In this document: positions 1 through 64,000 of the stretch, in pieces
How the letters are laid out: every line of letters starts with the position of its first letter
How positions within the stretch are numbered: position 1 is the first letter of the stretch
NCBI GenBank assembly: GCA_935421135.1
Contig: OW285187.1
Span: forward strand, 16,455,929 to 16,519,928
Length of the DNA stretch: 64,000 nucleotides
Reading direction: 5' to 3'
Origin: Bugulina stolonifera
Taxonomy: Eukaryota > Bryozoa > Gymnolaemata > Cheilostomatida > Bugulidae
The notes under the pieces: model-generated
The model's input: the letters and a program-made list of their open reading frames with translations, nothing else
Database searches by the model: none
Told to the model about the DNA's origin: nothing
Translations under genes and position numbers: made by a program

Positions 1-3000
1 AAGACATTTCCTATTCATATGACATCCCCTATGACTCCATTGACATCAACAAAATTGTGAAAAAATTTACTGGCCACTCTATCACATTTTTGATATTGGT
101 TAATGGTTTTTTGAGTTGAATTGTGGAAATATCAAGCTGATTTTGTCTGCATAAGCTCTTAAAATGGTGATTAAAATAATATAAATTTAAAGTTGAAAAT
201 GGTTATGACAAAATAAATAGGAAATATATTTAATCTATCTTGTCTGTTATAGAATAGTTACTAATTAGCTATTAATGAGCTCTCTATTACTAAACCTATG
301 ACAGATGTATTACATGCATACTAGGGACAACAAAAACATTTGCAAATAAATAACAACATTATCACCTCCTATAACTACAGTACATTGTACATACCCAGTA
401 TTGATAATAACCTTGATTATTAAACCCTTTATTGGTTTTTGTGGTCACATAAATTAATATACAAAACAAACATCATAATAACTAATAATATAATAATTAT
501 CAATTATAGATTATACAAGCAAAAAGTGTTTTACTATATTATTACACCCACAGGGTTCTTAGGACTTATGACTGTCATTTACTGTACATAATTACACATA
601 ACCTTGGGGTTATTTCTGTTTAAAATTAAACAGGCGAAGGTGTGAACTATTTTTTAACATATAAGGTGTAATATTTACAAGTAGATGCTGAGGTGTAGTA
701 TTTGTTAAAACTCAACGTTAATCCATTTCTTAAATTTCTCATCACCTGGTAGGTGGTGATTAATAGTCATTAGTAGATTAATCAGATAGCCCTTGCTCTG
801 TACAAACTATTTAGGAACAAAGGGCTTTATGCATATACCAGCAGTAAATTAAAATTAGGTAAATCTTTGGCTATCTAGTTTTGTGAAGTAAAGAAATGTT
901 ATAATGCTGTCAGCTCTATCTTCACCACAAACTAATGAATATAAAATGTGACTAAATTACAAACATTCTTTATGTGGAATATGGAGTAGTATTTGACACA
1001 GTCAGATAATATGATACATTCTCCATACATACTCCATCTTATGCTAGTTCTCCAAGGTATGTCAGTGTGTGAAAGAGACATAATATTTCTCTCAAACAAA
1101 TAAAAAACACTCCCAGGTAAATTTATTTGTTGACCAAAACAATATTTTAGAATTTGGTGAATACTCTTCCGATATTTTGTCTGTTATGCAAGTATGCTCA
1201 CTGTGTAATTATTTTGGACTTTGGAAGTTTTGGTTTCATTGGAGTTAACCTCAAGACCGTTTAGGAGGAACACAGACTTTTTATCAAAAGTTAAAATCAT
1301 AATATTTAAGGTGTCTTTGGGACTTTAGCCTCAGGCCCACTCCAATTCTGTCAAGGGATTTCCTACCCACTTTCAGGGCATGTGCAGCGACTGTACTGGC
1401 CCATGTCAAGAGCAAACCCCCATAAGTACACTGGATTGCTAGGATAGTTTACTTCAGTCAAGTAAACACACAATCCTCTAGCTACTCCGGTGACTGGCCA
1501 TATTCTCAGTTTTGTTACAGACTTGTGCCAGTTCTAGATGTCGCAGTGTTACCAGGGCAACTATAATACCAGTTCTTGTCACACCAATATAACAATAGAA
1601 GCTGCAAAGTAAAATTTTTTGCTACTTTTTGACTATCAGTATCTTGGTAAATATGTTGCCCAAATCGAAGCTGGAAAAATGCTTTACTATGAACTGTAAA
1701 TGAATAAGTGAATGACTGTTAGGTTTGCTGTTTTTGGTGTAATATTTCACAGCAAACTTACACTGAAATATTCTGAAGGAAAGCTTTTAAGGTGGCGTCA
1801 ACGTAATAGTCGGGTCTTCGGCTATAGAACATTCACAATAATACAAGCATTGTGCTATCTCCTGTATTAATTGGGCTTTCGTACTTGAGCAAATATTCAT
1901 ATTTTGACCTTGGAAGGATTGAATTTCTACATAAAGTAACTGTCCAAATACATTGTATGTTTCTTATTATCTCATTAATAAAGTTACTACAATAATTTTG
2001 AGGCCCAAAATACAGTAGAATGGTGGCCATTATAATTATGTTATAAAAAGTTTTTCCTGGCCAGTCTCTCATAGCATATAATACCTACATTACATCTTGT
2101 ATGCTGCCTTGCTTTGACCGTTCTGTGTTGTGTTATGAAATCAAACATCACTTTGCCACAGATCCTATATTTTGGTAGCAAAATAATATTCTGTTGGAAA
2201 AATTGGCATACATCTCCATTTTGGAATATCTACCACTTTCAGGCAGCGTGTTCACATCTATAAATAGCCTCACCTTCAAATAACCATTGAGTTGGATATT
2301 TTAAGGCTGCATTTTATCTATTTATACTCTTCACATTGCTGTCGACATATTTCCCAGGATACACTTTGGTCGCTGTCAAGCCAAAGACTTCCTGTGTGGG
2401 AGACAGAGTCCATGGTGGGGATGAATGTTCAATGGTCTTGTCTCCTCCTAGCCCTGGAAAACAATCACCTGATTCCAGAAAAACAACTGATTCAGCTTCC
2501 TAACTCCACTCCAATAAATTATAGATGTTCTCTGCAGAGCATGAACCACCAATAAAACCATCAAAATAATTATAATAAATAATAAATAAACAGGAATTAA
2601 ATTAGTATTACTCATTGTTTACTACTCTCATCATTTTGGCAAGTAGAGTTATTTTTGGACCAATGTAGGACATAAATGTTGTGGTAAATCAATTTTGTAT
2701 CCACATTGTCATTTCCTTTTTTGGTAACAGGAAAACAGCATATTCATCAACTTCTACAGAGTAATCCATTATGGTTTATGCTACACTGAGTGGTTCAGTA
2801 CTTGTGCAATAATGCCCATCAGTAGTCATATCTGAATAATTTTATGCAGCAGAGTTTAGCAATAATCTAACATTAGATGGTGTTTAGCAACAGTAGATAG
2901 CTCATCCAATGTTGCTCAATCTGTTAAGTTATAAGTATATGTAGCCACGAGTATTCTATGTAACAACAACAAATTTAAATAGTAGGTATAAAATAATCTA

Positions 3001-5705
3001 TTGCTACAAAACTATACTAAAATAGATGTTATGTAACAAATTTATGTTTTTGTGACATTTACAGCAGAGAAAATGATAAATTATGCATAGTTTTCATACG
3101 TAAACTTGTCCACTATGCAAATATTCTATAGGCTACTACAGCCTGATAACAAATATTACACCTAGGCAAGTGAACTTTCACCACTTAGCTTGCCAAATCT
3201 AAGCATTTAGCTGTTTATATTACCACTATGATAGTGCTCATTAAATAGGCATCAGCCGATGTATGGAGACAGTTTTCATATGATATAATTGTTTTCTAGC
3301 GCCTATTTATTCTTACAAAACTATTTATTTCAAATTCAACTCACAGTTACTGCTCTTTCTTCAATCATAAATACTATCATAGAAAAGACTTCAAAGCATT
3401 ACATCAGATGAGTTGAATATCATTTTTATGTGAACATTTCTAGCAAAATATATTTAGAATTGGTACATGGGAGCAGAAACATAATTTTGATAAAATGATT
3501 ATGAATGTCACAAAACAGAATATAATTTGGGATAATTGAAAGAGCTAGCAGTGTGAAGTGCACAATTGTACTCTTACACTAGCCTAGTTTGTAATTTTCA
3601 TGAAGATGATGCAGGGTGGGCCTATTATACGAAGCACATACCCATTCCCTTTGTCCTTTAGCAACTAGTGGATGATGTTTCTCTGTCTTAACACATAAAA
3701 GACCATTACGGTGCAGACAGCAATCCCATAATACCCTGCAACACCAACAGATCGTTGGACCTTTTTCTACTAATGATGTACCTCTACAATGTCTCACCAC
3801 CCTACTTTGTATATGAATTGAATCTCTAAGGCTACTACTGCTACTACATCACCCTCAATGAGATGGCCTCAATGTCACTGCACTCGCTGTGCCCACTATA
3901 ATGTCGAGAACCTGGGCAACACGTCATTTTGAAAGAGAATCCTCAAACGCATGTACTATTTTGTAGAATTAATATTTCAGTGTCATAATGGAAGGAGTTG
4001 TCTGCTCTTATTCTAGAATGCTTCTGTCCATTCTTAGCATTCTCAATGTGGCAACATGGGAGGCCGTGAGCTTCACTACTCTGATTTAATGACTCGTTGG
4101 CCTGAGCCAGTCCGTCAGCAAGTTGAAATGTTGTGTATATACATCTACATGGTGTATACACACATGGCTTTGTATACATGTATTTACATTTAATTTATAT
4201 ATATAATTACACAGTAGGCTGCACAAGTATAAACAATGCTCTATAATAGTATAACTGAAAATTGTCCCATATACAGGAAATTATCAGTTGCTGCATATAT
4301 TTATTTTGGGGATTTTATACATTCTATATATATTGTATATATAATGATGTATTTTTATCAAGGAATTAATTTTTAAAAATACATCATTATATAAAAAAAT
4401 GGCTAAACCCCCTAACATATTGTATATACAATGTACATCTATATTATACACGTATAATATTTAGTATTTACATTGTATATTCTACTTCACTGCTGCACTT
4501 GCAAGTGCACAGATCCATTTTATTTTTAGTAGGTTTAAGATATAGCTGATATAAATTATATATACGTACAGTGTACATTATAATATGCTTTCTTGTTGTA
4601 CATATACGTCACCGTATATAACTATGTTGACTCTATTCTATATGTATAATGTAGAATAAAATCATTGGTGTGCCTATCTACATGTGTACATTCTAATACA
4701 ATAAAAACAGATAATAATACAATTATATTAAAATATAATTATCAAATTAATTGTAATATTATATTCATAGCAAAATTTGGTAGATCTTCTATTGTGAACT
4801 AGTGTTTGGCCATACTTGTATAATCTTGTACAGTCTATTAATTTTATTGCGCATACTTATTCGTAAGCAGTCAAAGATTTGAATCCAAATTGTAAAAATA
4901 GCCCATCTCTGACTTCCTTGCAATAAAAATAAAGTGTTTCGTTCTTGCATAGCATCTATAACAGCAAAATCATACATTTTTGCATGTCCATATACCTGAA
5001 TAGGTCCAGGATAGTCCCAAGTGTGGGTCCAGTGTGGGTCCAATGTGGGCTCAGCCTAGGTCGAGAGTAGGCCCAATGAAGGTCCAAAGAAGGCATGGAT
5101 AGCTTATGTGTGTTAACAGATGTCAGACACTAATACTATCGATTTTCGATGATGTAACACTGTAGAAAACTAACATTATGGGGCGCACTGATGCTATAAT
5201 ATTCTTGCGGAAAAGTGCCACTCACTGAAGACAAAGATGCAGTTTTAGCCATAATGCTTTCCAACCAGAATGGAATAGTGTTTCAGTAATTTGATATTTA
5301 ATTTAGAGCTATGTTAATAGGCAGGTGTGATAGTCCTATAGCCGTAGTTGACTGCCCTGTAAGAGCATTCACTAATATGTAGTACCTTTAGTCTATGTTT
5401 ATTATGATTTTTTAATTATATTTGGTTTTAGAATGATGTAAAGCAACAAAAATATAATATTAATAAAAACATGAATTTATTTATTCTTTATTGATCCTTT
5501 TCTAAGTTTGCTGTCATAATGAATTCAGAAAACAATAATTTAATCAGTGAAATATCACTTTAGTGTTCACCTGCCACGTGGATTTATGCAAACATCAAGA
5601 GCTGACAGTAAAAATAACCAACCTTATTTCAAAAAACAATCCACCAAGAAGGTAGACTGTTATGAAAAGCTTACTAATTGTTCTGTTTGTTGCACAAATA
5701 CACAT
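1..5705. other. AT-rich noncoding flank
   Basis: No gene can be supported here. All open frames are short (under about 90 codons), do not join into spliced frames and look like random AT-rich sequence. Positions 4990-5100 hold a degenerate tandem motif related to GTGGGTCCA. A hairpin at 4337-4393 is listed separately. A cysteine-rich minus-strand frame at 3590-3800 has no partner exons. Confidence 0.6.
4337..4393. repeat. Short inverted repeat (hairpin)
   Basis: The left arm, centred on AATGATGTATTTTT, is repeated in reverse complement as AAAAATACATCATT after a loop of about 20 nt. It could be the remnant of a tiny fold-back element. No target-site duplication was recognised. Confidence 0.55.
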
Positions 5706-6944
5706 GAGTAGTATAGTCAGTGCACTTCTAGACAGACACGCACTCATTGACCCCTGTTTTCAACCAATCACAAGCCGGTATTTCCGATTTCAACCAATCA
5801 CAGAAGAGCACAAAAATTTTGCACACGACCTTGCCAAGGTCACCCCAAAATCCCCCCTTCTGATTGGTCGAAAAAACATTTGCACACTTGACCCCGAACC
5901 CGGCCACGACCCCTTCCCTTCCTCCTTCCCACCCTCCTCCCCTCCCCCTCCCCCACCTCCCACTCCTCCCTCCTCCCCGCCACCGCCCTCGTCCCGTCCG
6001 CGCCACCGCCGTCGCCGCCGCCGCCACCGCCGCCCTCACCACCGCCGCCGCCGCCGCCACCACCACCGCCCTCACCACCGTCGCCGCCACCGCCGCCGCC
6101 GCCACCACCGCCACCACCACCACCGCCGCCACCACCACCACCGCCACCGCCGCCGCCGCCGCCACCACCACCACCACCGCCGCCGCCGCCGTCGCCGCCA
6201 TCACCGTCATCACCGCCACCCCTCCTCCACCGCCGCCCACCCTCCCCACCCCGCAACCCCCACTCACCCGAACGACCAATCGTTTGAGGCGGTCAAGCCG
6301 CGTCCGCCCACGTTGCGTGCGGCGCCGACCGTACACGTGGAGGCGACGCCGGTGCCCCGTATCCACCGGGCCAAGCGACTAGGCAGCGGCCCGCCGCTTC
6401 TCCCGAGCCCTCCACTCGAAAAGCTTGTGATCTAAACGAGCGAATTCGGCTGCGCTTCTTCGCCTATAACTCTCATTAGCGATAAGAAGAAGTACTACGG
6501 AAGGGATGGTTTATGATGTGCATCGCATTGTTAATAAAGAAATGTGTAAAGTCTTGGCTATAAATACACTGATGGGAAGAAGGGTTGGTTCTATGATATA
6601 CATTGTATTGACAATAAAGAAACGTGTGCATGTGTTAAGTCAGCATATATAATACATTAAATAAACTTTCCGCAATGGTGACAATAGAATGAATAAAAGA
6701 TTGTGTACACGTGTTAAAACACAATTGAAAGAATAAAAGACACATATTTAAAAGAGTATGTCATATCTGTTATTAGCAAGAAAGTCTGTGTACATGTGTT
6801 AAGACAGTGTATATTATACATTAGATAAACTTTTCACAATGGTAGCAATAGAATAAATAAAAGGTTGTGTGCATGTGTTAAGTCAGCATTATGTAATATA
6901 TTAAATAAACTTCACAATAGTAGCAATAGAATAAATAAAAGAGG
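5706..6944 (+). repeat. Left inverted-repeat arm
   Basis: Order from the outer end: CCAAT motifs (about 5763, 5795, 5861 as ATTGG, and 6276), the GC-rich triplet run (about 5890-6260), a unique GC-rich stretch, then AT-rich DNA with repeated units of about 90 bp. Each unit carries GTGTTAAGTCAGCA, TTAAATAAACTTT and GCAATAGAATAAATAAAA. Many AATAAA hexamers on the plus strand point inward. The IkB-like gene ends only 15 bp beyond the arm. Differences from the right arm are few substitutions and small triplet-run changes in the outer 800 bp. Confidence 0.85.
5890..6260. repeat. CCG/CCA triplet GC-rich run in left arm
   Basis: Nearly pure C/G trinucleotide sequence (CCG, CCA, CTC, GTC) inside otherwise AT-rich DNA. 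It has no stops in several frames on both strands, which creates long artefactual Arg/His, Ala/Thr, Pro or Gly open frames. Such DNA resembles a small GC island. It is mirrored at about 14720-15090. Confidence 0.85.
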
Positions 6945-6958
6945 GGTTTAGGTACTTA

Positions 6959-8406
6959 TTACTCATCTTCATCAGAAGTCGTAGGAGCTATAATGTTTAC
7001 GACTTCGGTCTCAGCATACTCTAATTGATATGCTCCAGCTCCAAACTCTTGACACAGTCTTACCTACAAGATGATTTTAGTTTTTTACTCAGACGAATAT
7101 CACTCAAGGTGGACAAAGCAAGAAATCTATACTTCTTTATGTTGTTGGTCCCTTACCATATCTGCTGATTTGTAGAGGTGAGCTAGTTGTTGAGGAGTTT
7201 CACTTTTGTAGTTACGAACTTCAGAATCAGCTCCCAATCTTAGACATGTATGTAGACATTCGTAGTCTTCATTCTCTATGGCAATGTGAGATGGGGCATA
7301 TCCATCTCCCATTCGCTATAATATCAAACAAGAGAATAGAATTAAACTCCCCATCTAACTTATCAATTCGATCTACTCTACTTTTATTCCACTGTAATGT
7401 ATTCACTTACCCTCATATCTAAGTCAGCCCGAGTATTTTTTTTTAGTACTTTTAGTGCCTCTCTATGCTTGCTGCTATGCGCTGTTTCAACAATGAGGTG
7501 GACTACACTCCTTCCATCATGATTGTAGCTCTGTACATTGTCTTGGGGAAGTGATTTGTAAGGAACTCTGAAGTATGGATGCTTTACTTCTGCTCTGGTC
7601 AAACTTGTGGTTAGAGCATGAATAACCTTAGCTCTACCCAGACGTGCAGCAATGTGAAGGGGGGTGTCACCTTCCAAATAAACATTAGCAATATAGATAA
7701 GTATCGAATTGTTACAAGTTTTGCAATACTATATTTTTTAACAAGCAATGCATGCAAACATTGGTGCTATAAAACACTAACCCCAAGCATCGGCTATTGC
7801 TCCATCCGCTCCCCTTGTGATGATGAGACGAATTAGTGAATCCGAACAATAAGACTGTACAGTTAGGTGAAGTAATGTCTGCCGATTCGCATTCTTTGTA
7901 TTCAGTTGTTTGTGACTCCTCGCAACAAATACCGCGAGTGCAATGGCTCTCTCATCTCTATCTCGGGCTGCTTCTAGTACCTCACTACATCATTTAGCAT
8001 GATATTTGTTTTTCACATAGTTGAGAGGTAGTTATATGGGAAATTTGTCTATCATATTTTATTTTGATCATAAAAGACAATACGAAACAAAAAAAAAAAA
8101 AAAATAGTTGGAAGTATGTATAACTTACAACTCTTCATCCTTTCCATCTTGCTCCCAAAAGATAGAACGAATTTCTTCTAGTAACTGTGTGCTAAGCTTA
8201 TTACGAATATCGGTTAAAGGATCCCATTTCTGCCAATCTAGAGGTAAGCTTTTTTGGAGAAAGAGCTCAGACACCCCCTCAAATAAGTCTTTATTCTCAT
8301 ACTTGCTTTGTTCTGTACATCTTTCCACTGTTACCTTCATCAGCTCTTGGTTTATAGGAGTCATTAGCTTGTTGCTATACTCGCTTGATCCATATCCACT
8401 TTCCAT
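6959..8406 (-). CDS. IkB-like ankyrin-repeat inhibitor of NF-kB
   Basis: Five exons join in phase: 8129-8406, 7782-7984, 7411-7670, 7157-7315 and 6959-7063, giving 334 aa, the usual size of an IkB. IkB proteins bind NF-kB dimers through ankyrin repeats and hold them in the cytoplasm until phosphorylated and degraded. Seen here: an N-terminal MESGYGSSEYS resembling the DSGxxS phosphodegron with Glu for Asp; ankyrin signatures NRQTLLHLTVQ, GDTPLHIAARLGR, GRSVVHLIVE and DGYAPSHIAIE spaced as in IkB; and an acidic Ser/Thr tail ending TTSDEDE. The last four exons each hold about one or two repeats. The gene lies inside the inverted-repeat module and is divergent from the gene at 9731. A CCAAT/TATA pair sits about 90-120 bp upstream. 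Family assignment is strong at the ankyrin level; IkB rather than another ankyrin protein rests on length, degron and layout. Confidence 0.8.
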
Positions 8407-8489
8407 GCTATTTGTGTGCTAACCTTCTTTAATTTCTATTAAGAACAGACTGGAGCTAGAAAGAGTTAACTAAACTACTGTTTCCACCT

Positions 8490-8530
8490 CTCTTTATATA
8501 GTGAATAAAAAGATACAAATAAAGCTGATT
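8490..8530 (-). promoter_or_regulatory. CCAAT plus TATA promoter of IkB-like gene
   Basis: On the minus strand a GCCAATC motif (about 8524-8530) precedes CACTATATAAAGAG (about 8490-8505), roughly 90 nt before the start codon at 8406. The order and spacing suit an RNA polymerase II core promoter. The transcription start itself is not visible. Confidence 0.5.
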
Positions 8531-8559
8531 GGCTAACAGCATATACATTGGAGTGCATT

Positions 8560-9560
8560 GGAAACACATCAGAGTGCATCGAATCACATCGGGAAAGATC
8601 GAAAACACATAGGGAAACATCGAAACACATCGGGAAAGGTCGAAAACACATCGGGAGAGGTCGAAAACACATCGGGACACATCGAATCACATCGGGGGAG
8701 GTCGAAAACACATCGGGACACATCGAATCACATCGGGGGAGGTCGAAAACACATCGGGACACATCGAATCACATCGGGGGAGGTCGAAAACACATCGAAT
8801 CACATCGGGGGAGGTCGAAAACACATCGGAGGAGGTCGAAAACACATCGAATCACATCGGGGGAGGCCGAAAACACATCGAATCACATCGGGGGAGGTCG
8901 AAAACACATCGAATCACATCGGGGGAGGTCGAAAACACATCGAATCACATCGGGGGAGGTCGAAAACACATCGAATCACATCGGGGGAGGTCGAAAACAC
9001 ATCGGGGGAGGTCGAAAACACATCGGGACACATCGAATCACATCGGGGGAGGTCGAAAACACATTGAATCACATCGGGGGAGGTCGAAAACACATCGAAT
9101 CACATCGGGGGAGGTCGAAAACACATCGAATCACATCGGGGGAGGTCGAAAACACATCGGGACACATCGAATCACATCGGGGGAGGTCAAAAACACATCG
9201 GGTTACATCGGGGAAGGTCAAAAACACATCGAGACACATCGAATCACATCGGGGGAGGTCGAAAACACATCGGGGGAGGTAAAAAACACATCGGGTTACA
9301 TCGGGTTACATCGGGTTACATCGGGTCACATCGGGGAAGGTCGAAAACACATCGGGACACATCGAATCACATCGGGGGAGGTCGAAAACACATCGAGACA
9401 CATCGAATCACATCGGGGGAGGTCGAAAACACATCGGGGGAGGTCGAAAACACATCGGGTTACATCGGGTTACATCGGGTTACATCGGGTTACATCGGGT
9501 TACATCGGGTTACATCGGGTTACATCGGGTTACATCGGGTTACATCGAATCACATCGGGA
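8560..9560. repeat. ACATCGRR tandem array between divergent genes
   Basis: About 1 kb of higher-order repeats. All units start with ACATCG: ACATCGGGGGAGGTCGAAAAC, ACATCGAATC, ACATCGGGAC and ACATCGGGTT. The 10-bp form TTACATCGGG occurs about nine times head to tail at 9450-9545, i.e. near one helical turn per unit. The array separates the promoters of the IkB-like gene and the plus-strand gene. It reads open in two plus frames only because stop codons are absent from the unit. Confidence 0.9.
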
Positions 9561-9587
9561 TGCAATAAATCAGACTAAAAAAAGGCA

Positions 9588-9625
9588 AATCACTTCTGAT
9601 TGGACAGAGATTTCCATAAAAGCAA
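9588..9625 (+). promoter_or_regulatory. CCAAT-like plus TATA-like promoter of module gene B
   Basis: TCTGATTGGACAG (an inverted CCAAT box) is followed about 20 bp later by CCATAAAAGC, a TATA-like element. The start codon is at 9731. This mirrors the promoter on the other side of the array, so the central kilobase looks like a bidirectional control region. Confidence 0.4.
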
Positions 9626-9730
9626 GCGTGAGAGAGGATTTTTATCATTACCACTCAACCACCTAGTAAAGACTTGCAACTCTGTGGATATTTACTAATT
9701 CCTCTGAATAAACATCACTCAACAATTAAT

Positions 9731-12700
9731 ATGGTGAGTAAACTTATTTTAATATGTATTTTAGTATGAATTTACTCATTTGAGTTAACATTGGGACTAA
9801 TTCTATTTTAGTAGTGATATAATACTCCCTTGGTATGACTAGAGCTTAGAAACTTTGTAAGCTTATGTATTAAACTGTTTTGATTCTCAACATGAGAGCA
9901 AGTATGTAGAGATCTGATCTGTCTATACTACAATTTGTGTGACCGGAGCTTAGAAGCTTTATATGTGGTGAGATTTTTTTCAATATGAGTAGTTATACCA
10001 CTAGTAGTGTAATAAGTATCAAAACAGTTTATTACCACTTGTACTGGCTATACTAGTACATCCTAGCTATTTTAATATGTATTTTAATATGAACTTACTC
10101 ATTTGAGTTAACATTGGGGCTAATTATATTTTAGTAGTGGTATAATTCTCCTTTGGTATGTCCAGGGCTTAGAAACTTTGTAAGCTTATATATTAAACTG
10201 TTTTGATTCTCAACATGAAAGCATGTGTGTAGAGATCTGCTCTGTCTATACTACAATTAGTGTGACCATAGCTTAGAAACTTTATAAGTGGTGAGATTTA
10301 TTTTCAATATGAGTAGTTATACCACTAGTAGGGTAATAAGTATCAAAACAGTTTATTACCACTTGTACTGACTATACTTGTACATCCTAGCAAAGAAGTA
10401 TATTATCAAGTGTAGCCTATACTCTACATCCAAGACTATACTGTACTAAAGTGGCCTATCACAATACTTGGGGTGGACTTGCTGCTAAAAAGATTAACTG
10501 GATAATTCTAATGAATAGGTCTGCACTAAAGTGATTTATTACACTACTTGGGATGAACTTGTTGCTAAAAAGATTAACTGAATAATTCTAATAAATAGGT
10601 CTACACCAAAGTGATTTATTACACTACTTAGGATGAACTTGAAGCTAAAAAGACTAACTGATTAATTCTAATAAATAGATCTGCACTAACACAAGAGTAA
10701 TTTATCTCTCTGTTTGGGAGGAGCTTACCATCAGAAAGACTCAATTGGTTGAAAAACACATAAAAAGTAAGGGGTGGTATTTTTGGTTTTTTTTCTGTCT
10801 TATACTGATTATTCACTTCAAAATTAATTCTTGCTAACACATGTTCTGTTTATCTGTTCTTGTTTCTATTCCCCAGTGACTATGGTGAGTTGGTGGTTTT
10901 ATCCACACAGTTAAGGCTTTAGTATATATTATTACTTGTTATTTAACTTGCCTATGCTATTCATTCTAAAAGTAGTTGTTATCAGTATTCTTATTCTCTT
11001 GCTCAATAACTATAGGGATTAGTATTTTTGTATACTTGACTTGTACACTACCACTATGCTCATGTTTCCTATATATTTTTATTCATTCTTATTTTCTTTG
11101 TTTAGTAACTATGTTGCATTAGTAGTTCCGTTTACTTGACTTATGCTTTGGTATATGTTTATTACTCTACATATACTTACAGGCTTCTACATCTAAATAT
11201 CAAAGAAAGAAATATATAAGAAAAATTAAAACATCAAAAAAAGGTACGAAGTATATGATTACGTACGACTCGGAAGACAGAAGACGAATCTCGAGGAAAA
11301 GAATCCCATCTCCAGAAATGGTTAGTCTATTATCTTATTTGTTCACACATGCATTACACCTTCAATCCACTATGGTGTTGGGTTTCTAAGATGTCAAAGG
11401 AGATTACTGACATTTCTGCAGAAGTACATGTTAGTTACACATAATGATGATGTACTTTTTTATACTATAAGCCTCTTACCATGTCTAGAATGTCAAAAGA
11501 GACTACTTCCTTTTTAAAACCAGATGTTAATTAGTCATAGTATGATTTTCTCTAATTCTATAAGTCTCTTACCATGTCTAAGATGTTAAAGATTAGTGAT
11601 ATTTTTATTATAAGTATTGCACTTTCTTTCTTATGTATTATTTTTATCAATAAGACACTTTTTTTTTTTCTTTTCTTATGTGAAAAAATATAACATAAAT
11701 TACAACTGGTTTTCTTATGTTGATGATGTATTTCTCTTTATGTGAGTAAATAGACAGGCTTTAGTAGACTTGCTTAGTACTTAGAGTGCCAGTTTTTTCA
11801 TCAAATTCTTCAAAAACCATATATTACAAATAGCTATGTTAATGTAGTTTGTTAATTAGTCACTGCACATTTTATTTACATTATAGAATGAAAAAGAAAC
11901 AGAACTAGGGGAAGAAGAGATTGCTTTATTTGAACAATGTGGGGGAGTAGATGGCTTCGAGATAGGTAAGAATGATTTAGTATCTATTTGTAGATTTAGA
12001 ATCTTTTTTTTTTCTGATTTACAAGTAAGTCATATGTTCTCTCTCACTTATTCTTGTTATTTTCTTTCTTTTTTAGGACTCAGAGCAAAGTCGATATGTA
12101 AGGGGGGTCTAAGATTCTATGTCTTTGTTAGTGATGAGACAAAAAGAAGACTGGAGATGTCACTAACAAAGCCATTTGAATCGGATGACCCCTGTTTTTT
12201 ATGCAATAAGAATGTTGGGCACCGACGAGGTGTCCACATTCAACAGCATTTTTTGCTCCGAATCTGTTTTTGCTATCACATAACAGTAGATGATGAGGGG
12301 ATGAATAGACACTACAACTTTCCATCTAATCATCATATTGATGGAAAGCCCTGTCACCGACACATCTCATTCAACACACGCTTTCTAACAGATATCTATT
12401 CACTAAAAAAGACCATATCCTTTTTGCAAAGGGTCACTGGTCACTCTCCACCTTCCAAAATACTCATCCCCGCATACACTCCAACAACTGTTGGTGGGGT
12501 AGTATACCCTCCCTTCTTTAAGGGGATGTCTACTACTCCATTCTCTTTAAAGTCTGGGGTGTGCTCTTCACAATTTCCTCTCCCTTCTCACCGTCATTTT
12601 GATTCAGATGCTTCTTCCATCAGTAACTCTCTTACTAATGGAGACATTTCCATCTCTACTTCTTCTCTTACAACTACTACTATTACTACTACTCCTTCTA

Positions 12701-13437
12701 CTACTTCTTTTCCTCCACTCTTTTCTTCACATTCACCCTCTCATTCTCCTGAAAGATCTGTAAAGTCTGGGGTGTGCTCTTCACAATTTCCTCTCCCTTC
12801 TCACCATCATTTTGATTCAGATGCTTCTTCCATCAGTAACTCTCTTACTAATGGAGACATTACCACCTCTACTTCTTCTCTTACAACTACTACTATTACT
12901 ACTACCATTACTACCACTCCTTCTACTGCTTCTTTTCCCCCACTCTTTTCTTCACATTCACCCTCTCATTCTCCTGAAAGATTTGATGATACAGTTACCA
13001 CTGTTTCGATACCTACTTCTACTCCCACCTCTTCACCTGCTCCACTCTTTTTCTTAGATTCACCCTCTTTTTCTCTTGGAAGGTCTAATAATACAATTAC
13101 TAGTCTTTCAATACCTACTTTTATTACTACTTCTACTACTACCACTTCTTCCTTTTCTTTAGCTTCACCCTCTCTTTCTTTTGGAAGAGAGCTACTTAGC
13201 TCGCAATCTCCTTCTTGTTCGTCTGAACTCAATCTTAATACCCCCACCACTATTACCCCCATAGAAGAGGAGACTGTCAGTGAACTAGTTGATCGAAGCA
13301 GACTCCCCCCATCTTTTTTCTCTGGAGCAGTTGAGTATTACCGCTCTGCCATTTTTCATCTCAAGAAGAATGGGTATCACAGAGAGGTAATAGCACAAGC
13401 TGAAGCTTACCTTCGAGTCAGTGAAGAAAAGCTCTAA
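9731..13437 (+). CDS. Unrecognised Cys/His and Ser/Thr-rich protein (module gene B)
   Basis: Four exons join in phase: 9731-9733 (the ATG alone, then GTGAGT), 11183-11320, 11887-11965 and 12077-13437, giving 526 aa. Residues 1-47 are very basic (KYQRKKYIRKIKTSKKG), like a nuclear signal. Residues 48-73 are acidic. Residues 74 to about 215 form a compact region with CFLCNKNVGH and scattered Cys and His that could bind metal. Then comes a long Ser/Thr/Pro region made of two near-identical blocks starting KSGVCSSQFPLPSH, plus degenerate SPSxSxxR copies. The last about 60 residues (from IEEETVSELV) look helical. I recognise no family: it is not a clear transposase, Rel or IRF domain. It shares a bidirectional control region with the IkB-like gene. 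An internal ATG at 10882, also followed by GTGAGT, could serve as an alternative first exon. Exon structure is confident; function unknown. Confidence 0.72.
9742..10395. repeat. Tandem duplication of about 327 bp in intron 1
   Basis: Two head-to-tail copies (about 9742-10068 and 10069-10395). Both contain ACTCATTTGAGTTAACATTG, TCTCAACATGA and ATCAAAACAGTTTATTACCA, and differ by scattered substitutions. Both lie in the first intron of module gene B. Confidence 0.85.
10440..10700. repeat. About 85-bp tandem repeat, three copies
   Basis: Repeated core GCTAAAAAGATTAACTG followed by ATAATTCTAATAAATAGGTC. It lies in intron 1 of module gene B just before the possible alternative first exon near 10875. 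Confidence 0.75.
12547..12984 (+). repeat. Coding tandem duplication in module gene B
   Basis: Two copies of about 215 bp begin AAGTCTGGGGTGTGCTCTTC (12551 and 12764) and end near CATTCTCCTGAAAGA. The second copy has extra ACTACT-type codons. Weaker related copies continue to about 13190. This explains the length of the Ser/Thr-rich segment. Confidence 0.85.
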
Positions 13438-13559
13438 TCATCTTTTCTTTTTTCTCCCACTCTCTTTCTCCCACTCTCTCTCTCTGTAGTGTCTCATTCC
13501 CTCTGCATTTACTTTTATGTGATATCAAATCAGTGAGGATTTTTTTAAATTATTTTTTA

Positions 13560-15271
13560 AATTATTATATAATGGTATTCTAACACTTATACACATCCTT
13601 TTATACATTCTATTGCTACTTTTGTAAAAAGTTTGTTTAATGTATTATATGTGCTGACTTAACACATGCACACAGCTGTCTCTTGCTATAATAGCTATGA
13701 CATACTCCTTTACATATGTGTCTTTTATTCTTTCAATTGTGTTTAAATCATATTATAATGATATTTCAACATGTGTACACAATCTCTATTTATTCTATTG
13801 CTACTATTGTGAAAAGTTTATTTAATGTATTATATATGCTGCCCTTAACACATGTACACAGACTTTTCTTGCTAACAATAGCTATGACATACTCCTTTAC
13901 ATATGTAGCTTTTTTTATTCATTCTATTGCTAGTGTTGTAAAAAGTGTATTTAATGTATTACATAATGCTGACTTAACACATACACTCAATCTTTTATTT
14001 ATTCTATTGCTACTATTGTAAAAAGTTTATTTAATATATTACATAATGCTGACTTAACACATGCACACAACCTTTTATTTATTCTATTGCTACTATTGTG
14101 AAAATTTTATCTAATGTATAATATACACTGTCTTAACACATGCACACAGACTTCCTTGCTAATAACAGATATGACATACTCTTTTAAATATGTGTCTTTT
14201 ATTCTTTCAATTGTGTTTTAACACGTGTACACAATCTTTTATTCATTCTATTGTCACCATTGTGAAAAGTTTATTTAATGCATTATATATATATATGCTG
14301 ACTTAACACATGCACACGGTTCTTTGTTGTCAATACAATGTATATTATAGAAACAACCCTTCTTCCCATCAGTATATTTATAGCCGAGACTTTACACATT
14401 TCTTTATTAACAATGCAATGCACATCATAAACCAAGCCTTCCGTAGTACTTCTTCTTATCGCTGAAACCAAGCCTTCCGTAGTACTTCTTCTTATCGCTA
14501 ATGAGAGTTATAGGCGAAGAAGCGCAGCCGAATTCGCTCGTTTAGATCACAAGCTTTTCGAGTGGAGGGCTCGGGAGAAGCGGCGGGCCGCTGCCTAGTC
14601 GCTTGGCCCGGTGGATACGGGGCACCGACGTCGCCTCCACGTGTACGGTCGGCGCCGCACGCAACGTGGGCGGACGCGGCTTGACCGCCTCAAACGATTG
14701 GTCGTTCGGGTGAGTGGGGGTTGCGGGGTGGGGAGGGTGGGCGGCGGTGGAGGAGGGGTGGCGGTGATGACGGTGATGGCGGCGGCGGCGGCGGCGGCGG
14801 TGGTGGTGGTGGTGGCGGCGGCGACGGCGGTGGCGGTGGTGGTGGTGGCGGCGGTGGTGGTGGTGGCGGTGGTGGCGGCGGCGGCGGTGGCGGCGACGGT
14901 GGTGAGGGCGGTGGTGGTGGCGGCGGCGGCGGCGGTGGTGAGGGCGGCGGTGGCGGCGGCGGCGACGGCGGTGGCGCGGACGGGACGAGGGCGGTGGCGG
15001 GGAGGAGGGAGGAGTGGGAGGTGGGGGAGGGGGAGGGGAGGAGGGTGGGAAGGAGGAAGGGAAGGGGTCGTGGCCGGGTTCGGGGTCAAGTGTGCAAATG
15101 TTTTTTCGACCAATCAGAAGGGGGGATTTTGGGGTGACCTTGGCAAGGTCGTGTGCAAAATTTTTGTGCTCTTCTGTGATTGGTTGAAATCGGAAATACC
15201 GGCTTGTGATTGGTTGAAAACAGGGGTCAATGAGTGCGTGTCTGTCTAGAAGTGCACTGACTATACTACTC
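13560..15271 (-). repeat. Right inverted-repeat arm
   Basis: This is the reverse complement of the left arm. 14000-15271 is collinear with 6944-5706, and 13560-14000 holds additional copies of the same about 90-bp unit, making this arm longer. A local duplication of about 36 bp (CCTTCCGTAGTACTTCTTCT twice) lies at about 14425-14500 and is absent from the left arm. AATAAA hexamers on the minus strand again point inward. Module gene B ends at 13437, about 120 bp before the arm. Confidence 0.85.
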
Positions 15272-18047
15272 ACATGTGGCTTCCATATATAAGCAATAAT
15301 GGTTTACCAAGTACACTGTAATAGTTTACATAAGCCTGTCTGCTGTTGATCTAACCAATTACGACAATTAAGCAATGGCTAAGAAGGGTGACAATGTTAT
15401 CATTGAGACAGCTAGCTAACCATTGGATACACCACTTGTTTTCTGGTTGTCTTGGAGGTCTGATGCAGCTCGGCTGGCGGTTTGGCAACGTTACTCGTCT
15501 GTGCGGGAGGCAAATAAAAAATTTTCTCACAGTTTCAAAGCCAGATTTTTAAATTACACTAATTTAGATCTATTGAAATTTTAATAATACAAATTATTAA
15601 CGAAAACAAGTTATTCATAAAATAATGCGATTTTATTGTAATATTGATGTTAAATAGGTGGAATGATGCTTTGTCTGAAGGTCTATTATGCTGGCTTATA
15701 TTAACATAAAGAATTAGTTTGTACATTAATGATTAATTTTCTATAGGAGCTCTAATGTGACTGATGCATGTAAGCTAATGTTGACGTTTTTGAATAAATA
15801 ACAAGAATAATAGTGAACAAAAAACTCACCCCTTAATCTAAACACGGTCAACTCTATCCTTTGGAATGGTGCATTCCTCACCTACCAATCCAACATACTG
15901 AGTCACAAAAGACAGTACTAATTTATCAGGTGGTAATTAAAGGTGTTTTGTTTTGCTTCATTTATTAATACAAGCAGTGAATTAAGCAAAAAAACTTGAC
16001 ACTGATAGAATTGAAAGGACCATAATTTGAATGAATTCAGCTTTGTTAACTTTTAATACATTTCAGTACAGTTAGCAAAACATGAGGTGATATAAATATG
16101 TGCATGTGCATGTATATAAATAGCAATTATAGATCCCAGTTCAAGATGAGATAATATTCTGAGGTGTGATGAGCCACTTCACGCTGCGATGTATCTCTTT
16201 ATACGATGAACAGAACAATGAATTCTTACGACTTTATTCATCAAACAAGCATCCAGATTCGATGACACATAAATTTCTCTCCATTCATTCACTTACTAAA
16301 ATGAGACATAAATTGAACTTTTTTATTTGTGAACACATTTTTGAACTCCTATGTGGGGGGGGGGTGTGTTGTATAGCAATCACATAGTAATGACCTTACC
16401 ACAATGAAACCAAAGTGTCTAAAACCATTTTATTTAAAATGGTTTTGAACACTGATTTTATTGTGATATTTTAGCTCTAAACTGCTTTATCAAGCACTTT
16501 TGCCATTGATGTAATCTTATATTATGACCTTACATATATTTAGTAGGTTCTAATATAAATATATAGGCCTACTTAGGTGCAATATTATTTGGGCATATCA
16601 TCAATGTATTGTGTAACAAGTGTGCATTGTGTGTATTTATAAACAAACTATATTATCAATAATATTAAGTACAATCAAAACATGTAATATAATATTATTC
16701 TGAACAGGTAACAAAGAGAAGAAATTGGCCAAAGATATTTATTTGTTTCATTTGATATAATTTGGTCTTTGTGTTGGCAGAGATCTCTATTTTACTATCA
16801 CAGCATTATATAACCAATTTATTGAAAACAAATACCTTCATATACATACAGATAATAACAGAAGTGTGTTCACCCACACTGCTGTCTATAATTAAGCTCA
16901 AAACTGATAATTAAGTAAGTATATCACTAATCAAACACATATCTGGGATAATTTGAGTAGAATATTTGTTACAGGAGCATGTGCTTGCACTGTAATAAGT
17001 TATGTATCTGGTAAGAGAACACTACTTGCCCTCTGCTGCCATCCAGCAGCTCAATTAGTAGCACCTGCCTTCCTTGTCACATTTCTTATTAAATATATGC
17101 AATACAAGTAGTTCACTGGGTATAGAGTTACTGAATTTATAATATTAATTGAATTCATTCGCTTGAACATCATTGCAAATATTGTAACATTTATTATAAT
17201 TTTAACTAAAGAGGTTAAAATGTCAAAATAGAAGAAGTTCGGTGAATAATAAAAACAGGTGAGTGAAAGGTATGTTATATTATGTATTACATGTAGTAGA
17301 CGATTAGTCATACAGGTGCATAAATACACTCTGGATTTGAGTAGCTGTATAAGGTGGTATTTTGTGTTGTTGTATAATATTGATGACAGTTTACAGCTTC
17401 AAATAAAATGTAACACACATGTACATACACTGTCCATGTACATACACTGTTTATGTACATGCACATGCACTGTTTATGTACATATACATACACTGTTTAT
17501 GTACATATACATACACTGCAGAGGTACACTTGACAGATTATTATTGGCACTTTTTTTATTCATGTGTATTTACTATTTCCATTCTTCAAGAATAAAGAAC
17601 ATGCATACCTCTCGAGGCTTCAACATCAGGATGATTGGCTACTAAATATGTACACATTTTCAACCTGTAGTATGTGTAAATATAAATTCCATGTTCAACA
17701 CAGCCACTGCAATGAGTATTGCCCATCAAAACATTCTTCAAGATTCCAGGTTTATAGATGCAATATTATTCAATAGTGACTATAGTGACATAGATAATTA
17801 TAATATGCTGACTTTGTGGCTGATTTGTATTAGATTTGTTCTAGCAGTTATAATGGGGACTATTGGGTATTATGAACATGATATTGTATGCAGCTTATTA
17901 AGATTTTGATACTAACATTGAATAATAAATTGTGCTTGAAGGTTCAACGTCATGAGTAATCCAATTCTGGTAGTCATTCTCTCTTGCAATACAATTACAC
18001 AGTTTGTATTAGGATTTGTCTTCCCAATTCAACCACAATTACATTTA
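15272..18047. other. Noncoding intergenic region
   Basis: AT-rich, with no supportable gene. A small cluster of TGTACATACACTG-type repeats lies at about 17410-17520, and a G-run at about 16355. Open frames are short and isolated. Confidence 0.6.
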
Positions 18048-18596
18048 TGCTAGGGCCACACTGACGCGATTTTTTGTGCGAATAGCGAATTTTGGCCAAT
18101 GGCGAATTCGCAAATCGCAAATTTTGTGCGAATTCGCGCAAAATTAGCGATTTCGCACTCGCTGATCTCAATCAGCTAATTCGCAACTCGCTAATTTGTG
18201 ATTGGCCAATTTTTACTTGTCACGTTACTGTCACGTGTTCAGAGCCACGGATTTTCAATCAATCATGAGTTTAAATTATTATATTAAAATATTTATTTTA
18301 ACTGATGAATAAAATGACTACTTCTGTTTGCAAGAATTGTGTAAAACGAATGAAAGTAAAGATAAAATAATTATTTTATTTTAATTATATTTTTATTTTA
18401 CATTTTTCGGAGTTCTAGTTCTGCAGTGAATGAGAAGCGTGACCGGGGATAATAATTTTTGATCCCTCATTGGGTGAAATCAATGTGAATTCGCTTATAG
18501 CTTTTGCAGTGTGGCACGCTCGATTATAATTTGCGAATTCGCCTTTGGCCAAAATTCGCTATTCGCAAGAAAATTCGCGTCAGTGTGGCCCTAGCA
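18048..18596. mobile_element. MITE, PIF/Harbinger-like
   Basis: A 549-bp non-coding element with terminal inverted repeats TGCTAGGGCCACACTGACGC at the left and their reverse complement at the right. A TTA trinucleotide flanks both ends (18045-18047 and 18597-18599), as expected for TWA target preference in PIF/Harbinger. Next to the ends, inner arms rich in GCGAATTCGC are also inverted. The family call rests on the 3-bp duplication alone. Confidence 0.72.
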
Positions 18597-19051
18597 TTAC
18601 CTTGTATGTATACATGTATATCAGCTGGAATATTAGAAGGAAAAAAGGGAGTACGTGAACTTTAACTTTATTATTCCATCTTGCATACCAGTATCAGATA
18701 GTAGACAAAACTAAAATGAGATTTGATGAAAAAATACTTTGTATAAAACTGCAAAATTATGTATTTTACCCCTTAGGTAGGATATGTACAGGCAAATAAT
18801 TATTTATACATAATAATAATATTAGTAATGCGTATTATAGAAGCTGTTATTCTTACAAAGGAATTTCAATCTGTACAAAATGATAAATTAACGATTAAAA
18901 AAACTTATGATATGCGTATTTGAAAAAAAAAGTTTACAGCTACTAGTACAGCACTAGTATACATTATACAATACAATCAATTACATGTATACGCTGTATT
19001 TACTACAACTGCTACAATGTAGTATTATATTATTCACTACTACAATGTACA

Positions 19052-19270
19052 CAACCTGTGGTACTTCAGTTACTACACCAATATACATTTCATACCACAG
19101 TGACTACACCAATGTACATGTAGTACTACAGTGACTACACCAATGCACATGTAGTACTACAGTTACTACACCAATGTACATGTAGTACTACAGTAACTAC
19201 ACCAATGTACATGTAGTACTACAGTGACTACACCAATGTACATGTAGTACTACAGTGACTACACCAATGT
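19052..19270. repeat. 31-bp minisatellite at the 3' end of FRMD4
   Basis: Unit TACACCAATGTACATGTAG followed by TACTACAGTGAC, about six to seven copies. The last codons and stop of the FRMD4 gene (minus strand TTG GTG TAG) lie within the first unit, so the array forms the start of the 3' untranslated region. Confidence 0.85.
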
Positions 19271-22200
19271 AGAAGAGGCCTGCTCAGGGTCCTGATCCTG
19301 ATACCAAGCCAACATCTCTTGGCTGAAGTTATCTGCCACGTCTCCTGTATTAAAGCTAGAGTCCTTCATCCCACCCATAGATCTGTAATATAGACATACT
19401 AGTAAGTATCTACAGTCTACAAACTATGGTATCCTGTCAAGTAATTTTTAAAAATAGATGCAGCACCAGAACTCAAGTCACTTCATAAGTTATGACTCAA
19501 TTCTATACTCCAGTCAGGACTTAGTGTATCATAGTACCAGTGATTTGACCAATGACTTATATGCTAATTATACACAGGAAGTCTGTTAAACTGTGCTAAA
19601 TGTAGAGAGTGGAAAGTAACAGAGTGCAATCGGACATGGCCAAGTAATGTAGACGAATTACAAGAGAGTAGATTTTTATCAGACGATGGACGGAGATATT
19701 TGGTGAGAGAAAACCATGGATTATAATTAGTAGTAAAATATTTCCGAGAAATGATACACATGCAGAGAATAACTCAACCCATTCGCAAAAACTATGATTT
19801 TAAAATGAATTGAATAAATAAAATATGTGCCAGCATCGCATAGCATTAACCAAAATAACTACAACTGGAGACCTTGTTTAATATGGTTATAAATGGTTTT
19901 GATCGAATTAGCTACAAAGTTAAAGTTGTCTTCTCTCTTCGGTTCATGAATAGAGAAGAGACAACTCCAAATTGAGAAGTACACCAATGTTAGTTGGTGC
20001 CAGCTACTACGAGGATGTAAACAATTACTCATGTCTACATGCAAGTACACTATTTCCAGGCATGTTGCATACAAGACTTCAAGGATCTTACATACACCAT
20101 ATGCAGAAAAACACTCAATAGTTAAGTAAACCATACTGTAGAATGACTGAGTACATGACAAACACAATAGAAAGTGTTAGGTTGGAGACCTACCAAAGCT
20201 GTGAGCATCTATACAAAGAATATAGAGGCACATTCGGTTACAACAGCATCAATATACTACTTGTAATATACAACATTTGAACAAAGTTTAGAATGGAATA
20301 CATAGTTACTAATTAGTACAACTACAGTAATAGCCTCTGCTCCACCAGAGGAACCCTGGTACACATTCACATACTTCAGTGGGCCTACTGTCTCACAATA
20401 ACATTGGACACTAGTCTGGCACAGAAATCTAAAGTTTTACCAAATATTATTATCCATTTGTATTTTGAAATGAATGATTGGTACTTGAGGAATGAGTCAG
20501 TAGCATAAGGGCAGTATAATGAGTGTAGGTTCAACGGATGCAAGTTTGAAAGCAGAGGGAGGTAAAACAAAAGGTGCATATTTACCTGCGAGGAAGGTTT
20601 GTTCTGGAGGAGTTGAGAGTTCCACTGTATCCGGGCTGGAGTGGTAGATTTGCATAGACATGTGGAGAGTTCATCATTCTGCTGTTACCATTAGGGTAAC
20701 CTACAGTACAGTGTATACTCTATAGTACAGTGTATACTCTATAGTACAGTGTTATACCCTACAGTAGAGTGTATACTCTATAGTAGAGTGTATACTCTAT
20801 AGTACAGTGTTATACTTTACAGTAGAGTGTATACTCTATAGTACAGTGTTATACCCTACAGTAGAGTGCATACTCTATAGTACAGTGTTATACCCTACAG
20901 TAGAGTGTATACTCTATAGTACAGTGTATACTCTATAGTACAGTGTTATACCCTACAGTAGAGTGTATACTCTATAGTACAGTGTTATACCCTACAGTAG
21001 AGTGTATACTCTATAGTACAGTGTATACTCTATAGTACAGTGTTATACTCTACAGTAGAGTGTATACCCTACAGTAGAGTGTATACACTCTACTGTAGGG
21101 TATACACTCTACTGTAGAGTATAACACTGTACTATAGAGTATACACTGTACTGTAGGGTATAACACTGTACTATAGAGTATACACTCTACTGTAGGGTAT
21201 AACACTGTACTATAGAGTATACACTCTACTGTAGGGTATAACACTGTACTATAGAGTATACACTGTACTATAGAGTATACACTCTACTATAGAGTATACA
21301 CTCTACTGTAGGGTATAACACTGTACTATAGAGTATACACTCTACTATAGAGTATACACTGTACTATAGAGTGTATACTCTATAGTAGAGTGTATACTCT
21401 ATAGTACAGTGTTATACCCTACAGTAGAGTGTATACTCTATAATACAGCGTACAGTGAAAGCTCATGAGGCGGTAAAGTAACTACATGTATGTAGACATT
21501 GTGACAAGTCTTAGAAAATTAGCCAACTATTATAATAACATGTACAAGCATGTAATAATGGTAGTATATTATATATATACGCATAGTTTACTGTTGTATA
21601 ACTGTTAGCACATGCACATGGTGTATACTTACCAGAGCTATTGCTGACAGCAGCGTTATACGGTGAGCCAGACCTTGACCCCTCTAGTGATACTGAAGAG
21701 CTGGAGGGAGTCCTGCTGCTTATACTACTAGATCTGGCAGCAGGTTGAGGTGGTAGGTTAGAGTGGCGAGGGCTAGCACCTCCTATTCCCCTGGCCTTCC
21801 TCAGCCTCTCACTATATTGATAGAAGTCTTTCATTTCATATGGTTTAGTTTCTTCTTGAGAATATGTGCGCTCTCTGTTAGTTCTAGAATCTTCCGAAGA
21901 CATGCTACTTCCTGTGGCCGACGTCTGCTTGACGTAAGGCTTATTGTTATTGGCTAATGATTGACTCAGATTGTTAAAGAAATTAAATGCATTTTCCTGA
22001 GGGCTGCTCTGACTACTAGAGTCAGTATGGTATTGCTGCTCCACACTGGTCTTACGCGGAGGTGGTAATACCAAGTGTGGGTGTGTGGAGGAAGTAGCGT
22101 CTATATTTATAGGAGCGATATGATTGGCTATGAGGGAGCTGGCTAACTGCTCCATTGTCCTTGTATGTGTATTATATGGGTTATCTAACATCTGGAAAGG

Positions 22201-25200
22201 TTGTGATGCGTTGTACATCTTACGAGATGCCTGTTGTACATTGTTAGCATACTCCCTGTCCATATGGTGATGCGAGTGGTGATGATGGTGGTGGTGATGG
22301 GTTTGGTGTCTAGCCTGTGTTCTATATGAGGGTTGTGGGGCTTCCTGAGGCACCCTAGCTGCTGGTATAGGGGGAGGTGTATCTTCAGAGTGCCTGGGTT
22401 CTACAGATGGTGCTCTATATTGCCTACTGCGGTAAGTGTCTGTACTGTAACTATAACTAGCCTGAGGTACATACGGATTGTAACTGGGAGGTGGGGCGGC
22501 CACAGATGAGCCCCCATGTTCTGCTCTGTTTACTGCCCGTCTCTGTTTCAGAGCTTTCCTCTCCAGACTACCATAGGGGTTATTAGCTAAGTAATTCTTA
22601 GACCTGTGTCCACTAGAGCTACCCAGAGTCCTGTCCGAGTACTGACCGTGAGGAGAGTGACTGTGCCCACTACCGTTGCCTATCAAAATCACAACATACT
22701 GTCAGCACCTTATACGCCTACCACTGAACAACAAACTGAGACAATAGTATATACTCATGAAATAACAACATACCCTGAGCCAACAGAACATGTTATGAAC
22801 CAAGTGCTATGGTAAATGTAGACACTAACCAATGCTGTTATTAGCTGCCATTCTAACATCATCCATACTGCCGGAGCGGAGGGGTCTACCGTTAGATACA
22901 CTGTAGGCGTGGAGAGATGATGTGCTAGAGTTAGCTGTGCTCGAACCAACAGAGTTGAGGTCCGCCGCCGAGTGTACCACTGGAATGTTACTGCTACCAG
23001 AGATGGGAGTAGACATCGGTGGACGGTTGTATTTGAGAGCTTTGGTCGGGGTGAACTCATGGTGTCTGTATGGTATAAATAAAGACGATGTTACCACAAT
23101 GTCTGCCTGTCTGTTAATATACTAGAACCTTAGCAGTATATAATCTAATAGAGGATATAAGTACATGTATGCTATATAGAAGATATAAGTACATGTATGC
23201 TATATAGAAGAGGAATTCATCCAACACCTGAAGCAAACATTAGTGAAACATTGGAGACCCTCTACTGTACATTATTAATCGTGAAGTACTGTATAAGAGA
23301 CTACAGCAGAGGGGCAGTGAAACCAGCAGTGTGTCTGGAGAGAGCAGCAGAAGATACTATTATATAAACTCACCCTTCTAACATGGAGAGAGAAGCGAGT
23401 GAAGAGGATGAGCTAGGGTTACTCACTACGTCAAACGATCGTGCACTGCCCGACTTGTTTGAGCTTTGCAACCTTGACCCAGAGTTCATTCGTCGTCTTG
23501 AACTCGGAGAATATTCTAGTGACTCCAACTGTAGACAATTATAATGATTAGCACATATTCTAGAGACATGCTTGTGTCATTATATACCTGCTGTATGCAC
23601 CTGCTGCTACGTGTATAATACAGTAATAGTATAAGTACTAACCTGTTGTGATGAGACTGATTTCTTAGGAGACCTGGTAATGCCTGGGGAAGGCCCTATG
23701 GAGCCTAGTGATGCAGTATCTACAACCAAAGTAAGTATAGACTATAGACTATAGAGTATAGAGTATGTACATGTAGATGTAGATGTGCTTATTATACATC
23801 TACATGTATACATGCACAGAACTGGTAATACAGCCCAAAATTTGGAAACAATTGCAGTTATATGACAGTTTATAGAGAGTTGATATTTTTTGATACTATG
23901 GTCATTTAAGGATATACAGTATAATTATAACAAGTGCGTAAATTTGATTGAACTTTCCAACACCAGCAAAATCATGTGATTATAGGAGTTGTCTACTCTA
24001 TCATAGTAAGAATCAACGAAGTAAGATAACTCCCAGTGCAGTACTAGTGTGTGGGTGGGTGTGTGTACTGTAATAGTAATTACTAGTTAGTAGTGACTAC
24101 ACAATATCTACACACACACATATACGTAGAATAGAGTGGAATAGTATAGTATAACAAGACATAGAGAAGAGTAAAAGAGTCAGAATTTAACAGTTACGAC
24201 ACGTACTATACATTAGATAGTTATAGTGGTGACACAATATGTGAAGGCTGAAGTGGGTAAGGTGCAAGACATGAATGGTACAAAGTGTTCCAACAATGTA
24301 CATGTGATGTATGTATGGTACAGTGTGTATATACAACAACGTGACGTTTACAGAGAGAAAGAGACATATGTAGACTAGAAGTACAAAGATAGTCACATTC
24401 TATTACCATCACTGCGGGGCCCTGTACTACCGCCCTCACTCACTACGTCTATAAGCATATAGAGTAGTGGTGGGTGAAATATCTTTATAGTGAAGATGCA
24501 TGTATATTACATTGTACATATTATTTGTATATCTAACACCAGGTGTGTATTCTATATTTCCAACAGTTCCCAGCATGCATCAAAACGGCATTATCAGAAT
24601 CAAAACGTCGCCAATTTAGAAAACTTCAATACCCTGAAATTTTTTTATGATCATTACATTTAGTGATTAATACGAATAGAAAACAGTGCCTTTATCTATA
24701 GTGTATGTAAGTACTAAATATCCAAATATTACGTATGATATTGTGGACTAATGCAAAGCAATGCATTGCTGCATAGCTGGCAAGGCAGTTCTTGTATTTC
24801 AGTTCAGGTAGATGTCACTGTATTGTAGAGTATATTATATTCTAATGTTTACTTTGAAGTGGGTGCATATACATGTAAATATTAATGTTATGATAACACG
24901 GGAGGAAAGGCAGGGAATATACATACCATCGCTAGTCAGACTTCCTGTATCGAACCCAGCTTGGTGTCTCCTAGCACGGAGCCTCTGTTCCAGTTCCTTT
25001 AGCTATCAAATATCACAATAATGTATTACTGTGCATTAGAATTAAAAAAATACATAGTAGCATAATTCACAAATATCAAAAGTACATGTATTCCTAGCAG
25101 ATGTGGGTAGCTCATATACATGTATATACTAGTATGTAATATATACATGTAATATATACTAGTAGGCCTATGTAATATATACATGTATATACTAGTATGT

Positions 25201-28200
25201 AATATATACATGCTAGTATGTACTCCTGTATATATTATATATACATGTATTATACTAGTATGTAATATATACATGTATATACTAGTATGTAATATATACA
25301 TGCTAGTATGTACTCCTGTATATATTATATATACATGTATTATACTAGTATGTAATATATACATGTATATACTAGTATGTAATATATACATGCTAGTATG
25401 TACTCCTGTATATAATATATACATGTATATACTAGTATGTAATATATACATGCTAGTATGCACTACTGTATATAATATATACATGTATATACTAGTATGT
25501 AATATATACATGCTAGTATGCACTACTGTATATAATATATACATGTATATACTAGTATGTAATATATACATGCTAGTATGCACTACTGTATATTATATAT
25601 ACATGTATTATACTAGTATGTAATATATACATGCTAGTATGCACTACTGTATATAATATATACATGTACTTTATATAGCTGAATAAAAAGTGAAGCAGTG
25701 CCAATATTCACTACTTTCAATATTCATTACTTTTACTGCCAATATCACGATAAAAAGGGAACTTAATTTCCATAATAAAACCTCTACATGTACATGTATG
25801 TAATATTATGTACATGTAGTTGGTGGGGATGGGAAGTAATAGCAGTCAATGTGATTAATTTATAATTAATTTGTGAAAATTTTCATGTCATGCAGCAGAC
25901 AACGTATCTACAACCTTGGTAGGTACAACCTTTGTATGTACAACCTTGGTATGTACAACCTTGGTATCTACAACCTTGGTAGGTACAACCTTTGTATGTA
26001 CAACCTTAGTGTGTACAACCTATGTATGTACAACCTATGTATGTACAACCTATGTATGTACAACCTTGGTAGGTACAACCTTGGTATGTACAACCTTGGT
26101 AGGTACAACCTATGTATGTACAACCTATGTATGTACAACCTATGTATGTACAACCTTGGTATGTACAACCTTGGTAGGTACAACCTTGGTATGTACAACC
26201 TTGGTAGGTACAACCTTGGTATGTACAACCTTGGTAGGTACAACCTATGTATGTACAACCTTGGTATGTACAACCTTGGTAGGTACAACCTTGGTATGTA
26301 CAACCTTGGTAGGTACAACCTATGTATGTACAACCTTGGTAGGTATAACCTTGGTATCTACAACCTTTGTATGTACAACCTTGGTATGTACAACCTTGGT
26401 ATGTACAACCTTGGTAGGTACAACCTTGGTAGGTACAACCTTGGTATGTACAACCTTGGTATGTACAACCTTGGTATGTACAACCTTGGTATGTACAACC
26501 TTGGTAGGTACAACCTTGGTAGGTACAACCTTTGTATGTACAACCTTTGTATGTACAACCTTTGTATGTATAACCTTGGATGTACAACCTTTGTATGTAC
26601 AACCTTTGTATGTACAACCTTTGTATGTACAACCTTGGTATGCACAACCTATGTATGTACAACCTATGTATGTACAACCTATGTATGTACAACCTTGGTA
26701 GGTACAACCTTGGTATGTACAACCTTGGTAGGTACAACCTTGGTAGGTACAACCTTTGTATGTACAACCTTTGTATGTACAACCTTTGTATGTATAACCT
26801 TGGATGTACAACCTTTGTATGTACAACCTTTGTATGTACAACCTTTGTATGTACAACCTTGGTATGTACAACCTATGTATGTACAACCTATGTATGTACA
26901 ACCTATGTATGTACAACCTTTGTATGTACAACCTATGTATGTACAACCTTTGTATGTACAACCTTTGTATGTACAACCTTGGTAGGTACAAGCTAGATGT
27001 TCAAGAATTATATAAGTGTATGACGATCAACAATAGCATAGACTACACAGTACAATTATACTATTATACTACTAGGGATACCTTACTATACATTTTTATA
27101 CCAATCAGTTAGAAGTCTACCTACCATAGTACGACCTACCTTGTATGACCTACCATAGTATGACCTACCATAGTACGACCTACCATAGTACAACCTACCA
27201 TAGTACGACCTACCTTGTATGACCTACCTTGTACGACCTACCATAGTATGACCTACCATAGTACCACCTACCATAGTACCACCTACCATAGTACCACCTA
27301 CCATAGTATGACCTACCTTAGTACGACCTATCATAGTATGACCTACCATAGCATGACCTACCTTAGTACGAGCCTCTGTGTAATCTGCATTATGCTTCTT
27401 CCGTACATTCTTCGATAAGGTCTCATCATTGGCAAGTTTTTGTTTAGCTTTGAGAATTTGTTTCTGTACCTCATACTCCATCTCTAACTTGGTGAGATCC
27501 GAGTCCTTCCCACTCACTAAATCTATAGAATACACACGCACATATTAGTACAGAATAGAAGACAAGCTACACTATTACCTACTTTTAAAAAGTTATGCTG
27601 GATGTAAGGGAGAGTAACTCCCAACAAAAAGCAGTAGGCCTATAATTGTAATGCTATTTAGACTGTACCTTCTAATTATAGTACACTAAACAGTACTGTG
27701 TATCTGCTATAGAGAATGTTAGACTGAGTACCTGCTACAGATAATGTTAGACTGAGTACCTGCTATAGAGAATGTTAGACTGTGTACCTGCTATAGAGAA
27801 GGCCGTGCCCACTCTTTTCTTCACAGTAGGAGTTTTCTCCCCAGGTGACATGAAGAGGGTGTACTCATGGGGTAACTCCCCAGTCACCTCACTCTCCTGT
27901 AGGCATAGGGCCTTCAGCTGCTTGATCTTGTCCTGTAGGACTCCCTCCAGCTTGTTCTTACGTTCATCTAGTCCTTTATACAGTTCTATCTGCTTGACCC
28001 TTTCCTCTGGTGTTACTACAGTAGTAAGGAATCGTATTATTATATAATACTTATGTCCCCGTATTACCGTAAAATTAAATTTAATATATCCTTGTATTAC
28101 AGGTTTAAATGAATATAATACATCAGCATATTACATTACTATAAAAGTACTAATATAGCGCGGTGAGGTCAATTATACTTGTAATACATAAATTACAATA

Positions 28201-31200
28201 ATATTAGTAGTTACCCTCCCCTTTCAACTACACAGCTACACAGTGCACTTTATATGTTATATCTACTATAAAAGTTACATGTATGTTGCTTAGGTCTATT
28301 ATATGTGATGTAATTTGAAGCGAAACTTCCCTGACATTGTTACAATAAATGATAAACAACATAGCCAACGCAATACATGATGGTGTGCATATATTATGAT
28401 CCACATAGCCTATCTACACTGATAACATCTGAATAAGCCACTGATATTTGGTAATAATTTAATTGATGAAATCCGTCAAAGTGTGAACAAATCGGCTACT
28501 ATTGAAATTTCATATGAGGAAGATATAGGATGGGATGTGATCTGGTCTTGGAATTGTTGCCAATTTATTTTTTATTGGTTGAGCAAATTCAGAAAATTAA
28601 TGATCTACAAGTACATGCTTGTTGACAAACCTACCATATGAGCAGCAAGGAAGTTTGGGACAGACATTCCCAACAGGCTAGTTGTGTATTTGAGGCATGG
28701 GAGTGTAAAAGTTGAGTGGTAGCCTATTTGTAATCAGGTGGCTATTGGATGGGAGGACAGAGATCAACAAGTACTGCTGTACTACGAGAATTCAGATATG
28801 AGAAAATGTATAGAATTTCGAGTTTATGATTTTATTGACTAACACAATAGCCTACTGTATAGCCTAATGTTATTATAACATAAAATACTTACTATCAGGT
28901 TTAGATTGGCTTGACCTCTGTAGACGTTTACTAGTATCCATATTGAGTGTGTTGAGGGCGCTTTCCTGAAGAGATACATGTGAGTTGAGGTGATTCATTG
29001 TTTGTAGGGATTGAGTCCGAGGGAGACTGAGTTCATCCGCTATAACATTCGGACATCTTTTGATCATCAGCGTCGACTACAAGAGAGAAGAGAAATTGAT
29101 CCACCATCTCTCACTTTACTCTAGATATTCTGGAGTGTAGACTATGTACCCAGATGTTGACTAAGACAATATGATGACACATGCACATGTCATAGGTCAT
29201 CGACTTGAGGATCTGTGGTCACACTGACTCACTCCAATACCCCAGGATGATTGTCCCCAGTTTGATACTCAGTTAGTTTAAAGTTACTACAGGATTCACA
29301 CTCTCAAAGTGTTACATGTATAACACTGTATATAGTGAGTAGTGGGTATAGTAAGTATAGCAGCATAGTGAGTACCACACTATCTACATGTACTAGTGTG
29401 AAGGAAGGTGCAGACCCCCCCCCCTCCCCCCCCCCATGAGTGACGGAATAGAATATCAAGTCTCAGGGAACATAAAACAGGAAATATTCAGGATATGTAC
29501 TGCACACCCACCCTTCCAGGTCACAGGCAACACCTGTGAGTGTAGTCACTATTGCCTATCATAATAATAAAGATAATATTATATAGTAAGTCAAAATAAA
29601 CTGGGCCAATATATACATGTGCTAATGTGTGTAATACTACTGTGTTATATAATTCTCTTATTATACTATATCTATAAATAGAATAGAAATGGATGATATA
29701 ACATGAGAAAAAAGGAAGTACAAAAGCGCAGGGGAAGTAACTCCCAATTAGTGAACTGAGCACCATGATATAGTGATAGAGGTGTGCAATATTAGGCTGT
29801 GTATGATTCATATGCTCTCTAAAGTGTAACAAATTCGTGTATTCAATTCAATGATATATACAACATTCAGGTCTACATTGTCAACAAAAATAATAAAAAT
29901 GTAATAATAAATTGTACAATACTTAGCCAGGTGAAGTACATGTACTCGGGTTTAGAAGTTATATTAATCTAATGCATATCAATACTGGGCATACAAGGAC
30001 AATTATAGACCTATTTTAATTATAGATCTATAATGTAAGATCCCATTAGTATAATAAGTAGGCATATAGACAGGCTATTTATATGAGAATAATATGTGGG
30101 ATGTTATATGAGTATCAAACTGAATAGTTATTACTCATTGAAGTGAGTCAGACCTGTTATTAAAGCAAGTAATTACACAACTTTGAGTATGCTGTAATGT
30201 TATTTATATAATCTACTTAAGATAATAGGCCCATGTATACAATCCCCACTACATACTAGCACACTTACATGTAGTATTACATATATACATGTAACTACAT
30301 GGTTAGTGCCATGATACAGGTACATGACGTATATGTATGTTGTGTACTATGCTCAAATGTACAATATGGGCCTATTACATCTTACAATGGTAAGACTTTA
30401 TCGACAGTTAGTAGAAGGTGTTATCCACAGTTGTGTAGGTATACCAATACCAAAGAGGGTAAAAGGAAAGAGGGATCACTCCGGCCAAGAACTGTCTCCT
30501 TCCCGCCTCCAAACGGGGTACGGAGTAGGTAAGGAGTTGTGCTACGTTGTGTACAAATCCGCTAAGATGATTGGTGTTCCGCGGACCAATAAGACCCGTG
30601 TCCTTACAACGGGCTCGTATAAACCTTCTATCTACATTAACGAGATATCAATACAGAAACCTAATTTGTTAGTTGTTAAGCTGCGATTACAGTCAAACAG
30701 CTATCCCAAAGTATCGGTAGGCAAATGGCGGAAAAGTGCATCGCCAAATTGGGCGTATTTGGTGAGACAGGGTATTATCATTGAGTGATCCCTCTTTGCC
30801 AATACCACTTCTATTGTATGATTATATGTGGGTCAACTAGTTCTACCTCTAAAGCTATTACCACTATTACTTACTATTTACTATACTATACTACTACTGA
30901 CTATGGCAAATTGCAAACTGAGCAAATGACTGTCGTAACTGCCCTCCAAACCCCAAAGTTGAGAAGCACCTAGTGGAGTTACAAACTCGCTACCACTACT
31001 ACCACTACTACTACTACCACCACTTCTACCTCTACTACCGCTTCTACCTCTACTACCAACACTACTACTAGGCTACTACCACTACTACTGCTACTACCAC
31101 ACCACACCACACCAATGAGCTAGTAGGAGGGAAAGTCTCTGTGAGCATGTAACTACTATATAGACACTCCTGTTATTGTGCAGATGATGTGCATATAATC

Positions 31201-34200
31201 TGCTGTAGAGATTCCTCTCAGGTCATCTAAGGTCACTCGGGATACAGCAGTATGCTATTACAATATATGATCAACTTCTACATGTAAATCCAAATATACT
31301 GTATGGAGTAGATCTAGGAACTTCAGACAATCGAGTTCCAGAGAGACTGCAGGTACAAATGTAAAATAGCTCAACACATAGATGAGCTATATCAACTTGG
31401 AACACTCTATTTTAGCCTCAGTTCTACATGTATGTCCCAGATACAACACTACAAGAAATGTAGCCGACACAATAACCTAATATCTACAATACCATACCAG
31501 TTACCACGCTGCCGTACTGTGTACATGTACCAGTAGGCTCCATTATAGGTACTCTATGATATATTCCATACAACACAACCTATTCAAACGAACAGAACAA
31601 GCACTTACCTCCAGGAGAGAGGAAGACACCCAAGGTAAAGCTAACCAAGTACGTAACTTGTGTGGTCTAGCTCTATCCATAGACATACTGTATACTAGTA
31701 TATGAAGCTACTAGTACATGTAGTGTTAGTATGTTAGTAGAGACAGTGAAGTAGACCAACTAAATGTATGTACTTGTACCATAAGTTTAGGGTCTGCGTT
31801 GAATTGACGGAATACTTATCCAAGTGTGGCAGGAAGTGCCTACATTCCCATACAATAGCTCTAGCACAAGTAATACATACATCCAGTGCTGATATAATAC
31901 ACACTATAATAATTATATGCATTAGTCATAGTCCACATGTGAGTACAGTATATCACTACTGCAGTAATACTATATCATAGTACAAGCCTTATCAAACAAT
32001 ATACACTTGACACACACTTCTATATCACTAACAACACTTCAACGCTGCCAATGAGATGTCAACATTTTTTCTCAACATCATTTAGTTTAATTTGGGCTGG
32101 TGTCAGCAGTGCCGTGCCCAAGGCCCTAGGGCTATATATCAGCCTAGCTAAAGCGTATAACACTACAAGGGTGCAATGTATGTTATAAACCCCACAGAGT
32201 AAATATTTAGATGTATTTAGAGATAAGACACATACTATGAATACATCTCCATATATTTGACTATGTTACAACACTGACTGACTGATGAAACACAATTACC
32301 TATGTTACTTATAATAGATAATTTAATTCAATCGTTGAGTAAATCTAACCAGTCAAACAAAAAGTGTTATTAATCTATTATAAAAGTTAAGCCAAGGACT
32401 GGCTAGTGTTAGACAGGGTTGCATAATACATGATGCTGGGTGATGAATATTCATATACATGTATAATATAGGTGTTTGGTTAGAGAGATGTGGCAGTGAG
32501 AGGTAATAGAGAGAGGGTAAGCTATTAATAATGCAGTAGTTAACCGCAGAAGTTGTATGAAGGAAGAGCTTGTCTTGTTACATTTAAGACCTGGAGCACC
32601 TGGCCATACATGTCATACATTGACTAAATAATCAGTCAGTGAACCTACTATATGCAGGATCCCACATATGATGATGGGGAGGGGGTCCTTGCATGTCCAT
32701 GCCATTAGCCCTAGTACCATGTAGGCCTCAGTGGGTCCCATAGTCCTATGTCACAACTTATATACCTGCGTTACACAGAGTGAAGAGCTGTCCCATAAAT
32801 GATGAATGTATAAGAACCTATTTGGGGATTAGAGCACCAGAATTTGGGGTTTTAAAAAGGGGTTTGAGTGAAGTAGCAGTTCCCATCCCCCTCTCTGTTA
32901 GCGGCCCCCATCGGCACTAACTAGAACCCCTCCTACGAATCATGGAATAAATAGAATAAATATAGGGATATTGGTGCTATGCTAGACTAGATGAAATGAT
33001 AATCTTATAAGGATAGAGAGATTAGCAGGGCACTGTTGGTATGTATGCACTAAACAGCAGATACATATATCATACAAGTAATGTATACCCTCAGCTGTCT
33101 TCAGCTAAATCACAGTATGTGTCGAAATACTGCAAAAAATATAGAATTATATTGATTACACAATTGAGTTATTAGAGTCTAGAGGAGCCAGAAGAGTGGA
33201 GAGATGGTTGGAGACAAGAACAGCGGTCTGCAGGTATAACTTTAGGCATACGCTGATATAAGGGATTAGTAAAGAGGATGCAGTGGATAACACATTGTAT
33301 GTACCAGATATGTGACAGAAACCGGCAGTTGGACGGCGGATATTTAGTAAAAGTACCAAGAGTAGGTCTATAATAGGAAATATTGTTTCAGTACTTGGTG
33401 TTCAGAGACATATACCCGGAATACATTACGTTTGACAAACTCATATGAAACACGTCCCCACTAATGCCAGTATATACATGTACATGTAGTTAATGTACTG
33501 TAGCAACATTCTAACACAAATGCTTACACATGTACCAGTAAATAGAATATCTTTTCTGACGAGAGAGCGGGTTGTAACTGTATCATACTAGTGTAGTTTT
33601 GCAACTACCTGTGTGCATACCTACATGTAGACTAAGCCTTAGGGACCTACATGTAGACTAAGCCTTAGGTTCTATTGGAACACTTATAAGGGAAGGTAAC
33701 AGACTACGGCCACCAACTGTTTTCACCACATTATAGAAAAAAGATACCTAAACTGCAATTCACTTTTAACCTATGAAATGGAGGTACATAAAGTATGATA
33801 TATGTACTACTTACTTTGTTCTGGAGTCTGTCGAGGAAGAACTGGTGCTGGCAAACTGCCATTGACCATATACACTTAGTAAGTTGGGGCTTGTTGGTGA
33901 ACCAGGCGTATACGTTTACGTTACTCGGTCCGAATGTACGTCGACTCACTGATACTCTAAATTAGCAAAAGGAAATGTTTATCCACGGTTTCAGACAAAG
34001 AGTTCAGTGTTGTGTGATCTTATGAAATATAGGCTCACTATATTATTGTGATCAGTCGGTTCAAAGTTACAACAGTTCTTTACATTCACTGATCCGTGAA
34101 CATTACAAGAGTGGCTCAAGATGAATAATATGTAACACAATATAGGAAAGGAGTGTTAGCTTGCCGACGACTATCAAGCATTTCAACATTAATTTTCTAC

Positions 34201-37200
34201 TTAGATATTACTGGTCTGATATGATTGATGTGCCAATCAAAACTCTTGTGTCAAATTTGATACACATTCTATTTAGATATGTCTGTCTGTTATCATCATT
34301 TATCATCATAGTCGTCTTCTCTCAATCAATTTATAAAACAATTAACAATTCTGTGAAGAATCTTGTTTATCAGCAGTCAGCAAATTTAGCTGCACAGGGG
34401 GCTGCGGCATAGAGGGTGGTAACTAACAAGTCAGCCAAATTCCTTTATAATTATACACCATGAATACTGATTAAGGATGCATATAATTATACATTATATA
34501 CATCTACATTACCCTCTGCTCATCCATGCATAATTTACCCTGTGATACAATCTATCTGAAAATTTGTCTCTCACAGAGTTTCCTCACAGGTTTCCACAAG
34601 TAGAATTTTAACAATTTAAATTTAATTAAAGTTTTTGTAACTAGAAGCTGAGTTAAATATGTAGCTATGCTACATCTAATTACATCTACATTGCACATAG
34701 TGTATAGTATTACTTATTACATAAATATATGTGCATTAGAGCACCTAATTAGATCACAAAATCATTCTAAATACTGGACCTGAGCAAGTACCTGATACCA
34801 CAATTCACTGGTGACACCAGAGCAGGTACTTGTCACTACATCGGCAAGGTATAGTATATTTGGCGCGGCTGGGACAAGTACCTGCTACTACAAGTCATTA
34901 GTTATATGACACTGGTAGCCTAATACATGCAAAGGGACAGGTTCACAACACATATATATGCGAGACACCACAATGACAAGCATGCATGGGGTGAAGGTGA
35001 GGGGTAAGCAATGGTTGGATACCAGAGAAGAGAAAGTCAACCACATAGCTATAACCAGGTCTATAATTCCCAGTTTAGTCTACGCACTGTTCATCTCTGC
35101 CATTCTGTTTGGTTAGAATTCAAGCAGCAACTAGGTTCTACCACCTACTGGTAGGTCTGCAGTCCAGAGGCAGACACGGCGATATAAATTATATTAATCC
35201 CCTTGGACATAGCTGGGCAGTGGAAAGTTTCCATTGCTAATACTGCTCCCAGAGTGAGATAGTTGGTTAAATTATGGCTGAGTATTATGTTGGATGGGCA
35301 GAAGATACCAAATACTACTGAGGACCAAGACATAATATATCACCTTTGTTTGCTGTACCAACGGTAATACTCCCTGGTAATAGCACATGTGCAGTTCATA
35401 TAAACATCATAACTGTGGGTTGTAATTAATAGAGCCAAGTAGATTGGGCTGAAAATAGGTATTGAGCTGATATTTTTTCATAAGTGAGTGCATATGATGC
35501 AGTTATACAGCTGGCACAAGTGACAATAAACAGTATTTTTAGATAAAAATGAGGAGTAGCCCCATTACACATTTTTGTTTTGCCAAAAGGAACCTTTGAA
35601 CACCAAAATTCGGAATAAACTGAAATACCATTATGTCACCTGTTGAGAGGGTAAGTGGTGAAAGTGACACTTTTTAGATCGACCATCGAAACAAAATGCC
35701 AGGTAGAGTTGAAGAGTGTGTAAAACAAGATGCTAGGTAGAGTGGGCAGTATGCTGTCTACTACAACTACACTACGACTATAGGAGCTCAGTAGGTAGAG
35801 AGAGGAAAGGTGACTTACTGGGTGGTAGGATCTGATATGGCGTCTGACAAGTCATCGCACTCATCCACAGGTTCCCTGATAGCGTCCTCGTATAAGTTGA
35901 AGCTACTGAGGGTATGTACTACGCTGTAGTATGTAGGAAAGAGTCAATAGTCTAGTATAGGTAGGTGACATGTAGATAGAGCAGTTGGTAGGTACACCAG
36001 TACAGTACTAAGTGCAGTATAAGCAGGTATTACAATGTACAAGCTGCTAACCCTTTTACATAATGATATTAAATCACACAGGAGGCAGAAAAAATAACCA
36101 TATATACACATCTACAAAAGGCTCAGTGTTTGCCTAACAAATATAAAGGATAATAAGGTGAAAGCAGGAATAGAGTAACTCAAACACACAGAAGCCATTG
36201 ATACGAAGGGATTTGGATACTAGACTGAAACTACTTCTACTTGAGTAGGTGCAACATACAATGGACAGCTTGCTCTAACAACACACCAGTACAGCGACAC
36301 AGGTTGCTCATGCAATAACTCGGGTGCCTCTAGCCTACACTGTATGACACTCTATAATAGGTACTCCATGTTAATACCCGGTACAAGTACCTTGCTAGCA
36401 CCTGCAAGTCGTGATTCTCTCTCTCTAGTTGGATGTCTATATGAACACCTATTATTAGAGTTAATCCCCACACTTGGACCTACTGTTACCTTATATAATG
36501 CATTCACACAATATAGTGTATAGTAGCAGGTAGGGTGGCCACTCACTGTTTAGGGTCATGAACCTCTATAGAGAACTTCTTATCCCTAAAGTAGAGATTC
36601 TCCAAGTATTTCCATGGAAACACCTACAACAAGGTCACAGCCTATCATTACCCAGCCATTCTACACATAGAAAGCGTTCTATTTCATACCGATATCCATT
36701 ACAATAATGCTAGATATTGGTATTCATTATTGAATATTGAGAATCTCAGTATGGGATGTTGGCCGTGATTTACGAGTATTAAACAACCCTGGTATCAAGG
36801 GAGCAGCTGTGGTCTCGTGGTTAGGGTTCTCCATGTGGGAGTCCCAGGTTCGATACCCATAAGGGTCATTGGTGGTGTTACGAAGGGCATCCAATCTTAT
36901 AATGCTCCTGTGCTACATCCGTTAACTTTACTATTGGTGAAGTGCCTTCTCCACCCCAAATTAGGAAAAACACAGATATCTTTAGATCAATGCTTTCTTA
37001 CCTGGGATTAATAGCGGGAAGTAAAACTGGTAAGTAAGGAGAACCTGGTATTGAAATATTTTCCAAGTTGTAGTGATAAGCCTTTATATTATACATAATC
37101 TAGAGAAGCAGCCTATGGGCACACTCGGACTCTGTATTGGATACGATGCTGCCATGTAAAAGGTATAGCCCACAGAACAGCTAATATTTTATCTATAGTC

Positions 37201-40200
37201 TAAGACTATAAAAGATGAGGTTTGAGACGTTAAAGACCAGGTACTGAGAATTAAACCACTAAACTAACATAACAGCACTTACCCTGCGTGCTGTACGCTT
37301 GTCATTGTAATCAAACTGAGCAATTCCTTTAAAACTGAGGCCCAGCCAGAATGAGATTCCTTGTTTGTTCTTCACCTCATAGTAATGTATACCATAGGTA
37401 GGTAGCTTCTCCACCACACTCATGTAGCTATAAAGTTATACATGTTATTCTCCAAGTAGATGTACCAAATATTACAATATTACACAATGCAAAGAAATAA
37501 TAATGGAGTTACTTTCCCTTGGAAATAAGAACACAGAGAACAGACAACTTCTCATAATACTCAGATCCTACTGTTATTACAATTACAATGTTATAATTAT
37601 TGTAGCATTGCTGTATAACATATTACTACTATAATTGGTTTAGATATAGCCATGCATAAAGTTGAAATATTCACACAACTGATTCATATGTAATTTGTTA
37701 GCAATAGAAATGAGAACCATGATCAAAGCAAAATAATTTTGCTGACAGTCCGGTGTTTCTGGTCAAATAAAATCAAACACAAAATTACTAGAATGTTTTA
37801 ATTAGGTTAAGAAGGATGTACCTTTGAACCAATTCCTGTACTGGGGGAGCTTTCTGTATTTATCAAAAGATTAAAAAAATATCTAGTTAATTGTTTCATA
37901 ACAATGTTCACGTATAGTTCATTGCTTTTCTCATACATGAAGGATGTGTGAAAGTATATGCAAATAAACCACGCATCGGATAGTTATGCTAGACTAGTGT
38001 ATAATACTGTGATATATGTAACATACCTGACCATAGCCTGGCCTCTACTGATACCATTCATAGCATAGTATCTTCTCAACACCTGCTCCTCACAGTACTG
38101 TATAGATGGGTGATCAGAGAAAGCAGATGATGGGAACACAGGCACTTTCTTCAGAGCCTCCCTAGCCTCCTCCTCCCTGTATAATACACACATATAATTA
38201 TACATGTACAGGCAGCCTAAACTGTAACAGGTGCAACACATAACACTTGTATGCAATAAGTTTCATATTATCCACCAGGAACTACATCAGGGTATGACTA
38301 TGTTGAAGAATTTATACATGTTTTACAGTGTCTAAATATAGCCAAGGATTATACAGTGTACATGTACACTATGTGACATTCAGCAATGCCAAACAGATGT
38401 CAGCTAAAGTACAGGTATAGGTACACCTATACAGAGTAGGAATACACTGCATGTGTTTGTGAGAAACGTAGACTGTATCCACACCTACAGTTGTATTAGA
38501 GTAGGCTACAGGTTTGGTATGAACCATACGTTTGCAGTAAAAACAACCCAAACATATACGTTTTTACTATTATATAATATAATGGCTGCAATTAAAAATC
38601 GGTTATCAGAAGGTGAATACTCTGCTATGCTGGTTGGTTCAGACAGAGGAATGAATGCATACAAACATGTTCTCTATTTGGTCAAAGCTATGAAACTACT
38701 TCAGAATATTTCTAGTATTTTATAATAGCTGTGCAACACAATCACCATTATATAGCCAGTCAGTCTAATAGGGTGGCACAACTCCCTAATCTTAACCCTT
38801 GGAAAAGTCGAGGTAACTTTTTTCTGAAAAAGTACAGTCGTATTTTAATTGGAAACAATCAAACAATTTAAAACTTAGTCTACAATAAAATTTCTCAGTA
38901 CTATAATGATAAACATTTCATAATTTTAGTAGTGCGGGTAAAATTGCTTCACTTCACCATTCAGGTTGAAAGTATCATATCTTTAGTTATACCACCAATC
39001 ACCCAATGAGTGCTTCGAATTGCCACTGACCAAACTGTATGTATGGGCTGTGAGTACAACAACATGGAATAGATATCAAGTACTATGAATTCGAATTAAG
39101 AACCGCTATAAGAGGGCTCTACTCCCCAGATCAGGAGAATCTGCCAGACAACAGCACATTGACACTTGCACTACCCCTACAGATCACTATACACAGTACA
39201 TACATGTATACTCACGCACTGTAGACTTACGATAGTTATACTATGGTATGCAACACTCCACTTACTGTGCTAGGCTGCCTTGTGCTATGTGCAGAGCAAA
39301 CGCTGCCAGCTCAAACACCGTGTTGCTGTCGCACTCTACCACACCTCTGTATACAGACTGTCTAGCCTGCATGTAGTATAGCTCCACAGACACACTGTCT
39401 TGTAAGTAACACATGTTCTCAATGTAGAACCTGCATAAGTAATTACATTTGGTTATTCCATAGCATAGGCATATTTTAACTAGGCATTGCATATTTTAAC
39501 TGACCATCACATCGTTAGCCGAAAGCCCACACACCCATGCTGGTATATTCTACATACTAGGCTACATGTATTGTGTTAATCAACATTCACTAGGCTGGCT
39601 GTCCTCATCTAGAATTTTCCTAAATACATTCAAGAAGAGAACAACGTTTATTATATATACATGTATGTGCATGTAAAAAGACACATAGTGTATAGTGGAG
39701 GTCACTGACCTCACAGCAAAGTATAGTAGAATAGGGTCAGTCTTTCTTGGCAAGTCATGGTCTAGAACTTTCCTGTCTGTCTGTAGCCACTGCTGGTTGC
39801 TACTGTAAACAATAAACACAGTGAATAGTTGGAAAATATGTGCTGATGACCAAAGGCCAGGCCTAGGGGGTGGGAGCATGACATACCCGTACTACTCAGT
39901 AGATTACTCACATAGCTAATAAATAGGGGAGACACAAGCACTTGACATTGTAAACTTAATTATGTTGTGTAAGTACAACTATGAAGTCAGAGAGTACCTA
40001 GTCACTCAATCAATACAACATAGCGACTTCCATAACTCCTGTATAAGAGACTTCTACCTGCAGGCTATGTTACACAGTCTAACTGGTGCCATTGCTATTC
40101 AACTACAGAGTAGAACGATGATGTCACAGTATCACTTTATTAATAGACTCGTGTTAATATAACCAGGGGGAACACTTACGATTCATCCAGGTAGTACAGA

Positions 40201-42499
40201 CCGAAGTACTCTTTCTCCTTTAGATTGAAGTGTGATGCTACTATATCAAACAGGTCACATGTGTACATCTTTAGCTGTAACAAACAGTTCAATGTTCATA
40301 TAACCAGTGTACGACTAGCCAGTGGTATCTTAACTACACCGAGTAAACAGTTACAGTGGGCAAGCAACTCTTAATAAAATACATTCTGTAAACCAGAGCT
40401 CCCTTCGATACCTATGAGTGGAAGGAATAGTTGGTGTAGATGTTACGTGATTTATATTGGTTATTGTCCCCACTTTGATTGCTATCTGAAGAAAGAAGTG
40501 TTGGCTACAGTTTAGACAAGACATGTTGGTCCCCAATGTATACAGTATATGGACAGGTTTATGAAGCCAGTAGCTGGATAAAGTAAGGAATGAGAATCAG
40601 TAGAGATGGCCTACTAGCTACTAGCATACTAAACTAGGTTACATGTATATACTGCATAATGTGAAGTGCAGCGCATGGGCTGTCCCAGCTGCCATCCACA
40701 TGCAGTCAGCACTGAAGTGAGTGACACATAGCTAGGTCTACACATGACATGCTAACTGATACTAATGTATTAATAGTATATACATGTACATGACATACTA
40801 ACTGATACTGCAGATGTATAGTATATAAATGTGGTGATATTGTTTCCTCATTAATCGTCTAACAAGATGGAGATGGTATTAAATAACTCAGATATAAATA
40901 CTAACTGAGATATGGCTATGGGTATGACACAGGAGTAGGTAGACCTATGTGGCATAGAGAATTATCATTGTATGTAACACACCAGGTCAGGTGAGTCATA
41001 GAGTTCATGATGTATAGTGAGTTTGGTGCTACAAGTAGAGAAATTTGAGATAGTCTTCGTTCTGCACCAAAACTGAAGAAGTTGTCTTCTCTGCATTTTA
41101 TTGGTTGACAGCCCGACTCCCAACCACAAGCAAGGAACTAAAGCTATCCAGATTTGTTCACTACTGTCCCTAACCGTGAATATAGCCTACCCATACTTAC
41201 ATTTAACATATTGATACATGTACTAATCAAGTAAATTTCATGACTGACTGTATATATTGTACTGTAACAAATGCACTGTTCATAATGTTATACACGTCAT
41301 AAAACAGTAAGCTCTTAACACTATGTAGCTAATACAAAGTTGATATGACTTATATAACAATTAGTGAGGGCTAGATTGTATGTTAATCTAAGGGTGCTTG
41401 TGAGCAATCACCAAGATGTACTCATCTCACAGCTGCAGGCATTTATTATATTATAATCATGTTTTATATTATATGTACTTTTGCAGCATTATAACTGAGA
41501 TATGTATGATGCATGCTGTTCATTCTACTACATACATGCACATCTATCTAAACTTAATGAATCACTAGCATGGGAACAACGAAAATCATCTGAGATTGAG
41601 TGAAAGCCTCATTACATCTGATAATGAAGTTGGAGGCATAGAATGTTACCATAGCAACTAGTAGAGAGGAAGTGACATCAAGCTCACTGCTGGATATTTA
41701 TAATAGACTACTGCCAGTAACACTGGTCTACTAAGTAGTATACTACTACAAGTGACATGCTAGTAATATAGTACTATATCACTAGCATGTTACTTGTAGT
41801 AATATTAGCATACCTTATATAATTACTATTAACAGTAGCATATAATGATACAGGTGTCACACATTCTACTACCTAAAGTAGCACATTAGAATTAGACTAA
41901 CATCATCCATCAACTAACCATCAACTCCCAATCAATCATGTATGTTGACACAGTAATTCAGTCTATTCAGGTGAAACCAAAGGATACTATACTATTAATA
42001 ACAATACAATATTATACTATACCAATCAGTAATTAATATATCAATATATTTACAATGCAACCAGAACATATACATACAGAGATATACACTGTAGCCTATA
42101 TATACAGTGTATATGGTAGATAATGTAGTGTAGATATGTGCTGTGAGGAGTGTGAACTGTCATCTTGCATTGTAATACACAATGTGAAGGAGTTAACACA
42201 GCTACAACAGTGTTGTAGACAGGTTAAACCAGAGTACCCCCCAACCACTGCACAACTCACCATACTAGTGGTTACTGTTGACTATCACTATTCACTGTAG
42301 TACTGACCACTGCAGTATCATTGAATACTCCACTACTACCATCACCACAACTACTACTGCTACTACCAATGCTGCTACTGCCACTGCCACTACTGCTACT
42401 ACTACTACCACTACTGCTGCTGACTATAATTACCTGTACATTGTAGGTCAGCTTCCTATCATCTAGCAGCACAACTTGTACTTTACGGCTTTCAGCCAT
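19259..42499 (-). CDS. FRMD4: FERM domain-containing protein 4 homologue
   Basis: Nineteen exons join in phase to 1,123 aa: 42434-42499, 40180-40274, 39710-39802, 39266-39430, 38027-38176, 37283-37427, 36547-36623, 33815-33956, 28893-29076, 27788-28015, 27362-27522, 24927-25002, 24407-24442, 23643-23719, 23374-23528, 22830-23065, 21633-22679, 20586-20700 and 19259-19382. Residues 1-311 form the FERM domain, with FRMD4-typical stretches VVLLDDRKL, VASHFNLKEKEYFG, GIHYYEVKNKQGI and RRTFGPSNVNVYAWF. Residues 373 to about 527 match the coiled CUPID/DUF3338 region (KALCLQESEVTGELP, KKRVGTAFSIA). The rest is Ser/Pro-rich with a His run near 825 and a conserved-looking tail (NFSQEMLAWYQ). FRMD4 proteins scaffold cytohesin Arf-GEFs and Par3 at cell junctions. 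Start chosen at MAESRKVQVVLLDD; 5' untranslated exons may lie further upstream. The FRMD4A/FRMD4B split is probably vertebrate-specific. Confidence 0.93.
20700..21452. repeat. Palindromic minisatellite in FRMD4 intron
   Basis: Units related to CTATAGTACAGTGTTATACC and CTACAGTAGAGTGTATACT. The orientation of the units flips near 21083 and again near 21366, so long stretches are mutually inverted and could form extended hairpins. The array touches the acceptor of the exon at 20586-20700. Confidence 0.9.
21453..21632. other. Intron DNA without features
   Basis: AT-rich intron between the palindromic array and the large Ser-rich exon; nothing further seen. Confidence 0.5.
25090..25670. repeat. 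About 60-bp TATAC/CATG minisatellite
   Basis: Repeats of ATACATGTATATACTAGTAT and GTAATATATACATGCTAGTA with TGYACTMCTGTATAT spacers, in an FRMD4 intron. The high density of self-complementary words (TACATGTA, ACTAGT) makes it prone to secondary structure. Confidence 0.88.
25906..26992. repeat. 15-bp minisatellite, about 72 copies
   Basis: Consensus TACAACCTTGGTATG with a few variants (CCTTTG, CCTATG, GGTAGG) arranged in higher-order blocks. For example, three TATG units after one GGTAGG recur. Because the period is a multiple of three and lacks stops, several frames are open on both strands. It lies in the FRMD4 intron between exons 24927-25002 and 27362-27522. Confidence 0.93.
27118..27376 (-). 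repeat. 15-bp minisatellite derived from a splice donor
   Basis: On the minus strand the end of the FRMD4 exon and its donor (CGTACTAAG|GTAGGTC) continue into about 16 copies of GTAGGTCATACTATG-like units. Each unit repeats the GTAGGT donor-like word. The FRMD4 reading frame stays open through the array. Confidence 0.85.
29095..30450. other. FRMD4 intron DNA
   Basis: Part of the 4.7-kb intron 8 region. It contains a C-rich homopolymer run at about 29416-29437 and no supportable gene. Confidence 0.5.
30451..30798. mobile_element. Small inverted-repeat element with 7-bp duplication
   Basis: A 348-bp unit, more GC-rich than its surroundings, bounded by CAAAGAGGG on the left and CCCTCTTTG on the right. 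CCAATAC is duplicated immediately outside (30444-30450 and 30799-30805). A longer inverted match, AAAGAGGGATCACTC, lies 15 bp inside the left end and at the right end. The type is uncertain; a 7-8 bp duplication fits hAT-like elements. Confidence 0.6.
30963..31115. repeat. CTA/CCA trinucleotide repeat
   Basis: Imperfect run of TACCACTACTAC and CTTCTACC triplets in the FRMD4 intron. Confidence 0.8.
35819..35905 (-). other. Optional FRMD4 cassette exon, 87 nt
   Basis: On the minus strand, CCCTCAG precedes and GTAAGTCA follows an 87-nt open segment. It enters and leaves in the same phase as the junction between FRMD4 exons 36547-36623 and 33815-33956. Inclusion would add 29 residues, acidic (SFNLYEDAIREP, DECDDLSDAISDP), in the F3 lobe of the FERM domain between HDPK and VSVSRR. 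Without it the protein aligns contiguously with known FRMD4 proteins, so it is probably alternative. Confidence 0.55.
36799..37030 (+). mobile_element. tRNA-derived SINE
   Basis: The head looks like a tRNA: GAGCAGCTGTGGTCTCGTGG with a box-A-like segment, then a box B GGTTCGATACC at 36847-36857 in the expected spacing, followed by a non-tRNA body. It lies in the FRMD4 intron upstream of exon 36547-36623. The 3' end is not sharply defined and no target-site duplication was found. It lacks a normal tRNA 3' half, so it is not a functional tRNA gene. Confidence 0.65.
42320..42425. repeat. ACTACT/ACTGCT triplet repeat
   Basis: Imperfect trinucleotide repeat directly after the first coding exon of FRMD4 (within intron 1). 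If the donor were skipped, the frame would add a Ser run. Confidence 0.8.
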
Positions 42500-44929
42500 T
42501 TTCCCAACAAGTATATGAAACCCTCAACCTGCGAGTAGAAATCAATGTAAGTGGAACAGACTTCACCGGGTAGCCAGTCACTCAGTTACCATCAAATCCA
42601 ATTTCAATTTTCACAAGAGTGAATACAACACATGATTCTTATATAGCCATGCAACCTGCTTATTACTAGATGCACTTGATGGGATGTAAGACTGCAGGCC
42701 ACTGTGCATTCAGTTTACAACAGTAATATTGTGTAGAGTACTAAATGTTACCATTGTTAAATTGTAACTGAGTAAAAGTTTGGACAGTGTTGTTTGTTAT
42801 AGTTAAGTACATGTAAGTTAGAAGTAAGTTATTGCACTGTAGAAGAAGCTCAGTACTGAATAATAAACAAGAAGAATATGGACATTTATAGCCAAGTACA
42901 AAGTGTGAACACAATGTAATAACAACAACAATTATAATGGTGCCTGTACCTTACCAGTAATAGGTACAATGTAGAGTATGGTAGAGTAAAAGGATTATAC
43001 TCATCACTAATCATAAGATTAATGGCGGTGTCTTATATGATTAGTGTGTTGGATTAAACCATTCCAACTTATAATCTCAAAATTATTACTCACTGAATGA
43101 GCTGGCATTGAGTTTCATATGTTGGTAGAAGAAGCTTTGGGTTTACATCTCCTAAAATACAGCAGATGTACATGTAAAAGGTGAAAACACTATTGGTACT
43201 GATTCAATATACAAGTAGCCATAATAACAGTAAAACAAGATGAATATCATCCTATGTGCAATGGAAACCATCTCTCCATAGAGATGTTCTACAATGGAGA
43301 AAGCACTTCCACAACAAACCTCACTTGTATGCTCTACTAATGCATATAGGGAGTACAAGTCCTTTCATTCAAACATGGATAATGGTCTAAAATTGTATTT
43401 TAAAAGCATCTAGTGAAATTGTATTGAAATAGTTTTCATTCATGCCAGCCATTTAAAATTACCATTCATGTGTAATGATATGTAGAGGTATTAAGTGCAT
43501 TCTATAAAATGAGATGATTGCCGCAGTGTGCATGCTGTTTGCTGGCCTTTTGATTTACTACTAGTAGTGCAGTTGAGCTGTAGAAATGAAAGGCTGGGAC
43601 ATTAGGCCTATTTATATGTACATATATATATTAGTGGCAAATGAAAACTAATTGGGGCCCAAAAACACAAAATCAAATGGATGTTAAAATGATCACAACC
43701 ATCACCAATAAACATAGTAGGTGATATTGCCATTTTACAAGTACACGTGCAGTGTTGTGTAAAATGTTTCAAAACGTTACCATTTACTATAATGTAGGCT
43801 ATACACCATGCATTTGATAATATCTGCAGCATGTCATTAAAAAACATGGTAAGCTCCACCAATATTATTCACAGCTAAATCTATACTCGAATTATTTCCG
43901 TTTGCAGGTTTCTGTTGTTGTTCTGTTATGCTGTCACAAACTATTCTACTCCCTACTGAAACGTTCTGAGGTCCAAGATTTTTACTATCAGGGCCACGTC
44001 CTACTAATTCAAGAAAATATACACCCCAATTCAGCATTGTGGCAAACTAGACTAGTTTCCCTGAACTTCATAACATAGCTATGGTTCGAATATATGGCAC
44101 CAAATCAACAAGAAACTGAAGATTCAGGTTGATCAATGAATGGTATTTACCCTCAGAAAGATTGATCGTTTGCACTAGCAGCGACTCACAGATTTGTCCA
44201 TTTGGAAAGCAAAACTTTGTAGGAATATCCAGTTCAGCTTACTAGCCTACCATATCGAGTGAAACAACCACGTAGCATACAGCCAAATTTATGCATTCAA
44301 TAATAATATATTTGACCAAAATCCAAGTATCTTTAGGGCTGGTTTAACTAGATTACACAGCCTGTCCCATGTGCTGCTAATGCCTGTCTGTAGTAGGGGC
44401 AGGAAGTGCCATTTTCCAATTTATTAAGCCGATTTACATTTTTTCCTTTACATGTAGGTGACGAAAAATCTATACAAGAGTAGACACTTAAAGCACTCAA
44501 ACTTATGAATGTGATAATCGAGTGTATTGGTTCAAACTTTCTCCTAAACCTACTGTATACGTGTAGGTCTAACCAAATAAAACTTGAAATGCTTACAACA
44601 CTGCAACCCTATCGGTATACTCAACATAGTATGATAATAATATCAAGAGAAGATGTACTTTTCGATAAAACTGGAAAAAATAACACCATAAAACTGTGTC
44701 TACCCCACCAAACATTATCTGGCAAAATATAATAAATACACATTCAGGTAAACTTTATTTTATCATTATAATAATAATGCTCATACTTTACTAATCTTAT
44801 ATAAATATTTATTCATTAAACATCAATAACATGTTATTTATATAATTATTATTATATATTTATATTAAATTACTATAATATAAATATCTTTGTTTTTGTA
44901 CTAGGCTATCTCAATCTAAGATATAAAAA

Positions 44930-45055
44930 TGATATTTATATTAGATGGTTAAAAAATAGAAACAAAATTATAACACTTGTCTGTAAAAATCAAAATGCCA
45001 TTTTGATTTTATCAGACAAGTGTTACTCTGTTTTTAACTATTGAATAAAATATCA
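44930..45055. repeat. 126-bp fold-back hairpin
   Basis: The inner stem (44971-45025) pairs TAACACTTGTCTG and AAAATCAAAATG with their near-perfect reverse complements around a 2-nt turn. The outer stem pairs TGATATTTATATTAGATGGT with a matching right arm, with bulges. It could be a tiny MITE or a small-RNA precursor. Confidence 0.6.
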
Positions 45056-46022
45056 CTGTTATAGGCTAATAATAATTATAATGTTATTTAATTTTAATGT
45101 TTTGTTAATGAAATGTAATCATGCCATCTAACAACAATTATTTTATATAATAATTATATTAATAATATAAATATACATGTAAATATTCCCATATAAATAA
45201 TAAAATAAAAATAAATAATATAATAATAATTAAAAATAGTCTAGATTAGACAAGATAGTATAGTTAGTAGATTAGGTTTAGACATAGATAAAGATATATC
45301 TCAATAGTCGAATAGGACATCTGTGTCATAGATATATGATATAATTATAATAATTAATAATATTATACAATATAAATATAATGTTAATGTAATCATAACG
45401 ATAATCATAATGATTGAATTGATATAAAAAATATTATAATATAAATTAATCACTATACTATGCATGTTATACGTATAAAAAAGAATAAATTATTGTACTA
45501 TGGTTTTGAATGTTGCATAATATCTTTATGTAACAACATAATAAATATACAGGTAGCAATAGTATTTTTATTTGTAATTTCAATTTGATCAATTTTGATC
45601 TGGATTAAGATCGAAATTAATTACTTAGTCCTGGAACAAACGATTATTGCAACAATAAAATGCCATAACATATAAAAGATCAATTCCTGCTTAACATAAA
45701 GCCGGGCTACTTACCGACCTAATTAGGAATCTGTTTGCTCTTGCGTACCGAAGATATGGAAGTCTACAGCCGGAAAACATGGCTGATAAAGTAATGACAA
45801 ATTTACTAAAAAAAAGAAACCAGGCTTAAAACACTCAGCAAATGCGAATACGACTACTATGTAAGAAATGCAAATTCAGTCTTTTTTCTATAACTAAGCG
45901 ATGTTATTTAATACTAGCGGCTTAGGCGGCTAATCAATTTAATTGTTGAGCCAATTAGTAGGCCTAAATTTAAATTAAAATTAAATTAGTAAATTTACTA
46001 AAAGACAAAAGTAATATTAATA

Positions 46023-47011
46023 CAGTGGAACTTGGATAACTCAGACTTCAGCGGACCAGCAAAAATGGTCCGAGTTATGAGAAGTTTGAGTTAAGTGATC
46101 ATATACAAAGACAGTATTAATTTCTGCACAGTCACTTAGGAATACAGTATGAGTATAGGCCTAATAAACAGATGCTAAATGATGAATAAAAGATGAAAGG
46201 ATTATGTACATGTAGGCTTGCAGTACTCCACAGACACAAGAGTTGTGAATGCAAATTATTTAATAAACAATTCTGTAATAGTTTATTACTCCATTGGCTT
46301 TCACTGGAAATATTGACAATGTCTGCTTGTTTGTACAAGTGTTTAGTAAAATTAGCTTAGCTAGGCCCATCATAGATTTAAAAATAGCCATTGCAGTAGT
46401 CCAAAAGCTATAGGACATAATAGTGTTATGGGTAAGGCTGTGACAAATCCACGAATCCGGATCCGATTCCGAATCCTTAGGCACGGTTCCGAATCTCGGT
46501 TCCAAAATGCTCAGGTTCGAATCCAACATTGTAAAGTTTTTGTTATTTTTTGTAGCAATTATTTATAAAATTATTTAATTATTAATAAAAAATGTTGAAC
46601 AAAATGTCCTCATCTACAAACTAACAGTGAATAGCAGATGAAATATGCTTATAGGCTACAGTTTGATTACATGGTTTATTTGGTGACAAAAGATATTGAA
46701 TTTGTTAAAACGAGTAATTTCACGCGGAATCGTTTAGGAATTGGAATCGAGAATCTGCATGGTGGCAGGAATCGGAATCGTCAGATTCGAAAATTTTTGG
46801 ATTTGTTCCAGCCCTAGTTATGGGTGGCTGCTTTATAATCCAGTAGTTTATTACTATTCAGAACCTGGCTTGCAAGAAACTGTTCGAGTTAGAGCAGTAA
46901 AGTCTGAGTTATCTAAAGTCAATTATCATTGCCCAGGCTGGGACCGTGTGGGGGAGGCTGAGTTATCCAATTATCTGAGTTATGCGAGGCCGAGTTATCC
47001 AAGTTCCACTG
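46023..47011. mobile_element. pogo/Tigger-like MITE (interrupted)
   Basis: Terminal inverted repeats CAGTGGAACTTGGATAACTC with TA flanking both ends, typical of Tc1/mariner-pogo elements. Sub-terminal copies of CCGAGTTATxxGA recur inside. There is no transposase frame. The element is split by a 384-bp hAT-like insertion at 46433-46816. A second copy begins at 63733. Confidence 0.82.
46433..46816. mobile_element. hAT-like MITE nested in the pogo-like MITE
   Basis: Ends TAAGGCTGTGACAAATCC and GGATTTGTTCCAGCCCTA are inverted, and the 8-bp GTTATGGG is duplicated on both sides (46425-46432 and 46817-46824), diagnostic of hAT insertion. The interior is a series of GGAATCGGAATCG-type words. It inserted after the pogo-like element. 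Confidence 0.85.
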
Positions 47012-48245
47012 TAATTAATGTAAAATGAAAATATAAAATAATATATTATATTAATAGTTCTTTTATATTATTATTATTGTAATGTTAATATTCATATAAC
47101 ATAATTAATTTAATTAATAAAACAATTAAAATTTGCTTTTGCTTTTGAACTGGTTTTACTTTATACACTTTCAGTTCACTTTTAGTCTATAACTCTAAAG
47201 CTTGATTAATAAAGCTAGTTATAAAAATTTCTCACGTCAAAAGCTGAGAAACATAGTTCACTAATAAAATAAAAATTCAAATTTAATTTCAATTTTCCAA
47301 TTTTAGAATTTAAATTTGAAATTGGCAACTTGAATTTTAGTGCTCTCCATCGAGAAAACCATGTTCTATCACCCAGTCTCAATACACTGATTCGGGCTGA
47401 TAAAGAAAAGTAAATTACCCTCATCAGATCTGTCACTGGTCAGGTCATCACAGGTTTAGTTAGACTATTTAATAAATAAAAAAATGGTTTCCTGTCCTAC
47501 TACTGCAAGAGTACAGTGTTACAGATTCTAGCCATCACAGTCGTTTCTTAAGATAATAGTTCTAGAGAGTACATACATGCACATAGCCTACAAGTTGTCT
47601 AGGATAGTGGGACTATGTCTTCATATAGATGCAATTGGATGAGTCACCCTCTTCCGCACAGTGTAAACTATGAATGGGCACCAATGTTATTAGCTATATG
47701 TTGGTGGTGATTGATGCTAAGTAGGAAAAGTGAGACAAATCATGAGTGCAAGTCGGCATGCCTGCTGGTAGCCTACGCACTGTTGGCTTAGACATAGTTA
47801 CTATCAGTATACACTCGCATCATCTTGCTAAAAAGTGATAATATGAAGATGCAGCGTCTCAAAAGACCTCTATGTGTTCTATGGAAAATTGAACTTTGTA
47901 GGCCTACTGTAGCATACGAAATAGCCAACACTGTTTTGACAGACTGGTATTCGTATTTATGTTGATAATCATAGTTGGGGAAATTGGGGTTTGTGGTTAC
48001 CAACAAATAAGATTCATTGTGCTTCAAATTTGACAAAAGAGATTTTACTTCATCTACCATAAAAAACGTTCCAACAGAGATTGCAAAGTCTCAGCACTCG
48101 CCACCTACATGTATTTAATGTAGGTATCTATAAATATTAGTATATTTTACGTGTTGAATCTTGTTTGGTTTGATTGCCAGTTCCTAATTACTACAATACT
48201 TTTGATTATTTCAGAACACCTACAAGCAGTAGCTAGTTGGTCAAG

Positions 48246-51200
48246 ATGAGTTGGGGAAACCCATATGCAATGAATGCAGCAAACTACATGGGTGTCAATA
48301 CACACCCCCAATCTATGGGTAAGACTATATGCATCAGGTGCAGTAGGCTATTCACAGACAGTGCTAGTAATGCTGGCAAACACAAAAATCTATTTTTGAT
48401 GAATGTTTTGGGCAAACAAATCTAATTTGAATTTAAACTGAATGATTCCTGCTGCTTATTATATCTTTGTGTGTACATGTAGAATGTAACAGCTGCAGTA
48501 ACACGTCTTCGCAAAATATATATCTAAATAATTTGATTCGAAAGTGTATGGTAGCCTACATGTAATTTGAATGATTTCGCTCTAAATTCACGATACCTAC
48601 AAGTTATAACTCGATGTAACATGATTGACAATTTGTCACTTTCAAGTTGAGATTTATCTTCTCAATTCTGCCTAGCTCGAAGTGCTATCTAGCTGTCAAA
48701 TTTGAAAGATCGGGTATACCCTCTAGAGTCTAGCCAATCGAATATAGTTGATATTAGTATGTTGGAGCAAATAAATATGGCTTTAGTTTTAAATTGCGAG
48801 CAACTGCCTATATGTGATGTAGATAGCCTAATATGATGGTAATGCCCTCTTCAGACTTATGTTGAATATCAGACCATTATTTACTAGTATACTATTATCT
48901 CGTGGAAACCAACATTTGCTGCTAATCATGACAGGAGACGGTGTAAACCAGTTTAACTTGGCAGCAGCTGCAGTCGGTTATGCACAACAACAGGGTCAGT
49001 TTCAGCATATGGCCCAGTATCAACAGACACCACAGCAGCAATTTTCACAACAGCTTCCATTGCAAAATCAGTTTGGTGTCTACCAAGGGATAAATCAGGC
49101 GCAGCAACTACAACCACAGCAAGTACAGCCGCAACCATATGCCGGTTCATGGCAATCCGGTGGCAATAGTAAGTCTTATAATAATCTAGTTTCTAAATGA
49201 TATAATATCAATTAAATTAAAATATGAAATTGGCACTAAGTCAACAGCTTAAATAGAACTAGAAGGTTATCTGTAGTGCACACCCATGTCACGGCAGTAG
49301 GCCTATAATGATAATCTTTTGTTTATCATAATAATAATAATTTATGTGTTTGGAATTCTATGCTCATAATTGTTTGTGAAATGAAGTTAATGCCCCTATT
49401 CACTAATGCATGTGTTTTTGCTGTGTAGATGCGAGAGCTCAGGGTGGGATGGGTAATCAATCGTTTCAAGAGGTCGTTGGGCCACCTGGCACAGAAACTG
49501 CTCAGTTGGAGGCTAACAAGGCTGGAAAGGGAGAGCCTAGTGATGGTCAATTATTCAACTATGAAGATAAAATTAAAACTGCTTCGATACAGCGGCCTAC
49601 TGGAGCTGGTTGGCCTTTGCCCAGGTAAATAATATCCATATCCCCAGTAATTTCTGGTATTCCTACAACTTTGAGTGATGGCATTGCCTTCATTGATTCT
49701 ATTTTAACTAATTACAAGGTCAAGCAAGAAAAAACTAGATCCAGTAAGCAAAGGAAAACTAAAGCAGGGTAACACTTGGAACAGATGTCCAATCTGTAGG
49801 GAGATGGTACAGCTTGAAGTAAGTCGCCAGCATTTTACAATTTACTATAATCATAATTATATGCAGTACTAGCTGTGAGTGAACTTCAATCAGTAGTTAT
49901 ACAAAATGTAGCAATGTAGTTTGGTACAACAGTTAACATTCAGTTTGTATAAAACAATTTCATCTGTTTATTGCAGGACTGGGCTTCACATGCTGCATTG
50001 CATTCCGTAGACAACCAAACTAAAGAACTCAATATGGAGACTAGCCAAGACTCCGGAAATAAATCAGTAAACACCGTTAGTTTGGTTGTACCGTAGTTAA
50101 TTTTTACTGTAGTTTATTTGTAATGTAGTTTATTTGTACTGTTAATTTGCACCATAGTTAATTTGTGTAATTAATATATATGTGTAGTAGTTTATTTATT
50201 GCCTGGTGTTTTAACTCAAGTTGTGTGTATATTGTTATGCCTAGTGTCTTAGCTGTATTAGTTGTGTGTAATATTATCTTCTATTTCTAACATATACAAT
50301 TGGGTGACATGTTCTAATAATTTCAACGAGAGGAGATGAAGTCACGTACTGTTTTACTAACTCTCTGGTAGACTACATCGAATGGACAACATAGTAGAAC
50401 AATGAGTGTACGGAAGGGGGTGCCAGTACCCGGTGTATAATTAGTTGTTGGTTAACTTGTTGTAGGCTGAGGTTGACTACATGTTCATCCAGGATCTTGT
50501 TAAGGATGCTAAGAACAGGCCAGAGCAGATCCCACCTTTCTCCTGTGGGGTATGATACTCACAAGTTTATGTGATAACTACATGTACCTGGTACAGTGCA
50601 TATGCTAACTGTACATGTTATATTGATCTACTGAGTATACTGTTTATTTGTCTTTGTGATTGTAACAGTTTGCTATGTCAGTAAAGCATAGAGTTCTTCC
50701 TCCCTTTGGTCTCTCCATGATGTACTAGCGCTACATAACACATACTTGTTGCAGTTGTGTGGTGTGGAAGGAATGTTTACTGATGAAATGCTGGCACATA
50801 TACAGGGAGCTGAGCATATGCACGTAAGCATAAAGAAGGTTGCCTTGTTTCATCACTTGTGTTCTTATTAGTTTATTTGTGTAATAGGTATTTTGCACCA
50901 GGTCCTATTGTAAATTGGAAATGCATATATTACAATGGTAACTGTTATATGGCCCCTGTAATTGTACATGTGTATGCACACTAAGCGGACTTCCGACAGT
51001 ATACAGTATTTTATCTCAATGTTGGTGTTTGTTTTAGGAAGTGTACCGCTGGATATCACTACCATCGTCCCCTGGTCACTCCAGATACAAGGTAATATTT
51101 GTTTATGTACCATTGGAAGATTATCTGGTAATATGTATATATTTGTTGGAGTCAGCTGCATGGATTAGTTACTGAGTGCGTGGCTACCAGCTATATGGAT

Positions 51201-54200
51201 TTACAGATTTAGCTTACAGGCATAGTATACTGGAGTTAGAATATAGCCATTGTATATTTGTATGCAGGTGTATGTACCAGATGTACCTATTAAGGACAGA
51301 CATCTCAAGTTTCATTTCTGTGAGGTAAGTTTATATCAGATAATGTATAATTTACCTTGTGTCGTTAATAGTGCAAAACATTTAATAACACATACATGTA
51401 TAGCATCAAGTATAGGAAAATCCATGTAAATTGGTTTTAGGTCTGCCTTAAGGTGTCAGGATGGAGGGAGTTTCAGGTTTTAACTCATCTCTCTAGCAAG
51501 CAGCATAGTAAAACCATGCGCAAGACTAGAGAGGACATTGACTGGTTGGAGAAAGGTATATTATATCATACTAACTGTGTATTGGTAGACTAAGTTTCAG
51601 GAGTGGGGGGACTCTGAAAAGCAAACTACTATCAATATTTCTATATCATTCCGTCTCTGATAACAGATTGTTTGTATATTTACATTATGTGCATATACTT
51701 TCTCAGGAGTTGCATGTAGTTGAGTTTATAGTTTTTCGCCATGAACAGCGATTGGAATGGATGAGAGCTATTGTTAACACTTATCGGTTCATGTATCATC
51801 TGGTACTCTATCTAACCAACACTGTCTTAGGGAATGCAATAAGAGGAGAAATGAGCCCACCTGTTCATAAATCGCGACAAGGGCCCTCTCAGCAGTATGA
51901 CGGACACAGACCCTCATCTGACAGGCCGAGACCCCCGCCTCACTCATCTGACAGGCCGAGACCCCCGCCTCACTCATCTGACAAGCCGAGACCTCCACCT
52001 CACTCATCTGACAGGCCGAGACTCCCACCTCACTCATCTGACAGGCCAAGACTCCCACCTCAGTCACCTGGTAGGCAGAGACCCCCACCACAATCACCAG
52101 GCAGACAGAGAACACTGTCTCAATCGTACGACAAGCAGAGCGTCCCTCAACCATATAATAGGGAGGCTCCTCCCTCTCAGTCATATGACAACCAACGACT
52201 TCTGCAGTCGTATGACATGGAAGCTCCTCACTTTCAACCATATGATAGCGAGGCCCCATCCCTACAGTCATATGATAGGCTGGCTCCATCCTCCCAACGA
52301 CCATTGCACCAATATAGCACACCCCCTTCTAAACAAGATGGGCAGAGGAAGAATTTAGGAGTACCTCAGTATTCTACAATGGCACGAAAGGGTCCAGCAC
52401 TATCAACATCAGCGTTGCCATCTCCTAAAGCACTTGCCAAGCACCAGTCAGTCACTGACGCTCGACTCCCACAACCCTTGCCTCAACCGAGATCGCTGCA
52501 GTCGGCACCTCAAAGACCACCTGTTGCTGATCTATATGGATCACACTACAGCAGACAGCAGGGAGATTTTCCTGGTGAGTGCTGTAGAATAGCGGTTTTA
52601 ATCTAGTCGGCATGATGTATTTTATTGACACAATGTGTATTTTATGAGCAGTGCTTTACAAAATGGTACATTTGTCGGAAGTCCCACCCCTGTCCCCTCA
52701 GCAGTTGACAATGCCAGTGTAGCCATATAAATGTTTTCCATACAAGCTCAAAGCACCAACCTCCCCTCGATACAACGTTCTGTTTACTTGCATTAAATGT
52801 TCAAACGACCATCCGGTGTAGACTAACATGGCAGAAGCCTTCTTGTATTCAAGATGTTTGGTTTTTAAAATCTTCAAAAAATTACACCATTAGTGCTCAG
52901 TCCCCTTACTCATGTACGTGTTCTTTTAGATTCCTTTTTTATATTCATATCACCTTTGAAACTGATGTTTAGTCTCCCTGAAAGGTTATCGGTGTAATCG
53001 TCAACTTGGGTGAAGAGTGCATACCATAAAAGTAGAGCTGAGTTTAGAATTATTCTTAATTAACAGGGTATTGCATAATTTCTTGGCATGTTTTCTCATC
53101 AAGTTATAGAAATGGGGCTGAAAATGGGGAACCAGCTTCAAAACGTGTATTTTGTGAATCATACTTTTTATCAAGAGACATAAAGTAAATAAAACTTTTG
53201 CCTGCTTCCACAGCAGACAAATTTTTAATTCACTGTTTTCTTGGGCCTTTCATGAGCCACAAACCGTCTGGTTAGTCAACTAATTGAAAGCGGTATAAAT
53301 CTAGATAGTTTGTTAACACAGCTCAATTCCCACTGATGCAAAACTTGTCCTTGTTGAAGAAATTGTGAATTTGACCCAACTGACGGGTTGAAAGTTGAGG
53401 GTTATTGTGTGTCATTATTCTGCAAATATACAGATGCGATGGACCCACTAATAGCGAGAAAGACTGACCTGCCCATTACAAGGAACTTTGAGATAGAAAA
53501 CTTCGCAGAAAGTCAGCTGCCACTGCCGAAAGGTTTGTTGCTGTGATTACTTATGTTGAGCAGTTAATGATACTTCACCCACTAACACAGCAAAGTGTGG
53601 CTTAGAGAACATAAATAACACTTGAGGGGCTAGTTGTAATATGGACAAGTTAGATACACATATAATGTACATGTAAACATATACAGTGTACATACAAAGA
53701 TATTGAATATCACCATATTGTAAACAAGATTGGCTGGTTATCATCTTCTCTAAAAGATTTTCCCTATGAGTCTGGTAGTATGTAGTCCACTGCTTGCCAT
53801 TATAATATTGCCTTGTAATCTAATGTACTTTTCAATTTCAATGTTGTGTAGGCGGCCAGAGGTTTGGTAGACATGAGAGCCTTCCACATGTCGACAGAGA
53901 ATCGAGACGTTTGCCCATTCAATCAGAACCCAGTGACTATCACTTTCAACAAGGTAGCTGCTATTATCCCCTCTAATAGTTAGTGAAATGCTGCGCACTA
54001 AAAACAAGGATATTGAATGTCAGATTCCTCCGCTCACTGGCGGATTCTGTAATGGGAATCTAGCTAAAATATATTCTCTAGTTTCAACTTACATACATAT
54101 AGTTGATAGGTTGCCATTTCATATAGACCTGTTAGGTGATAGGGGTGTTTTCATTTGCTGCTTGCAGGTCCTGATGGTCAAAGTCTAGCAGTTCGTAACC

Positions 54201-57200
54201 GGAGCAGGCTTCAGGTATGCAGTTTATTGGCAATTATAAATTTAGCTGGTAAACCTTCATTCAATTTGAACCGTATCTGTGTACAGTTCTGCTTACCCGC
54301 ATGCTTTATATCTGATTATCTTATATGCAGATAGACGGTTATGCTTGATGTACCATGTTTTCATTGTTTCAACTTTGCATGTACTTTATAGGAAATAGTA
54401 CATTCTATACGTTCTGCATCAGCAGTAGCTAATGAGGGCCTACCTCCCCCTAAAGCTTCTCATACTCGCAATGCTCCACACGCATCTCATGGTCAACCAT
54501 CCAATGCTGAGAGAGAATTGGCCCGGTCAAAAGCTGCTGTGCTTGCCATGTTAAAGAATCCAGAAATTCCTAATCGAGAGAGAGGCTCGGGGTATTTGGG
54601 TGGAATCAAGCCATCTGCTGAGCGAAAAGAGTTTCGGCAGGATGTTTCTCCTTATTTAGATGAACGATATCGCCATTCACCATCTCGAGTGTCTTCTACG
54701 GATAAATCAAAGAGACGATCGAATTTGGATCAAGAAATGGAACTATTTGAGCTGCAGACCTCTAATCATAACAGGAAGTCATCAGGGTGGGACCATTTTG
54801 ATGCTAAGGAACGCAAGACCTCGCCCACCAGAAAATTGGATTCTCAGGATGGAGAAAAGAAGGGGAATTTTCAAAGAAAGGAGGTTAGTCCTGCAGTGCC
54901 ACAGAGAAAGCGGTTAGTGCCTCGTTCACTGGATACCGAAGCAAGGGAGATACTTACTAAGCGGATAGAAGCTACATGGCAAAAGTATTACCATAAATAT
55001 TATAGTTGTGTTGCCACTAATCCTGAAATTGTGCTTGAAATGCAGAAAGAATATTTAAGGTCTTACCGAGAATTCTTTGAAGAAGACCCTAACTTTGAGC
55101 ATTACTATGTAAAAGTTGCTAAACCAGAGGATTTGCGTGAAGGGCTCACACTCCGAATTGATAGGGGGTCCCCCGGACCTGACCCTTTTGAAAGAGGTGT
55201 TAATAGCAAGACTGATTCTGAACAGAAGAACCGATTCAAGGAGGCAAGTGAAGCACAGCCTTTAGATGATAGATTCCAAACCCAAACATATGCTCCCAAG
55301 TCTGTACGTTCCAGCCCACCTTTAAGAACTTTTGCTCCACGCCAAAGACCACCACTTAGGAGGTCTCGTTCACCTGGTGGCAGATCACAATCACTTCATA
55401 GACGATCAAGGACTCCTAACAAAAGATTGCCATCACCTGCAAGAAGGCTTAGGTCAAGGTCACCACACCGGAGGTTGAAGTCACCAAACCGTCAGTCAAA
55501 ATCACCACACCGTCAGTCAAAATCACACCATAGGTTAAAGTCACCACATCGTAGGTCAAAGTCACCACGCCGTAGGTCAAAGTCACCACGCCGTAGGTCA
55601 AAGTCACCACGCCGTAGGTCAAAGTCACCACATCGCAGGTCAAAGTCACCACATCGCAGGTCAAAGTCACCACGTCATAGGTCAAAGTCACCACGTCGTA
55701 GATCGAGATCGCCACGCAGAAGGCCCTCTCCTCGTAGAAGGTCACGATCTCCTTTTAGAACTTCCACACATAGAAGGTCGCGATCTCCTAGCAGAAGATC
55801 CAAATCACCACATGGCAGATTCAGCTCTCCTGGTCGCCTTGGTCAAATCAGGAGATCTTTAAAGTCACAAACACGGCATGACCCACCGGCTCGCAAAAGA
55901 TTCACAAATCTATCTGCTCATAACAGAACAGATTCACAGTCGGAAATTGTTGAGCTAGCCAGTTCATCGCCTTCTAGTGTGAATGATGAATCTTCCAAAG
56001 ATGTCACCTCAACTGCTGACATTGCTGGGAACCAGTTGGCCACAGTTTCTATGAGGAAAAATGATCTTTGGCCAAGTGCACCATCAAATGGAAAAGCTGT
56101 ACTAGCTAGCAATGCGGCAGACAATTTCAAAGAAAAGATACCAGACCATGTTACCGAAATAGCTAAGCAGCTATTGGAATCGGCCAGCAAGATGGCCACT
56201 GCAAACAAGATCAACAGCTCTCTACAACCACCAGTGTCTTCCACTCCACCGTTTACCACTTCTGCTACACCTATGACCAACATTTTCTCCAATGTTACAA
56301 AACCATCAAGTACAAACTTGGTTTCTGTTACACTGGCAAGTCCTAGTAACAAAAACCAATACAGCCCAAAAAATATTGTGGATGAAATTATTGTGTTGTC
56401 AGAGTCGGGTGATGAGGACTCTCCTAAACCAGCCACCACCCCTCATTTAGACCAAGATGCAAAAGATTCAAAGATTCCTGACCATGTACTCAAGTCAGAT
56501 AGAATATCTCCAGCTAGAAAAATAAATACAACTGTTACATCATTTCCTGTGAAAGAACAGCGTTTGACCAGTGAAGAGCAATCAGTGAATGTAAAGGCAA
56601 ATACTTCTACTGTTGAAGATAGGTTTCAATCACGCTCTCCTGTTGTCATCAATTACTCTGAAAATGAGCCTTTAATTACTTCCACCACACACAATTATAT
56701 CACGACAAAACCAACTTCCAACAAGAATGAGGATAATTCAAAGTCTAAATCCGTTTTGGGACGTCTAGGTCCTCGGCGAGAAAATGCAGACAAAAGGTCT
56801 GCTAGAGAGAAAAAGGGTGAATCATCTCAGCGCATCAAATACCATCCCAAGTATGGTAAACGAATGTATGGTGGTGCAGATGCATCAAAACATCAAGCTG
56901 AAAGTCGGCGTTCCATTAGTGCAAGGCTAGGACCTGCATCCAACACATCTTCACGGAGCAAGTCTCCAACTCCTGTTGCAATGGAAGAGGTAAGAATAAC
57001 TGCTTTTTCACATAAAATATGGTCTAAGGTTCTAAACAGTGTTCAAACAGACAGACTTGTATATGTACATGTATAAGTCATAAACATAATGTCATAAGTT
57101 ACTGGTAAGTCAAACTGGCTAACTGATATTTTCACCTGGTAACCAATGTGTAATACTTGGAAAGCAAAGTATAACACTTAGTAAGCAATGTGTAACACTT

Positions 57201-58113
57201 GGTAAATCAGCAATTGCACTATTTCAGATGTTTTCTGACCCATTCCTTGGATTTGTCCACAAAACTCTGACTGGTATTATTCTGATTGGACAATATCAAA
57301 AGGCGTTGGTAAGTTTTTCAAATAGTACTAATTTAATAGTCATTGGAATAATGGGCTCACCTATACACTTACAGGCTTAATGCTGTCAGCATATTCATCA
57401 CGTGTCTGTATATATCCTGGCCAACTGCTGCAGTACTTCCTGCCCATTAGCGATTGTCATAAAGGGAAAAGAGCAAGACAGATGTTGGAGGTGGAAATAA
57501 AACAAGGAGTGTAGGCAATTTCAAACTTCTTGCATAATATTATTACCTTCTCTTCAAATAATCAGCCAGATGAGCCGTGCCATTGCAACCACAGCTGGCA
57601 TCTTTACTGGTTCAGATCTGAGACCATTGGGAAGAGGCTAGAGCATCTGCTAGACGTATTTTTATGGATATAAAGTGGAGGATTGAAGAAGTCCGCTAGA
57701 GATTCTATTATTTATCACAGTTTTAGCCCCTTTTCTCACTGATATTCTATTGATCATGATTTTATTTATGCTTGTTTGTATGCCCCCAACTTGTGCTACC
57801 ATATCTTTAATATAAAATAATATTGATTTATACAAATACATGAGCCTGCTATTTGCTAATTATTTATAAGGCAACAAGTTCTGCACCTAAAGACCTGATC
57901 TCAAAAATCAACAAGGAGCAGACAGATATGCATTCTAGAATGCTAACTGACGATGGGCATCTTCTCATTCAGTTGGCACGCTGCTGCCTTGAGGACCCTC
58001 ACAACATTGAGACTACCTTTTCTCAAGTCAGCAAAGACATTGGACCGATACTGAGGAACTTAGATAAACAAGTGGTTACTCTCATAGCAGACACCCCTAT
58101 TATCATTGAATGA
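48246..58113 (+). CDS. Three-zinc-finger, RS-domain nuclear protein
   Basis: Seventeen exons join in phase to 1,661 aa: 48246-48318, 48935-49168, 49429-49624, 49719-49818, 49977-50066, 50466-50549, 50755-50823, 51038-51091, 51268-51324, 51441-51555, 51831-52574, 53434-53532, 53852-53953, 54168-54214, 54392-56989, 57228-57308 and 57871-58113. After a Gln-rich N-terminus come fingers C191-x2-C194-x11-H206-x3-H210, C258-x2-C261-x12-H274-x5-H280 and C318-x2-C321-x13-H335-x5-H341. The last two have the spacing of U1/matrin-type fingers that bind RNA. A tandem DRPRPPPHSS region follows. Residues about 870-935 form a Tyr/Glu-rich block (EATWQKYYHKYYSC), about 1010-1160 an RS domain of SPRRRSK repeats, and the tail is a helical domain (HLLIQLARCCLEDP). 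An RNA-processing role in nuclear speckles is likely by composition. I cannot name the orthologue. An alternative donor at 50075 would add three codons. Confidence 0.82.
51900..52130 (+). repeat. Coding 30-bp tandem repeat
   Basis: About six copies of a unit encoding SSDRPRPPPH, degenerating downstream to SPGRQRPPPQ. It gives a disordered Pro/Arg-rich stretch in the zinc-finger protein. Confidence 0.85.
55440..55730 (+). repeat. Coding 18-bp repeat of the RS domain
   Basis: Units such as AGGTCAAAGTCACCACGC encode R-S-K-S-P-R/H. Near-identical codon use between neighbouring units indicates recent local expansion. Confidence 0.88.
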
Positions 58114-58204
58114 TGGCAGCAACTTTCTTCTGTTCCATACACTTATAATGTAGAATGACATACACTGTACTTCATTGAATGTGGGTAGGAAAACAATGTT
58201 TTAT

Positions 58205-58210
58205 AATAAA
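58205..58210 (+). terminator. Polyadenylation signal of zinc-finger gene
   Basis: AATAAA lies 92 nt after the stop codon at 58113, followed by a T-rich stretch (TTTTTGTTGTAATC) about 35-45 nt further on. Confidence 0.55.
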
Positions 58211-58327
58211 ATTATAATTTTCTGAAACAGTTATTATGCCAGTAGGGTTTTTGTTGTAATCACTATGCATGTTCACTGTATAATTGTGTACACATATGAG
58301 ATACCACCGGACTACTACAACCAGACT

Positions 58328-58640
58328 GACCATGAGCAGTAACTACCTTGGTAGGACCATGAGCAGTACCGACCTTGGTAGGACCATGAGCAGTAACGAC
58401 CTTGGTAGGACCATGAGCAGTAACGACCTTGGTAGGACCATGAGCAGTAACGACCTTGGGAGGAGCATGAGCAGTAACTACCTTAGTAGGACCATGAGCA
58501 GTAACTACCTTGGAAGAGCCATGAGCAGTAACCACCTTGGTAGGACCAAGATGAGCAGTAATTACTTTGGTAAGATCATGATGAGCAGTACCTACCTGGA
58601 TAGAACCATGGGCTGTAACAACCTTAGAAGTGCTACGGTG
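58328..58640. repeat. 27-bp minisatellite between convergent genes
   Basis: Unit CCATGAGCAGTAACGACCTT GGTAGGA, about ten to eleven copies, with later copies gaining an extra triplet. It lies just beyond the poly(A) site of the zinc-finger gene. Confidence 0.88.
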
Positions 58641-59887
58641 GGGATGAGGATGCTGCTTTTGAGAACATCAAATGGGCTACTCATTCATGTTACCATCATT
58701 GGGACTTGAACCAAGAAAAACAGCCTTGGCTACAAGGCCACTGAAGAAAGAAAATTTTGTTTGCAACACAGTCATCCCCTAGTCTGGAACTGGATTACTG
58801 GAAACCTCAGAGGATTTGCAATGTGCAACATACATTTTGTTTTATCTTTTATTGTATTGAGAGTTCACTAATGCCACATACCACTCCTGACATTATCAAT
58901 GGTGCCAGAGAAAGGAAATGTGAATTTGACTGATCTCAAACATTGGTGATTGTATATAGTTTATGTGCTAATATGGTACATACATGCAGTTTGTCTTAGT
59001 TTAGAATATCCAATTTTTGTTGTAAAATAAACTAGCTGACTTCAAATTTAATTACTACTGGTGCTAGTTGGTCAGTTAGTATCCCTAGAAATCAGGATTA
59101 TTTACTAATAAGACATCTGAAAGAAGGCTGGAGGATTCTGGGTGCTCTAGAAGAACTTGGTTAGTGGGAAGTGGAGGATAGATAGAAAGCCACGGCTATG
59201 CTCTTGGGAGGAAAATCTACCCTACCATTCTAGCTTGGATTGTGTCGAACCTGAACCTCTATATATCCCGTCTTGGGCAGCTAATATAGGCCTACTTATT
59301 GTTTGAACTATAGATACATGGAGTTGTGCTTTCTGTTTTGGAACATGATCAGGAGTGGGCAACTCTAGCTATGGCTGCCATATTTTAGTAGTTTGGCAAG
59401 TATAGCTATACCAGTTTCATTCAGGCTTCCCCAAGTCTTGTCAATGACAAGTCTGCTTGTAACTTGAATGACAAGCCTATGAGTTGGAGCCAGCTCTGAA
59501 CGAAACTAATGTGTTTAAAAGTTGATAGATTCTGCACATGGGCTTAATTACAGTTTAGGTAAAAGTTACAAACTGCTCTCTGGCCGGAAAGCTCCAAATA
59601 ATTATAGCAAGTTGCAGACATACTAACTGCCTACACTAGTAAGTCTACTTGAGTACAACAGCTCTGGTATGTATCGTTATTTATTTGAGTAATCACAGAT
59701 AAAATTGCATGCAAGAGAATCAACCTTGGATTTATAACTACAATGTATGTGTATAAAAATGTTATTCAAGCTGCTGTGTTAGAGTAAGAACTACAACACC
59801 ATGGGAAAAAAACTACAACTTTGGCGAAAGACAACAAAGATGAGAATTAGCAGACAATGTAATTTGGTAGGCAGATATGTTGCCACT
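58641..59887. other. Convergent intergenic region
   Basis: No gene seen. It holds the 3' regions of the zinc-finger gene (plus) and the cytochrome b5 reductase gene (minus). Confidence 0.55.
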
Positions 59888-62800
59888 TCAGTAAGCAAAT
59901 CTGAGATGGCTGGGATAGCCCAGTTTGTCGAGATTTGGGTTGCAGGCAAAGTTGATCATAGGGGGTGGGCCACACATTATGATGAGAGTATCATTGGCAG
60001 GCGCTGGTAGATTCTCCCGTATCATCTCAGCACTGATGAAACCTGTGCTATATTTCCAGTCTACAAATCAAACAACATGTGTGGCTATGCAACATTGAAA
60101 TACATGTAGTATGAGAGTCAACATACAGGTAGTTTCTATAAGGTACACCATAACTTACCTGCATTGGGCTTGTCTAGAGTGTAATGCAAGGAAAATCGGT
60201 CTTTGTGACTGTCGGCCAAACCTTCGAGCTCTTCTCGTAACAGGATATCTCCCTCAGTCTGAAGTCAGTAAGCAATCCATATGCATAAAAATGTAGGTAT
60301 GAAGCAAATTTCACAACTGACTACGAAAGTAAATGTGACATGCCGTTTACATAAATATATTTGTAGCATTTGATAAAAGTCAATTACATACCTGGTTGGC
60401 GAAAATCAGGCTAAGCTTGGTGTCATCTTCTGGATGCTTCAGCACTTCTCTGATCAGTTGCAACATTGGAGTGATTCCTTCAACAAAATAACTTGTGGAT
60501 ACAAAAGTTAGAAGAATTCCCTAGTACTATGCAAATGCATTGATTAATGTTAAGTTAGCTAGATAATATGCATTGTAGATCTTAGCAATTATTTTTTGAT
60601 AGAACTATTAGCATACATGTAGCTATGCTACATTGTACAACTGCGGTGGCTAAGTATGCAGTTAATTTCAAGAAATTAGCAAGATTGACGCTTCAATTGA
60701 CATATAGTCACTACCATTGCACATATACTAGGCTAACCAAGGTAACAAAACCAAAAATTTCTGGTACAATACCAGAACCGCACAGAACACCTAACAGATG
60801 GTTTGTAGGGCTATATAAAAATCCAGAGGGACAAACTTAGTCCACTTGGGACACTAAATATCGTTGATACGTGATGCAAGTGCAATAGTTTCTTTAATTT
60901 TAAATTTCCCAATCTTGTGAACATGGTCAGATGAGAAGAGGAAACGTACCTGTTCCACCGGCAATCATGCCTACTCTCTTCACCTGTCTGATAGCTGGTG
61001 CACTCTTCTTGTCTGGTTTGATAGAAAACTGACCATTTCCCTCGTAAACACAGAGACCACTGGGACCTCTCATGTCCATATGATCACCAATAGCCATATT
61101 GTTGAGATACTGTGTCATTTTACCACCTTCAGGGAACTTGGGGTGAACATTCTTGAAGTAAACCTGGACATGAAATACGGTAAGTTATGAGAGGATAACT
61201 CCACTATTGCGACATTTACATAATATGCATGTTATAGAGCACTATAAAGTCAAAACCCCATTAACTGCGCACATGCAGAATACAACTATAGAGCTGAAAC
61301 AACAGTGCAAATACATACATGAGGACTCAAGCTCCACCTGCAGATTATAAACGTAGGTTGAATGCTATAGAAAACAGCTTGGGGGGGTCTTCCATCAAGT
61401 TGGTTGGCGCCTTCACTTTTTACAGCGATGTGCAATGTTTCAGTTACATGCTATATTACAAGTTTTAGGACAGCCTTGGATCTTTGCTAAACCCCAATAT
61501 GTTGTCACAACATACAATGTACTTTCACTATACACGAGCATATGCCATGACCATACTTTCTAAGTAGAACCACACCCTTAGAATATCACCCAAACATAAG
61601 TTTTACCTTGATTATTTTAGTAGAACATAGTTACAATTTACATTTTAGAGGCGCAGTCATGTTCTGTAGCCACATTTTGTGTAAGTCAACAGGCACCTTC
61701 AAAGCATGAACATTTATCAACAGTTGTCTTATCCTGAACCAGTAAATAGTAAATTGGTCACTCTTTATTTCATAGGGAGCTCCGATTCCCTTGATAATTT
61801 GGAGTTATTCTATCTGTGACAATTTAATGCAAATTTCAGTATGTCTATATTATGTCGATTATGTTTCATTTGTATTGTGAATAAGTAATACAATGGTAGC
61901 TTGGAACTGGGCTCAACATTGATGTCATTGTTTGTGAATGTTGTAATAAGCTACTATGCTGCAGAACTTTTTCAGGAGCTCAGACAAATTACAGAGGCTA
62001 GCCAACCAGCTGTCATTTTTCTACCATAGTTACGTCTGCTGTATCTGTAACAGCTATTTTGGAAAGTCATACCTTTTTAGTTTCGCATTTTAGTTGTTTT
62101 AGGATTAACTTTGCTTTCGCTCATATAATATTTTAAATATATCAGTTACTCAGTTGCATACTTGGTTGCTGCATTAGTTAAATAGTGCTCTGTTGCTACA
62201 ATGTAGTTAACATCACACTCATGACCTGCACAAGTCTGCCCAGAATTGTCAGTTTATAGCTTCACACTCATACCATGTTCTAACATCTCCCAACAAGTTA
62301 TTTTGCTACTGTGGCCAGAACTATATACATGTACATTGCATGCAGTCTCTTACCTTGATAATAAAGTCAACATAACCTAAATCATCGTCACTTGACACTG
62401 GAGTATATGGTCTAACCACCAGCTTGTTCTCAACCAGTGTACTCATATAAATATGAGTTCCTAAAAGAAGATCAGTAAACATTCCCAGTATAAGAGTAGG
62501 GTAGGGTAATTCCCAGTACAAGAGTAGGGTAGGGTAATTCCCAGTACAAGAGTAGGATAGGGTAATTCCCAGTACAAGAGTAGGGTAGGGTAATTCCCAG
62601 TACAAGAGTAGGGTAGGGTAATTCCCAGTTTAAGAGTAGGGTAGGGTAATTCCCAGTATAAGAAAAGGATAGGGTAAATCTCATTAGAACCTGGGCCCTA
62701 TCATTACAATGTGTACAACAAATTACAATTACAATGTACATGTATGTACATACAGTGTATGTACAAAAAGTAAAGTTGAATCATGGGAAACTTGGAACAA

Positions 62801-63380
62801 TTTACTATTCAACTATCATAAAATACTGCATATTAGGCCTATATGCACCAACTCAATTAGCAAAGTTAATTCTATGCTCGCACAAAGTCGCACGGCAAAC
62901 ATGACAAGCTTGAAACGTTCCAACTCGAGATAAAATAATCTAATCTCATTGTTAAAACAAACAAATCAAATGGCAGTAATTTTGTTGTTATCTGTACATA
63001 TCATATTTCGCAGAGGTAGCTGGCAAAACTACTAGGCCAATAGAACTTACCTATGGGCAGCCCAAAGCGGTGCTGAGGCGAAGGAAGTGCAAATCTAAAT
63101 CTTCTAGTATCATGACTTATTTCCTGCAAGAGTCACCAATAAATAAACTCACATACTGCTTGAAAATAAAGTTGCACATTGGCGAGAAGAACTTACTAAC
63201 AATGGAATATTCTATTGTGTACAATTTAACAACAATGAGACCAGTTACCTCTTTCTCAATGAGCTTCAGGGAGACTTTCTCACTGGGATCCAACAGAGTT
63301 TTCGGTGGTTTCCTGTTCATGAGCTTTTTTACCATTACAATGACTATTGAAGTAACAGCAACAGCTCCTATGGCAATCAT
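59888..63380 (-). CDS. NADH-cytochrome b5 reductase
   Basis: Exons 63249-63395 (coding from the ATG at 63380), 63051-63123, 62354-62460, 60950-61163, 60392-60477, 60159-60258 and 59888-60060 join in phase to about 294 aa, against 301 in human CYB5R3. The enzyme moves electrons from NADH through FAD to cytochrome b5 at the ER or outer mitochondrial membrane. Seen: an N-terminal hydrophobic anchor ([16 protein letters not shown]), [16 protein letters not shown], the FAD motif RPYTP near residue 85, a second FAD-contact region ([13 protein letters not shown]), the NADH-binding GGTGITPM and CGPPPM motifs, and an aromatic C-terminus (RFAY). All catalytic motifs are intact. The start is uncertain: a 5' exon may precede the acceptor at 63395, or an unspliced ATG upstream at about 63474 could be used. 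Introns contain a 28-bp minisatellite. Which vertebrate paralogue (CYB5R1, 2 or 3) is closest cannot be decided. Confidence 0.93.
61164..62353. other. Intron of cytochrome b5 reductase gene
   Basis: A 1.2-kb intron; nothing beyond ordinary AT-rich sequence was recognised. Confidence 0.6.
62481..62672. repeat. 28-bp G-rich minisatellite
   Basis: About seven copies of ATTCCCAGTACAAGAGTAGG followed by GTAGGGTA, starting only 20 nt upstream of the exon at 62354-62460 (minus-strand acceptor side). Confidence 0.88.
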
Positions 63381-63732
63381 CCATTTTGTTGTCGCCTGTA
63401 AAATAAAGCAAGGTCTCCGATGGAGGCTAAAAGGAAAAAGAAGTAGCCTACCTAGTACAGTTAAACACATCAACATCAACTGTTTACAAGAATCTTTAGC
63501 AGAAGCTGAACTCCACTATCTTCACATCTAGCTTCAAGTAAAGCTGACATACATAAGGTGGCCTACTCAATAGTGGCTGACGAAGCGATTTGTAAGCTGT
63601 TAGTTGGAGCTTTGTACAGGCCCAGTAGACCCACGATGGGAATCGCCCTGGCTGACCTTCAAGTGGACGCGAAGAAAAAAGGGCTACTTATTTTAACCCC
63701 GGAGTATCAAAATGGAGACCTGAGCCTAAATA

Positions 63733-64000
63733 CAGTGGAACTTGAATAACTCAAGATTTCAGCAGACCAGCAAAAATGGTCTGAGTTATGAGAAGTTTGA
63801 GTTATGTGATCATATATAATGACAATATAATTTCTGCTCAGTCACTTAGAAATACAGTATAGGCCTAATAAAAGGGTGATATATAATAAATAAAAGATGA
63901 AAGAATCATGTAGGCCTTACAGCACAGACATCAAAGTTGTGAATGTGAAATTATTTAGTAAACAATTCTATTCTGTAATAGTTTATTACTTCATTAGCTT
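63733..64000. mobile_element. pogo/Tigger-like MITE, second copy (cut by window end)
   Basis: Starts CAGTGGAACTTGAATAACTC after TA and matches the 46023 copy closely (AGCAAAAATGGTC, GAGAAGTTTGAGTTA, TAGTTTATTACT) to the window end. The part visible stops before the place where the hAT element sits in the other copy. Confidence 0.85.

What the first reader, a model, noticed from the sequence alone, without database searches (positions are those of the whole stretch)
5706..15271. Two-gene module enclosed by long near-identical inverted repeats, with no recognisable transposase
Arms of more than 1.2 kb, sharp outer ends (GAGTAG/CTACTC), a possible ACAT duplication and a compact two-gene interior look like an undescribed large mobile element or a captured cargo cassette. 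One cargo gene is an immune-signalling inhibitor, which is unusual for a DNA transposon. Near identity of the arms implies either recent insertion or continuing gene conversion.
Basis: partly seen in the sequence, partly recalled or inferred. Interest (0 to 1): 0.88.

Follow-up and report, generated by a model that had tools for sequence, protein, structure and literature searches.

The report
Virus-like transposon cargo carrying Cactus gene
In a sea-moss (bryozoan) genome, a mobile DNA block that carries a copied immune-signalling brake gene sits in many places and shares its ends with a virus-like transposon that carries capsid and integrase genes, so the two probably move together.

Summary
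The arms are real. The element is 5707-15270 with a 6-bp target duplication (CACATG), not 4 bp; the outer G/C belong to the target. It ends AGTAGT...ACTACT, the Maverick/Polinton signature; 13 of 13 elements checked have perfect 6-bp duplications. The terminus occurs 356 times on each strand. Two interior classes did not co-occur at 85 exact termini: V (197 capsid-marker places) with integrase+chromodomain, A32-type ATPase and double-jelly-roll capsid but no PolB seen; C (125-153 marker places), like the window, with a predicted five-exon IkB/Cactus gene (71% to Bugula neritina Cactus) and an orphan gene. V and C share TIR haplotypes (one identical pair), target preference and a minisatellite octamer. 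Gene 1 shows excess synonymous change (6 to 2, small sample), though 2 of 5 copies read carry a 1-base gap. Separate ~15-kb PolB Mavericks share only 9-10 terminal bases. Best reading: a non-autonomous Maverick mobilised in trans by V, with PolB possibly from the PolB Mavericks, carrying a captured NF-kB inhibitor. Mobilisation, packaging and function are inferred. Boldest reading: a divided integrating animal DNA virus.

The parts
5701..5706 (.). left target-site duplication CACATG
   Evidence: identical to 15271-15276; same 6-bp parse perfect in 13 of 13 elements
5707..6942 (+). left terminal inverted repeat, starts AGTAGT
   Evidence: outer ~690 bp shared with capsid-coding V elements
6962..8406 (-). 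gene 1 (predicted), IkB/Cactus-like ankyrin protein, 334 aa, exons 8406-8129, 7984-7782, 7670-7411, 7315-7157, 7063-6962
   Evidence: splice assembly; ankyrin Pfam; BLASTP 71% to Cactus of Bugula neritina over 87% (65% in the MAFFT alignment); 6 synonymous, 2 non-synonymous changes against L042
8543..9559 (.). ACATCGGG-based minisatellite between the two divergent genes
   Evidence: 46 ACATCGGG in the element, 0 in the rest of the window; same octamer in V loci
9731..13437 (+). gene 2 (predicted), orphan protein of 526 aa, exons 9731-9733 (ATG), 11183-11320, 11887-11965, 12077-13437; Cys/His-rich core and Ser/Thr/Pro-rich tail
   Evidence: splice assembly; no relatives found; dN/dS about 0.31-0.33 between subfamilies
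13991..15270 (-). right terminal inverted repeat, ends ACTACT
15271..15276 (.). right target-site duplication CACATG

Best explanation
The window element is a non-autonomous Maverick/Polinton that carries a captured host Cactus/IkB gene plus an orphan gene. No mobility or capsid gene was found in it. It is mobilised in trans by V elements that share the outer TIR and encode integrase, packaging ATPase and capsid. V shows no protein-primed PolB, so replication is probably supplied by the few PolB-bearing Mavericks of the genome (or by the host), which share the terminal AGTAGTATA. The IkB protein probably damps NF-kB signalling while elements are active and so favours spread of both classes. 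Shown: family features, ends, duplications, two classes, TIR sharing, gene content, a signal of selection. Inferred: trans-mobilisation, packaging, PolB source, IkB action.
For: 6-bp duplication in 13 of 13 elements, AGTAGT//ACTACT ends, matching Maverick features in passages of PMC8097293. V interior: Pox_A32 E 1.4e-6, rve 2e-11, Chromo 1.2e-6; the model of P0001 (448-aa database protein, 100% identical to the L044 capsid frame over 97%; pLDDT 82.7) matches PBCV-1, Sputnik, mavirus and Faustovirus double-jelly-roll capsid proteins. Marker places at up to 3 mismatches: termini 356+356, MCP 197, gene 1 153, gene 2 125. Of 85 exact termini on C1-C7, 42 led to MCP, 35 to gene 1 and/or 2, 0 to both classes, 8 to neither. 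A tree of the shared 633-690 bp mixes V and C (9 label changes, shuffled mean 11.6); L021 (V) and L016 (C) are identical. Same target preference: NNYRNG in 10 of 12 V and 13 of 14 C junctions against 24% background. Gene 1 relatives; selection. PolB Mavericks with AGTAGTATA ends.
Against: No transposition, packaging or expression was observed. The PolB Mavericks show no TIR similarity to V or C beyond the 9-10 end bases, which may be just the ancestral end motif, and their two duplications (ATAGCT, TAATAT) do not fit the V/C target motif. The gene-1 selection test rests on 8 differences to L042, a copy that itself has a 1-base gap in gene 1 and a broken gene 2 frame; L040 also has a 1-base gap in gene 1, so 3 of 5 copies read in full have gene 1 without gaps. 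TIR labels are still somewhat clustered (42 of 500 shuffles as low). The 8 termini with neither marker show that other derivatives exist.
Confidence: 0.78

Rival explanations
1. A divided virus: V and C are two genome segments of one integrating DNA virus (with a PolB element as a third part), co-replicated and co-packaged, with the IkB segment needed for infection rather than a parasite of V.
For: Marker numbers of the same order (197 MCP, 125-153 for the C genes), shared TIR haplotypes, shared octamer arrays, no terminus leading to both gene sets among 85, excess synonymous change in both C genes as in V integrase and MCP.
Against: No evidence that V depends on C; no particles; neither segment shows a polymerase.
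Confidence: 0.25
2. A plain passenger: a derivative with working ends that happened to catch host DNA; the genes ride along without a role.
For: Repeat-only and rearranged derivatives exist (L053, L072). 2 of 5 fully read C copies have a 1-base gap in gene 1, and L042 has a broken gene 2 frame.
Against: Excess of synonymous change: gene 1 P 0.0026 on 8 differences; gene 2 P 0.013 (W/L042) and 5.6e-6 (W/L055); gene 2 exon 4 is open to its end in the window, L039, L040, L041 and the diverged L055.
Confidence: 0.15
3. An independent cut-and-paste transposon family (Ginger- or Sola-like, 4-bp duplication) with an unknown transposase.
For: First reading of a 4-bp duplication.
Against: 6-bp duplications, AGTAGT ends rather than TGTNR, TIRs shared with a capsid-coding element.
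Confidence: 0.02

Closest known systems
Maverick/Polinton (vertebrate elements, PMC8097293, passages read)
   Same: 6-bp duplications, (AGT)2//(ACT)2 ends, long TIRs; V has integrase, MCP and, by place or weak match, minor capsid and protease in the published module order, plus ATPase
   Different: no such gene was found in the window element; V shows no PolB and is 10.7-11.4 kb in five pairs of exact termini (published intact elements 12.7-24.6 kb); V and C are separate elements with common outer TIRs
Nematode Mavericks with captured cargo (wosp, krma; passage in meeting report PMC10680173)
   Same: host genes carried by Mavericks
   Different: the passage speaks of cargo of Mavericks; here the cargo sits in its own element without viral genes and is an NF-kB inhibitor
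Transpovirons (PMC7031253, abstract start in a listing only)
   Same: small elements associated with another element's particles
   Different: here integrated in an animal genome, sharing TIRs with the partner and carrying a host immune gene; packaging not shown
Polydnavirus vankyrins (recalled, no call)
   Same: IkB-like ankyrin proteins on virus-derived DNA lacking virion genes
   Different: vankyrin DNA is delivered into another host; here the copies multiply within one genome

Membership tests
Maverick/Polinton | 6-bp target-site duplication | tested here: met
   13 of 13 elements: 5 of V size, 7 cargo by marker or interior, 1 unclassed
Maverick/Polinton | (AGT)2//(ACT)2 ends and long TIRs | tested here: met
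   window AGTAGT...ACTACT, about 1.24-kb TIRs; features in PMC8097293 passages
Maverick/Polinton | rve integrase in the element | tested here: not met
   no similarity in the window element; present in V with the same outer TIR
Maverick/Polinton | double-jelly-roll major capsid gene | tested here: not met
   no similarity in the window element; present in V
Maverick/Polinton | protein-primed PolB | tested here: not met
   no similarity in the window element, nor in the 10-kb stretches of L043 and L044 (one PolB of this genome as query); found in separate ~15-kb elements
IkB/Cactus | ankyrin domain closest to IkB proteins | tested here: met
   top hits Cactus of Bugula neritina 71%, Watersipora NF-kB inhibitor alpha-like 59%
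IkB/Cactus | N-terminal phospho-degron DSGxxS | tested here: inconclusive
   starts MESGYGS, aligned by MAFFT with MDSGLGS and MESGYES of relatives; E replaces D; the degron motif is recalled
IkB/Cactus | binds Rel proteins and keeps them inactive | not testable with these tools
   no assay
Ginger | TGTNR ends and 4-bp duplication | tested here: not met
   ends AGTAGT, 6-bp duplication (definition in PMC2836005 passages)

The most novel reading that the evidence does not exclude
A divided, integrating animal DNA virus of Maverick type: capsid and integrase genes on one element, an NF-kB inhibitor and an orphan gene on a second with the same outer TIRs, and PolB on a third that shares only the terminal origin bases, all propagating together in one genome.
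Probability: 0.27. Interest if true: 0.9.

Novelty: new variant of a known kind. Interest (0 to 1): 0.76.

Why it matters
Mavericks are described as self-contained virus-like transposons. Here their functions seem split over elements that share ends, and one part carries a captured immune brake with a signal of selection. That makes it testable whether Maverick particles can package other elements and whether a transposon gains by lowering host NF-kB signalling, a parallel to polydnavirus vankyrins (recalled). Copies up to 99.9% identical at different loci suggest recent or current activity in an accessible marine animal.

Tried and rejected
Ginger/Sola-type transposon with 4-bp duplication: rejected by the 6-bp parse. 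Target motif CNNNNG: rejected as an artefact, since my search pattern began with the flanking G and pairs of exact termini fix both outer bases; only the inner positions are used. PolB inside the TIR family: none of the 11 PolB matches lies near the listed exact termini (first 100 of 712 places), and PolB pieces show no TIR similarity (one search had cut its list before these loci, so I repeated it). First TIR tree included bases inside the shared part and split V from C; it was replaced by one cut at the last shared motif, which also leaves out L024 and L029, whose class was open. Gene 2: no relatives, no Pfam family (sub-threshold HupH_C E 0.11), single-sequence model useless (pLDDT 32.7). 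Viral contigs: no relatives of gene 2 or MCP. PDB sequence search with gene 1: the 60 rows shown are ankyrins and mostly designed repeat proteins. MCP: no match by sequence in PDB, only by fold. Protease: weak only (Peptidase_C5 E 0.1 below its cut-off; ASFV S273R E 0.086); minor capsid by place only (no Pfam match). Host Cactus gene of this genome: not found, because the search did not complete. Literature: no paper with the phrases non-autonomous/nonautonomous Polinton or Maverick, defective Polinton or Polinton satellite; no Maverick/Polinton paper with IkB cargo seen in the listings; open-licence library only.
Full report
What is there. The window carries an inverted-repeat element whose arms are real and nearly identical. 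The same arm occurs all over the genome: all 40 scored hits were 99-100% identical over 1.2 kb (938 first-look candidates, the rest unscored), and the 44-bp terminus was found 356 times on each strand at up to 3 mismatches. The genome has 234.95 Mb in 27 contigs; the 7 contig lengths that my calls showed (C1, C2, C3, C4, C6, C8, C10) equal those of the bryozoan Bugulina stolonifera, assembly tzBugStol2 (Table 2 of PMC10213821, passages read; the paper gives 30 scaffolds).

Ends. Read with the element as AGTAGT...ACTACT (5707-15270), the duplication is six bases, CACATG, and 13 of 13 elements with both junctions read have a perfect 6-bp duplication: the window, L039-L042 and eight further pairs. 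Features reported for vertebrate Mavericks are 6-bp duplications and (AGT)2//(ACT)2 ends (PMC8097293, passages); the repeated end motif is said there to allow the jumping-back step of protein-primed replication.

Two interiors. L039-L041 repeat the window's interior at 99% or more and L042 is a 95-97% subfamily, but L043 and L044 share only the outer 0.7-1.1 kb. Their interior codes for a packaging ATPase (Pox_A32, 1.4e-6) and an integrase (rve 2e-11) with chromodomain, and for a 461-aa frame whose database twin P0001 (448 aa, 100% identical over 97%) gave a model (pLDDT 82.7, alignment of 22 of the 40 hits and twin) that matches double-jelly-roll capsid proteins of PBCV-1, Sputnik, mavirus and Faustovirus; by sequence it matches nothing in PDB. 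A likely protease (weak: Peptidase_C5 E 0.1, ASFV S273R E 0.086) and a likely minor capsid protein (by place only) follow the order integrase, minor capsid, small ORF, MCP, protease that is reported for vertebrate Mavericks. A PolB of this genome finds nothing in the 10-kb stretches of L043 and L044; 9.8 of 10.75 kb of L044 was read, and the rest is TIR and about 0.2 kb next to it as judged from other termini. I call this class V and the window's class C.

Numbers. At up to 3 mismatches the 44-mers gave 197 MCP, 153 gene 1 and 125 gene 2 places. Each marker tests one short stretch, so diverged copies are missed and duplicates within one element count twice. Of 85 exact termini on C1-C7 (termini, not elements; both ends of some are counted; marker lists limited to the places shown, exact for MCP and gene 1), 42 led to an MCP place, 35 to gene 1 and/or gene 2 (30 both, 3 gene 2 only, 2 gene 1 only), 8 to neither and none to both classes. 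One of 94 MCP places lay within 9 kb of a cargo gene. Of the 8, one (L053) has a repeat-only interior and one (L055) is a diverged cargo.

V and C belong together. Over the shared 633-690 bp, 34 termini (18 C, 16 V; 28 of 30 loci plus six ends of L041-L044; L024 and L029 left out; several rows are two ends of one element; L028 is V by 0.9 kb of match only) give a tree in which the labels change 9 times (shuffled mean 11.6; 42 of 500 shuffles as low), and one V and one C terminus are identical. Both prefer the same targets: inner motif YR in 10 of 12 V and 13 of 14 C junctions against 24% in the window, AYRT in 6 of 12 and 9 of 14 against 3.75% (V rows with one flank were merged; two C elements give two rows each; the last base G was fixed by my pattern). 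The octamer ACATCGGG forms arrays in the C copies read in full and in V loci L043, L044 and L054 and is absent from the rest of the window; the 5-kb piece L055 of a diverged cargo has none. I take this to mean that one integrase serves both and that their ends recombine, hence that they meet in one cell.

Cargo. Gene 1 is predicted with five exons and 334 residues. Its best relatives are Cactus of Bugula neritina (71% over 87%) and an NF-kB inhibitor alpha-like protein of Watersipora (59%), so it was probably captured from a bryozoan, with introns (inferred; host intron places were not compared). It begins MESGYGS, aligned with MDSGLGS and MESGYES of relatives, possibly a kept phospho-degron. 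Gene 2 is an orphan. Against L042, gene 1 has 6 synonymous and 2 non-synonymous changes (dN/dS about 0.10, P 0.0026) and gene 2 10 and 10 (0.33, P 0.013); against L055 gene 2 has 32.5 and 32.5 (0.31, P 5.6e-6). V genes, L044 against L043: integrase about 0.05, MCP 0.085, ATPase 0.095, minor capsid 0.08; protease 0.29 is not significant (P 0.22), a coiled-coil ORF has 2 and 12 (above 1, P 0.83), and a 152-codon stretch of the 451-aa ORF has 0 and 4. Against the reading: of 5 C copies read in full (window, L039-L042), gene 1 has no gap in 3; L040 and L042 each have a 1-base gap at different places, and L042 has a broken gene 2. Gene 2's last exon is open to its end in the window, L039, L040, L041 and L055.

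Polymerase. PF03175 gives 11 matches. Two of these places, read in pieces, are about 15-kb Mavericks with PolB; one was annotated and has an A32 ATPase and its own integrase (27% to that of V); the two are 99% alike over 7 kb, with ends AGTAGTATAAAAG and AGTAGTATAGACTC and duplications ATAGCT and TAATAT. They share nine to ten terminal bases with the window element (AGTAGTATAGTCAG) and show no further DNA similarity to its TIR, to the whole window element or to L044. A PolB that starts at the shared end bases could copy V and C, but this is inference.

Mechanism. Shown: ends, duplications, classes, sharing, a signal of selection. Inferred: PolB in trans copies linear V and C; V integrase inserts both; V capsids may package both; the gene 1 product binds Rel proteins and lowers the antiviral response. 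Nothing was seen to move. The divided-virus reading needs V to depend on C, for which I have no evidence.

Known or not. Cargo capture by Mavericks is known (nematode wosp and krma, passage in PMC10680173). In ten searches of the open library (listings, plus passages of five papers) I did not find a capsid-less Maverick class with its own immune cargo and a PolB-less capsid partner. This is a new variant of a known kind.

Noticed in passing
L017, L018, L019 (C1 14.20, 14.30, 14.36 Mb): Three V termini share the same left flank: probably one insertion in a segmentally repeated host stretch.
   Followed up: partly
L072 (C3:9522000-9530500): A 6.5-kb derivative with TIRs and gene-1 sequence at both ends in inverted order; no gene 2 match among the hits shown. 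Convergent gene-1 marker pairs 3-12 kb apart also occur on C3, C6 and C8.
   Followed up: partly
L053 (C1:17538967-17544000): An element interior that matches only minisatellite and subterminal repeats of V and C.
   Followed up: partly
C2:16.251-16.266 Mb and C1:4.28-4.29 Mb (L073-L078): Recent ~15-kb PolB Mavericks, 99% alike over 7 kb, a separate family in the same genome.
   Followed up: partly
window 25026-26991: Long low-complexity frames on both strands (tandem repeats, MYNLG/TTLVC type), outside the element.
   Followed up: no
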